A DNA stretch of 64,000 nt from Craspedostauros australis (Eukaryota; Bacillariophyta; Bacillariophyceae; Mastogloiales; Achnanthaceae), in the NCBI GenBank assembly GCA_026770025.1, contig JAMXDE010000006.1, forward strand, positions 1,798,001 through 1,862,000, written 5' to 3'. Both the position numbers and the translations under genes were made by a program. Below the pieces are notes generated by a model, which was given only the letters and a program-made list of their open reading frames with translations, was not told the origin of the DNA and searched no databases. This document shows, piece by piece, positions 1 to 64,000 of the stretch; position 1 is the first letter of the stretch, and each line of letters begins with the position of its first letter.

Positions 1-266
1 GAGAGCAAGTCATCATCCAATGAAGCGAGTGATGAACTCAGCGATGAGATAACCGACGAATCCAACAATGAGACTACAGATGATGAAGAGATTGAAGACG
101 AAGGAGAAGAGATCGAGATCACTCACCATAGCACAACAGGGCTGTACGGGATGAACGCAATCATCACCGAGGCACCAGCGATCGACATCGGACTGTCGAT
201 GCAGGACGAGAACAAGGAACCAGAGAAGCACATCGAACCAACGACATTCGATGGAGCCTTCAACCA
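1..266 (+). mobile_element. Fragment of Ty1/copia pol, A/B family, runs off the left edge
   Basis: The plus-strand translation closely matches the acidic stretch between integrase and reverse transcriptase of the gag-pol proteins coded at 5378-11620 and 12494-18267 (shared ASDELSDE, TGLYGMNAII, EKHIEPTTFDGAFNH). It stops abruptly where the LTR at 267 begins, so a second copia family inserted here. It lies on the same strand as the older copy at 19426-21715 and may be part of the same old insertion. It is a fossil fragment. Confidence 0.85.
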
Positions 267-897
267 TATTAGCGCACGCTAAATCTCTAACAATAGCGAC
301 ACCCGTCGACCAATCAGAAATCTTCACTTTTCTTACCTTTTCCGTTCCGAACGGAAATTTTGGTCGAAAATCCGTTGTGTCAGATTTGTGTCGCATTTCG
401 CGTCGCAAGAATCGTTTTCCCTCAATCACAGATCCAAAAATGTCGTGGAAATTGATTTCTTGCCAAGATGAGCCAATCTGCCCAATCAGGACAGACTTGG
501 ATCTTGGGTGTGACACGTGCGAATCTTGTCCTGACCTTCTCAAGTGAATACGATCAATCGTGTGATCGTACTACTAGCAACATCGTGAGAAGACGTAATT
601 TACAACACGGGCTATCGCGGTGTTTTTGTTCATTGACTTTTGCACCTCATCTTCACGCAGTAACACGCACATTTGTCGTGTTGTCTCCGTGTTATTTTTA
701 CTTGCAATTGCATGAGATCATGTCATGCCTCTCTCATGCTCACAGTTCCAAGAAGACAATCTTGTGAGCTCGACAGCATTCCTACTACCATACGAATAAT
801 ACAGTAAACAAACACTCTCCTCACCAACAACAACGACTTGATCACTCTACGTTCTTGGTGCGGTATCTTCAAACCCATCTACGATTACGTTCTAACA
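267..897 (+). repeat. 5' LTR of copia element 1 (LTR1 family, 631 bp)
   Basis: The left edge is where the older copia coding sequence stops and TATTAGCGC begins. The right edge is TCTAACA followed at once by GATTAACAGTCGCAAG, the same 16 bases that follow the 5' LTR of the copia at 42905-51417. An inverted, diverged copy of this LTR lies at 55902-63511 (interrupted) and has its own 5-bp target duplication, which fixes both ends independently. Confidence 0.85.
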
Positions 898-913
898 GAT
901 TAACAGTCGCAAG
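898..913 (+). other. Probable primer-binding site, GATTAACAGTCGCAAG
   Basis: These 16 bases lie directly after the 5' LTR and recur at the same place, on the other strand, in the copia at 42905-51417 (50689-50704). Conservation between families whose LTRs otherwise look unrelated points to a functional site. It does not begin with the usual TGG expected for priming by a tRNA 3' end, so an internal tRNA segment may be used. The donor tRNA was not identified. Confidence 0.6.
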
Positions 914-3241
914 CTTTCACCTACTGAATTGATTGCGTGACAATCCATCCATCCTTCATCCCTCGTTCACCCACGAGCGATCCCTTCACCTTCCATCACG
1001 TGACGACGTGATTTCGGCTTTCCTTCGGCTTTCTCGCATCCGCAGAACGCCCTCCTTTCGGTCCCTCTGCTGAGTTCGGGCCTTCCCACTCAGCCATCCA
1101 AGACTTCCTGCAGCACCCTCCCGCACCAGAAGACGATTCAGTCAGTGCACTCCAGCCTCAGCTATCCTTCAGCCTCCAGCATCCGCATCCACTCTCTCCA
1201 TCCATCCATCGCCAATCATGTCGACTCCTGAGATGGACCTCGCCACCCTGGATCACATCCTCGGTGTCATTGGCATTCCTTTGGACTCCACTCCTCGCGA
1301 TATCATCGCCCATGCAGACATTGTCAGCCCTCTTGACCTCGTCTCTCTCACCGAAGATGATCTTCGCAGCTTCCAACTTCGCGATGATACCGAAGATGGC
1401 GAAACCATTGTCGCCGTGCTCGGTGTCAACCACATTCGCAAGATCCTCAACCTTGGCAAGTGGTATCTCACCCAAGCCATCCTCGACGACAACACCTGGA
1501 ACGATCTCGATCGTACCTCGTTCATGGCGTTCACAGCTGAGCAGAACAACCCTTCCCTTCCGTCTTCGCACTCGCATTCGACTGCAAGCTCTCCCATTCC
1601 GTCTCCGATGGGCATGGGCCACCACACCACTCCAGCATCCGCATTCCGTCGGTGCCGGAAGAACCTCCGCATGTGAACTTCGCATTCGATCCTTCGGCTT
1701 CAGTGCCTGATCCTGCCTTCCCGCAACCACCTGTGACTCCATCCATGGCACCCTCTTCCAACTTCCAAGGTGTCCATGCCATGGAGCGACCAGCTGACTA
1801 CGTCAAGGAGTTCAGCAAGGCAACCAAGCGAGAGAGCCTGTCGCTCCCAACACTGAAGGACGACAAGCACTTCCTCACCTTCATGCGGACCTTCGAGACT
1901 CTTTCCTTCTCTCATGGACTCAACCACCATCTCGACATGGACTTCATGCCAGCACCCAAGGACGAGGCCTTCTTCGCGAGCCAGAATCGCTACCTCTTCG
2001 CCGTGCTCACTGAGCATGTCAAGACTTCCAAGAGTCGGCGCATCATCCGTGCCTACAAGAAGTCCTGCGATGGTCGTGCGGCCTACGCCGACCTCGTTGA
2101 CAGCTACACCAGTGGCGTCGTCGGCGAGACTCTGTCCATCAAGTACAGAGACACCATCGTCGCCTTCCGTCTGGACCAGACTTGGACCAAGACCCGCGAG
2201 CAATTCCTCGATGCCTGGGAAACCAAGCTCGATGACATCGAAGAGCTCGATGATGCATGTGTCGATGAGGCGGTCAAGCAGCAATGGTTGCGCACCGCCA
2301 TCGGTCCCGATGTCGACTTGACTCGGGCCTACACCAACGTGAAGTCCAACTCCCGCCAACGTCACAAGCAATCTCGCGGCTTCATCAAGGTTGGTGTCTC
2401 CTTCGAAGACCTCCTCGAGTTCGTTCGAGATGAGGCACAATCCCTTGACGCCAACCAGCCTCGTACCACATCTCGGCGCAAGGTCAACAACGCCAAGACC
2501 GGCGGCTCAGCTGGCAAAGGCAATGGCAAGGACTACGCCAAGGACGACCGTCGTTCCATTCCCAATGATGAATGGCGTGAGATGTCCAAGGACCAACGCA
2601 AGGCATTCCTCGAAGCAAAGGGAAAGTGGTGCAAGAACAAGGGCAAAGGAAAGGTTGACTCCCACCGAGCTGCCAACAACGCTGCCACATCTTCGGGTAC
2701 CACCGACACTCCTTCCGCAACCCCACCTTCTGGTAACACCGACTCTTCCAAGGCTGGTGACCAGTCCACTGCCATCGATCGCCTTCTCGCACAGACCAAG
2801 TCCACCTCTTCGTCTGACGATACTCCTCAACTGGTCTACAAGGGCCAGACCTGGCGCCTTGCCAACTCCACGGTGGTCCGGTACAGCTTCAACAAGCTTG
2901 TCAAGGACCACTCTGGCTCTCTCGTCGACAGCGGTGCCAATGGTGGCCTGGCTGGCGATGACGTGCTCGTTCTCTGCAAGACAGGACACACCGCCGACGT
3001 CAGTGGCATTGGTGACTCTGCCATCGCCAACCTCGACATCGGTACGGTTGCTGGTCTCATCCAGACCACCGAAGGGCCCATCATTGGTAAATTCCACCAA
3101 TACGCGCTCTACGGAAAGGGCAAGACCATCCATTCATCCAACCAGCTTGGTGCCTTCGGAATGGATGTCAACGAACGCCCACGGAATCTCCCTGGAGGTC
3201 GCCAGACCATCATCACACCAGGAGGCCACATCATCCCACTG
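898..3241 (+). mobile_element. Copia element 1 internal region: leader, gag and start of protease (broken, 3' part missing)
   Basis: A leader of about 320 bp is followed by gag. The first ATG at 1218 starts MSTPEMDLATLDHILGVIG. The product is homologous along its length to the N-terminal third of the 1819-aa protein at 43642-49101: shared pattern around KDDKHF, KTREQFLD, WKxxK-type basic segments, the protease-like VDSGANGG and the GKGKTIHSSNQLGAFGMDVNERP block. No CCHC zinc knuckle is seen. The copy is broken (about one frame break) and ends where the LTR of element C begins at 3242. Integrase, RT, RNase H and the 3' LTR are absent. Confidence 0.8.
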
Positions 3242-4029
3242 TGTCGAGATGTACATGTGAGTATATATCAAGATGTACGTGTATATGTGCATCGTTCACC
3301 CGCTATTCTCTCATACACACTTGGACGGTATAACTATACTCATGTCGATAGTATACTGTGATTCGTCAGAATTACAGGGGAATGGAACACACGAAAAGGG
3401 GCAAGATTTCTGGAGGAAATTTGCAAATAACGATTTCTGGGAGAATCAGAAGATCGTCCGTCCATGCATCAATGGTACCAAGAGAATCTCGAGGTACTTC
3501 CCAACTAAACCTCAGATGACGATATCATCTGACAGACTACTGCATCACCAATGGAACGTGACATCTGGAGAGCAGAAGGACGCCTACTGACGTCGACAGG
3601 ATGTCAACATGTCACCACGTCGACAGCTGTCTCCAAGTCAGAGCAGGAGGCGAAGATACGATGACCCATGAAGATCATGGATACTGAAGGTGAACTTCAA
3701 ATGGTAAGTACTCATGGAGTAGAAGCCAGTACTGAATGAACAGAGTGTCGAATGCGGAGTACGCATCAAACACGAAGGATCGTGTAGCATGAGCACACGA
3801 TGGAGAGAGAGAGAGAGAATACAGAGAGGAGCGAGAGAGGATCTCGCGTACCGACTCATAGTCGGAGACCGAATCTACGAAACAGATTGACGCGCCGAGA
3901 GCATCGGGCAAGAGAACGAACGGACACCGAGAGTATCGGAGTGCCAACGTAATGAAATAGCAAACAGACGACTATCAACCAACACCATCTTCCACGATCG
4001 TAGGTTACCGTGAGCGGAACTTGCCAACA
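3242..4029 (+). repeat. LTR of copia fragment C (788 bp, LTR2 family)
   Basis: It begins TGTCGAGATG and ends TTGCCAACA (TG...CA). It is nearly identical to the LTRs at 4567-5357, 11703-12493 and 18350-19140 but in the opposite orientation. It is followed by the same leader (CGTTTATAAACGATAGATC) that follows the 5' LTRs of A and B. Confidence 0.92.
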
Positions 4030-4566
4030 CGTTTATAAACGATAGATCAGGGCGAGCCCGCGAATCGTATCGTGCGAGGAAGACGAACATCATTCAAGAG
4101 CAGCAGGCTGAATGAGCGAGGAAGAGGAATTGAAAGAGATCCCTCTGTCCAATCCGACTATCAAAAGAGAAGAAGGTGCGAGTGAGACTCCACCACGACA
4201 AGAGAAGGAAGCAGCCGCGGCTACTGTCCTATCAGGCGCAGACGCAAGCGCGATCGACGAGACCGAAGAAGAACGGTCTGCAAGACTACATCGTAAGGAG
4301 AAGAGAATTCTCAAGGCGGTCAAGCAAGAGGAGACTGGTGTGACAAAGAGCATTCGCACAGCCAAACAGGGTGGGAAAAGTGAGACACCACCAGGAGGAG
4401 AATTTGTGACGAAAACAACCTCCGCGCAACTACAGGCGAAATTCGAAAAAGTGACAACACAGAAACAGACGGAAATCAAGGGCGCGAGCGCACCAACGAC
4501 GAAACAACGAATCAACATGGCGACATCAGCCAACGTGAACAAGCGACGCATCAAGGCGCCGATGTT
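4030..4566 (+). mobile_element. Copia fragment C: leader and first ~150 codons of gag
   Basis: After the LTR comes the family leader, then a gag start at 4112 (MSEEEELKEIPLSNPTIKRE) that matches the gag N-termini of A and B almost residue for residue down to KAPMF. There it joins directly to the inverted LTR end of element A. The rest of C is absent. No target duplication relates this junction to any other end, so it looks like a rearrangement rather than a simple insertion. Confidence 0.88.
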
Positions 4567-5357
4567 TGTTGGCAAGTTCCGCTCACGGTAACCTACGATC
4601 GTGGAAGATGGTATTGGTTGATAGTCGTCTGTTTGCTATTTCATTACTTGGCTACTCCGATGCTCTCGGTGTCCGTTCGTTCTCTTGCCCGATGCTCTCG
4701 GCGCTTCAATCTGTTTCGTAGATTCGGTCTCCGACTATGAGTCGGTACGCAAGATCCTCTCTCGCTCCTCTCTGTATTCTCTCTCTCTCTCTCAACATCG
4801 TGTGCTCGTGCTACACGATGCTTCGTGTTCGATGCGTACTCCGCATTCGACACTCTGTTCATTCAGTACTGGCTTCTACTCCATGAGTACTTACCATTTG
4901 AAGTTCACCTTCAGTATCCATGATCTTCATGGGTCATCGTATCTTCGCCTCCTGCTCTGACTTGGAGACAGCTGTCGACGTGGTGACATGTTGACATCCT
5001 GTCGACGTCAGTAGGCGTCCTTCTGCTCTCCAGATGTCACGTTCCATTGGTGATGCAGTAGTCTGTCAGATGATATCGTCATCTGAGGTTTAGTTGGGAA
5101 GTACCTCGAGATTCTCTTGGTACCATTGATGCATGGACGGACGATTTTCTGATTCTTCCAGAAATCGTTATTTGCAAATTTCCTCCAGAAATCTTGCCCC
5201 TTTTTGTGTGTTCCATTTCCCCTGTAATTCTGACGAATCACAGCATACTATCGACACGAGTATAGTTATACCGTCCAAGTGCGTATGAGAGAATAGCGGG
5301 TGAACGATGCACATATACACGTACATCTTGATATATACTCACATGTACATCTCGACA
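4567..5357 (-). repeat. 3' LTR of copia A (791 bp)
   Basis: Inverted relative to the LTR at 3242-4029 and in the same orientation as the one at 11703-12493. It ends CTCGACA on the plus strand next to the polypurine tract. At its left end (about 4567-4690) it shares variants with the LTR of fragment C (GCTCACGG, GTGTCCGTTCG) that the other LTR of A lacks, which suggests local exchange between neighbouring LTRs. A (CT)n run lies near 4780. Confidence 0.92.
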
Positions 5358-5377
5358 CCCTTCCTGTGTGCATTCGG

Positions 5378-8300
5378 TCATTCGAATGTTCTCGATGTGT
5401 CAAGGTACGACTTCTCATGTTCACGTTGCAAGTCGGCCTTGATGTTCTTGGTGAATCCGTCGCTTGTGTTCTGCTCGGATTTGACGAAAATGATTTCGAT
5501 GGTTTTGTTGATTACCATGTTCCTCACGTAGTGATGGCGCACGTCGATGTGCCGCGATCGTTGGGATGTTGATGGGTTCTTGGCGATGAAGATCGCCCCG
5601 ATGTTGTCCACGCGGACCTTGATCGGTGTCTTCACTGGGACGCCCACACTTTCGAGTAGCTGCATGACGAAGAAGATCTCCTTTGCCGCTTTGGAAAGGG
5701 CAACGTATTCTGCTTCGGATGAGCTGAGTGTGACGGCCTTCTGTGCCTTGGATCGCCAAAGGATTGGTACCTTGCACAGGTATAGGATGAATCCCCCTAC
5801 GCTGATTCTTGTATTCTTGTCTCCTGCATATTCGCTATCGCAGAAGAGTTCCATGTCCCAGCCGTCGTCATCTGGACGCGCTGGATGGATCTTCAATCCA
5901 TAGTCCTTTGTATCGATCACATACTTGATGATCCGATACATCTCCTTCATTGCAGCCTTGGTGGGCCCGATCAATACCTTGGAGAGTTCCCTCACAGGGT
6001 TCGCGATATCTGGTCGCGAGTGCTTGATGAGGAAGAGTAGCATACCGACGCCTCGGCGGTATTCGGCATGTTCTTCCGGTCCGACCTTCTGTAGTCCGTT
6101 ATCTTCGGATGGTCGTACGATGATTTGACCCGGGGTTCCCGGTGTCCCATAACGTTGCATCTTCTCAACTTTGGCTCCGAATTCCTCGATGAGGTGTCGG
6201 ATGAGATGTGGTTGACGCAATGTCGCTCTAGTCTTGTCATGGTTCAATTCGATGTTGCAGCTGAGGTAGTCTCCGAGTCCGCGCTCGATTGTCACCTTGA
6301 ATTTGCTGCCTTGGATGTCCTTCAGGAATGTCTCCAGTGCCTTGGAGTCTCCGCAACAGAAGCAATCGTCCACGTAGATGGCCACGATCATGCTTCCTTC
6401 GTTCGTCTTCCTGTAGAACAGGCACGGGTCTGCTGCGCTCTGTTCGAAGTTGATATTCTTGAGGGTCGATACCAACATCTTGAACCATTGCCTGGCGCTC
6501 TGCACAAGTCCGTAGATTGGCTTGTGTAGGGTCAGGGCTTCGTCTGGTTGATGATCCATCCCATTGGGACAGTTCATGTAGATCTCCTCGTCGAGGTCTC
6601 CATGTAGGAATGCCGTTACGACATCGACGAGTGCGCAGTCCATCTTCTTGATTAGCATGATCACCATCATGACCCGATAGGTCACGTCATGGATGACGGG
6701 TGAGTAATGCTCTTGGAAGTCTACTCCTGCGACTTGTGAATAGCCACATGCAACGAGCCGCGCTCGATGTGTGCCGTCACGCTTCAGCTTGAAGACCCAT
6801 TTGCACTTGCAGCATCTGCGGCCGCGTGGAATGGCGTCTCGTTTGATCTTACTGTATACCTTGCGTGTATCCATGGAGTCGAACTCTTTCTTGATGGCTG
6901 CTCGATATCCTTTTCGATGGATAGGATCTGGGTGATTGAAGGCTCCATCGAATGTTGTAGGTTCGATGTGCTTCTCTGGTTCCTTGTTCTCGTCTTGCAT
7001 CGACAATCCGATGTCGATCGCTGGTCTCTCGGTGATGATTGCATTCATTCCGTATAGTCCTGTTGTGCTATAGTGAGTGATCTCGATCTCTTCATCTTCG
7101 TCTTCGATTTCTTCGTCATCTGTAGTTTCGTTGTTGGAATCGTCGATCACCTCGTCGCTGAGTTCGTCACTCGCCTCACTGGATGATGGATCGCTCTCAT
7201 AGCCTTCTTCCTTTCGACCTCGTTCGTTGAAGTCTTCGAGCTCGCGCAGAGCTCTGGGAATACTCTTCCCTGTGGTTGGCTTGGGATTAGCTTCTCCCTT
7301 CCTGCCTCGTGCTTCGTGACGTCGGATCCTCTCCTTTCTAGCTATGTCACGCTTGTTTGGTTTGCTTGGTGGAGATCTAGATGGTGTGTCATGTGTAGAC
7401 CTTGCTGGTGTGTTCGGAGGAGTGACACCTGTCTCGTCATCGGCTTCGTCGCCGGAGGGTAGGATTTCGTCATCCTCATGATTGGATTCGTTCCGATCTT
7501 CCTCGTCATTCTGGATTAGTTGAGTCACTACTCCGTCGTCCTCATTATCCTCGTCATCACTGTCTGATAGAATGTAGTACCTGTTGCTGTCAGCGAAAGA
7601 TACTCTCTTCGCTTCCGATGTTTGACGCGTTGCCGTCCTTGGCGTTGCTCCCTTCCGTCCGATGGTTGTGAAGCCGTCTGCGTCCGTTGTTCCTGTTTCG
7701 TTGGATATGTTCGGTGCTGGTGCCCAACCACGGAACTGTCCGTATGATTGGTGGAGCCACTTGATGTCGCGTGAACAGATGAGTGACTTGGTCGATGGTC
7801 TGTACATGTTGTAGACCCCTGATGCATGTTGGTGTGCATATCCGATGAACACCATCTCTTCTCCTCTGTTCTTGAGTTTGGCGGTAATCCCGCCGTAGGT
7901 AGTCTTCACAACACCCACCTCTCCAAATGTGCGGAGTGCGTCCGCATATGGTGGATCGTTGCCGAAGAATTGTCGATGTGGTGACTTTCTCTGGTTCTTC
8001 GCTACGGTGATGTTGGCGATGGCGGTGGCAGTGCTAGCAGCTGCTGCCCACAGGCCATGCCTATACTCTTCATCGAGCTGTGCTCCGTTGAGCATGGAGC
8101 GAATCTTGGTGTAGAGGTACGCGAACTTGCGTTCCACTCTTCCGTTCTGTTGCGGCGTGTTCGATGCCGTGTATTCGAATTTCACGTTGAGTCCTGCATC
8201 GATGAGAATATCCTCCGTGGATTTGTTCTCTCCGCTGTTGTCACCTCGGAAGATGATCTGTTGGTCACCAGTCTGTGACTTGATCGTCTGGATGAATCGT

Positions 8301-11300
8301 TTGATGTATCCTGGTTGATCACTCTTGTTCTTGAGAAAGAAACTCCAGCAGTGATCCGTGCAGTCGTCCACGATCAGGGTCCAGTAGCGTTTATCTCCGA
8401 AGCTCATGTGTTTAGTGTAACTAATGTCAATGAAGAACCGTTCGCCGCGGCGAGTAGCTCTTGGAATAGTTGCCTTCGGAATATTCTTCACTCTTGCGTT
8501 CGCGACCGCGCAGTCACGACACACCGGCATCTCGCCGATGATTTTCCATCCGTATTGAGCGGCCGTCCGCTTCATGGTCTCGAGTGGCGCGTGGCCGAGC
8601 ATTCGGTGCAAGTTCACCGCGCTGATCTCCTTGGATGGATTCTTGACGATGGCTGTGCAAGCCTTGTCGTCGTCTGTTGGCATGATGGGATGCATCTGCA
8701 CTCCCGTGATGAATCCGTTGGATGTGGGGAAGACTCGATCGAACACGATCTTCGTTCCGGATCCGTTGATGATGTCCATCAGAATGCCGTTGTTACCAAG
8801 CTGGTAACCGTTGTACAGAGCCTTGTTCGTGGAGAAAAGGTTCACCGCCATCTTGGGTGTGTACTTCACATCATCGAGCCGGATGACGTGGCCAGTGTTG
8901 TCTCGCTGTTTGACTTTCAAGCGAATGGATCCCATCTTGGGAGAGTCCAGCTTCGTGCTGTCTCCCACTTGGACGAAGGACTTGATGTGCCGCACGTTGA
9001 AGAGAGCGGCGTCCGAGTTGACGATGTGACACGAAGCTCCGCTATCGGCGAGCCAGGTGTCTTTGTTGACCTTGTCCTTGTACTTGGTGCTCAGTTCGTG
9101 GAGTTGCTCCACAGCTGCCGCAGCTATCTCGTCGTCGAAGCTGCCGTCGTCGTTGTCTTCGTGGACTCCATCTTCGTTGTATGGATGATGATGGTCTCCG
9201 TCATCCATGTCGTCGGGTAGTTGCGCGTAGTCCGATGGAATCGTAGTGTTCCGATGAGATCCTGTGGCTGGATCGTATGGGTAGACGCGTGATCGCTCTC
9301 GCAAGAGCACGCGCATGCATCCTCCAAGGATGTAATGCAGATCCGTATCTGGGATCGTTTCCGAGTCGTTCCCTTCCAGTATGCGGTTGACGATGATTGC
9401 ATTGGCGAGGATCTCTTCGATTGAGTCGAAGTGCTCGGATAGGATGGATCCCATCATGTTCACCCATATTGGCATGAGTGCTCCTCGTGTCGTTCCTGGG
9501 AATACTCGCATTCCCGCTTCCATCACGGCGTCAAAGATGAGCTGCTTTTGGATTATCAATGCTGTTGCTGTTGCATTCGGGATGGTGCTGTGACGGAGGA
9601 GGTAGTCGACGCTATTGGGATTCTCAATATCCGGGAAGTCGATATTCGATGGATAGACGACACGCTCGTTTGGATTGAAGCTGTCGTCTGGATGATTGCC
9701 GTCCTCGGATTCGTCGCTGTCATCCTCGTCGAAGATGCCCGATCTGTTGTTCCCCGCCGCTGGAGGAGGCGGCGCCGCGGCGCGGCGCGTTTCGCCTTGA
9801 TTGATGAAGGTTCCCGTTCTCTCGTATCTCCCAGCTTGAGGAGGAGGCAACTCGTCACGGTTCGCCTCGTCGTCTTCATCTGCGCCGTCCTCGTCGGCGT
9901 CGTCGTCGTCGTCATCGCTCATGGCCTCTTCGATGTCGCTATCGTTGGCCTCGTCCATCTCAGCTTCGTCGCCGTATGAACCGATCAGGTCGTGCGCGTT
10001 GAAGCAGCATTCGTAGCTCACTTCGCGTCTTGGATCCACCTCGTGGATGATTGGCTCCTCACTGAGCCACTCCGGGATGATCTCATCATCCTGCACTTCG
10101 TCGTCACTCCTGACGTATTCGAAGTTATCGAAGAAGGAGTCTTCGATGTAGTCGTCGGACACCAACATGCAGAGCGGCATGTCCTTTGCAGAGAGTACCA
10201 TCTCGTGCCCGCTCTTGTCGTGTCCTTCCGTAGCCGCGTTGGCTTGTTCGTTGTTCTTCTTCTCGTTGAACTTCTTCTTTCGACATTCCGCCTCGCGATG
10301 TCCGAAGATGCCGCAGTAGTTGCACTTGCCCTTGAAGCCGCTTCCCTTGTTGCGCTTTCCGTTCATCTTGTTGTTGTTGTTGTTGTTTTTCTTGTTGTTC
10401 GGTTTCTTGCGTTCTGGGCAATCGGCGGATCTATGGCCATACACGCCACAGTTGTGGCAAGTACCCTTGAAGTTACCGGTGCTTGTGAAGCCGGTGTCGT
10501 TGCTCTTCGTGTTGCTGTCTTGGAAGTCGTCGACGTATGCCTTGCCTCCTCTGTGGGTGGCGTATGCAGTACGGAGTACTCCTCTGATCGCGTTGATGGT
10601 AACCAGTTCCGGATTGAACGTGAGTTGGTGTTGGAAGTTCACGACGTGGGTTTTGTATTCCACGCTCACCGTGCTGAGGATCTGCATGATCATTTCCTCG
10701 TCCGAGATCTCGTACTTGACATCGTGGAGACGCGATCGTAGACTCTCGAGTTGCGTGATGTAGATGTCGGGGTCCGTGTCTCTCTTCATCTTTTCGTTGT
10801 TGAATTGACGCTTGAGTTTGATCTTCGTTACTGCGTCGGATGGTCGGAACTTCTCCGCGAGAACGTTCCACGCTCCGTGTGCGTCTCCTTCGGGGTAGTC
10901 GACGGAGATGCATTGGTTGATGTACTGGATGGCTTGCTTGCCCTTTCCTTTCTCTGCATCCATCATGAGGATCAGATCGCTGAAGCAATCGCATCCCAGC
11001 TCGTAGATCTCCTCCATCGCTTCCTTGTCTTCATCGGCGGCTGCCGCGATCTCGCTCACTGTTGGCACCTTGGTCTTGCCCAACATCACGTCTCTCGTCT
11101 TCTGTGCACGAGCGTATGCCTTCGCTTGGGACTCCCATGCGCTGTAGTCTTCCTGTTCACCGCTGAACATCGGCGCCTTGATGCGTCGCTTGTTCACGTT
11201 GGCTGATGTCGCCATGTTGATTCGTTGTTTCGTCGTTGGTGCGCTCGCGCCCTTGATTTTCGTCTGTTTCTGTGTTGTCGATTCTTCGATTTTCGCCTGT

Positions 11301-11620
11301 TGTTGCGCGGAGATTGTTTTCGTCACAAATTCTCCTCCTGGTGGTGTCTCACTTTTCCCACCCTGTTTGGCTGTGCGAATGCTCTTCGTCACACCAGTCT
11401 CCTCTTGCTTGATCGCCTTGAGAATCCTCTTCTCCTTACGATGTAGTCTTGCAGACCGTTCTTCTTCGGTCTCGTCGATCGCGCTTGCGTCTGCGCTTGA
11501 TAGGACAGTAGCCGCGGCTGCTTCCTTCTCTTCTCGTGGTGGAGTCTCACTCGCACCTTCTTCTCTCTTGATAGTCGGATTGGACAGAGGGATGTCTTTC
11601 AATTCCTCTTCCTCGCTCAT
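5378..11620 (-). CDS. Copia A gag-pol polyprotein, 2080 aa, looks whole
   Basis: One frame carries capsid-like gag, two CCHC zinc knuckles (about residues 387-400, CHNCGVYGHRSADC, and 432-445, CNYCGIFGHREAEC), an unusually long acidic spacer with a conserved segment (about 480-850), protease (DSGAS, about 857), integrase (HHCC with LGHA and CRDC near 1005-1035, then FFIDIS, GDNSGEN and the PQQNGRVER stretch), reverse transcriptase (YVDDCF near 1748) and RNase H (SSSEAEYVAL near 1962). The order protease-integrase-RT-RNase H defines Ty1/copia. Gag and pol share one frame with no visible shift or stop between them, so the ratio of Gag to Pol must be set some other way. The start is the ATG 83 bases after the LTR, conserved in A, B and C. 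Confidence 0.95.
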   Translation of the reverse strand: MSEEEELKDIPLSNPTIKREEGASETPPREEKEAAAATVLSSADASAIDETEEERSARLHRKEKRILKAIKQEETGVTKSIRTAKQGGKSETPPGGEFVTKTISAQQQAKIEESTTQKQTKIKGASAPTTKQRINMATSANVNKRRIKAPMFSGEQEDYSAWESQAKAYARAQKTRDVMLGKTKVPTVSEIAAAADEDKEAMEEIYELGCDCFSDLILMMDAEKGKGKQAIQYINQCISVDYPEGDAHGAWNVLAEKFRPSDAVTKIKLKRQFNNEKMKRDTDPDIYITQLESLRSRLHDVKYEISDEEMIMQILSTVSVEYKTHVVNFQHQLTFNPELVTINAIRGVLRTAYATHRGGKAYVDDFQDSNTKSNDTGFTSTGNFKGTCHNCGVYGHRSADCPERKKPNNKKNNNNNNKMNGKRNKGSGFKGKCNYCGIFGHREAECRKKKFNEKKNNEQANAATEGHDKSGHEMVLSAKDMPLCMLVSDDYIEDSFFDNFEYVRSDDEVQDDEIIPEWLSEEPIIHEVDPRREVSYECCFNAHDLIGSYGDEAEMDEANDSDIEEAMSDDDDDDADEDGADEDDEANRDELPPPQAGRYERTGTFINQGETRRAAAPPPPAAGNNRSGIFDEDDSDESEDGNHPDDSFNPNERVVYPSNIDFPDIENPNSVDYLLRHSTIPNATATALIIQKQLIFDAVMEAGMRVFPGTTRGALMPIWVNMMGSILSEHFDSIEEILANAIIVNRILEGNDSETIPDTDLHYILGGCMRVLLRERSRVYPYDPATGSHRNTTIPSDYAQLPDDMDDGDHHHPYNEDGVHEDNDDGSFDDEIAAAAVEQLHELSTKYKDKVNKDTWLADSGASCHIVNSDAALFNVRHIKSFVQVGDSTKLDSPKMGSIRLKVKQRDNTGHVIRLDDVKYTPKMAVNLFSTNKALYNGYQLGNNGILMDIINGSGTKIVFDRVFPTSNGFITGVQMHPIMPTDDDKACTAIVKNPSKEISAVNLHRMLGHAPLETMKRTAAQYGWKIIGEMPVCRDCAVANARVKNIPKATIPRATRRGERFFIDISYTKHMSFGDKRYWTLIVDDCTDHCWSFFLKNKSDQPGYIKRFIQTIKSQTGDQQIIFRGDNSGENKSTEDILIDAGLNVKFEYTASNTPQQNGRVERKFAYLYTKIRSMLNGAQLDEEYRHGLWAAAASTATAIANITVAKNQRKSPHRQFFGNDPPYADALRTFGEVGVVKTTYGGITAKLKNRGEEMVFIGYAHQHASGVYNMYRPSTKSLICSRDIKWLHQSYGQFRGWAPAPNISNETGTTDADGFTTIGRKGATPRTATRQTSEAKRVSFADSNRYYILSDSDDEDNEDDGVVTQLIQNDEEDRNESNHEDDEILPSGDEADDETGVTPPNTPARSTHDTPSRSPPSKPNKRDIARKERIRRHEARGRKGEANPKPTTGKSIPRALRELEDFNERGRKEEGYESDPSSSEASDELSDEVIDDSNNETTDDEEIEDEDEEIEITHYSTTGLYGMNAIITERPAIDIGLSMQDENKEPEKHIEPTTFDGAFNHPDPIHRKGYRAAIKKEFDSMDTRKVYSKIKRDAIPRGRRCCKCKWVFKLKRDGTHRARLVACGYSQVAGVDFQEHYSPVIHDVTYRVMMVIMLIKKMDCALVDVVTAFLHGDLDEEIYMNCPNGMDHQPDEALTLHKPIYGLVQSARQWFKMLVSTLKNINFEQSAADPCLFYRKTNEGSMIVAIYVDDCFCCGDSKALETFLKDIQGSKFKVTIERGLGDYLSCNIELNHDKTRATLRQPHLIRHLIEEFGAKVEKMQRYGTPGTPGQIIVRPSEDNGLQKVGPEEHAEYRRGVGMLLFLIKHSRPDIANPVRELSKVLIGPTKAAMKEMYRIIKYVIDTKDYGLKIHPARPDDDGWDMELFCDSEYAGDKNTRISVGGFILYLCKVPILWRSKAQKAVTLSSSEAEYVALSKAAKEIFFVMQLLESVGVPVKTPIKVRVDNIGAIFIAKNPSTSQRSRHIDVRHHYVRNMVINKTIEIIFVKSEQNTSDGFTKNIKADLQREHEKSYLDTSRTFE

Positions 11621-11702
11621 TCAGCCTGCTGCTCTTGAATGATGTTCGTCTTCCTCGCACGATACGATTCGCGGGCTCGCCCTGATCTATCGTTTATAAA
11701 CG

Positions 11703-12493
11703 TGTTGGCAAGTTCCGCGCACGGTAACCTACGATCGTGGAAGATGGTATTGGTTGATAGTCGTCTGTTTGCTATTTCATTACTTGGCTACTCCGATGCT
11801 CTCGGTGTACGCCCGTTCTCTTGCCCGATGCTCTCGGCGCTTCAATCTGTTTCGTAGATTCGGTCTCCGACTATGAGTCGGTACGCAAGATCCTCTCTCG
11901 CTCCTCTCTGTATTCTCTCTCTCTCTCTCAACATCGTGTGCTCGTGCTACACGATGCTTCGTGTTCGATGCGTACTCCGCATTCGACACTCTGTTCATTC
12001 AGTACTGGCTTCTACTCCATGAGTACTTACCATTTGAAGTTCACCTTCAGTATCCATGATCTTCATGGGTCATCGTATCTTCGCCTCCTGCTCTGACTTG
12101 GAGACAGCTGTCGACGTGGTGACATGTTGACATCCTGTCGACGTCAGTAGGCGTCCTTCTGCTCTCCAGATGTCACGTTCCATTGGTGATGCAGTAGTCT
12201 GTCAGATGATATCGTCATCTGAGGTTTAGTTGGGAAGTACCTCGAGATTCTCTTGGTACCATTGATGCATGGACGGACGATTTTCTGATTCTTCCAGAAA
12301 TCGTTATTTGCAAATTTCCTCCAGAAATCTTGCCCCTTTTTGTGTGTTCCATTTCCCCTGTAATTCTGACGAATCACAGCATACTATCGACACGAGTATA
12401 GTTATACCGTCCAAGTGCGTATGAGAGAATAGCGGGTGAACGATGCACATATACACGTACATCTTGATATATACTCACATGTACATCTCGACA
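11703..12493 (-). repeat. 5' LTR of copia A (791 bp)
   Basis: It ends ...GCCAACA next to the leader and starts TGTCGAGATG at 12493 on the minus strand. It abuts copy B's RNase H coding sequence directly. It should hold the promoter of A; no core element was assigned. Confidence 0.92.
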
Positions 12494-15400
12494 CACAGGT
12501 ATAGGATGAATCCCCCTACGCTGATTCTTGTATTCTTGTCTCCTGCATATTCGCTATCGCAGAAGAGCTCCATGTCCCAGCCGTCGTCATCTGGACGCGC
12601 TGGATGGATCTTCAATCCATAGTCCTTTGTATCGATCACATACTTGATGATCCGATACATCTCCTTCATTGCAGCCTTGGTGGGCCCGATCAATACCTTG
12701 GAGAGTTCCCTCACAGGGTTCGCGATATCCGGTCGCGAGTGCTTGATGAGGAAGAGTAGCATACCGACGCCTCGGCGATATTCGGCATGTTCTTCCGGTC
12801 CGACCTTCTGTAGTCCGTTGTCTTCGGATGGTCGTACGATGATTTGACCCGGGGTTCCCGGTGTCCCGTAGCGTTGCATCTTCTCAACTTTGGTTCCGAA
12901 CTCTTCGATTAGGTGTCGGATGAGATGTGGTTGACGCAATGTCGCTCTAGTCTTGTCATGGTTCAGTTCGATGTTGCAGCTGAGGTAGTCTCCGAGTCCA
13001 CGCTCGATTGTCACCTTGAATTTGCTGCCTTGGATATCCTTCAGGAATGTCTCCAGTGCCTTGGAGTCTCCGCAACAGAAGCAGTCGTCCACGTAGATGG
13101 CCACGATCATGCTTCCTTCGTTCGTCTTCCTGTAGAACAGGCACGGGTCTGCTGCGCTCTGTTCGAAGTTGATATTCTTGAGGGTCGATACCAACATCTT
13201 GAACCATTGCCTGGCGCTCTGCACAAGTCCGTAGATTGGCTTGTGTAGGGTCAGGGCTTCGTCTGGTTGATGATCCATCCCATTGGGACAGTTCATGTAG
13301 ATCTCCTCGTCGAGGTCTCCATGTAGGAATGCCGTTACGACATCGACGAGTGCGCAGTCCATCTTCTTGATTAGCATGATCACCATCATGACCCGATAGG
13401 TCACGTCATGAATAACGGGTGAGTAATGTTCTTGGAAGTCTACTCCTGCGACTTGTGAATAGCCACATGCAACGAGCCGTGCTCGATGTGTGCCGTCACG
13501 CTTCAGCTTGAAGACCCATTTGCACTTGCAGCATCTGCGGCCGCGTGGGATGGCGTCTCGTTTAATCTTGCTATACACCTTGCGTGTATCCATGGAGTCG
13601 AACTCTTTCTTGATGGCTGCTCGATATCCCTTCCGATGGATAGGATCTGGGTGATTGAAGGCTCCGTCGAACGTTGTAGGTTCGATATGCTTCTCTGGTT
13701 CCTTATTCTCGTCCTGTATCGACAGTCCGATGTCGATCGCTGGTGATTCGGTAATGATTGCGTTCATTCCGTATAATCCTGTTGTGCTATAGTGAGTGAT
13801 CTCGATCTCTTCATCTTCGTCTTCGATTTCTTCGTCATCTGTAGTTTCGTTGTTGGAATCGTCGATCATCTCGTCGCTGAGTTCGTCACTCGCCTCACTG
13901 GATGATGGATCGCTCTCATAGCCTTCTTCCTTTCGACCTCGTTCGTTGAAGTCTGCGAGCTCACGCAGAGCTCTGGGAATGCTCTTCCCTGCAGTTGACT
14001 TGGGATTAGCTTCTCCCTTCCTGCCTCGTGCTTCGTGACGTCGGATTCTCTCCTTTCTAGCTATGTCACGCTTGTTTGGTTTGCTTGGTGGAGATCTAGA
14101 TGGTGTGTCATGTGTAGACCTCGCTGGTGTGTTCGGAGGAGTGACACCTGTCTCGTCGTCGGCTTCGTCGCCGGAGGGTAGGATTTCGTCATCCTCATGA
14201 TTGGATTCACTCCGATCTTCCTCGTCATTCTGGATCAGTTGAGTCACTACTCCGTCGTCCTCATTATCCTCGTCATCACTGTCTGATAGGATGTAGTACC
14301 TGTTGCTGTCAGCGAAAGATACTTTCTTCGCTTCCAATGTTTGACGCGTTGCCGTCCTTGGCGTTGCTCCCTTCCGTCCGATGGTTGTGAAGCCGTCTGC
14401 GTCCGTTGTTCCTGTTTCGTTGGATATGTTCGGTGCTGGTGCCCAGCCACGGAACTGTCCGTATGATTGGTTGAGCCACTTGATGTCCCGTGAACAGATG
14501 AGTGACTTGGTCGATGGTCTGTACATGTTGTAGACTCTTGATGCATGTTGGTGTGCATATCCGATGAACACCATCTCTTCTCCTCTGTTCTTGAGTTTGG
14601 CGGTGATCCCGCCGTAGGTAGTCTTCACAACACCTACCTCTCCAAATGTGCGGAGTGCGTCCGCATATGGTGGATCGTTGCCGAAGAATTGTCGATGTGG
14701 TGACTCCTTCTGGTTCTTCGCTACGGTGATGTTGGCGATGGCGGTGGCAGTGCTAGCAGCTGCTGCCCACAGGCCATGCCTATACTCTTCGTCGAGCTGT
14801 GCTCCGTTGAGCATGGAGCGAATCTTGGTGTAGAGGTACGCGAACTTGCGTTCCACTCTTCCGTTCTGTTGCGGCGTGTTCGATGCCGTATATTCGAATT
14901 TCACGTTGAGTCCTGCATCGATGAGAATATCCTCCGTGGATTTGTTCTCTCCGCTGTTGTCACCTCGGAAGATGATCTGTTGGTCACCAGTCTGTGACTT
15001 GATCGTCTGGATGAATCGTTTGATGTATCCTGGTTGATCACTCTTGTTCTTGAGAAAGAAACTCCAGCAGTGATCCGTGCAGTCGTCCACGATCAGGGTC
15101 CAGTAGCGTTTATCTCCGAAGCTTATGTGTTTAGTGTAACTAATGTCAATGAAGAACCGTTCGCCGCGGCGAGTAGCTCTTGGAATGGTTGCCTTCGGAA
15201 TATTCTTCACTCTTGCGTTCGCGACCGCGCAGTCACGACACACCGGCATCTCGCCGATGATTTTCCATCCGTACTGAGCGGCCGTCCGCTTCATGGTCTC
15301 GAGTGGCGCGTGGCCGAGCATTCGGTGCAAGTTCACCGCGCTGATCTCCTTGGATGGATTCTTGATGATAGCTGTACGAGCTTTGTCGTCGTCTGTTGGT

Positions 15401-18267
15401 ATGATGGGATGCATCTGCACTCCCGTGATGAATCCGTTGGATGTGGGGAAGACTCGATCGAACACGATCTTCATTCCGGATCCGTTGATGATGTCCATCA
15501 GAATGCCATTGTTACCAAGTTGGTAACCGTTGTACAGAGCCTTGTTCGTAGAGAAAAGGTTCACCGCCATTTTCGGTGTGTACTTCACGTCATCGAGCCG
15601 GATGATGTGGCCAGTGTTGTTTCGCTGCTTGACTTTCAAGCGAATGGATCCCATCTTGGGAGAATCCAGCTTCGTGCTGTCTCCCACTTGGACGAAGGAC
15701 TTGATGTGCCGCACGTTGAAGAGAGCGGCGTCTGAATTGACGATGTGACACGAAGCTCCGCTGTCGGCGAGCCAGGTGTCCTTGTTGACCTTGTCCTTGT
15801 ACTTGGTGCTCAGTTCGTGGAGTTGCTCCACAGCTGCCGCAGCTATCTCGTCGTTGAAGCTGCCGTCATCATCGTCTTCGTGGACTCCATCTTCGTTGTA
15901 TGGAGGATGATGATCTCCGTCATCCATGTCATCGGGTAATTGCGCGTAGTCCGATGGAATCGTACTGTTCCGATGAGATCCTGTGGCTGGATCGTATGGA
16001 TGGACCCGTGGTCGTTCGCGTAAGAGCACGCGCATACATCCTCCAAGGATGTAATGAAGATCCGTCTCTGGGATTGTCTCTGTCTCGGCTGCTTCCAGTA
16101 TGCGATTGATCACAACTGAATTGGCGAGAATCTCTTCAATCGATCTGAAGTTCTCAGATAGGATGGATCCCATCATGTTGACCCATATCGGTCTGAGCAC
16201 TCCTTGTGCAACTCCTGGGAACAGGCTCACTCCTGCTTCCATCACTGCATCGAAGATGAGTTGCTTCTGGATCACCAATGCTGTCTCTGTTGCATATGGG
16301 ACGGTGTCATGACGATGGAGATAGTTGGACCTGTTGGGATCATCGATTGGTGGGAAGTCAATATTCCCTGGGTACACGACACGCTCGTTTGGATTGAAGC
16401 TGTCGTCTGGATGATTGCCGTTCTCGGATTCGTCGCTGTCATCCTCATCGAAGATGCCCGATCTGTTGTTCCCCGCTGCTGGAGGAGGAGGCGCCGCGCC
16501 GCGGTCCGCCTCATTGTCTTCGTTTGCGCCGTCCTCGTCGGCGTCGTCGTCGTCATCGCTCATGGCCTCTTCGATGTCGCTATCGTTGGCCTCGTCGTCC
16601 ATCTCAGCTTCGTCGCCGTATGAACCGATCAGGTCGTGCGCGTTGAAGCAGCATTCGTAGCTCACTTCGCGTCTTGGATCCACCTCGTGGATGATTGGCT
16701 CCTCGCTGAGCCACTCCGGGATGATCTCATCATCCTGTACTTCGTCGTCACTCCCGACGTACTCGAAGTTATCGAAGAAGGAGTCTTCGATGTAGTCGTC
16801 GGACACCAACATGCAGAGCGGCATGTCCTTCGCAGAGAGTACCATCTCGTGTCCGCTCTTGTCGTGTCCTTGCGTTGCTGTATTGGCCTGTTCGTCGGCC
16901 TTCTTCTTCTCGTTGAACTTCTTCTTTCGGCACTCCGCCTCGCGATGTCCGAAGATGCCGCAGTAGTTGCACTTGCCCTTGAAGCCGCTTCCCTTGTTGC
17001 GCTTTCCGTTCATCTTGTTGTTGTTGTTGTTGTTTTTCTTGTTGTTCGGTTTCTTGCGTTCTGGGCAATCGGCGGATCTATGGCCATACACGCCACAGTT
17101 GTGACAAGTACCCTTGAAGTTACCGGTGCTTGTGAAGCCGGTGTCGTTGCTCTTCGTGTTACTGTCTTGGAAGTCGTCGACGTATGCTTTGCCTCCTCTG
17201 TGTGTGGCGTATGCAGTGCGGAGTACTCCTCTGATCGTGTTGATGGTGACCAGTTCCGGATTGAACGTGAGTTGGTGTTGGAAGTTCACGACGTGGGTTT
17301 TGTATTCCATGCTCACCGTGCTGAGGATCTGCATGATCATTTCCTCGTCCGAGATCTCGTATTTGACATCGTGGAGACGCGATCGTAGACTCTCGAGTTG
17401 CGTGATGTAGATGTCGGGGTCCGTGTCTCTCTTCATCTTTTCGTTGTTGAATTGGCGCTTGAGTTTGATCTTCGTCACCGCGTCGGATGGTCGGAACTTC
17501 TCCGCGAGAACGTTCCACGCTCCGTGTGCGTCTCCTTCGGGGTAGTCGACGGAGATGCATTGGTTGATGTACTGGATGGCTTGCTTGCCCTTTCCTTTCT
17601 CTGCATCCATCATGAGGATCAGATCGCTGAAGCAATCGCATCCCAGCTCGTAGATTTCCTCCATCGCTTCCTTGTCTTCATCGGTGGCTGCCGCGATCTC
17701 ACTCACTGTTGGCACCTTGGTCTTGCCCAACATCACGTCTCTCGTCTTCTGTGCACGAGCGTATGCCTTTGCTTGGGACTCCCATGCGCTGTAGTCTTCC
17801 TGTTCACCGCTGAACATTGGCGCTTTGATGCGTCGCTTGTTCACGTTGGCTGATGTCGCCATGTTGGTTCGTTGTTTCGTCGTTGGTGCGCTCGCGCCCT
17901 TGATTTTCGTCTGTTTCTGTGTTGTCGATTCTTCGATTTTCGCCTGTTGTTTCGCGAGGATTGTTTTCGTCACAAATTCTCCTCCTGGTGGTGTCTCACT
18001 TTTCCCACCCTGTTTGGCTGTGCGAATGCTCTTCGTCACACCAGTCTCCTCTTGCTTGATCGCCTTGAGAATCCTCTTCTCCTTACGATGTAGTCTTGCA
18101 GACCGTTCTTCTTCGGTCTCGTCGATCGCGCTTGCGTCTGCGCTTGATAGGACAGTAGCCGCGGCTGCTTCCTTCTCTTGTCGTGGTGGAGTCTCACTCG
18201 CACCTTCTTCTCTCTTGATAGCCGGATTGGACAGAGGGATGTCTTTCAGTTCCTCTTCCTCGCTCAT
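12494..18267 (-). mobile_element. Copia B gag-pol, 3' end missing
   Basis: Nearly identical to A from the gag start (18267) through zinc knuckles, protease, integrase and RT to the middle of RNase H (FILYLC), where it meets the 5' LTR of A. The last part of RNase H, the polypurine tract and the 3' LTR are absent. The spacer after the zinc knuckles is about 36 residues shorter than in A (it lacks the ELPPPQAGRYERTG segment), and the segment following it is the most divergent part between the two copies. The remaining frame is open. The last few residues before the stop derive from A's LTR. Confidence 0.92.
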
Positions 18268-18349
18268 TCAGCCTGCTGCTCTTGAATGATGTTCGTCTTC
18301 CTCGCACGATACGATTCGCGGGCTCGCCCTGATCTATCGTTTATAAACG

Positions 18350-19140
18350 TGTTGGCAAGTTCCGCGCACGGTAACCTACGATCGTGGAAGATGGTATTGG
18401 TTGATAGTCGTCTGTTTGCTATTTCATTACTTGGCTACTCCGATGCTCTCGGTGTACGCCCGTTCTCTTGCCCGATGCTCTCGGCGCTTCAATCTGTTTC
18501 GTAGATTCGGTCTCCGACTATGAGTCGGTACGCAAGATCCTCTCTCGCTCCTCTCTGTATTCTCTCTCTCTCTCTCACCATCATGTGCTCGTGCTACACG
18601 ATGCTTCGTGTTCGATGCGTACTCCGCATTCAACACTCTGTTCATTCAGTACTGGCTTCTACTCCATGAGTACTTACCATTTGAAGTTCACCTTCAGTAT
18701 CCATGATCTTCATGGGTCATCGTATCTTCGCCTCCTGCTCTGACTTGGAGACATCTGTCGACGTGGTGACATGTTGACATCCTGTCGACGTCAGTAGGCG
18801 TCCTTCTGCTCTCCAGATGTCACGTTCCATTGGTGATGCAGTAGTCTGTCAGATGATATTGTCATCTGAGGTTTAGTTGGGAAGTACCTCGAGATTCTCT
18901 TGGTACCATTGATGCATGGACGGACGATCTTCTGATTCTTCCAGAAATCGTTATTTGCAAATTTCCTCCAGAAATCTTGCCCCTTTTTGTGTGTTCCATT
19001 TCCCCTGTAATTCTGATGAATCACAGCATACTATCGACACGAATGTAGTTATACCGTCCAAGTGCGTATGAGAGAATAACGGGTGAACGATGCACATATA
19101 CACGTACATCTTGACATATACTCACATGTACATCTCGACA
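18350..19140 (-). repeat. 5' LTR of copia B (791 bp)
   Basis: Same family and length as the LTRs of A, with more scattered differences. Its outer edge (CTCGACA at 19140) abuts the right part of a different LTR family at 19141. No matching 3' LTR or target duplication remains for B. Confidence 0.92.
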
Positions 19141-19425
19141 AACATTCCATCAGATTCGATCAATCATCAGATTCGACAAAACCAGAGAGACGACAATGTT
19201 GACAATCAAGTCAACATCAACGAGCAACATGAGAGCAATGTGCATGGAGGTGCAAGAGGATTGCACCAAGCAATGAGAGCAAAGAAGAGATGGATCAAGA
19301 GAGCATCTTGATCATCTCATTCCCCACGCTCGCTCATCAACAATCAATAGCAATAACAGTAACAGAAGCACTTTGAGAAAGAGTGTTGACTACTACCGAT
19401 TCTCCGTGCGCGGAGCCTTCCAACA
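19141..19425 (+). repeat. Right-end fragment of LTR3 family, inserted in older copia D
   Basis: About 285 bp are homologous to the last 330 bp of the 2.0-kb insert at 40191-42219: shared CATCAGATTC, GTGCATGGAGGTGCAAGAGG, CACTTTGAGAAAGAGTG and the end CCTTCCAACA. The end falls exactly at a CACGCAAGG target inside copia D's RT region. The left part is lost at the LTR of copia B. Confidence 0.8.
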
Positions 19426-20932
19426 CACGCAAGGTGTACAGCAAGATCAAGCGAGATACCATTCCACGCGGCCGCAGATGCTGCAAATGCAAATGGGTCT
19501 TCAAGCTGAAGCGTGACGGGACACATCGAGCGCGGCTCGTTGCATGTGGCTATTCACAAGTCTCAGGAGTAGACTTCCAAGAGCATTACTCACCTGTCAT
19601 CCATGACGTGACCTATTGAGTCATGATGATCATGTTGATCAAGAAGATGGACTGCGCACTCGTAGATGTCGTAACGGCATTCCTACACGGAAACCTCGAC
19701 GAGGAGATCTACATGAACTGTCCCAATGGGTTGGATCATCAACCAGACGAAGCCCTGACCCTACACAAGCCAATCTACGGACTTGTGCAGAGCGCCAGGC
19801 AATGGTTCAAGATGTTGGTATCGACCCTCAAGAATATCAACTTCGAACAGAGCGCAGCAGACCCGTGCCTATTCTACAGGAAGACGAAGGAAGGAAGCAT
19901 GATCGTGGCCATCTACGTGGACGATTGCTTCTGTTGCGGAGACTCCAAGGCACTGGAGACATTCCTGAAGGACATCCAAGGCAGCAAATTCAAGGTGACA
20001 ATCGAGCGTGGACTCGGAGACTACCTCAGCTGCAACATCGAACTGAACCATGACAAGACTAAAGCAACGTTGCGTCAACCACATCTCATCCAACACCTCA
20101 TCGAAGAGTTTGGAACCAAGGTTGAGAAGATGCAACGCTACACGACGCCGGGAACCCCGGGCCAAATCATCGTACGACCATCCGAAGATAACGGACTACA
20201 GAAGGTCGGACCGGAAGAACATGCCAAATACCGCCGAGGTGTCGGTATGCTACTCTTCCTCATCAAGCACTCGCGACCAGATATCGCGAACCCTGTGAGG
20301 GAACTCTCCAAGGTATTGATCGGGCCCACCAAGGCCGCAATGAAGGAGATGTATCGGATCATCAAGTATGTGATCGATACAAAGGACTATGGATTGAAGA
20401 TCCATCCAGCGCGTCCAGATGACGACGGCTGGGACATGGAGCTCTTCTGCAATAGCGAATATGCAGGAGACAAGAACACGAGAATCAGTGTAGGAGGGTT
20501 CATCCTATACCTGTGCAAGGTACCAATCCTTTGGTGATCCAAGGCACAGAGGGCCGTCACACTCAGCTCATCCGAAGCAGAATACGTTGCCCTTTCCAAA
20601 GCGGCAAAGGAAATCTGCTTCGTCATGCAGCTACTCGAAAGTGTGGGCGTCCCTGTGAAGACACCGATCAAAGTCCGTGTGGACAACATCGGGGCGATCT
20701 TCATTGCCAAGAACCCATCAACATCCCAACGATCGCGGCACATCGACGTGCGCCATCACTACGTGAGGAGCATGGTAATCAACAAGACCATCGAAATCAT
20801 CTTCGTCAACTCCAAGCAGAACACAAGCGACGGATACACCAAGAACATCAAGGCCGACTTACAACGTGAACACGAGAAGTCATACCTTGACACATCAAGA
20901 ACATTCGAATGACCGAATGCACACAGGAAGGG
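19426..20932 (+). mobile_element. Older copia D: RT and RNase H region, broken
   Basis: The translation aligns with A and B from RKVYSKIKRD through the RT core (YVDDCF) and RNase H (SSEAEYVALSKAAKE) to the shared C-terminus at 20912 and the polypurine tract before the LTR at 20933. It carries about two breaks and is clearly more diverged than A, B or C, hence older. The 5' end is cut by the LTR3 fragment. Confidence 0.9.
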
Positions 20933-21715
20933 TGTCGAGATGCATATGTGTATGTGCATCGCCCATCCAATTGGCTTGCCTAGACTCGACCAACTAGCAT
21001 CGACAATATTTGTGTCCCGAACGTTTCATGTTTGAGAACAACAAAACAAACTCGGACACACCAAATCACCCAAGAATCACACGGGGACGTTGGGACAATC
21101 TAACCTGAGAGGATCAGGACTTTTGTACGTCCACCAGCCGACGTGGCATCGAGCAAGGATCGATGGAGGTTGCAACTAAACCTGAAATGACGACATGACC
21201 ATCTGACCACCGTATGATGACGGAATGAGGAATCAGAGAACGCATGGAAGAGAGCAGCTGATGTTGACAGGATGTCATTGTGTCACCACATCAACAGCTG
21301 TCTCAACATCCGGCAGAGAACAAGGAAGATTCAATGTCGATTGGTCATCGAGATCTTGAAGGGTCAAGAAGGAGTTCGGAACGAGACGACAGCATCTACA
21401 CATGCGCATGGTAGTATGCTCATGGATGATAAGGTGATGAACAATGAATCGAATGTGTAGGATCTCATAGGAGTGCTACACGAATGAGTGTAAGAGAGAA
21501 GTACAGGGACGAAGATGAGCATCATGAGAGGGAGCACGTCTGCATCTGACTCATAGTTGGCTTGGATCAACAGACAGGACATCCAGGAGCACTGGAGTCA
21601 ACACCAAGAGTATCGGTTTCTATGTAATGAAATAGCAAACAGAATCAAGACCAATCACCACCACCATCTTCATCGCAAGCAACAGCAAGTGTACCAATAT
21701 TGGGACTTGCCAACA
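20933..21715 (+). repeat. 3' LTR of older copia D (783 bp, diverged)
   Basis: It starts TGTCGAGATG right after the polypurine tract and ends GGGACTTGCCAACA. Similarity to the LTRs of A, B and C is patchy: the ends, a TAGTTGGC-type stretch and GTAATGAAATAGCAAACAGA are conserved, while the middle has many substitutions. This fits an older insertion or a sister subfamily. Confidence 0.85.
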
Positions 21716-21899
21716 AGCACATGCTGAACACAACAATGCTTATGTTTGGAATAAATGCCATGATCATTGCAAGTTGGCGGTTGTTGGTTGGCTGTGATAC
21801 ACATGGGCGATGCATAGAACTGGCAATCTTGATGTTGCCATCACCTCCAACAAAGCGGATGGAGACTGCATTGTTGGATGTGCGTCTTTGGATGTGTAT
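21716..21899. other. Short flank between copia D and the PiggyBac element, nothing recognised
   Basis: There is no coding sequence or repeat I can name in these 184 bases. They are the genomic flank into which the PiggyBac element inserted. Confidence 0.5.
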
Positions 21900-21918
21900 C
21901 CCTTCATGACCCAGGGCC
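21900..21918 (+). repeat. Left terminal inverted repeat of the PiggyBac element
   Basis: Reads CCCTTCATGACCCAGGGCC. Its partner is at 30420-30438 and differs by one base. Confidence 0.8.
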
Positions 21919-22024
21919 TATAGTGAATCCAAATAGCAAAAAATTTCACGGATTCTCCATTTTAACGTCGACGTTTACGTGTAACATATCCATAGTGATT
22001 TTTCCCCACGACAGAGGACCCCCC

Positions 22025-22083
22025 TTGCGTCAGGACGCAGATGTTTACTAGCGGTGTGCGTGAACTGTTGCGTCCTGACGCAA
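22025..22083. repeat. Left subterminal palindromes of P2 (two copies)
   Basis: TTGCGTCAGGACGCAG at 22025-22040 and TTGCGTCCTGACGCAA at 22068-22083. Each is self-complementary except for the central AG/CT, which gives it a direction. They are probable transposase-binding sites. Confidence 0.85.
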
Positions 22084-22316
22084 ATGAAAAATACCGCGAC
22101 GATTTGTCGCGACGTCGATTCGTGATTGATTCGTTGGATTAAAAGCGATTTTTGCCCCCCACAATTTCGGCATCGATCTTTCTGTCGTGCTTGTTCCCTT
22201 GTTATTTTCTCGCGCTTTCCATCTCTGCTTGTGTTGCAGAACGACATCAACCGCATACCATCATGGCATTGTAAGTAAGGATATGCTTTTCATCTACACT
22301 TCTACACAAATCTAAC

Positions 22317-25300
22317 TTACAGTTGGCATCGTGGGCCATCCCCTGGGCATTGCTTCTTTTCAAGGTCTTGCGTTGTCGCCATGGTTATGCCAGCAAGTCC
22401 TTTGGAACGAGTTCGTGTTGCAACATCGCCGGATTGCACGGTTTGAGATCGAGTCCATCTTCGCTTTGGTACTGGTTGTGTGTGCACTGCATTGCCTTCT
22501 TCCTTTCTTTTCCCCCTTCTCTGCCCATGGACGGCGATTTCGCTTACTCTGGTCTTTGTGTTTGCGGTACTTCGTGCCATTGTTGCTGACGCCTCCATCG
22601 CTTTGGGCGTCCTCGCTGCGGTCGCCGACGCCGCTCTGGTTCTCATCGCCGGCTTCGTTGTTGCTACCGTACTTGCATGTTGCCTTCTAGTGGGCCCAGC
22701 TTTCCGTTGCATCGCTTCAACTATTGTTGCTCCATTCCTTTCCTCTGCTTTCCTGGTTGTAGCGCGGCGTTCTGTTTCCAGTTTGCTGTTGCCTGCATTG
22801 TTTCCTTTCTGTTTCCTTGGTGAGTTTGTTTTGTTCCATTCCACGTAGCTAGTTGTTGTTTGGTGCGCCCATGCTCGGTCGTCTCCATGTAGCATTCGAA
22901 AGCAGGTGTTGCTAGCATCCACTGGTTCCTTGTTGATTATGATGTTGCACATCGTGACTTCATTTGCCATGCCACAGTGTGTCGCCCATTTTCTGTGATT
23001 GGCAGTGGGGGGAACACACGCAAACAGGTGACATTCCATGCACAGCCATTGCGTTGCGACCCCACAGACAATACATGGTTGTCTTGTTTTGATGCAGTGC
23101 ATTGGCATATGATTTCCTTCGCGCAGGCGCTTGTTGAGAGCCACCTCGGCGGAGGAAATTGATGTCGAAGTGCTTGACAAAAGAGCTCGGACTGCCGAGT
23201 TGTCCATTGGTTCGTGCTCCCATGTTGGCCTCCCATCAAGCACGCGAGGCTTCTTGTCATCTGAACTTGAAGTGCTGATCTTCACAGCTCTCTGTTCCGC
23301 CATACATCTGTTGTGATTCCTTCGTGATTCCTTCATCTGTCTCAGCATGTGCGCAAGGGTGTCTCTTGTTTCTTTGATCGAATCCGAGACAGACAGTCTT
23401 CCATTGAGCATCATCCTGTAGTGCCGGATGGCTGGCGTTCTCTCCAGATCTTTGTTGTCCAACACATCCGGTGTACAGCAGTACTGATGCAATTTGTGGA
23501 GGAACAGCATGTACACCTCCAGCAACCGTGCCACAGCGTAGCATTGGAAATTTGAGGATGGCAGCCGTGCTTGGTGCTGACGGATCATTCGCGAGACAAC
23601 ATCGGAACCACCTTTTAGAGCATTCCATCGCGAGATGATGGAAGGTACCAAGGTGTGAACCCGTGGGATGGGGGAGGGAAGGTCTTGGCAGGCCTTCCAT
23701 ATCATCAGTTGATGAAACACATCCTCGGTTGTGAGTGAGGCAATGTGGTGGCCGCCGGATCCTCGCTTCTGTGGGCTACGCTTCGAGCGAAGGTATTTCT
23801 GTAACCTCCTCCCTGACAGGGTTGTCGTTGGGAGGTGGCTGCGTTCGGTGTATGCGAAATCCAACATTAAGGAGAAAAGGTCATGCAAGACTATGCCGTA
23901 GGACTTCATGAGGGAAGGTTCAAAGTGTGTTGCCATTGACCTAATGATGTTGCCCAATTCGTCACCTGCCATCAACAATGGTGAGGCGCGTGACACAAAG
24001 GGCGGTGTGGATTGGGTTGGACGCATGTGTGAGGATATGTGCAGACTGGCATTTCATCGCACATCAGGATTGCAGCATGCTGAATGTGTGTGGTGGACTT
24101 ACCTATGGCAATCACAGCTCCTTTCACTCCAAACACGAACGCATGGTGGAGGAGCTGCACCATTTCGGATTTTTGCTGGAACAGTCCTCGCCACTTCTCC
24201 TTCTGTTGCTTGACATACACATGGCCATTGTCCTCCATGGAATGCCTGAAGGCTGCGGTCCGTTGATGATGTCTTTCATTGTTGACTGTACCAGGCCGAG
24301 TTCTTGTCTTCATCTCGACAACATACACCTCGTCATTCGTGTCATCAGCTGGATCGCCCACGACGGCAAGAAAATCAACTGATGCACGAGCATAGTTCCT
24401 GCCGCGCTTCTTCACAAGCCCTGCCCGGAATGCAGCTTTCACATACGCACCAGAGTTGTTGATGTCCGTCGTCTCCATCATCTTTTCCATCATTGGCTTC
24501 TCGTTGTCGTGGCCCATCTTCGCGTCCTTCGAAGATTGGCCACGGAGCCGTTTCATGAACCAGGCTTGAAGCATCAGTGTGGTGAGATCACGCTTCAACG
24601 ATATCATCCACGGTGTTTCCTCGTCGTCGTCTGCTCCTTCGTTGTCTTCCTCGTCGCGAGTGCTTTCATCGTTCACCGCGAAGGCAATGAGCCGATTGAT
24701 GATCTGTACTCTGGATTCGGTGATCTGTTTCTTATTCGGAATGCGTTCTCGCAACAGCTTCTTCAACGTTTGATCGTTGACGCAAATGAATCGTCTCCGG
24801 AGTTTATCCGTCTCTGCAAGGATGATCTGCATCGATTTCAGCTTCGTGGATCTCGCCCGTTTGGCTCTGTTCATGTAGAACATCCCCATGAGAGAGGAAA
24901 GTTCGGTGTCGGTCAGAAATGCCATTGGACTGTTGAGTTCACGCACCATGGCCCCAAGTTGTTGCTCCAACGAACATGTGTTGGTGTCAGGGTCGGTCAG
25001 TGCTCTGTGCAGCCTCAGACATTTCACCCTCACCCTTTCTTCCACCACTGCTGCGCCATAGGAGGTCGTCTTTCCCTCCACATTGAAACCATAATAGCGA
25101 CCGACCTCCTCCCAAGCAACTTGATTGAAGATGGTGGCGTTGTCGCTGTTGATCCACTCGCCACTGTTGAGTACAGCTTCGATCATGCGAAAAACGGATG
25201 TGCTGGTGAAGGAAAATCGCCTTTGGAGGAACCAGATGTGATCGCCTTGTGTGCAGGTAAGACCGTCCACTTGCAGCTCCCAGATCTTCTTCTTCCATCT

Positions 25301-27089
25301 CATTCGGACTGCGTGCTCGGCGTCTGCGACAAGGTTGGCGGTGTTTGCTGCGTTTGGTGAGATTGCAGCGACGGCTTCCGTTTGTGCCTCTGTTAGGGGG
25401 CCGTAGGTTTGAGCGCCAACGCCAGTTGTAGTCACTGCCTTCGCTGCAGTATACACAGACGAACGCTGGAAATCAGAGAGGCATTCATGGAAGAATTGAG
25501 GGTACGACTCTGACTGCGGATTCGGACCATCCTTCTGTACTACCATGTTGTGATACATCCTTTGGTCTCGTTGATGACGAAAGTTGATATCCCAGTCGAA
25601 TCCACCGGGCTTGGAGGACGTCGCAAGTACAGTATTCTGTCCTTGGCGATAAGCATAGCACCACATCGTGCGGCCCGATATGCTGTTTGTGGTTGCCACA
25701 GACAGCATTGGCGGGCCTGGGCGGCCCACATCCATTTGGAGGGCGCGATTCCTGGTGTTGGGATTGTATGTGAATGGGATGTGTGGGCTGCGCTTCTGCG
25801 TCCCTTCGATGTCGGCATGTTTGCTCATCAGGTCTGTAGCCAGCTCTTCAGAATTGTAGCCTCGGTCACACAATATGGTGACATTGCGGAGACGACCATC
25901 TGCTTGGGCTAGTTGTCCTAGTATGTTAGTACTATCATTGACAACTCCATCACGGGAGGCAGCGACTCCAACCACCAATCCCGACGCTGTATGCACCAAT
26001 GTATTCAAAGTAAATCTGCAAACGGAAGAAGGAGCAATAGATGCAGAGAAGAGAATGTTAGTAACACGATCGTATTGCAACGGTCAGTAGTCATCACAAA
26101 TTGGCAGCGGCAACTTACCCGTCGCGATTACATTGCACATGTCGCTGACCCAAGAGGCAGCTCTTTTCGCCCCGAGTCTGACAATGTACTTTGTCGTCGT
26201 CCAAGGTGACCATACGATGGAACTTTCCACGTGCAAGGCAGATAGTTTTCAACGTAGTATTCACCGCATTCTCTAGGTCCACCCAAAGGAATTGATGGCC
26301 AGTGTAGTTGTCTGGTGCGCCGTTCTGTTCAATGCGACTCCAAATTGCCATGTAGGAATCTCGCGATGGGAAATTTGGCAGCATCCGTGTTTCAGGCGAC
26401 TCGTACATTCCCTTCACTGTTGAACTCAGAAGTATCTGCTCACAGAATCCATAGAGGAGTTCAAGATACTCAGTGTAGGTCAGCCCAAATGCCTCTGGCC
26501 CCATCGCAGTGAGAAAGACAACTGAGGAGGGGCCCAAGAGGTGTTGAACCAAATCGTTCATGGTTGGCACGGATGGAGGACGATGGTGCAATAGTTGGAG
26601 GACGTTGCTGCGGGTGCACTGCACCTCAGACCGTGCATTGAGGAGACTGAAGTCATGTGCCTCGCTGCAGGTCATGCGTGTCCTGTGAAGGTTGGGGCTG
26701 AGCACACTCCACTCAAGAATACCCCGGGAAGAGTTCTCTGAAGGTGGGATGACTACTCGATGACTATGAGCAGCCTTGTTCGAAGGGAGCACCCCAAACT
26801 GCAAAGAGTCTTCAACAAGAATGGACCCTTTGTTGGCATGATCACTGTCACTGCGATGGCTGACATCATCATCATCTGCACTTGCAACATCCAAGCCATG
26901 ACTGTGAGCAGCCACAGAAGCATGGCTGCAGTTGGGGTTGCGAGGAGAGTGAGGTGACGGAGCAGTTGCAGGTGGAACCATGGCAGATACATGTGGGGGC
27001 ATGGGATGGCGGAGAGGATGGAAACCTGTTTCTGGTGGTGTTGCATCTTTGTCAGCACTGGAGGAAGATTGAGGGAGACGGATGCTCAT
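22317..27089 (-). CDS. P2 transposase: divergent PiggyBac-like DDE protein with PD-(D/E)XK-like domain, predicted 1510 aa, 3 exons
   Basis: Two introns with good consensus join three frames: donor GGTAAGT and acceptor TTTGCAG bound intron 26016-26118; donor GGTAAGT and acceptor GGCAG bound intron 23966-24102. Exons of 971, 1913 and 1649 nt total 4533 nt, an exact multiple of three. Exon 1 has a Ser/His/Pro-rich start, then a PiggyBac-like stretch ending in VTLDDDKVH (about residue 297, candidate first Asp). Exon 2 gives VTILCDRGYNSEEL (about 374, candidate second Asp), then much later SVDFLAVV (about 870) and VYVVEMKTR (about 891), the D...ExK signature of PD-(D/E)XK nucleases. Exon 3 has a Cys-rich segment (CIVCGVATQWLCMECHLFAC, about 1258), like the PiggyBac C-terminal finger, and a basic tail. 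The ATG at 27089 was chosen because the longer frame to 27371 starts inside a palindrome. The third catalytic acid was not located. Confidence 0.72.
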
Positions 27090-27351
27090 GGTGATGTGAA
27101 AGTGGGAAGTGCGGAAGGCGAGAGAGACGTTGATGCTGCTGCAATGAGGTGTGGAGCAGGTGAAGACGAACGACGTTGCTGGAGCAAGGTCGACATGGAT
27201 GGTGATGGGCGCAAACACAACAGCGACACAGAGAAGAAAGCAGGCGATTGTCCGTTGCAATGCAATTTCGAAGGAGGAGAAACAAATTCGAAGGAATCGA
27301 GCGAGTCTATCACGATTGCTCTTCGTGTTAAATTGCCACAGTAATTCTTGA

Positions 27352-27436
27352 ATGCGTCCTGACGCAAACACAAACGGTGCGACGTATTTAGCTTGCGTCA
27401 GGACGCAAAAAGGGATCGTTTTGCGTCCTGACGCAG
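27352..27436. repeat. Right subterminal palindromes of P2 (three copies)
   Basis: Copies at 27352-27367 (ATGCGTCCTGACGCAA), 27393-27408 (TTGCGTCAGGACGCAA) and 27421-27436 (TTGCGTCCTGACGCAG). They lie about 260-350 bases upstream of the chosen start codon of the transposase gene, so the transposase could also regulate its own promoter; that is inference. Confidence 0.85.
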
Positions 27437-27671
27437 AAAAAAATCACTATGGATATCACTTTCTTCGTACCTGAAGAAAGTTTGAGAGATGGGCGATCCA
27501 GCCATGTGTCGCTTTCGATGGGGTTGCTAGGATGCTTGTGTCGCAATCAGAGCCTGAACTACTCGTGAATCGTTTTTTGGCCAGCGGGACTGTCGCAAAA
27601 TTGATTCGGCGAGCCCGTCCCTCCCAATTTCGGTCTCTCCATCCCATTTTTGTCGTCACATCTCCCCTTCC

Positions 27672-27764
27672 CATCACATCACAAAATCAAAAGATCACAA
27701 CATCACAACATCACAACATCACATCATCACATCATCACATCATCACATCATCACATCACCACAT
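27672..27764. repeat. Simple repeat of CATCACA-type units before the PiggyBac start codon
   Basis: Tandem CATCACAA and CATCACAT units run up to 13 bases before the ATG at 27777, in the 5' untranslated part of the PiggyBac transposase gene. Confidence 0.85.
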
Positions 27765-27776
27765 GGATCATCCATC

Positions 27777-30275
27777 ATGGTCAAGTTCACCCGTGCCAAG
27801 CACAAGGAGCCACCTTCCACACCAACCAGCAGCCAGCCGTCCTTCTTTGCAGAGCCTGATCTCCCCTACACCAGCTCTCGTCCGCATGTGGTTTTCCTCA
27901 ACGATTCTCCAAAGTTGAATTGGTCTCCTCCATGCAAATGGCTGCCTCTGGATTCGACCACCCTCAGGGGCCTCGACGACAACCCGCCAACAACCAATCA
28001 TTCATCAACCACCATGCACACCAATGGCAAGAGCAGCATCATCGTGCCACCTGCGGTGGAGGGCAAAATCGATGCCAGCATCATCATTCCACCTGCAGTG
28101 GATCGCAAAATTGATGCTGGCATCGTCATACTACCTGCAGTGGATGGAACAAGCATCGTCAGCAATCCGTCTGGCATTGCTGGGCGCATGGCCACACGCA
28201 TGTCAACGCATATGGCCACGCAGATGGACACGGCATCCAATCAGAGCAACACTGCATGCATCAAAACTGATGCCAGCCCATCAAATGAAACCATCACAAC
28301 TGACTTTGCAATCACAGCTGACCCATCTGAAGGAAGCATTGGGAACCAGGAAAGCATCAGCACCCATGCAACAGTTGATGGCAGTCAGTACACCATCAAC
28401 ATCAGCAGCAACCATCAAAGCAACTACACACCACTCCCTGTGGGCAATCACAAGCCCAAGTTCCATGGAATACCAAATGTTGCCACCACGATTGAGAGCA
28501 TCTTGGAAATCTTCTTCCCTGAGACTCTTGTGGAGAGCATCCAGCTTCATACCAACAATCATATTCGAAACAGTCGATCCAATGCTGAACCAGTGACAGT
28601 ATGTGAACTGTACATAGTCCTTGCAATGTACTTCTACATGGGCTTCTTTGACGCCCCTGCAAAGAGAGACTACTGGAGAGCTGCTTCCATTTCCATTCCT
28701 TCTCACGAGCTCATGACATACATGACAAGAGCACAATACCAAGTCATTTGGAATCACATCCATCTCACTGCAATGGCTGAACACTTGGATGGCCAGTCAG
28801 ATTCTTCAATTGACAGCAGCGATACATCTGCAGACGATATGGATGATGATGTCTCTCCAACAGATCAGAGCCGCGGCACCAGATCATCATCGCAGACGGC
28901 CACAACTTCTGGAATGTCAGCTGATGCCTCAGCATCCTCATCAACGCTATCCGACCTCTCTGACAATGTTGCCCCACATGGGTCCGAGAGCAGGGCAGCC
29001 TGCAAACCTGCACCACCACCACCTTCAATGCCCCCTGTGATCATTTCCGATCGCTCATGGTATGCCAAGGTCCAACTACTGCTGGACCATACCAACCGGG
29101 TCTCTCAGAAGGTGTGCGCAAAGCCAGGGTTTGCCTGCTCCATCGACGAGATGATGGTACGCTTCAAAGGCCAATCAAGCCAAACCCATCGCATGAAGCA
29201 AAAGCCCATCAAAGAAGGATACAAGTTCTTCGCGCTGTGCTGCTCTGCATCTGGGTTCATGTACCATATCCTTCCTGCTGGAAGACTGGATAAGACAACA
29301 AAGATCAACAACACAGTGCAAGAGTTGATGGCTGTTCTTGATCCAAATTCGGGGTATGTCGTGGCAATGGATAATCTTTTCACAACAAAGACTGTGATTG
29401 AGAACTCCAGGAGAATGGGGCTGGGAATCGTTGGCACTGCTCGGAATCGTCGTGGCTTCCCTCCCAAGGAGCTGAAGGATATTGAAGATGGACGCTTCAA
29501 TTTGCTGTATCTGTGGACACAATCTGATGATCACGTCATCACAAGATGGGTTGACAACAACGTTGTCTTGATGGTCAGCACCATCCACTACGGAAATGAG
29601 ACAGTGCAGAAGGATCGCCACAAGCCAAGGGAGACCCAGACGAACAAGTCTCACCTCAAACAAGTGTGGGGGAGCAATTGGAACGCGAGGATTCACCTAC
29701 CAAAGATGATTGACGACTACAACCACTGGATGGGAGGCGTGGACAAGTGCGATCAGTTCATCGCCTACTACAGACCGAATCTCCGATGCCGACGAGTGTG
29801 GATGCCCCTGATGTTTCACCTGCTGGACATCCTGAGGGTGAATGCCTGGATCGCCCACAACATGCTGGTCGAAAAGGAGCATCAATTGGAGCACAAGGCA
29901 TTTGGTTTGCAGATGATTGAACGGCTTGTTGCGAAAGGTGTCATGTATGAATCGAGGTCAACAAGGGCAAGGGCACAGGCAACCACACCATCAAGGCCAG
30001 CGCCAAGATCGATCCAAACAGCATCCAGAATGAGCAGAAAGTCACCAACGCTGAGTTTGAAGAGACTGACAGGAGAGTATCGCGACCACAAGGAGCTCAT
30101 CGTGAGACAAGGGTGCCAGCGGACCTGCACATACTGTGCGTTCTTGAAGGCGAAAGCAAAGCAAGACGGAAAGGCAGGGGTGAAACCGAAAAGAGTGAGA
30201 AGGATGTGCAACATCTGTGATGTCTACATCTGCAAGCAACACTGGGCTACATACCATGGTCAGGATCAGGGCTGA
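27777..30275 (+). CDS. PiggyBac transposase, 832 aa, intact
   Basis: A cut-and-paste transposase of the PiggyBac family (DDE_Tnp_1_7). About 240 residues of Ser/Thr/His-rich, repetitive N-terminus (near-repeats of IIVPPAVEGKIDAS type) precede the catalytic region. Candidate catalytic aspartates lie in SIDEMMVRFKG (about residue 455), VVAMDNLFTT (about 531) and GGVDKCDQF (about 655 and 658). Other family hallmarks are GTARNRRGFP and RRVWMPLMFHLLDI. The C-terminus has a cysteine-rich finger (CTYCAF, MCNICDVYICKQHW), as in other PiggyBac transposases. An acidic, Ser-rich insert (about 340-410) splits the region before the first Asp. The frame has no stops and the terminal repeats are present, so the element could have been active recently. 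Confidence 0.95.
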   Translation: MVKFTRAKHKEPPSTPTSSQPSFFAEPDLPYTSSRPHVVFLNDSPKLNWSPPCKWLPLDSTTLRGLDDNPPTTNHSSTTMHTNGKSSIIVPPAVEGKIDASIIIPPAVDRKIDAGIVILPAVDGTSIVSNPSGIAGRMATRMSTHMATQMDTASNQSNTACIKTDASPSNETITTDFAITADPSEGSIGNQESISTHATVDGSQYTINISSNHQSNYTPLPVGNHKPKFHGIPNVATTIESILEIFFPETLVESIQLHTNNHIRNSRSNAEPVTVCELYIVLAMYFYMGFFDAPAKRDYWRAASISIPSHELMTYMTRAQYQVIWNHIHLTAMAEHLDGQSDSSIDSSDTSADDMDDDVSPTDQSRGTRSSSQTATTSGMSADASASSSTLSDLSDNVAPHGSESRAACKPAPPPPSMPPVIISDRSWYAKVQLLLDHTNRVSQKVCAKPGFACSIDEMMVRFKGQSSQTHRMKQKPIKEGYKFFALCCSASGFMYHILPAGRLDKTTKINNTVQELMAVLDPNSGYVVAMDNLFTTKTVIENSRRMGLGIVGTARNRRGFPPKELKDIEDGRFNLLYLWTQSDDHVITRWVDNNVVLMVSTIHYGNETVQKDRHKPRETQTNKSHLKQVWGSNWNARIHLPKMIDDYNHWMGGVDKCDQFIAYYRPNLRCRRVWMPLMFHLLDILRVNAWIAHNMLVEKEHQLEHKAFGLQMIERLVAKGVMYESRSTRARAQATTPSRPAPRSIQTASRMSRKSPTLSLKRLTGEYRDHKELIVRQGCQRTCTYCAFLKAKAKQDGKAGVKPKRVRRMCNICDVYICKQHWATYHGQDQG

Positions 30276-30419
30276 CGAATTTTTTTACTAGTAAAACCGT
30301 GTGAAAAGAAGAATGGTTCCGAACTAGATTAAAAAAGAAGGCTTTCTGTCGTAGCTCCTGGTAGGGAAACCTCGTTCAAAATTTAACACGGGCCGAAAAA
30401 AGGATATAATGAACGCATT

Positions 30420-30438
30420 GGGCCTGGGTCATGAAGGG
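30420..30438 (+). repeat. Right terminal inverted repeat of the PiggyBac element
   Basis: Reads GGGCCTGGGTCATGAAGGG, the inverted partner of 21900-21918 with one mismatch. Confidence 0.8.
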
Positions 30439-30888
30439 ATAGTCGGAAGCGTGGCTGAATGTGTTCAGCAGGTAGTTGTTCCAAGCACTATACAGAGCAT
30501 GGGTTGGACCTTTTTGTTAATGCAAGCCTCTGCATAGTTGGACTCAATGACAGTGTCGATACCATTTTCTGTGTCGATGCCACTCCTGGTGTTGATGTTG
30601 GCATAGTTGGTGGCGATGGCGCCGTGTCGCCGTTCACATCAAAGGGACACTTCTGTCCTTGTTTTGTTGGGATTTTGTTGAAACAATTTTGTCAATTTTT
30701 CGTATGTCTTGGTATTTTGGTGGTAGTACTTGAGATGAGCGACAACAATACGGAGCATACGATAGTCCCATCGCCATGATATCATGAAGGTATCGGTCGG
30801 AATCGTCGTTCAGTTGCGACAATGGAGTTTGTCAACTCGAGATACTCAAACGGAGATACTGCACGTAAAAATTGCAGTTTATTTGTTC
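30439..30888. other. Spacer between the PiggyBac element and X1, nothing recognised
   Basis: About 450 bases without a convincing reading frame or repeat on either strand. A GTGTCGAT motif recurs near 30555-30575. Confidence 0.4.
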
Positions 30889-30892
30889 ATAA

Positions 30893-31050
30893 GACCCAGG
30901 TGAGTGAGTCGACCAACCTTTGGTAAAGTAGAGTGGCAATTTTTCTTCGATTTAAACCCAACCAAGGATATAAACCAACTCATTATAGTCTCTATAGCAA
31001 CAGGAAAATTACCCAGAAACTTAAAGTTCATAGTTTAAGTTTTATGGACC
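30893..31050 (+). repeat. Left terminal inverted repeat of X1 (158 bp)
   Basis: It shares the blocks CCAACCTTTGGTAAAGTAGA and TAGCAACAGGAAAATTACCC with the right end and with the left end of X2. Confidence 0.9.
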
Positions 31051-31548
31051 ATCAAATATTTGAAGTCGTAGGGGTCAAACGTAGCCTTCCACGATGTAGT
31101 TTTCCGAAGGTTCTTTGGTGTTCCGAGTTAATAACGATTGGTGCCCATTCACGTTGGTGTCTCCAGCTTTTTCCTTCCTCCTCGTTCGTTTGGAACACGT
31201 TATACACCGTTAGCTGCTCCGGAATCGATTGACATTTTCCACTTGTGGACATCACACACATCATCACATGCGCACGCACACATCGTCGCCACGCCGACAC
31301 AAAAACCGTCACATTTTTTGCTTCATTCCAAAGGTGCCTCCGCCGATGCGATGCTCGTTGTATCTGTTGTGCTGCGGTTGTAGTATGAGTAGTGAGAGCA
31401 CTAGTGACATTGGCGGTTGTTGTTCTCGCTGCTGCATCCAACACCTCTATCGGCATCACCTCCTCCACCCGCTTTGATTCCGCGTTCTACAGTGCCATTC
31501 ATCGATCAATCAATCAATCAATCAACCTCCTTTGCTACCATCAACACC

Positions 31549-34500
31549 ATGTCCTCCATCCCCGCCAAAGCAACAATCAAGGGCGAAACCCCATCTCCTC
31601 GTAAGAAGCCTCGTTCCTGTGCTGCCCCTCTCGATTCTCCTTTTGATTCGGATGGCAACTTGGCACCTACTCGTGAGCAGCTGTTGCCTGACAAGCTGTC
31701 TGCTGGATTGCGGAAGCCCACTGACATCACTCACGCGATCGAGGTGAAGCCGATGCTTCCAGTGGACAGCAACCTTGTTCCAACTTTGGCACATGTCGAT
31801 GCCGCTAACTTGCGCGTTGACGTGCGCCTGTCCAGTGCGGCTGGTGTCATCTTTGATACACCAACGGTCACACTGCGTACGGTTGGACAAGGTGTCGGTG
31901 CTATCACAGTGGTAGACATCAGTGTGAACGTGCCACCTCCCGTTGAGTCTCCTGCCAAACCAACTACCCGCACAAGCACTGCACGACACGCAAACGCTGT
32001 CGCTGGAGGCGCTTCCGAGCAAGTTGATGTTGACAGCGACGACGACTACGTGGATGGCCGTGATTGCAGGAAGAAGCGAACAGGCCGCAACAGACTGATC
32101 CAGAAAACGGTGAGAGGATGGCGTCGCGATGCGTTGGTCCGCGTTGCAGGGTTGGTTAAGTCTGGCCTATCTCCAAAACTGTTCGACTGTATGCCAAAGA
32201 CAGGATTCGCACTTGGAGGAAAACACAACAAGCAAGTCTGGTGCAACATCAAACGGCTGTGGGCGCCAATTGCTTCTGCGCTCTGGGATGTGTTGCTCCC
32301 AAAAGAAGCGACACCAACTGGCCAGATGCATGAGGTGGTGCAATTTGTCCGGGCAGGGCAAGCACTGCCACCACTGACGCTTGCACCAAATTTGTACCGC
32401 ATATGTGTCGGAGGGAGCAAACTGATGCACCTCTGTGCGAGAGCCGTTCTCGCAGAGTCTGCATCTCCAAAAGCATGCACAGATATTCTCACTGGATACG
32501 CCGATGGATTGCCGGAGGAAGAACGCATGCATGTACATAGCAATCGACAAACCATCACTAAAAGCCAACAGAAGACATTGCAGCGCTACTACGACATGTT
32601 GAGTGATGGGGAAACCATTCCGCCCAAAATTCTCCAATACCGTGTGACTGCGTGTGCTTTGTCTGGTGTGGTGTCGTTTCTCTGCACTACGACCACGTAC
32701 AAGGCCGGCTTGTGCCACGCAGTGGAGTGGGAAGGAGTCGTATTCGAGAAAGTTCTGGTCTTTGATCGTGGAGGCAAAAGCATCAAGGCGCTATTCGACA
32801 TGTATAAGACTACCACCACCAACCCAGTAGGCGAACCAGCATTCAAAGAGATGACGAAGCTACTAACATGACGTGGCAAAGTGAACACAGGGCTGTCTTC
32901 CTTCAAAAGCCACTTTTTGTTGGCAATGCTAACTCTCAAACGCACGATCTCGCGCCTCGTCACACTTTTGAAGGCTAAGTATCCCACAACAAACGGCGCT
33001 GAGGACGAGAATGACATGATTTCCCGGCATTTGCGCACAGCAGAGTCTCTGTTGTACTCATTGGAGCTTCTTGTTGTCTTTGTCAAATGGGAATTCACTG
33101 CCTCTCACATGCAGATGGAGTGTGATGACCCAATGCACTCAGCTCAATTTGCGCTCACGCCCAACCAGAAGAAGAAGACAACGACAAAACAATCCCAATC
33201 AACCAGAACGCGTACCAACAAGCACAAGCTCAGGAAGAAGATCACTCAAACAAATGACATCGCTTCTGCCACCAACAACACTCCAATCATCACAATTGAT
33301 ATCCCTGACATCACTTGTGTGACACATGCTGCTGCCAATGACACCACCACTGACGATAATGAACAGCCTTGCGCCACCACAGACAAACAACACACTGGAG
33401 TATGTAACCATTGTGCAGGGGTGATGCATTTTGTGGACGACCGATATGTCCCTTTTGTGACATCGCTTATGGAAGATCACCTTGCGGAACACGCGACAGA
33501 ATTGGAGTCGATGCTCAATGCCGCACCGGGGTTCAACAACGAAATACTGTGGTACATGGCACACAAAGTGCGCAGCAAGGTTCAATTCGGACAAATTGAG
33601 CAGTACCTCAAAAATATCAACAACCAAGAGAATCGCGCACATGTGGTGCTGGACCACAAACAGAAAATTCTTCCGACTGGCCAAGGCGAAGCTCAACAAG
33701 AATACTGGGGCAAGAAGGGCATGTCTCTGTTGGGTGCGATGGTGATCACATGTCACAATCACACATTCACTTATCGCTTCATCAATATCATTGTGAAGGG
33801 GAGGCCAACTCAAGACACCCTCCAAGTTGGCGGGCTTCTCGAAATTGTGCAACAACAGGTGAGAAAACTGCTTCCATCGGTCACCGACATTGTCATCCAA
33901 TCCAATAACGCGTCTTGTTTCGCGAGCCACGAGCACATCCCGCTGATCACCTCGGTGCTCAACAAGAACCTTGGAACGCGAAATGTCCCCAGGATTGCGG
34001 CCTGGATCTACACCGAAGCCCAAACAGGTAAAGGTCGCCTTGACACGCACTTTGCGTACATCACTGTTGTGTTGCGAGCGTACGTGCTGGAGGACAACGA
34101 CATCAAGACGGAACACCAACTTTTCGATGCATTGGAAGCTGGCAACATCGCAGGAACAACCACGGTTTTGGTGGATGCAGAATGCCTCGAGGGGCGTGTC
34201 CTGAGTTTCCCTGGCATGCCAAAGAAGCGTTTCTGCGCGAAAGGGCAAAAGGTACGCCAAACGCACGAGGTCAAGTTCGGAGACGATGAGGCCAATTTGG
34301 TGGCGGCATCTGGCGTCACAGATGACGTACTTGTCCCGTGTGTGGAGTGGGAGGGATGGGAAATCAACCAGCTGGGTGTCCGCACGATCGCAACGCACAT
34401 GTCAGGAAAGGAACCGTTCACCGCCGAATCACCAAAGAAGAAGAAGAAGAAGACGCGAAAGTGGGGTGCTACCGCGGTGGAGAGCAAGGCGCTCGTGTTT

Positions 34501-35169
34501 CGCGATGCATTGGAGATGGGGCAAGGAGAGCTACCACACGACCACACCGCAAAATTGAAAGACCAGACCGCGGAAGCCGAAATCCCCCGACTCGCGGTGA
34601 AGGGCTGGGCAGTGAAAACAACGCGCAGCAACGCGGAGTTACCACGGTACGTACTGCAGAAATTGGATGAAATGAGCACGGCCGCCAAAAACGACCCGAA
34701 AAATCGACCAACAGAACATGAAGCGCACCGTCGACTGATGGAACTGGAGGGAACAGAGACCGATTGGTTCACGCAATTGCACGGAAGTCCAATGTGCGTG
34801 AAATCGCACCTGACCGCGGCGTACTACAGCTCACAACGAGACGCGAAGAAAACAGCCACAGCAGCAGGTATGACCAACAACAACAAAAAACCAGCATCAG
34901 GATCATCACCATCACCACCATCACCAACAGCAACAGCAACAGCAACTGCTATGGAACCAACAGGTACGAAACCATCAGACAAGCAGAAGAGCCAAGAAGA
35001 GGAAGAGATGGAAGAAGAGGAAAGGGAGAATAGGATGTGGTGTGAGGCGAACACCACCAGGAGGCATGCGGAGAACGAAGAGATGGTCCCGCAAGAAGTG
35101 AGGGATGCGATTCGGACGAGGATGAGACGGAGACTGGTGGCGAAAATGGAGGAACAAAATAAGGACTAA
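31549..35169 (+). pseudogene. X1 transposase-like gene, about 1206 codons with one in-frame TGA
   Basis: The start at 31549 (MSSIPAKATIKGE) is conserved in X2 at 39050. The reading frame is open to a TGA at 32869-32871 and continues in the same frame to 35169. The N-terminal part has a basic patch (RKKRTGRNR, about residue 185) and no known domain. After the TGA come a C/H-containing segment, CNHCAGVMHF, then an apparent catalytic core: LDHKQK (about 700), QSNNASCF (about 784) and YTEAQTGKGRLDTHFA (about 822). This D...[D/N]...E/GKG..D pattern resembles unclassified DDE-like transposases seen in many eukaryotes; that assignment is by eye. A KKKKKK run follows at about 966, and the tail is Glu/Arg-rich. 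Asn at the second site, if catalytic, would argue against activity. Confidence 0.7.
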
Positions 35170-35288
35170 TTAATTCAAAATGTGAACAAATTCGCCAAAA
35201 CCAAGAACACAAACACGTTATTTTGGATCGAACTTGTCGTATGTCTATCGCTCAGTTTAGGAGTAGTCCCAAAATGAGCACATTGACA

Positions 35289-35446
35289 GGTCCATAAAAC
35301 CTAAACTACGGACTCCAAGACTCTGGGTAATTTTCCTGTTGCTATGGACACTATAATGAGTAGGTTGGTATGCTTAGTTTGGTTGTAATCGAAGAAAAAG
35401 TGCCACTCTACTTTACCAAAGGTTGGTCCACTCGCTCACCTGGGTC
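35289..35446 (+). repeat. Right terminal inverted repeat of X1 (158 bp)
   Basis: Reverse complement of 30893-31050 with scattered differences, ending CTCACCTGGGTC before ATAA. Confidence 0.9.
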
Positions 35447-35450
35447 ATAA

Positions 35451-36203
35451 AGTGATTTCTTCGCAAGTGTAAAAGTTGTGCAAATCCTGGTGCGAAACCA
35501 ACCACCCAATCCCACCGCCTCTGTCAGCACTCGCAACAAGAATCGATCCGGCACGGAACAGATCATCTGCGTCACACGGTTCCAAATGAGAACTCCAAGC
35601 GCAACAAAGCTCGGGAGAAATGACCCAAACTCCCCTCAATTCACCCTTCAATGGGATGGCTTGCTCGTGCCAGTGATAAAATATAAGCCATTTGATTGGC
35701 TGGAGTCGCCGGCCACGCCAAAAAATAGACACTCGAACCCCTCCAATGCACCCTTCAATGGGATGGCTTGCTCGTGCCAGTGATAGAGTCTAAGACATTT
35801 GATTGGCTGGAGTCGCCGGCCACGCCAAAAAGAGCCACTCGAACCCCTGCGAAAGCCACAACAGCAAAACGAGAACACACAGCAACGCCACAAGGAACAC
35901 AGAACGGGACGAAACGCAGCGGACATCACGTGCAAAACAGGCACACACGAACACAGAAGCACAACGACACAACACGACAAATCTTTCATCGCAGCACAAG
36001 GCCAAACGTCGCCTCTCAGTTCACCCACAAACACCAGCCGGAGGGAACGCCCACACCAAGCCTGGCTGAGTCGAGTTGAGCTGACGGAAAGGTGTCGGAA
36101 GATCACCAACTGCCACTGTCATTGCCGTCGTTGTCGCCATTGCCGTCAGTAATCCATATAGTACACGTGATACCTGGACTACTACATCCACGAAGGCACA
36201 GAG
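35451..36203. other. Intergenic region upstream of the methyltransferase gene
   Basis: It holds the tandem duplication described separately and otherwise no convincing gene. A TATA-like CCATATAGTACACGTG lies at about 36153-36168, some 40-50 bases before the ATG, and may belong to the core promoter. Confidence 0.5.
35642..35848. repeat. Tandem duplication, two copies of about 107 bp
   Basis: Units 35642-35748 and 35749-35848 share TTCAATGGGATGGCTTGCTC, TTTGATTGGCTGGAGTCGCC and GGCCACGCCAAAAA with few differences. Each unit contains GATTGGCTGG, an inverted CCAAT box (ATTGG), so the duplication might double a promoter element of the gene at 36204. Confidence 0.9.
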
Positions 36204-37370
36204 ATGAAGCAGAAGCAGAAGCAGCGGGCATCAACGAGAAGATATTCCTGCGGGAGGGTTATTCTGGCGATCGGGGTCGTGCTATCCGTCGCCCAGCTCT
36301 TGGCCCACATCAAAACCACCCCGGTGAGTTTCGTCGGATATGACATATCCGCTGCAAGCAATACGGAGAGCGAGCCCAAGGATGACCTTGAGCAGTATTT
36401 CAAGTTGGCGTACGATGAGTCCTACGGCGTGCTGGATGGCATCCCCAATGACAAATGGAAACAAGCACAGTCCTGGGCTCGAAGCTTTGGCTTCCACAAG
36501 TACCCGGACAAGCCAGAGAGATGGCTCGGCAGAGGACTGCACTTATGGTTCCTCTTCAACTACGAGCCCTACTTCGCATGCCCGTACAACAAACGAATCG
36601 GCGGGTTGGGAGATGGCCCCAAATGGACTTGCAACCTGGATCGTCTCAAGGACATCGGTCAGGATCGTTGGAAGGCGGATGTAGCAAGTGGCAAGCACAT
36701 TTCCATCAACGCTGACGACGGCGGCGAATCACCATCGTCTACTGCTGCTGCTGTAGCCACAGCTGAGTACGATGCATCGAAGTACGGCTGCCTCGTCTAC
36801 TCCATCGGAAGCGAAGGGAACTACCTCTTCGAGGATGCCATCTATGGACAGCTTGGCAGGGAGGCGTGCGAAATCCACGTGTTCGATTATTCAGGTAACT
36901 ACGACCGCAAGGAGAACGCTGAGAGGAACATCCACTTCCATCAGTGGGGATACAAGGGATCCAAGACCCAAGACTCCGACCTCCCAGCCGGCAAGGCTCA
37001 CATGTTCGTCGATCTGTTCGAGATCATCAAACGGTTGGGACACCAGGACCGAGTCATCGATCTCTTCAAGATCGACTGCGAGGGTTGCGAGTACGTCTCC
37101 TACGAAGACTTCACCAAGTACGAGAAGATTAGGCAGATTCTGATCGAGGTTCATGCCCCACCACGACTCCGCGATGAAGACGCCAAGGCCCCGAACGCGC
37201 AAGCAGAATCGCCGTTGCAAAGACAAACCAAGGTGCTGGTCAACTTCTTTGATTCTTTTGCTCAGAATAATCTCATCATGTTCTCGAAGGAACCCAATCC
37301 ATGGTCCAGAGGATCATGCCTGAAGTACTCCTTCATCCGTCTCAAACCATCGTTCCTCAATCCCAACTGA
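36204..37370 (+). CDS. Membrane-anchored METTL24-like methyltransferase (Methyltransf_22 type), 388 aa
   Basis: The only convincing host gene. The N-terminus is basic, followed by one hydrophobic segment (residues about 19-35, VILAIGVVLSVAQLLAH) and a soluble domain, the layout of a type II Golgi/ER membrane protein. The domain shows the METTL24/Methyltransf_22 pattern: RIGGLGDGPKWTCNL (131-145), a SAM-binding-like CLVYSIGSEGNYLFEDAI (196-213), VFDYS (226-230), and DLFKIDCEGCEY (286-297) before IEVHAPP (314-320). Such proteins are predicted SAM-dependent methyltransferases of the FkbM-like fold; the substrate is unknown. A low-complexity Ser/Ala linker lies at about 176-188. The frame is complete without introns. 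It lies between transposons X1 and X2, on the same strand as their transposase genes. Confidence 0.87.
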   Translation: MKQKQKQRASTRRYSCGRVILAIGVVLSVAQLLAHIKTTPVSFVGYDISAASNTESEPKDDLEQYFKLAYDESYGVLDGIPNDKWKQAQSWARSFGFHKYPDKPERWLGRGLHLWFLFNYEPYFACPYNKRIGGLGDGPKWTCNLDRLKDIGQDRWKADVASGKHISINADDGGESPSSTAAAVATAEYDASKYGCLVYSIGSEGNYLFEDAIYGQLGREACEIHVFDYSGNYDRKENAERNIHFHQWGYKGSKTQDSDLPAGKAHMFVDLFEIIKRLGHQDRVIDLFKIDCEGCEYVSYEDFTKYEKIRQILIEVHAPPRLRDEDAKAPNAQAESPLQRQTKVLVNFFDSFAQNNLIMFSKEPNPWSRGSCLKYSFIRLKPSFLNPN

Positions 37371-37489
37371 ACCATCCACAACAGCCATGGACCTCAGGTC
37401 GATAATATCATTGTGACTATTCAACACTTTGCATAATATAATACAAGGTACGACTACTCGCACATTGCCATAATCTGTGAGTGTGGAAA
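37371..37489. other. Short 3' flank of the methyltransferase gene
   Basis: A/T-rich stretch (CATAATATAATACAAG near 37431-37446) that may contain the polyadenylation region. No classical AATAAA is present. Confidence 0.35.
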
Positions 37490-37493
37490 TTAA

Positions 37494-37652
37494 GACCCAT
37501 GCGCGTGAGTCTACCTACCGTTTGTAAAGTAGAGTGGCACTTTTTCTTCGATTTTAACAGAACCAAGCATGTAACTCTACTCCTTATAGTCTCCATAGCA
37601 ACAGGAAAATTACCCAGAATCTCAAAGTCCATAGTTTAAGCTTTATGGATCA
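37494..37652 (+). repeat. Left terminal inverted repeat of X2
   Basis: Shares GTAAAGTAGAGTGGCACTTT and CATAGCAACAGGAAAATTAC with both ends of X1. Confidence 0.88.
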
Positions 37653-37740
37653 TCCAATATTTGGAGTCGAGTAGATCAAACGTCATTTTCCGCACTGTAG
37701 TTTTTCGGAAAGTTCTTTGCTGTTCTAAGTGAATAACGAA

Positions 37741-38623
37741 AGGCGTCAGTTAAATTTCGTCAGTTCGCGTCGTTTTTCGCGTGTCCGAGATGTCCCCATA
37801 GATGGAACAAATCCGGATTGGATCGTTGTTGTTGTTGTTTGACAATAGGGACGGACTTTGTGTTTTTGTTGCTGTGAGAAAATTGTTTGTTGCGTTGTCT
37901 TGAGCAAGCGTTCAATGTCGCAACTCGGACCGACTGATGAAGTCATTTGGTGTCAGAGTTTACGATGGGAAGACGAGAGTGAATGCAATTGATTTGTACT
38001 GTGTTTGAAGAGTGTTTTGAGTTGTGAACTTTTGCATTTTATGATTAAGTTGATGATAAAGATAATGAAGATGATGATGAAGACAATGAAGAGACAACAA
38101 TCAGGCAGGACATGTTTCTTGGCAGTGTTGTTTGCAGGAGATTTCCTGCAGGCATCATTGTGCTCTCTGCAGAGCAAGACACTTGGCTGTGTGCCTTGTT
38201 TCACTCCTTTCTTGCAATGTATTGATCCTTCAAGCATCTCATGTTCTCCTGCTGATCTTGGTTCGTTCTGGAGCAGCAGAGTCATGACTCCTACTTCTAT
38301 CATTCTGTTTATGTCAAGGACTGAGGTCATACATACAAGAAGTCTTTGCAGTTCAATCCAATCACTCTTGTGATTCAAATATAAGCTGCAATGAACCTCT
38401 TGATAAACATCAGTGATTGGCAGTCTCCAATCCCTTGTTTCTCTGCAGTTCCCATTTGGTCTTGGTTCGTACCGAGGGGTACACGCAACGTGTTGGCGGA
38501 CAGTCGTGAGAAAACCAAGACCAAATATTTTTGGGGGGAAAATGTCAAATTGGACTAATCCGATTACAAGGAAACTCTGAAGAGTGTCCTGCTTTCGGAT
38601 GTCCAAGGCCTCATGTTGTAACT
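37741..38623. other. Unclassified 0.88-kb insertion in the 5' region of X2
   Basis: X1 reads continuously from AATAACGA to GTGCCCATTCACG at 31131-31156. In X2 the same two points are 0.88 kb apart. The inserted DNA has no clear terminal repeats, target duplication or coding sequence I recognise. It contains a GAT/AAGATGATGA-rich stretch near 38045-38090. It could be an old non-autonomous element or captured DNA. Confidence 0.6.
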
Positions 38624-39049
38624 GTGTCCATTCACGTTGGTGTCTCCAGCTTTTTCCTTCCTCCTCGAGCGTTTCGAACACGTTAAACAATGTTAGCCGC
38701 TCCGGAATCGATTGACATTTCCCGTTTGTGGACATCACACACATCACACACATGATCGCCACATGCGCACGACCACATCGTCGCCACGCAGACACATAAA
38801 CCGTCACATTTTGCTTCATTCCAAAGGTTCCTCCACCGATGCAATGCTCATTGTATCTGTTGTGCTGCGGTTGTCGTGCGAGGAGTGAGAGTACAAATGA
38901 CATTGGCAGTTGTTGTTTTCGCTGCTGCATCCAACACCTCCATCGGCATCACCTCCTCCACTCGCTTTCATTCAGTGTTCTCCAGTGCAATTCATCGAAC
39001 AATCAATCAATCAATCAATCAATCAACCTACTCTGCTACCATCAACACC

Positions 39050-40190
39050 ATGTCCTCCACCGTCGCGAAAGCCTCAATCAAGGGTGAAAACCCATCTCCT
39101 CGTAAGAAGCCTCGTTCCTGTGTTGCCCCCCTCGATTCTCCTTTTGATTCGGATGGCAACTTGGCACCTACTTGTGAGCAGCTGTTGCCCAACAAGTTGT
39201 CTGCTGGATTGCGGAAGCCCACCGACATCACTCACGCGATCGAGGTGAAGCCGATGCTTCCAGTGGACAGCAACCTTGTTCCAACTTTGGTGCATGTCGA
39301 TGCCGCCAACTTGCGCGTCGACGTGCGCCTGTCCAGTGCGGCTGGTGTCATCTTTGATACACCAACGGTCACACTGCGTACGGTTGGACAAGGTGTCGAT
39401 GCGATCACAGTGGTGGACGTCAACGTCAACGTGCCGCATCCCGTTGCGTCTCCTGCCAAACCAACTACCCGCACAAGCACTGCACGACACGCAAACGCTG
39501 TCGCTGGAGCCGCTTCCACCCGTGTTGATGTTGACAGCGACAACGACTACGTGGATGGCCATGATCGCAGAAAGAAGCGAACAGGACGCAACAGAATCAT
39601 CAAGAAAACGGTGAGAGGATGGCGTCGCGATGCGTTGGTCCGCGTCGCAGGTTTGGTTAAGTCTGGCCTATCTCCAAAACTGTTCGACTGTATGCCAAAG
39701 ACAGATTCGCACTTGGAGGAAAACACAACAAGCAAGTCTGGTGCAACATCAAACTGCTGTGGGCACCAATTGCTTCTGCACTCTGGGGTGTGTTGCTCCC
39801 CAACGAAGCGTCACCAACTCGCCAGATGCATGAGGTGGTGCAATTTGTCCGAGCTAGGCAACCACTGCCACCACTGAGGCTTGCACCAAATCTGTACCGC
39901 ATTTGTGTTGGAGGGAGCAAGCTTATGCACCTTTGCGCGAGAGCCGTTCTCGCACAGTCTGCATCTCCAAAAGCATGCACAGACATTCTCACTGGATACT
40001 CCAATGGATTGCCAGAGGAAGAACGCGTGCGTGTACATAGTAATCGATTAAGTGTCACTAAAAGCCAACATAACACATTGCATCGTTACCATGACATGTT
40101 GAGCGATGGGGAAACCATTCCTCCCAAAGTTCTTCAATACCGTGTGACTGCGTGTGCTTTGTCTGGTGTGGTGTCCTTTCTCTGCACTAT
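39050..40190 (+). pseudogene. X2 transposase-like gene, first segment
   Basis: From ATG 39050 the product matches the first ~380 residues of the X1 protein (MSSTVAKASIKGE..., RKKRTGRNR, KSGLSPKLFDCMPKT). Compared with X1 there is a one-base deletion near 39704 that shifts the frame; the homology continues in the next frame to 40190, where the LTR3 insert splits a CACTAT target. The copy was already decayed or has decayed since the insertions. Confidence 0.9.
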
Positions 40191-42219
40191 TGTCGGAATG
40201 TGTGTACTCGGATGTGTATGCATCAGTCACACTTGCTTGCCGCCGTCTAGACTATTTGGTGGCGGAATCACGACACAAAACTATGACGTCACAGCGATAC
40301 CATCGCTGTACCACGAGGACACTGCGTGTTGGAAATCCGGGGTGGTGTGATAGTAGAGAACTAATCGTTTGTTAGAATCTACTTCTCTGAACTGTGAGCT
40401 CTTCATTGCTCTCAATCTCAAAGTTCGATCTCCTCCTGAGATGATAGAACGATAATGAAAACGAGGGTAACTTACTGTACGCCGAAGGGTGATCAATCCG
40501 TGGTAGTGCAGTAGGTTGGTGAGTTTGTGTGTGAGTGTGTGTCTTAGTCTTAAAAGCTGATACGAATCCAAATGAGACTTTCAAAAGGATTGTGAGCAGG
40601 TGATGAGCAGCATCCATTGTAGTTGGATCTGCATCATCTCTATTAGTAGTATCATAGCGGAGCGTTGAGTCTCCCACGTGCAATCATCGCGGTGCCGATG
40701 TTGCCATTCGAGAGAGGAGACATCAATTTCGTGATGGTCGGAGAGAGAGTTTGTTGTTCACTCTCTTCCGATCGCTTTTGGGGAATGATGTTTATTCAAC
40801 GGTCTGGTACGTTTGTCCATCCAGGACAACCCATGTCACACCCATAAGTGGTGTGGGACGGCATGATCGCCCAAACCCAAATTCAGCGGACACGCGACAT
40901 CGTCATAAGTAGAGCACGATTCGTGGGGAGAGACCCCGTGGGACCCCATCCCACCGACATCGAGTCACGCTTCAATCCCGCTCAAACACTCTGAGCAGTC
41001 GGACAGTTGACTAACTAGACTAAATCTTAACACGACTAATGGGAATACTAGTTTGAGCTAATATGAGATCACCACGGGTCCCTCTGTTGGTCTAGCAGGC
41101 ATTCATCTTGCATTCATTGCAATTTCATCATAGACATGCGTGCACCACCGAGTATCCCATGTTCGTGCACAAAAGCAAGTTGTCCTCCACTGATAGTTTC
41201 GATGCCTTAGACATCGCCGAGTTGTAGGCATCACACAGATCGGTTCATTCGGTCAGATCACGGTCTCCCATTCATCACAGGAACACCTTGGTTGGGAACT
41301 CATTCAGCTCCTCGACCATCACTCATCTCCGATCATCTCCGATGTTTCATCTGTCGTTTCTCCGCTTACTTCGCCGATCACTTCACCGGCTTCCTGGAGG
41401 TTCCTCATACCAGGTTCGTTCACAGGCCGTCTCACTCTACGTGACATCGGCCTTCCTCCAGTACTCTTTTCTCATTGGCTGCAACATGGGGGCCGTAGTC
41501 ACTCGTATCGTGATGTTGGTCACGATTCCAACATCCCTGCCCCCTGCGACATTCACGTGTGATTGGCATTCCTGCATTGAGGTCACGAACGCCAAGGTAC
41601 GGTTCGCATTCGGCACGTGTCGTTATCCATCACCAAAACACGTGCAGCTCACATTTTTCTGTCACAAAGATCCAAAGGTGGGAGTTGAGGTAATGTATCA
41701 TATCATGATATTTGGCTCCTTACTCCTGGGAGGTGCGGCAATTCGGTGTTTCAGAACACCCGATTCCTGACAACTGCAATACCACGACGCCAGGATACCA
41801 CGATACCAGCGGATACCACAGTATCCACCACACGTAACGTCACATCAAGGCCTTACCTACCAGGTCTACAGGAATGAAATATGTTGTGAATATTCCATCA
41901 GATTCAATCAATCATCAGATTCAACAAAACCCAAGAACGGAACAACGACGAGACAACGAGAGAGAAAAGACAATGTTGCCGATCAAGTCAACATCAACGA
42001 GCAACATGAAAGCAATGTGCATGGAGGTGCAAGAGGATTGCACCAAGCAATGAGAGCAAGGAAGAGATGGATCAAGAGAGCATCTTGATCACCTCATTCC
42101 CCACGCTTGCTCACCAACAATCAATAGCAACAACAGTAACAGTAACAGAAACAGAAACAGAAACACTTTGAGAAAGAGTGTGGCTACAACCAATTCTCCG
42201 TGCGCTGAGCCTTCCAACA
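40191..42219 (+). mobile_element. LTR3 solo LTR or short LTR element, 2.03 kb, in X2
   Basis: It begins TGTCGGAATG and ends CCTTCCAACA (TG...CA) and is flanked by CACTAT on both sides (40185-40190, 42220-42225), a 5-6 bp target duplication. Its right end is homologous to 19141-19425. No gag or pol sequence is visible, and the TG start is not repeated inside, so it is best read as a long solo LTR. The retrotransposon family it belongs to is not otherwise present in the window. Confidence 0.75.
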
Positions 42220-42904
42220 CACTATGACCACATACAAGGTTGGCTTGTGCCACGCAGTGGAGTGGGAAGGAGTTGTATTCGAGAATGTTCCGGTCTTCGA
42301 TCATGGAGGAAAAAGCGTCATGGCGCTGTTCGACATGTACAAGACTACCACTACCAACCCAGTGGGCAAGCCAGCATTTAAGGAGATGACTAAGCTACTA
42401 ACACAATGAGGCAAAGTGAACACAGGGCTGTCTTCCTTCAAAAGTCACTTCTTGTTGGCGATGCTCACTCTCAAACGCACGATCTCGCGTCTCGTCACAC
42501 TTTTGAAGGCTAAGTATCCTGCAACACATGATGCCGAGGACGAGAATGACGTGATATCCCAACATCTGCGCACAGCCGAGTCTCTGATGTATGCGTTGGA
42601 ACTTCTTGTTGTCTTCGTCAAATGGGAATTCACTGCCTCTCACATGCAGATGGAGTGTGACGACTCACTGCACTCGGCTCAATTCGCGCTCACGCCCAAT
42701 GAGGAGAAGAAGAAAACAACGAAACGATCCCAACCAACTCGAGCACGTACCAACAAGCACAAGCTCCAGAAGAAGAGCACTCCAACAAACATCATCGCTT
42801 CAGTCACCAATGACACTCCAAGCATCACAATTGATATTCCTGACATCACTCGTGTGACAGATGCTGCTGCCAATGCCACCACCACTGACAAAAATGAACA
42901 GCCT
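42220..42904 (+). pseudogene. X2 transposase-like gene, second segment
   Basis: Homologous to X1 32688-33372: it starts at the CACTA(C/T)GACCAC target, runs through the NPVGxPAFKEMTKLLT region, then VNTGLSSFKSHFLLAMLTLK, and stops at GAACAGCCT where the copia LTR begins. An in-frame TGA lies at 42406-42408, one codon after the position of the TGA in X1. Confidence 0.9.
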
Positions 42905-43617
42905 TGATAATCAGCAATTACACACAGGACAAGAGGGGAGCACCAAACACTGCACTTACTACGCCGCCAGGGTGATCAAGCCAAGAGGTGGAGTCGGTGT
43001 GTTTGGTGTTGTTGTTGTTGCTATTAGTTGGTGTGTCAATTGATGATTGAGTTTGGATTATGAGATGATGATCTCCTATTTCTAATGATGGTGCCTAATG
43101 CACGGTTGCTAACGTGCTGCTCGATTACCTCGTGGTTTCTCTCGCAGTCTTTTCTAAGACATTGCCCAAGATGGCATGTTGATCTACACGATACTCCGTG
43201 TTATTCTCGCCTTTGGGTCTTTCTTCATCTCTCCTGGTCTTGCCTAATCTTGATCTCTGTTTGATCACATATGGATTGATCCGTCTACGTCGACAAGGTG
43301 CATGCATCACCTCTGACGATGTTGTTCTGGATCCTAAGTATTGTTGCCACGTGCTCGATGATGCACTCGGCATGGCTAGACAGGTCAGCGTACCATGACT
43401 AAAACATAATCTCGATTCCGAGGATCACAATGACCGATCCTCTGACGTCATACGATGATGTCAGTGCCTACGTCATGTTCGATGACCGTAGTGACCGAAT
43501 ATCAATCGTGTATCAAGACTCACTCGACTATACTCTCAAATCGAGTCGAATCACAAAATAGTGAATCACGTTTCAGTCATGGGAGATGGGTACCTAATTT
43601 CGATCTAGATGTTGATA
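42905..43617 (-). repeat. 3' LTR of copia 3 (713 bp)
   Basis: On the coding strand it starts TATCAAC after the polypurine tract and ends GATTATCA next to the AGCCT duplication. It lacks the standard TG...CA start, like the LTR1 family, which starts TATTAGC. Confidence 0.93.
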
Positions 43618-43641
43618 CTCCCCTATAGTCGGGAGTCTTGT

Positions 43642-46600
43642 TCATCCACCCAGAGTCTCTCCTTTCCAGAACAGAAGCGGCCTCACTAACGGCCAGTACT
43701 TCGCCCATGGAAGGAACTTGGTCATGACGTCGGCTACGTTTTCCGTTCCGTCTATCTTGCAGAAATGCAGGATCTTCGCAGCTACTGCGGCACGCACGCG
43801 GTGGTACGCCAATGCGTTGTGTCGTTTGGATAACACACTGTTGGGAATGGTGGAGGATGTGATCACGCTCTGGTTGTCTCCGAACATCCAAGCGGGTCCG
43901 TCCAGTGGAATCCCCATTGCACGAAGAGTAAGGCGCATAGCAATCACTTGCTCTGTTGCCTGTCTTGCCGCTACGAATTCCGATCCATAGGTTGCAGTCT
44001 CGACCGTGGTCTGGCGTTTGCTGAACCATTCGATGGGTGTCTGGTTGAGCAGATGGAGAACACCAGTTGCAGATTTGCCTGTCACTTTGCAGTGCATGAG
44101 ATTGGCATCTACAAACGTCGTCATACGAACTGCCTTGCCCTTGGGTGTTGGATCGTCGTCCGCAGTCTCCTCTTCGGCATCACCATACACAGAGTACATC
44201 CATTCATGGTCAGGAACCTTAAAGAAGCGCTTGTGATCTGGAATCCCCGTTCTGAACCTGATGGCGGCGTCAGAACGCTTTCGGAGGTATCCATACACAC
44301 GTTTAGCACGGTCCATGTGACCAATCCTGGGTTGAGCTCTGAATCTAGACAAAGTCATCACAGCTGCAGCAATATCAAACCGTCCCAATGTGATGCACCA
44401 TTGAAGGGCGCCGATGAGTGATTGGAATTGTCTGGTCTCTACAGGGTTTAGTTCACGTGATGTGTCTAGCTCGGGGGCGTCGTTGTGTTCCATGGGACTG
44501 GTGTAGGTCCGTGGAAGCTCCCCATGCACCTGTTCGTAATTCGCCAGCATCCGTTTGATGTAGGATTGCGGGCTCATAGTCAGGGTTCCGTCTTTGTCTC
44601 GGTCGAAGTCTGCGCCGAGGTGATACTTGATTGGTCCTACACCTTTCAACTTGTACTTGTACTTGTTGATAAGCGTGTCGAAGAATGACTGTGGGTCTTC
44701 CATGACGGCCATCAGATCATCTACGTACACACAGATGTATTCCCAGCATCTACCAGCATCCCTCATCCACACATCCGGGTCAGCCTTGCACTGAAAGAAC
44801 TTCATGTCGCGGAGTGTGTCGGCCAGAGACTCGTGGAATCGAGCACCAGACGTGCGTAGTCCGTAGAGCGCTTTCACAATGATCATCATGTGACCAGCAA
44901 ACTCTTGGAACTCAGGACCAGCAACAAAACAGATCTTTTCTTTTGTGTATGCTTCTAGATAGGCATTACCGATATCACCCACCATGGGCTTGAGGTTGTT
45001 GAGTTCCGCAGCAAGCAGTGCAATCCTGAATGATCTGAGATTGACTACTCCTGCATATGCCATATCCTTACATGGGTCTGTCAAGTGGCCTCCTGCTACG
45101 CATCTTGCCTTGTGCCGAAGATCGTGCTTCACATCGTACACCCAGAGGAGCTTGATCTGCTTGTATCCATCTGGTTTCCGAGCGTTCTTTCCAAGATCCT
45201 TGAACGTGCCATACTCGTGGAGCTGATCCATTTCTTTTCTCTCAGCATCTACCCACTTGGAGTTGCCGTTCTTCTCATCAAGCTGGCGGGCTTCCTTCCC
45301 GTTCCGTGGAACTTGAACACCAAACTTGAAGATAGGACCTTGTGCACGAGCTTTGCGTTTACTAGCATTGATAAGACGATTGAGTTTCTTCTTTCTCTTT
45401 GCTAGTTTACGGAATCTTTTCCAGCCAGGCAGACCGAGGAGGTTGTTGTCTGCGGCGTACTTTGCACAGGATACAGGGTCGTCTTTGGCTATCACGTCCA
45501 GTGGTTCCATGGTCACACTGCCATCCTCCCATTGTACCTTTACGTTGTAGGAGGAACCGTTGTACTTGATGTGACTGGAGTGGAATGGGCCTTCATGACC
45601 GGTGATGGCTTTGAAAACGCACATCTCCCCGTCGCCGATCTCCTGTTCGTGCTGCTGTTCGATGATGTCAGCTAAATCCGTGTACGCGATGAGCTCTTCC
45701 GTGTCGTCGTCGCCATATGCGATGAGCATCTTGATGTTGTCATGGTTGGCTGCGTCTCCGTCCTTGATCTTGCGGATCACTCGAGCTCTCCATTTGAGTC
45801 CATCCTGTTGATGGAGGAAGGTCAATCCGAGCAGCTCATCAGGACTGAACTTGGGGACTTTGACTACACCTGGATCTGATTCTCCATGTGATGTGGCTAC
45901 CAGGTCAGATAGTGCATGCAAAACGGGTTGTCTAGCTTCAGGTGTGCTGTCACTGTCGAAATCTTCTGGATTTTCGGTTTCTCTAGCTTCGTCACCCACG
46001 TTACCATCCTCCCCAGAATCAGGCAGGGGGTAGTCTGCCCGAAGGTTTCGCGCGTCATCAGACACACGTCGGATGCTCGAGCGTGGCAACAGCCGTTGCG
46101 TTGCGTCATCTAGTACCCAGAACGTCATCTCGTCACCCTTGTGCTCGCACGGTCCAGCCCAGCGTCCACGCCGTTCTTGCGTGGTGCCTGGGAAGGCAGC
46201 ATTCCCAACCTTGTAGTATACCGGCTCCCACCAGTGGAAGTTGAGATACTTGCTCACGTCGGGACGTTGGCCAGTGGCGGCTTGGATGGGTGTGATGTGA
46301 CCGGCCGTGGACTGTGACAGATGGTTGAGCAGTCCCACGACGTACAAGGTGCAGATGAGCCAGAACCTGGCAGGGGTGCCAGTTCGGTCCATGATGCCGT
46401 TGGTGGTGCGCTTGATATCCTGGATGCGTCGCTCGACAGGATTCTGGTGTTGGTGGTGTGGTTCGGACTGGTGGTCTGCGATGCAGTACTGCCGGAGGAT
46501 GTCCTTCATCTTGCCTCCGATCTGCGCTGTGGCGTTGTCGGACATCAACACGTCCATGGCACCATGCTCCCGAATGAAGTCTTGCACAACATGGGGAACA

Positions 46601-49101
46601 TGGGATTCGCTTGCCAGAGGGTACGCCGCTGTGAGGCGCGTGTTGGATCCCACAAACACCTGTACCATGGTACATCCACCGTGTCCGGGGACTCCATCAT
46701 GATGAGCAGGCGTGTCAGAGAACAACGTGTCCATGGAAACAACATCGTGAAGTCGGTTGACATTGGCTGCGGGGAATCTAGACTTATAGTGTTTACGCAT
46801 GGGATAACGCTCAGACATGCGGTACCACTGGGTAGTACATGCAAGAGTGTCACGCACGCGGTCCGCTGGAATCCACCCGAAGTACGGTCGTAGCGCATGG
46901 AAGTTGGGCGCTTTACCCACGATGTTGCGTGGCCCGGCCTTGATTGCCTTCTCCCCATCCCCGATCGTTGCAGCGGACTGAGTGTACTGAACGCACTTGG
47001 AGATGGTGATGTCGATGTCGTCGTCGTCGCCGCGTTCGGTTGCGGGAATGTTGTCCAGATCAGCCTCCCCGTCCAGGACAGATGGGTCCCACTCTTGGTC
47101 GGAGGTGAAGAACACGTGTGGCAGATCGTCTAGCTCCGCCTGAGTTGGCTTGTGCATATCCATGTATGCGAGGCCTTGACGCACGGTGAGCGGGATGATG
47201 AATCCGTCTGGTGTGACGATGGTTTGCCGGCCGCCAGGGAGGTTCTTTGGTCGCTCATTGACATCCAATCCAAACGCCGCGAGTTGGTTGGCAGAATGGA
47301 TGGTGCGCCCTTTCCCGTAGTTGGCGTACTGATGGAACCAACCGATCACCGGTCCTGAGATGGTCTGGATGACAGCGGTGGCTGTGACCAGCGCCAGATC
47401 CTTGATCTCTGCGTCACCAATTCCAGAAACATCGGCTCGGTTGGACGTGGACTCCATCACCAGCATGTCATCGCCAACGAGGCCGCCGTTCGCACCTCCA
47501 TCCACCAATGCGCCTTGCACAGTCACGTTCGCGTTGTTGAATTTGTACGATACGTTCGTGTGAGACAGGGTGTAGGTGCGACCGTCAACGACGAGGGTAG
47601 CCGGCGGGCTCCCGGACGCGCTAGACATGGCATTGGAAAGCATACGGTTGATTGCTGTTCCGGCGGTAGAACTAGACTCATTATTGTTACTACCGTTGTC
47701 GCTGGCCTGGGTGTCCTGTTGGTCGTTCTGGTTGGATGTGGATCCACTGCGGTTGGTGTTGTTGGCGGAACGCCTAGGCTTGTCCTTCTTACCACGTCCA
47801 GACTTGGCTCGCCGGGCTTGGAGGAAGTCGCTGCGTTGCTTATCCGACAGCTTCTGGAACTCCTCTCGCGGCAGCCGTTCTCGTGTCTCCTTGCTGTAGT
47901 CCTTGTTGGGCTTCCAGAGATTGGGTCCGTCGTCCTTATCCTTCCCGCGTTGCTTGCGCTGGTCGGTGTTGTTGACCTGGCGCGGCGGCTTTGGCTTGTT
48001 GGCGTCGTGGCCATCGAGTTGGACAGCGTACGAACGGACGAGCTCAACGAGAGTATCGAACTCCATGGTGGTTGCGGATGTTCCGGGGGCGTAGGCCAGG
48101 ATCGCGGTCTGCAAGTAGTCAGTCTGGAAGATGGACTGATACAGCGCCTTGTCACTCTCGATGGCATTCGTCAACCACTCCTTCTTTGTTGCGTCGTCGA
48201 TTGGATCATCACGCAAAGCCTCAAGTTCGTGAACCTTGTGTTGCCACAGGTCCAGAAACTGTTCACGAGTCTTGCGCCACTGCTTATCCAGCTTGAACTT
48301 GATGATGTCGTCGCGGATGCGTCGGATGGTGTTGACGGCAGTGGCACCGGTGGTGTACTCACGAACCAGCATGCAGTAGACGGCTTGGCCGTCACAGATT
48401 GACTCGTATGGAGTGACACACTTCCTACTCTTCGTGGTCTGCAGATTGGATACAAACACGTTGAACAGGAAGGTGGACTGCACTTTGAAGAGTTCGGCTT
48501 GTTCATCGGATGGGGTGTAGTCAACATCGAGAACATTGGAGATGCCATGAGCAGCAGCGGTGGCACGCAGACGACGATGGAACGTAGCGAAGTACTTGTC
48601 ATCAGACAACTTTGGGTAGTCGCTAATGTTACGCTTGATGCTACGGTTGAAATCTGCGGCGAGGTCGCGTCCAGTCTTCTCCGTTGGTTCGGTCTTCGTT
48701 GGTTCGAAGGGGAATGCGCTGGTGGTTCCATCGGGCATGGCAGCTGAGGATGCGGGCGAGGGTGTGAACGTCCGGGCGACATACTCCATGTACGAAGCTT
48801 GGTTGAGTTCCCGCCATGTCTCTGCAGTGGGATTAGGTTGAACACTGAACCAGCCAATGGCATTTATGAATTTCCGGATTGCTACCTTAGACAGTTGGGC
48901 TACGTAGTCGGATCCTGGATCAGGCACCTGGATGGTGACGTCCATATCGAGCATGTCTTCGCGATGGAGCGAAGCGAAATCCATGATGGTTTGGATCTCT
49001 TCGTTGTGCAAGATAAGCCATTCATTGGATGAGTCGTCATATCCGAGAACGCTGAGGACGTGCGCCAGGATGGGGTCGTTGATTGGGATTGCGTTGGACA
49101 T
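43642..49101 (-). CDS. Copia 3 gag-pol polyprotein, 1819 aa, looks whole
   Basis: Gag (about residues 1-500) has no CCHC zinc knuckle; a Lys/Arg-rich stretch (RRAKSGRGKKDKPRRS) may bind RNA instead. Protease-like VDGGANGG lies at about 534. Integrase follows with SMDTLF (about 788), SDNATA (about 853) and a Glu in NPVERRIQD (about 886). Reverse transcriptase has VYVDDLMAV (about 1460), and RNase H has TYGSEFVAARQ (about 1704) and GDNQSV. The domain order is that of Ty1/copia. It is far from the A/B family but clearly related in gag and protease to copia 1 at 898-3241. The frame is open throughout. Confidence 0.95.
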   Translation of the reverse strand: MSNAIPINDPILAHVLSVLGYDDSSNEWLILHNEEIQTIMDFASLHREDMLDMDVTIQVPDPGSDYVAQLSKVAIRKFINAIGWFSVQPNPTAETWRELNQASYMEYVARTFTPSPASSAAMPDGTTSAFPFEPTKTEPTEKTGRDLAADFNRSIKRNISDYPKLSDDKYFATFHRRLRATAAAHGISNVLDVDYTPSDEQAELFKVQSTFLFNVFVSNLQTTKSRKCVTPYESICDGQAVYCMLVREYTTGATAVNTIRRIRDDIIKFKLDKQWRKTREQFLDLWQHKVHELEALRDDPIDDATKKEWLTNAIESDKALYQSIFQTDYLQTAILAYAPGTSATTMEFDTLVELVRSYAVQLDGHDANKPKPPRQVNNTDQRKQRGKDKDDGPNLWKPNKDYSKETRERLPREEFQKLSDKQRSDFLQARRAKSGRGKKDKPRRSANNTNRSGSTSNQNDQQDTQASDNGSNNNESSSTAGTAINRMLSNAMSSASGSPPATLVVDGRTYTLSHTNVSYKFNNANVTVQGALVDGGANGGLVGDDMLVMESTSNRADVSGIGDAEIKDLALVTATAVIQTISGPVIGWFHQYANYGKGRTIHSANQLAAFGLDVNERPKNLPGGRQTIVTPDGFIIPLTVRQGLAYMDMHKPTQAELDDLPHVFFTSDQEWDPSVLDGEADLDNIPATERGDDDDIDITISKCVQYTQSAATIGDGEKAIKAGPRNIVGKAPNFHALRPYFGWIPADRVRDTLACTTQWYRMSERYPMRKHYKSRFPAANVNRLHDVVSMDTLFSDTPAHHDGVPGHGGCTMVQVFVGSNTRLTAAYPLASESHVPHVVQDFIREHGAMDVLMSDNATAQIGGKMKDILRQYCIADHQSEPHHQHQNPVERRIQDIKRTTNGIMDRTGTPARFWLICTLYVVGLLNHLSQSTAGHITPIQAATGQRPDVSKYLNFHWWEPVYYKVGNAAFPGTTQERRGRWAGPCEHKGDEMTFWVLDDATQRLLPRSSIRRVSDDARNLRADYPLPDSGEDGNVGDEARETENPEDFDSDSTPEARQPVLHALSDLVATSHGESDPGVVKVPKFSPDELLGLTFLHQQDGLKWRARVIRKIKDGDAANHDNIKMLIAYGDDDTEELIAYTDLADIIEQQHEQEIGDGEMCVFKAITGHEGPFHSSHIKYNGSSYNVKVQWEDGSVTMEPLDVIAKDDPVSCAKYAADNNLLGLPGWKRFRKLAKRKKKLNRLINASKRKARAQGPIFKFGVQVPRNGKEARQLDEKNGNSKWVDAERKEMDQLHEYGTFKDLGKNARKPDGYKQIKLLWVYDVKHDLRHKARCVAGGHLTDPCKDMAYAGVVNLRSFRIALLAAELNNLKPMVGDIGNAYLEAYTKEKICFVAGPEFQEFAGHMMIIVKALYGLRTSGARFHESLADTLRDMKFFQCKADPDVWMRDAGRCWEYICVYVDDLMAVMEDPQSFFDTLINKYKYKLKGVGPIKYHLGADFDRDKDGTLTMSPQSYIKRMLANYEQVHGELPRTYTSPMEHNDAPELDTSRELNPVETRQFQSLIGALQWCITLGRFDIAAAVMTLSRFRAQPRIGHMDRAKRVYGYLRKRSDAAIRFRTGIPDHKRFFKVPDHEWMYSVYGDAEEETADDDPTPKGKAVRMTTFVDANLMHCKVTGKSATGVLHLLNQTPIEWFSKRQTTVETATYGSEFVAARQATEQVIAMRLTLRAMGIPLDGPAWMFGDNQSVITSSTIPNSVLSKRHNALAYHRVRAAVAAKILHFCKIDGTENVADVMTKFLPWAKYWPLVRPLLFWKGETLGG

Positions 49102-50704
49102 CGTGTAGTTGAGCGGTGCGATGATGTGGTCGTTGGTCCAATTTGCTAATATTATCGGACGAGTATTTTCCCGCAGCTCCCAGGAAAGTGGTCACACTTG
49201 GAAATGACTGTGTCGTCCGCTGTGATGTCGAAGCGTTCGCTGGGATGTGACGGTGGATTTCTGCGCTTGTCGGAATTCGTCGGGAATGGAAGAGGTGCCG
49301 GATGCAAAGCGCCAGTGATGGCGAAGGCGTCAGCGGTGGTGTGATGTCACGAGTGGACTGCGGTTAATCCGTGCGCGGTGTCTCGAATTGTGACTGACTG
49401 ACGGATGGAAGGCCAGACGGGACCGTGTGAATTTCCCGATTGATGAATGCGAAGATGACCGTGCTTAATCCGAGGCGAAGGATGACCGATGGAAAAATGT
49501 CAACCAGGACCGTGTGAATTTCCCGTTTGGGCGATGTGTTGGCGCGCGACCCGAAGTCGGATGAATGACTGGGATAGCGAAGGAGTTGTGAACCGATGTG
49601 ACGCGCCAGTGATTGTGCGAACCGAAGGAATTCACAGCCAATCAGAAGGTGGACTGAGCGCAAATGGGCGTTGTTGATGGAATTGTTGTCGGTTTGTTAG
49701 TCTTGAAAAACGATGAAACGTCGCGGATGGATTGCGCGTTGGATGGCCCTGCCCGTTCGGATTTCGTCTCTCCGAACGCTGTATTCTTGCGCTTGCTCAG
49801 CTGTGCTCCACCAGGATGTGGTGCACCTTTGGTTTCACCCAGTTGGACCTTCGATCCAATCCGTGCCTCCTTTGAGTGCCACGGATCAGCTTGCTATACG
49901 TCTTTTAGATCTGGCAGCAGCTTGCCCGATGTACCTGATACTAACAGGATTTTGCACGCTAATGAGCGCGGTGCCCCCCAGGTGCCAGCAACTGCTTTGA
50001 TTCACCTGGTTCCACCACTCGCGTTTTCGTCCAGCGTATACCTGCCTTCCGGTGTCGTTAGACTCACTTGTGTGATATTGCTATCAGCACAATGCTAGCT
50101 TTACGGGTTGCTTCCGCGGTATCTCTACCGATCACGTTTCTTCCCCAGTCAAGGGCAGACGCTAGTCTGGTTAGCAGTTATCTCTGCGTCCCTTTTGGAC
50201 GTTAACCGATCTCAAGTACGGCTTAGACTTAGTGTTAACGACTGACCTGGTCGCGACAACTCACGGTGAGATTGCCGATAGGTTTCAGAGGGCCTTTGCG
50301 CTCCAAGTTTTTACGTGTGTCTTGCTTCACGGGCTTTCACCTTTGTCGATGCTGACCAGGCCAAGTGTTTACGTGTGACTTGCTTCACGGGCTTTTACAC
50401 CTTTGTCTTTTAGCTGACCAGCTATCGTAAGTAACGCAGTGGTGCGATACTTGGTTTGTTGGGAAGAATTACTCCACTTGCGATATTCGCAACAGTGGGT
50501 GAGCCTTTCTGCACTCTGGCAGGGCGAAGCGGGTGTGGCGGCACGTAGCAATCTGCACACACGAGCAATTGGTCCGTCGTCACGAACGCGTTGGGCCTTT
50601 CTTGGGCCGAAATCAAAAGGAAGGGGACAGCGTGATGTCACCAGGGCATGCGCAGCACTTCAGGTTGCTTTCACTCTCACGATAGAGACTTGCGACTGTT
50701 AATC
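49102..50704 (-). other. Long leader of copia 3 (1.6 kb) with primer-binding site
   Basis: No convincing coding sequence. At its LTR side (50689-50704) is GATTAACAGTCGCAAG on the minus strand, shared with copia 1. Short internal repeats occur: ACGTGTGxCTTGCTTCACGG near 50311 and 50369, and GACCGTGTGAATTTCCCG near 49422 and 49508. A leader of this length is much longer than the 83 bases in copia A and could hold packaging or translation signals; that is inference. Confidence 0.7.
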
Positions 50705-51417
50705 TGATAATCAGCAATTACACACAGGACAAGAGGGGAGCACCAAACACTGCACTTACTACGCCGCCAGGGTGATCAAGCCAAGAGGTGGAGTCGGTGT
50801 GTTTGGTGTTGTTGTTGTTGCTATTAGTTGGTGTGTCAATTGATGATTGAGTTTGGATTATGAGATGATGATCTCCTATTTCTAATGATGGTGCCTAATG
50901 CACGGTTGCTAACGTGCTGCTCGATTACCTCGTGGTTTCTCTCGCAGTCTTTTCTAAGACATTGCCCAAGATGGCATGTTGATCTACACGATACTCCGTG
51001 TTATTCTCGCCTTTGGGTCTTTCTTCATCTCTCCTGGTCTTGCCTAATCTTGATCTCTGTTTGATCACATATGGATTGATCCGTCTACGTCGACAAGGTG
51101 CATGCATCACCTCTGACGATGTTGTTCTGGATCCTAAGTATTGTTGCCACGTGCTCGATGATGCACTCGGCATGGCTAGACAGGTCAGCGTACCATGACT
51201 AAAACATAATCTCGATTCCGAGGATCACAATGACCGATCCTCTGACGTCATACGATGATGTCAGTGCCTACGTCATGTTCGATGACCGTAGTGACCGAAT
51301 ATCAATCGTGTATCAAGACTCACTCGACTATACTCTCAAATCGAGTCGAATCACAAAATAGTGAATCACGTTTCAGTCATGGGAGATGGGTACCTAATTT
51401 CGATCTAGATGTTGATA
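50705..51417 (-). repeat. 5' LTR of copia 3 (713 bp)
   Basis: Sequence identical by eye to 42905-43617. Flanked outside by AGCCT (51418-51422). Confidence 0.93.
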
Positions 51418-51455
51418 AGCCTCGTGCCCCCACAAACAAACAACACACTGGAGTA

Positions 51456-53039
51456 CGACCTGCAGAGAATGTAAAATGACCCAAGCCAACAAGCGATAAC
51501 ACTAGTTGTGGAGTTTTACTCGTCATGAGTTGTGATAAAGTAGACTAAAATAGAGCACACCCAAAACCATCCAAACAACTGCTTATGATGCTATATCTCA
51601 ACAACATATCACTTACAATTAAAACTAGACAGTGCATTCGGACGCGTGGCTATCATTGATTCTGAATATCGAAGTTAAATTTGTATGAACTTTATTTTTA
51701 ATGTCGTTTTGGCTTGCTGTCTGTCAGGTGGTGGACACCAAAAATTCTCGATGGCACCATGCTGCACTACCTTCAGCACCCATGATCATCATTATCATCC
51801 CTGGCATTTTCACAATCCGCGCACTACATTGGCTCCGCACACCCCCCATCTATCCACTCCATGAAGGACAGGCAAATCTGGGTGTATTGGATATCCCAAA
51901 GGCTCCCTGCACTGAAACGCAGAAATTTCGAACACCCGATTCCGACATGGATGCCGTTCGTATTTGGATCCGTATCTCGTTGATACGACTGTTGCAGCTC
52001 CTCCACATGCCCCTCATGCATTCCCACATTCTCTGGCGACACACTTATGTGCTCAGAATAGGTGGGGCGCTCATACCTCCAAAGGTACATCTCCATGTGA
52101 TGATGTCATCATGCTGTTTTTCCGACACCCCAAAAAGTCCCTTTTGTGTGCATCGCAGGTTGCAGCCTCTTCCAGACCTTTGATTTGTGCGGCGCTTCAT
52201 GAACCTATCCCTGAGTTAATTCTGAACACATCTTGGATGGGTGGCTTGGCGATCTGGGTGACTTGTGAATGGCACCCATCACCAGCGAAGTCACGTGATG
52301 TGTCCGCCGCCACACACCAAAAAACTCTTGCCCGCCACTTGTTTCTTGCGGAGGGCACCTTCCAGGCCACCCCCGACCCTCAAACTTCGTGTGCATCTTC
52401 ATCTTATCCTCTTGGATGCGTGTTGCCCATCAATGGTTGTTGGAATGGCCTGTGCATTCCAGGCAGAGACCATATCCAACAAGCAGATTTTCCTCCGAAT
52501 CGTGTTGTTTGCGCGTGGGCCTGCCACGGCCCCAAATCAACCACGATGGCATCCCCCTCTCGCTCATCCATCAATCTTTCCATGGCGGTTCCGCCTATGT
52601 GCTCAGATCTTGCACTGGACCGCTGGTTGTGACAGTGCTGTCGATGCCGTTTGATGGCGTTTGTGGAGTGTTGTTGTGTTTCTCCATTGTCGTGTTGTTG
52701 TGTTGTGTTTGGTGTTCTCAAACAGTTCTTGCTGTTGGGGGCCATGGAGATTAACCACAATTCTACCAAATGCGCCCATCAATGAGAACACTTTTCGAGT
52801 CCCGAATTGCGAATCCATTCCACAACACCAAAACTCTCCTCACAAAGTGGACAACGGAAACACTGCGCATCTGGGACGAGCTGCTGTTGGTTCTCTGCTG
52901 CTTGTGGTTATGGCTTGCACAACAATGTAGAATGACTGTGACCCTCCACATGGGAAAGAGTGGATGATACGATGCACCTTGTGACTGTCCTCCAATGTTG
53001 CCCATGCCCCTATGATGCGCTGCGCCGTGCTGTGCGTCG
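51456..53039 (+). repeat. M1 left arm, repeated inverted in M2
   Basis: About 1.3 kb (51456 to about 52770) is homologous, inverted, to the right arm of M2 (about 61370-62683); for example the GCTTATGATGCTATATC stretch, the TGGCACCATG stretch and the ACACATCTTG...GGGTGG stretch recur. No gene is recognised in it. The last 270 bases lead into the transposase gene. Confidence 0.8.
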
Positions 53040-55723
53040 ATGGCTGGTGATGCGATGCGATGCGTTGCTGTCCTCGTATTTCTGGTGTGTGTTGCAACGC
53101 GCCTTTCAACTCAACTGCAGCCTCCATCAACACAGTACACACAATTGTGCAATCACTGTACTCTTCACCTTGCAAATATGCTGCGCGCTGGTGATTGTGT
53201 GAAGGTGGCCCCTCACACGGACTCAAATGACAGGATCCGTGACCTGGGCGTATTTCATGTTGAGTTTGCAATGAAACTGACTGCTGAAGGCGCTACGATC
53301 AAACGCGATGGGCCTCTTGCACCAGGAGAGGTGGCAATGGTCATGGTGACCCCAGTGATGAGGCAGAGCCGAATGTGCGTTGTTCGTGAGGATCTGTGCG
53401 CGCCACACGGCCTCGCTACCTTCGCACGGACTTGCACTGCTGGTGGCCTTGCTAAGCCTTCCCTCCTTTCTCCCCAGCATCACTCCGTCGCTGCTACACA
53501 TGTCAACAACAAGGCTAAGCCCCCCACACCATCCCCAACTACCACGGAATCGCAAGATGCCAACATCGCGGCTTTTCTCGAGCTGGCACGAGAGCACAGG
53601 ACAGCAGCCATCGCCTGTCTCACGAAGCAGATGGAGAAAGGCGCAACAACGAAAGGATGGATGCGAAAGGATAGAGGGCGTAGCAACACTAAGACCACCA
53701 ATAGAAAGAAACAACTTGGCAGAGATGAAAAGCAAACCTACATTGTTCTCTACTTCAATTTGGGTGCAATCCCAGCCAACACGAAATTGATCGCGCACGC
53801 TTGGGATGTTGACCGCACCACTGTTGCCCGGAATATCAAGAATTTCCAACAGAACAAGCTGGAACGGAAGAAGCGCAGCGACGCGGGCAGCACCATCTTC
53901 ACCTGCCCCAAGAAGCAACAGCAATACTTCACGCCGCGTGCCATCTTCGCAAAGCAAATGCGGCTTAAACATCCAAGACAACGGTTGACAACTGATGACA
54001 TCTCTGATGCCTTTGACCATGCTTCTCCTGAGGAGCTGGCATCCGCAAAATCCCTGTCTGATTCGTGGTTGGAGCGCGGTCCGTTCCTGCAATTTGAGCT
54101 CCAGGATGTGTTGCAACGATGCAATGGCGCAATCTTGTGGGACGATGTTGCACGCGAACTTATAGGAAGGGGCAGTGTCCAATGCGTTTGCGCAGAAACC
54201 ATTCGAACATACGTGATGGGATTGGAGGGCAGCGAATACCGTTCTACAACAATGCTCCCCAAGATCAAGGGCATCATCAAGGTGAAGCGCAACATCTGGG
54301 CCAAGGACTTCTGTGTGTTCTGGGAATCAGCTGAGCAGTTCCCGAATACGCAAGTTGTTGTTGTCCACATGGATGAGAAGTGGTTCTACTCTATTGTTGC
54401 TTGGCGCAACCTCAAACATGTGCCCCAAATGGGAGTTAAGCCTGTGAAGTATGCTGTGCACCACAAGTGCCACATTGACAAGACCATGGCAATTGCATCA
54501 ACAGCGTTCGCTCCAACAGACACCTGATTTGGGCAAGGAGGAAAGGCGTATAAGGTGAACTTCGAACGTGTTGGGCGCATGGTTCGAGCGCAGAAGACCA
54601 CATACAAGCGAACTTGGGTCTCGCCAACCAAGTACAAGCACCTTCCTGATGACAACAAAATCTCTCGCAAGAAGGGTGAACTGTACTTTCAACCACTGGA
54701 GATCACGGGCAGCAAGGAATCAGTTGGTGCGCCTGATAACCCAAGCCAAAATACAGCCTCAAGAAATTCTTCCGCGAAAAAGAAATCCCTGCACTGGTTT
54801 CGCTCGCCAACAAAATCAAGGCCGAAACGGGAAAGAACGTGGTGATTCGGTACCAGATGGATGGCGCAGGGCCACACAGAGACACGGAACTACTCAGGTT
54901 CATCAACGAGGAGTTCGACAGTTGCGGATGGCACCTACGATTCCAACCATCGAATTCTCCCATCACGAATGTGAAAGACGATGCGATATTCCCAGCGATG
55001 TCAAAACATGTGTCAGCACATCAAGGTAAGCACTATGGGAGTCGCATGTTCACCACTGATGCATTGTGGGGTGCTTGTGGAACCTGTTGGGAGCAATTTG
55101 GGCTGGACAAGCTGGCTCGCACGTATGTTCGCCGCCATCAGATCGCCTACGCAATTTGTGCTGCGGAAGGAGGTGACGAATTTGTGACGGAGCGCAAGGG
55201 CCTGAGCATGAACGTGCAAAAACAAACGTTCACTGAAACTGACGAGAATGGCAACAAGATCGGCGTTACCGTGTCTCACACGGACTTCGTGTTGGAGGAG
55301 GACGAGGCAACCAACGCGACCACCAAGAAGCCAACCGCAACAGGCAACAAAGGCAAATCAACTGGCTTCAAGTACACCAAGCCCAACATCAAAGGTATGT
55401 ACGATGATGCGCTCAAGGTGATGGCTGTCAGTGGACTGCAGTGCCTGAAAACGAACCTGCGAACAACCAGCAGCCTCATTCCGTTGCTGGAGAAGCAAAT
55501 CGTTGTGACCACCAGAGCCAATGAGGAGGCTGAGCAACAGAAGAAAGACGAGAAGAGAAAGAAGACGCCCAGCAAGAGCAAAGCCGATATCATTGAGCCT
55601 CACAACAACAACAGCAAGACTGAGGCAGCACCCACCATGAGCACATTCGAAGTGACCATGTTCGTTGGCAAGGCCGAGCATCACAGCAAAGCAGAGCAGG
55701 ACAGCAACACAGCAGAGATGTAG
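53040..55723 (+). pseudogene. M1 Tc1/mariner transposase, broken by one stop and one frameshift
   Basis: N-terminal helix-turn-helix-like IPANTKLIAHAWDVDRTTVA and a second DNA-binding-like segment are followed by the catalytic triad: HMDEKWFYS (first Asp, plus about 54370), YQMDGAGPHRD (second, plus about 54860) and NSPITNVKDDAIF (third, plus about 54970). DEKWF and DGAGPH with NSP..NV are marks of mariner-like transposases of the plant/protist type. The frame is interrupted by an in-frame TGA at 54525-54527 (APTDT*FGQGGKAY, probably from CGA) and shifts frame near 54745-54765. The C-terminus is Lys/Glu-rich. M1 is therefore no longer autonomous. Confidence 0.88.
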
Positions 55724-55957
55724 CTGCAAATCAAAGTAGTATTCTTCTATGTTTTAGACACACCTGTGATTGGAGTGTTTGTGTGCGCATCGTCTGCTTG
55801 ATGGCATGGAGGATTGTGATGTGATGTGTTGTGTTTGAGTTTTTTTGTGACGAGGACCGTTATTTTTGTGTCGCGGTTGGTGCGCGTCGCCACACGATCG
55901 GTATTAGAACGAAATCGAATATCCACAAGGATTTTTCGTCGCACAAAAGTCGAAAAG

Positions 55958-56012
55958 TTGCGTCAGGATGCAACAGTCTCAGAAAATCTCGATTTCTTGC
56001 GTCAGGACGCAA
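55958..56012. repeat. Left subterminal palindromes of P3 (two copies)
   Basis: TTGCGTCAGGATGCAA at 55958-55973 (one base off the consensus) and TTGCGTCAGGACGCAA at 55997-56012. Confidence 0.88.
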
Positions 56013-58299
56013 ACCGAGAATTAGCGTGGCAAATTAACACGACGAAAAAATTGCATCGACTAGTTGGACTGATGGCCTCAAAAATATCCTCCTCTTGTGT
56101 GGACTTCCTTCGTGTTATTTTCTGAGCTTTTTTCTCGTGTTGTTTTCGCGTAGTGTTCAGTGTTCTCTAGCTCAAGCACATACTCTAGAGGATGCTGCCA
56201 TTTGCAGTGATCATGAGGATGCCAACTCTAGTTGGTTGGTACCATATTAGTAATAGCACTACCACAACAGCATAAACATGGTGTTTTGTTTAGCTAGCCA
56301 GTGTCTTCATGTCTACTCGACTACGTGCATTTCTTCGTGTATCGATAGGACCTGCGGTCCTTTCCTTGCCTACTTCACATTGAGCAGTTCCTCTCCAGGC
56401 ATCTTCACATGGAATCAGTGTCTATTTCATTCATTGTGAGGTGAGATGTGCATCTTGGTTTGTGTTTGCATCTATTTTGCGTCCTGTTCCGTTGGGTCCA
56501 ACCTCATTGCATGATCCAATCGAATCAAGATCGCCATCCGTGTGCTTATCTTTCAAGCAAAGATTGCTTGCTGCATTGAGAAACATGAATGAGTTAGTAC
56601 TATCATGAATAAGAAGATGTACATATGTGATAGCAGGACAGCAATCGGATTCTCTCACATTCTGGCTGCACGCATGACCGCCGCGAATGCAGTTGCCTTC
56701 CCACACATTAGTTTCTGCCAACCAAAGGGATCTCACTTGACAACAGTACAGGTACATACTGGCAAACACCATCTGCTTCTATTGTTTGTATGCCTCATGT
56801 GGTCTCAGAATTGAACTCCGCACAGGAAGAACATCCATGCCTTTGTTGGTGCAAAATCTTGCGTGAGATTCTTTTTTGCAGCAGGGATGCGCCAAGTGTT
56901 GGAAGTCCAAACCCGGTAAGCACAAGCTTCAGGACAATTGACAGAGCATTACATTTTATTTGAAGCAATGTGGAATGAAAGAGAGCCTTGTACTTGCAAG
57001 AAAACCAAGATTGTTGATGATCAATGTGCAGAGGCAAATTGTCGTGCAGAAGGCACGAACTATGTGCCCCAAACAGCACCACAGATAACACAGAGCTGAT
57101 GGGTGAGTGGAAACACTCTTTTAACTGAGAAGGAGCGAAAATAGGCAGCAAAGCTGGCAAAGAGAATGGTAGTTTCACAACAGGAAGGAGGACGACGGAG
57201 CCGGATGCGAAATATCTGGCTCCTTTCCTCCTCTACGCAAGCTGGAGAGTATGAAAGAGGCAAAGAATGTGATTTACAACACATAGAATCACTAATGTAT
57301 GGATTGCAACATTGAGAAGGTTGTTTTGATACTATTGTTGCTGGAAGTGGAGCGCAGATAAGATGTGCATCCATCAGTACAAAACAACACGGTACCTTCC
57401 ACCTCACTCACTCGGCAAACCGATAGCACTAGTTGTAGAGTTTTTGCTGTTTTTCTGGCCAGAATGAGTCGTGTTTGGATGATCCCGGGAGTATCGGCAA
57501 TGCTCTCAACACTACAGTTTCTAAAACCAACGAGTGGCCAGTGGCGTGACTGGTCGCAACTCACAAAACTGAGCAACAGAGGTTTGCGTTGTTGTCGAAC
57601 ACCCATCATCATGTTATGGCATCACACCTGTCCCCTCTCCACCTCTATTTCCTTGGTGCTAATACTTTTTCTAATTCTACTAATAGGCTTCGTTTCCTTC
57701 TCCTCGTAGGCGTTGCTGCTGTGGGTCTGTGTGTTGCCCATTCTGTCATGAGGGTGTTGTAGGCAAAGATACGCTTCGATCTTGGTAATGCTCACCTGGT
57801 CCGTTCCTGCCACTGGTCACCTGCACGCACATGGTCCCAATTGACATTTGTCTGGGCCATGCATAGCATATCCGCTTCGCTTTGCTTTATAAAGTCCAGG
57901 ATAACTTTGTTCTTGAGTTGGCATGCAAGAAGTGGGAGTTAAGAGACATTCTGGAACACGATCCGTATTGATTCGGTGGATTTGTGTGCCATCACATCCC
58001 CACAAGCATAGTTTTTCCCACTAACTTTGGTGTGATCCTTGTCATGTCGTTAGAGTTCCGCAGCACTGACCTGTGCCAGGTCTGCTTCCGTCCTTGCCAT
58101 TCTGGGTATTTTAGGTGGTTGAGCTGCCTTGGCTGTGTGTGGGTTCGTGTTCCTCCTGAAGTTGTGGCTGTTCGCTGTTGGTGTTGCCATTTCTTCGGGC
58201 GAGCGGCGGTGCCTTGTCATACTGCCTACGCCCAGTGATTCACCTGCGTTTGGTGTCGGTTGCTGGCTCTGGATGGTGGGCCTACTTCTTTGGATAGCC

Positions 58300-58720
58300 C
58301 TCATGTGTTTGATGTTGTTGTTGTTGTTGTTGGTCTTGTTGCAGTAGATGTTGTGCTCTGCACTTTTGTACTTTCTTTACAAGCTGTTACAGGTGCTGCT
58401 GACGTCACTGTTGCTGGTTCTGTTGTTGCCATTGTGCTCTTTGCCGTTTCTCTTTGTTTCTTCATTGTTGTTGTTTATTCTGTTGGCTCTGTGGCTACTG
58501 TTGGTTGTGGTGATACTGTGTGTATTGTCGGGTCCTTTGCTGTGTTCCTGCCTGTTGAGATAGTTGTCGCTGCTGTTGTTGTCGCGTGCTCGACTGAGTT
58601 GTGTTTTGGTGTCTCTACTGTTGCTGTTCCTATTGTTGCCTGTTGATAGTGTTGGCTTGTTTTCTGCCGTTCTTGTTGGGGCTGCGCCTGTGGTTTCTTT
58701 GTCGCTGGATTTTTGCTGAG
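58300..58720 (+). repeat. TTG-rich low-complexity stretch in M2
   Basis: Dense TTGTTGTTGTTG and TGTTGCTG runs give long but meaningless hydrophobic reading frames on the plus strand. It lies 3' of the decayed M2 gene. Confidence 0.7.
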
Positions 58721-58761
58721 TCCCTTCCTTCCCACGTATTTACTAGTCACTCTTACTTTGT

Positions 58762-61176
58762 TTACTCTTGGCTTGCGTTCTGGGGGACGCTGCCTGTTGG
58801 GTTGTTGGTGTCCATGAGGTTGGACCCACCTGATTTGGCATCACTGCTGTTCTTGGCCACTAACTTGGATGCCTGCTTTTCATGCACTTCTTCGCTGCTA
58901 CCATCCTTGCTATCTTCTTCGCTGTCCTCCTCGCTGTCGTCACTGTTGTCATCACTCATGTCATCTCCTTCTGGAACGGTATTCTCTGGGGCAGACAAGT
59001 CGAAATCCGTTTTTGCTTCAGCGGCCGTCGCGAACCTACCTGGGTTGGCAGTCTTGTGGTGGGATGTACGCGTGATGGCTTGCGCGACGTGATCAGCTTG
59101 TTGGACCACTGATGCCATCGCAAATGTGCCTACGGTGTTGTTGTCCCTGTTTTTAGTGTGGGGGCTGCTTTCCATTTGCACTTCAAACTTCAACAGCAGG
59201 ACAGGTTTCATGTTCCCGTCCTTTTCCACGTATCCTTCCCACCCCACGTCCGCTGGGGTGAGCCCCACCATTTCCTCTGCATCGAGGTCGAGGAAGTTGC
59301 CACCAGCTTGAACCAGCTGCCCCATCTCCCATTTCCTCCTTGCTCCGAATGAGGCCTGTCTCCCAGTCTACTTCATAATACTGGTTCTGTGCCCACGGCT
59401 CTCGTGTGAACCACCCTTGACAATTTTGGTCAAGCTTCTTGCTGCAAAAGAAGGTGAGCTTCGAAATGAGTTCCAGCGCTTAGATTCTCCGTTTGGGATG
59501 GAATACGAAGACAGCTCTGTTGCGGTCCATCCTGCCTGTGTCAGTCGACATGAAGAGAGCGAAGTCTGGGTTCCTGGACGATCTGAGGTTCATGATCACC
59601 TCCCTCAGGGTCAGATTCCAAATAGGCAACTCCACATCGAGCTGTCCAATCAAGTACACTCCTTGGGTTTTCATAGTCTTCTTGAATTGAACCTGGTGGG
59701 CTACCATGGAGCTCAGACTAGCAAGTTCTCCAGGGGGTGGTGGAATCTTTGGTCCAGCGTGTCAGGCATGAACCGCATCTGCTTGTCAAGCAACCGGACC
59801 TTGTCGGCACAGTTGTTGAAGAGTTCTTTCCTGTCTGTTCGGCATTGGAACGAGCGCGACTCTCTGCACATGACGTGTGTCGCTCTCGGTCTGTTGCGGT
59901 AGTCTTTGCCTTCTACCTGGTGTTGCCCTTGCTTTCTCACAAGGTGAATCTCCTGGATCCTCAACTGGACTGTGAACTTGTTTTGGACTTGTTCGCTCAT
60001 GTTGATTGCCTTCGTCAGATCATCAGTGTTGGTAGTGCTGTGGCTCCCAAACAACCAGCTGGCTGCAGCGATGCTGTGCTCCTGGATACCTGACTTGCGA
60101 AAATGAATGGCTGCCATGCTCAGGGTACTGTCATTGTCAAATGCTTCAATCTCCTGCTTATGAGCAACCCTCAGTCTGCTGTACATCATCGATCCCGTCT
60201 TTGCATAGAGACTCTCCACAATTTGTTTCAAGGTCTCCCTCGTGGACCATGGTACATCAGCGGAGGTCCATGGACGCATTGTGTTGTTCTTATGCCACGC
60301 CATGATCTGCGCCTTCGAGTCCGCCCTGAAAATGAATGCACGAAGGGCGTTCATACTGGCGATACCCTGCACCAGCGGGGAGTCATGGCCTTCACGCGTC
60401 ATGGGGAGTTGGACGTCAAAGAACATCTTGTGGTACTTGCTGATCACATCATCCACACTGTGGAGGTCCTGCGGTTTTGGCTGCTTGTGCAGAAACGTCA
60501 CAACCTTGTGTCTTAGTTTTTACTGTTTCTTGTTTTGCCACCAGGTTGGGGGATTTTGCCTGTTCTTCTTTTTCGTTGTCCAGAGGCATGCCTTTGACCA
60601 TCATGAGTGCCATCCTCACACCAATCCATGCTGCTGTCTTGTGTGTTGCCTTGATCTGCTTGGACTTCCACAGCCCTCCAGAGAATTTGTTGGAGGTGGC
60701 AACCAGTCTGACCATCAGCTTGACCATGTGCAGGTTCATGTCTGTGGACATCTTGTTGAAGTACGCATCGTGAAACATGCCTGTCCAGTCATCAAGAGAG
60801 GCACCCTCTTTCAGGGCCTTGTCCAGGTCCTTCACAAATGCCAGCACTTCATCCATAGCGCCTTCTTCCCCCATCATGTGCACGAAGGGTTCAGACCCTC
60901 TGATCAGCAGGTTGCGTTCCTGGAGGATGTCACCCCATTTTCGCTCCAGCTGGTGGCTCCAAATCCAACAGTTCTCATTCTCTGTGGGACAAGTTGACAC
61001 TGTCTTTTTGCTGGTGAGCTCCTGGCCTGTTGCTTTCCTCCTCAACCACCTCCTCGTCCGCTGTCACCACCAGTGTGACACCCTCCTCTTCCTGTACCCG
61101 CACGGGGTGTTGTCTGTTTCTTTTGGGTCCTCTGAGAGCCTCTCCCAGAGTCGTTTGTAGCATCGTTGCATGCCAT
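58762..61176 (-). pseudogene. Decayed gene of unknown function carried by M2
   Basis: Consecutive minus-strand frames from an ATG at 61176 or 61163 to 58762 look like one protein with several frame breaks. They contain WSHQLERKWGDILQERNLLI, the stretch SKQIKATHKTAAWIGVRMAL, a central block with HSIAAASWLFGSH and LLDKQMRFMPDTLDQRFHH, then WNLTLREVIMNLRS and a C-terminal acidic Ser/Asp/Glu tail. I do not recognise the family: no DDE, RT, helicase or nuclease motif is evident. It occupies the place of the transposase in M1, but the products are not alike. It may be a captured gene or a second transposon protein. Confidence 0.55.
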
Positions 61177-61369
61177 GGTGAAATATGTTTTCTAGTGCAG
61201 TTTCTACTTGTTCTACGCAAATTTTACTGGTCCTACGTACGTCTTCAACTGTGAGAGGGTCACGGGACTGTGGTTAGAATGCACTATTTTTCCGAGTGTT
61301 TCCCATGTCTTGGCTTTCACAGAAACCAACAGTGGACTCACCAGACTCAGGATTTGTGGCAAAGGTTTG

Positions 61370-62683
61370 GAGGCATTCGTTGGAATTCTGTTTTAATTTC
61401 CCACACCCCAACAGCAAGAAAAGACCGTCACCAAGAAACCAAACACAACAACACGACAATGGGAAACAAAACAACACTCTGTGAGAACCGCCAAAAGACA
61501 TGGACGGCACTGCATCAACCACCAGTCCAATACCAAATCCAAGCACATCAACGGAACCGCCATGGACAGCTTGGTGGATGGGCAAGAGGGCGCTGTCAGA
61601 GCGGTTCATTTGAATCAGCGATAGCGAAACGAGCAAAACGCGCAAAAGAGCGTCAACCATGCACGTTGGGTACGGGATGTGTGTAGACGATACAAGCCAT
61701 TTCGACAAACATGGATGGGCAAGACGCATCAAAGGTATCAAGATGAAGGGCTCTACGAAGTTTGAGGCTGAAAGGATGCCTGGAAGGTGTCAAGAGAAGG
61801 AACAAGTGGAGTGCAAGAGTTTTTTGGGTGGTGGCAAAGTACCCATCACGTGGCTTTGCTGGTGTGGTGGCGCATGTGAACATCCACCACACCGCCAACC
61901 CACCCATACAAGATGTGTTAATCATCAAGTCAGGAATGGGGTTGGAGAAGTGGGGATCGATTACATTGAGTGGAAGAGGTTGAAACCAACCAAATGCTGC
62001 AGTCGCATTTTTTCGACACGAAGAAAACTGACAATGGCATCAGCGTCCGGATGGATACAAAATTGGAGATCCATCTTGAGGCGTTTTGGGATGCATCAAC
62101 GTGTCCCCAGTGAATCAGGGATCGAGGTGTGCTGCGTGGGGGGAACAGAGATGGATGTGAGAGGGAGATATGATCAGATGAAGCAGCTGGCTTCGGACTG
62201 TCCTTCATTTTCAAAAATGTTGGATTTCAGGTATGGGCTGCCAACGTGTGTTGAAGGGAGATCTGACGGTGCATGCTTGGCAGGGATGGATACATATGGG
62301 GTATATGGAGACAATGAGATGCGCAGGTGGTCGAAACGAGACGGTTCTGGGCATCATCTTGGATGGCAAAGTGATGGCACCATGGTGCCATCCAGAGTTT
62401 TGTGGCACGCACAATCACACGTTATCAACAAAAATGCTGTTAAATTTGAAGTTAATTTTAATTCAAGTTCAATATTCCTATACATCGCAAGTTATTTTTT
62501 CACATGGTACATTTATTTTTAATTGTGAATGATGTGGTGTTGCGATATAGCATCATAAGCACTTTTTGGGATGGATTGCATTTTTGCTCTAGACTGGACT
62601 ACGCAACACGACTAATCCCACGTTGGAGGGCAAAAAACTCTACAACTAGTGCTATCGCTTTGCCGAGTGAGTGAGGTGGAAGG
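61370..62683 (-). repeat. M2 right arm, homologous to the M1 left arm
   Basis: Inverted match to 51456-52770, roughly three-quarters identical by eye. It lies upstream of the decayed M2 gene, just as the M1 arm lies upstream of the M1 transposase, so it probably carries the family's promoter region. Confidence 0.78.
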
Positions 62684-62810
62684 TAAAACACACAGTAATT
62701 GTTCAAAAGCACAGGCGACAAATGACGATATTGGACGATTTTTGGAGCGAGGGTTCGAGTGAGTCATACAATTTTGCGCTCCGTGTTAAATCTCCACGAT
62801 AAAATCAATT

Positions 62811-62883
62811 TTGCGTCCTGACGCAAACTTATTTCGGGGTTGCGTCAGGACGCAAGAAAAGCCGTTTTTGCGTCCTGACGCAA
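62811..62883. repeat. Right subterminal palindromes of P3 (three copies)
   Basis: TTGCGTCCTGACGCAA at 62811-62826, TTGCGTCAGGACGCAA at 62840-62855 and TTGCGTCCTGACGCAA at 62868-62883. The centres read CT, AG, CT, the same order as at the right end of P2. Confidence 0.9.
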
Positions 62884-63516
62884 GGGTTTTGTCCTTGTGG
62901 ATATGGGTAGGGTACCGCACCGAAAACGCAGAGTGATCAATTCATAGTTATTGGTGAGGATGATTGTTTGTTATTGAGTTATTCGTATGAGTAGGTGAAG
63001 ACTGTTGAGCTCCAAAGATTGAGATCTTGGAACTGTGAGCATGAGAGGCAACTTGCAGGTCTCATGCGATTGCAGATGGAATATAACACAGAGACAACAC
63101 GACAAATGTGCATGCTACTGCGTGGGTTCAGATTTGCAAAGTCAGAAAAACAAACACCGCGATACGCCGTGTTGTAGTGTGCAACTCGTCACGATGTTGC
63201 GAGTAGAACGATCACACGATTGATCATATTCACTCGAGAAGGTTGGGGACGGTTCCGTATTTATTGGACCCAAGACCGAAGTCTGTCCTGATTGGGCAGA
63301 GTGGTTCATCTTGGCAAGAAATTCATTTCCGCGACATGTTGGAACTGGGATTGACGGGAAAACGGTTCTTGCGACGCGAAATGCGAAACAAAATTGACAC
63401 AACGGAATTTTGACCAGAATTTCCGTTTGGAACGGAAAAGGTAAGAAAAGTGAAGATTTCTGATTGGTCGACGGGTGTCGCTATTGTTAGGAATATAGCG
63501 TTGCGCTAATAATCGG

Positions 63517-63856
63517 TGTGTTGTGTCGCGAAGCCGTCACGTTGTGTTGTGGCACGGTCCGCGTGTGTTGCGGCGCGATTGGTGTGTGCTGCACAGCCAT
63601 CACATTGTGCCGCGGAGCAAGGGCCACGTGCTGCGAGACGCACTCACATCTTGTGTTGTGAGTGGTTTCGCATGACGTCGAGTCCGTCCTGTGACGTAGA
63701 AGACGGATCAGGGAGGAACAACACGAAATAGCTCTAAATGTACAATCACCGTTGCTCCCAAAAGCAAGCAAACCAGTGGCAACAAGGGGCCAGAAGGGGC
63801 CAAAAACTCTACAACTAGCGTTATCGTTTGGGGTATTTTACATTCTCTGCAGCTAG
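63517..63856 (+). repeat. M1 right arm, distal piece
   Basis: A GTGTTG/GTGCTGC-rich stretch without a gene, ending in the M1 terminal repeat (AAAACTCTACAACTAGCG, then TACATTCTCTGCAG). The proximal piece of the arm is 55724-55896. Confidence 0.75.
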
Positions 63857-64000
63857 TATGCAACCGTTGTGCAGGGACGATGCGTTTTGTGGATGACCGA
63901 TATGTCCCTTTTGTGATAACACTTATGGAGGATCACCTTGCGGAACATGTGACAGAATTAGAGTCCATTCTTAATGCTGCACCGGGGTTCAACAACAAAA
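63857..64000 (+). pseudogene. X2 transposase-like gene, last visible segment
   Basis: Homologous to X1 33400-33543: CNRCAGTMRFVDDRYVPFV, then the MEDHLAEH-like and LNAAPGFNN stretches. It resumes directly after the M1 right TA and continues beyond the window. Confidence 0.92.

Follow-up and report, generated by a model that had tools for sequence, protein, structure and literature searches.

The locus studied here lies in a window of 64,000 nucleotides (the whole stretch of DNA that was analysed) from the diatom Craspedostauros australis, and it raises the question of whether a single gene of a mobile element, P2, joins a DDE transposase to a nuclease and, if so, what such a nuclease could do for the element. 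We regard it as probable that P2 is a cut-and-paste DNA transposon with one spliced gene, in whose single polypeptide a DDD transposase allied to piggyBac is joined to a PD-(D/E)XK nuclease of the lambda-exonuclease/RecE type and a Cys-rich finger.

Insertion site and ends of P2

P2 is nested in a second transposon, the piggyBac element P1, with the following layout.

21897..30441, plus strand: P1 piggyBac element, host of the P2 insertion, with 25-nt terminal repeats (inverted repeat I4)
27558-30275, plus strand: P1 transposase open frame (PF13843, E 5.2e-46)
21986..27456, minus strand: P2 transposon, counted with its two flanking ATATs (21990-27452 without the repeated ATAT)
21986-22014 and 27428-27456: arms of the P2 terminal inverted repeat (I3), 29 nt, 83% complementary
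22026-22039 and 22069-22082 (region 22026..22082), no strand: left subterminal palindromes TGCGTCNNGACGCA, from the motif count
27353-27366, 27394-27407 and 27422-27435 (region 27353..27435), no strand: right subterminal palindromes TGCGTCNNGACGCA, from the motif count

P2 is a genuine insertion, since the examined P1 loci that lack it show a single ATAT: the P2-free site, GTGTAAC-ATAT-C, was found in all 10 of the other P1 loci examined, which represent nine distinct places (L058 and L064 overlap). What was gained on insertion is either P2 plus ATAT or P2 plus TA. The symmetric ends of P2 (ATATCC...GGATAT, with imperfect arms) are compatible with a 4-bp ATAT or a 2-bp TA duplication and incompatible with AT; because the target is palindromic, duplications of 2 and 4 bp look alike, and we rejected the attempt to fix the length at either value. 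Among distinct P2-type ends (27 rows, with 6 chance matches removed), the outer A is present on 20 of 21 and absent from one. The palindrome TGCGTCNNGACGCA occurs 9 times in the window against 0.01 expected, five of these inside P2, where the subterminal ones are likely binding sites of the transposase.

A search for further copies with the same end repeats, as the earlier note had proposed, revealed that other genomic copies do share the P2 ends, and P2 is multicopy in this genome. One further copy, located on contig C14, has 11 mismatches to P2 in 4853 bp (99.77% identity), which suggests recent movement of P2.

Gene structure and genomic copies

The gene occupies the minus strand of the window.

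26119..27089, minus strand: exon 1, with ATG at 27089, the N-terminal part of the transposase and D297-D299 (D297 at 26201-26199)
26016..26118, minus strand: intron 1, 103 nt, phase 2
24103..26015, minus strand: exon 2, with D374 (25867-25865), D466 (25591-25589), a linker and the nuclease core
23966..24102, minus strand: intron 2, 137 nt, phase 1
22317..23965, minus strand: exon 3, running to the stop, with the Cys-rich finger and a basic tail at the end

The three-exon model proposed earlier, said to give a protein of 1510 aa from exons whose lengths sum to a multiple of three, proved exact on both counts, as splicing and translation yield 1510 aa and the exons add up to 971 + 1913 + 1649 = 4533 nt, or 1511 codons with the stop counted. 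Both catalytic-candidate motifs and the nuclease signature named with it are likewise present in the spliced protein (VTLDDDKVH from aa 294, DRGYN from 374, VEMKTR from 890), and QPCIVC starts at aa 1257. Both introns have GT-AG borders and GTAAGT donors; for the acceptor of intron 2 five AGs were tried, and the long frame was opened solely by the AG that ends at 23966. Exon 2 belongs to an open frame of 703 aa, and because D374, D466 and the nuclease motif all lie in this one frame, the fusion of transposase and nuclease is independent of splicing.

The exon-2 search covered the window's own genome (74.8 Mb, 90 contigs) and returned 114 matching segments, a number of segments and not of copies, ranging from 100% down to 27% identity. 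For comparison of the junctions we used 35 loci, namely 30 from this search (the window's own copy included) and five distant ones, with a script that considered frame-keeping junctions as its sole candidates. The intron-1 junction was found in 32 of the 35, with an identical donor codon and phase 2 in all 32; intron 1 is 103-179 nt long across copies with the frame preserved, L066 and L067 being excluded here because the script seems to have chosen a wrong acceptor in both. The intron-2 junction was found in 28 loci. Phase 1 holds in 26 of these, whereas L025 and L030 gave phase-0 junctions of low score; in L066 the chosen acceptor again looks wrong. Even in diverged genomic copies (27-51% identity in the exon-2 search) both introns sit at the same codon and in the same phase. 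Such conservation of introns with the frame kept, judged from the sequences and within the limit set by frame-keeping candidates, is strong evidence for the predicted P2 gene, and on this ground we rejected the view that the model is an artefact of open frames.

Five distant loci were examined, of which L070 was legible in part; in the other four, L066-L069, the domain order is identical to that of P2. The transposase-nuclease fusion is conserved in diverged copies. In the host genome the silicic acid transporter family gave 88 matching segments; together with a YqaJ-type protein that bears an AFAP presequence, they make it almost certain that the host is a diatom.

The transposase

D297, D298, D299, D374 and D466 are invariant in all 12 aligned members of the P2 family, near-duplicates and deletion copies having been excluded from this alignment. 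A DDE_Tnp_1 (PF01609) match at aa 321-392 has E 3.3e-5 and 24.2 bits against a cut-off of 23, while no match to PF13843, the domain of the P1 transposase, was found in P2 at E up to 5. Aligned with hhalign to a piggyBac profile built from ten proteins of the same genome (P1 and nine further loci), the P2 family scored 38.5 (E 6.5e-4, probability 27.5%), a score reached by none of 100 column shuffles (maximum 22.3; reversed control 15.4). In this register D297 coincides with the aspartate of piggyBac SIDE and D374 with that of the MDN motif, and the third aspartate, D466, lies just beyond the aligned stretch. P2 resembles piggyBac in its DDD residues and its C-terminal Cys-rich domain, arguably in its catalytic profile, and in a 4-bp AT-rich palindromic target provided that the P2 duplication is ATAT; it differs in the missing PF13843 match, in ATAT instead of TTAA and in the added nuclease. 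Because PF13843 and TTAA are both wanting, P2 is not a piggyBac member by the usual tests, and on these alignments its transposase appears to be a distant relative standing outside that membership. P2 is probably a separate piggyBac-allied lineage in diatoms.

Another candidate identity is Kolobok, which by description duplicates a TTAA target, ends in 5'-RR and bears a C/DxxH motif after the second and before the third catalytic residue, and whose KolobokE members, together with ISL2EU, bear lambda-exonuclease/YqaJ-type nucleases. That P2 should be a Kolobok or KolobokE-type element is nevertheless improbable. Its target is ATAT, its termini are CC/TCC ((ATA)TCC ends) and not RR, the 12 rows show no conserved C/DxxH in the interval from the second to the third acidic residue (there is no invariant H in 374-466), and its catalytic profile resembles that of piggyBac. 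We accordingly set P2 apart from Kolobok on target, termini and C/DxxH alike, Kolobok being taken here from description.

The nuclease and the finger

24104..24532, minus strand: nuclease core, with GHxNExP, YARASVDFL, VEMKT and the QLLHH helix (alignment A1)
24376-24374 (D871), 24316-24314 (E891), 24310-24308 (K893) and 24157-24155 (Q944), minus strand: nuclease residues
22920..23110, minus strand: C-terminal Cys-rich finger C..C.......C..C....C

In 24 distinct rows (identical ones removed, 16 of them forming the diverse copies of A1), no row departs from the nuclease D, ExK and Q, and SVDFL, ExKT and QxLxH are kept throughout; in the NE motif, 3 of the 24 have K in place of the acidic residue. 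Lambda exonuclease and its YqaJ relatives have the same order of motifs, GHxNExP with an acidic helix, then D, ExK and the Q helix. The alignment of these exonucleases comprised nine phage records and one gene of the host genome; eight diverse phage exonucleases were chosen, and 80 relatives of lambda exonuclease from viral contigs were set aside because, being 98-99% identical, they were useless for a profile. Against this YqaJ profile hhalign brought D and ExK into register, in a weak match with a score of 22.2 (P-value 0.021, probability 2.2%), which none of 100 shuffles reached (maximum 20.1; reversed 14.6). The YqaJ-type protein with an AFAP presequence mentioned above is encoded by the host genome itself.

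Library searches with 16 family members gave matches to the same class in some relatives. The RecE-like exonuclease family phrog_434 of PHROGs matched 4 of the 16 (best E 6e-5, L069 residues 47-148), and the NCBIfam lambda-exonuclease family TIGR03033 matched 6 of the 16 (best E 0.0025), with scores of 15.6-17.9 bits where the cut-off is 68. P2's own nuclease matched neither phrog_434 nor any Pfam or NCBIfam family; its best PHROGs match was a family of unknown function (E 0.082), and its PADLOC match was a type II restriction enzyme (E 0.013). PF09588 matched none of the 16. Six Pfam families were matched in all, every one weakly, the most frequent being the unrelated IQUB (3 of 16, best E 0.005); Endonuc_Holl and UPF0102, two other nuclease families, were matched in two members each; a search of the host genome for UPF0102 found none. 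The unrelated NCBIfam TIGR01691 also matched 3 of the 16. Scans with the nuclease profile returned three chance-level matches among the sequences of solved structures (best E 0.17), 59 pattern matches with zero relatives among viral contigs, and 22 pattern matches in the genome contigs, of which two passed (L162 and L163). L162 was then rejected as an unrelated ORF, presumably kinase/nucleotidyltransferase-like, whose sole likeness is the string SVDFLSIVGD.

From the motif order and the weak matches of relatives in two libraries, the P2 nuclease would be nearest to the lambda-exonuclease/RecE class, from whose members it differs in its fusion to a transposase and in the lack of PF09588. Two AlphaFold models from the single sequence reached pLDDT 46 and 43 and did not recover a nuclease fold. 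The PD-(D/E)XK assignment of the earlier note is upheld at the level of D, ExK and Q and putative at the level of the fold, and its picture of a single polypeptide holds for a piggyBac-related DDD transposase, a nuclease motif and a finger, with the same reservation. The C-terminal Cys-rich finger that it had described is present, with five Cys invariant in 21 aligned copies, and none of the zinc-finger models matched it at its own cut-off.

Conservation, selection and nuclease-less copies

Six regions were compared in the four deep relatives L066-L069, and conservation is highest in the nuclease, with 42-53% identity to P2 as compared with 31-35% in the exon-2 part of the transposase and 28-33% in the finger. 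In a nearer group the nuclease, at 50-55% identity, is slightly ahead of the transposase part of exon 2, at 43-53%; the finger (51-64%) is conserved equally or better. Sixteen chosen pairs were used for dN/dS, in five of which, the distant ones, dS was saturated in most regions; of the 58 values from the 11 pairs of close relatives, 53 were below 0.5, including 9 of 10 for the nuclease. Among the exceptions, L011-L013 in the nuclease (1.56) and L014-L023 in exon 3 (1.0) involve few changes each.

On the other hand, one subgroup has discarded the nuclease. All six copies fetched from it share a loss of 1.7 kb, in which both the nuclease core and the zinc finger have gone, with an overlap of 3-5 bp at the junction, and their 2.4-kb left part is 94-97% identical to full-length copies; 13 places in the exon-2 search end at query residue 536. 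These deletions favour the view that the nuclease is dispensable or decayed baggage and that the transposase alone moves P2. We find this very improbable, in the face of D, E, K and Q invariant in every nuclease row and the top rank of the nuclease in the deep relatives. Moreover, the listed exon-2 segments of 12 of the 13 deletion places contain at least one stop, as expected if they had moved in trans, although some nuclease-bearing copies likewise contain stops. Most simply, the deletion copies multiplied in trans; and because copies without a nuclease multiplied, the nuclease is not needed in cis.

The same copies bear on the main rival reading, modelled on Tn7, a bacterial element in which the restriction-type nuclease TnsA works with the DDE transposase TnsB, normally as a separate protein. 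By analogy, the P2 nuclease might make the second cut, that of the 5' strand, at the ends of the transposon, replacing hairpin chemistry or acting beside it. The pairing of a restriction-type nuclease with a DDE transposase is common to both systems, one exon encodes the nuclease together with catalytic aspartates two and three (in the copies read with an open exon 2), and a covalent link would suit a role inside the transpososome. We consider such a role unlikely, as exonucleases are what the family matches point to, the matches listed (six Pfam families, NCBIfam and PHROGs) include no TnsA family, and the multiplication of nuclease-less copies is compatible with it in trans alone.

Proposed mechanism and known systems

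Returning to a transposase joined to a lambda-exonuclease-type nuclease, we can imagine the following sequence of events. The finger and the subterminal palindromes would position the P2 protein on the element ends, and the DDD site, to go by its family and the shape of the target, would most likely cut beside ATAT and join with piggyBac-like chemistry. The nuclease, given its class, could then resect 5' strands, either where the donor site is broken or where ends have been processed; resection would steer repair to homologous copying, by which the element might be restored at the donor. For this repair role of the nuclease, 5' resection steering donor repair, our support is tentative. A broader proposal, that P2 founds a superfamily-level diatom lineage, sister to piggyBac and targeting ATAT, whose attached nuclease resects or processes ends so that donor repair rebuilds the element, is in our opinion doubtful.

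The earlier note had called such a fusion unusual. This must be tempered, as the pairing of transposase and nuclease has precedents in KolobokE and ISL2EU; it remains apt for the piggyBac type, since none of the literature matches listed, judged by title and opening of the abstract (partial coverage, with Repbase outside it), joins a piggyBac-type transposase to a lambda-exonuclease-type nuclease. In ISL2EU, of the PHIS superfamily, a YqaJ exonuclease domain occurs in the majority of autonomous candidates, located in a second ORF, beside a transposase with HTH and THAP domains, and the target is A|AT|T (PMC4482050). An exonuclease-type nuclease and an AT-rich target are thus features that ISL2EU shares with P2 (PMC4482050). 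Unlike ISL2EU as there described, P2 has its nuclease fused, in the same open frame as D374 and D466, and the identification of P2 with ISL2EU was rejected. Of the duplications conceivable at its ATAT site, AT would not suit symmetric ends.

Lambda-exonuclease-type nucleases would now accompany at least three kinds of DDE transposase, namely Kolobok, ISL2EU and the piggyBac relative P2. If they were acquired separately, control of end resection at the donor site may be of benefit to cut-and-paste elements. With diverged copies, a near-identical pair and natural nuclease-less derivatives in one genome, the end-resection idea is directly testable. As a minor observation, an exonuclease of another kind, DEDDy, is mentioned for the Dada elements of two species in PMC3706591.

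Derivatives of P2 and elements with similar ends

Six loci of the diatom genome (L024 and L034-L038) are deletion derivatives of one subfamily of the transposon P2, lacking both the nuclease and the finger, and all of them share a single breakpoint. This same breakpoint is where 13 places terminate among the matches of the genome search with P2 exon 2; derivatives of this type, devoid of nuclease and finger, have multiplied.

Two further elements of the window have ends similar to those of P2:

21897-30441, P1, the piggyBac element into which P2 is inserted (PF13843 match, E 5.2e-46)
55919-62904, second element with P2-type ends (ATATCCACAAGG...CCTTGTGGATAT), about 7 kb

The left end of P1 reads N-TATCCC, without TTAA, in 11 loci (10 distinct places), and the ends of P1 are similar to those of P2 (TATCC). 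The second element contains four subterminal palindromes, no P2-type protein was found in it by tblastn, and it is probably a non-autonomous or composite member of the P2 family.

Other genes

Open frames for a Copia-type reverse transcriptase and RNase H, identified by eye, lie next to the nested elements (19620-20912). Elsewhere in the genome there are two further YqaJ-type genes (L071 and L072), neither being a P2 element, and L072 appears to carry a plastid-targeting presequence. Additionally, the silicic acid transporter family yielded 88 matching segments, many almost full length, which is a large number for a single genome.
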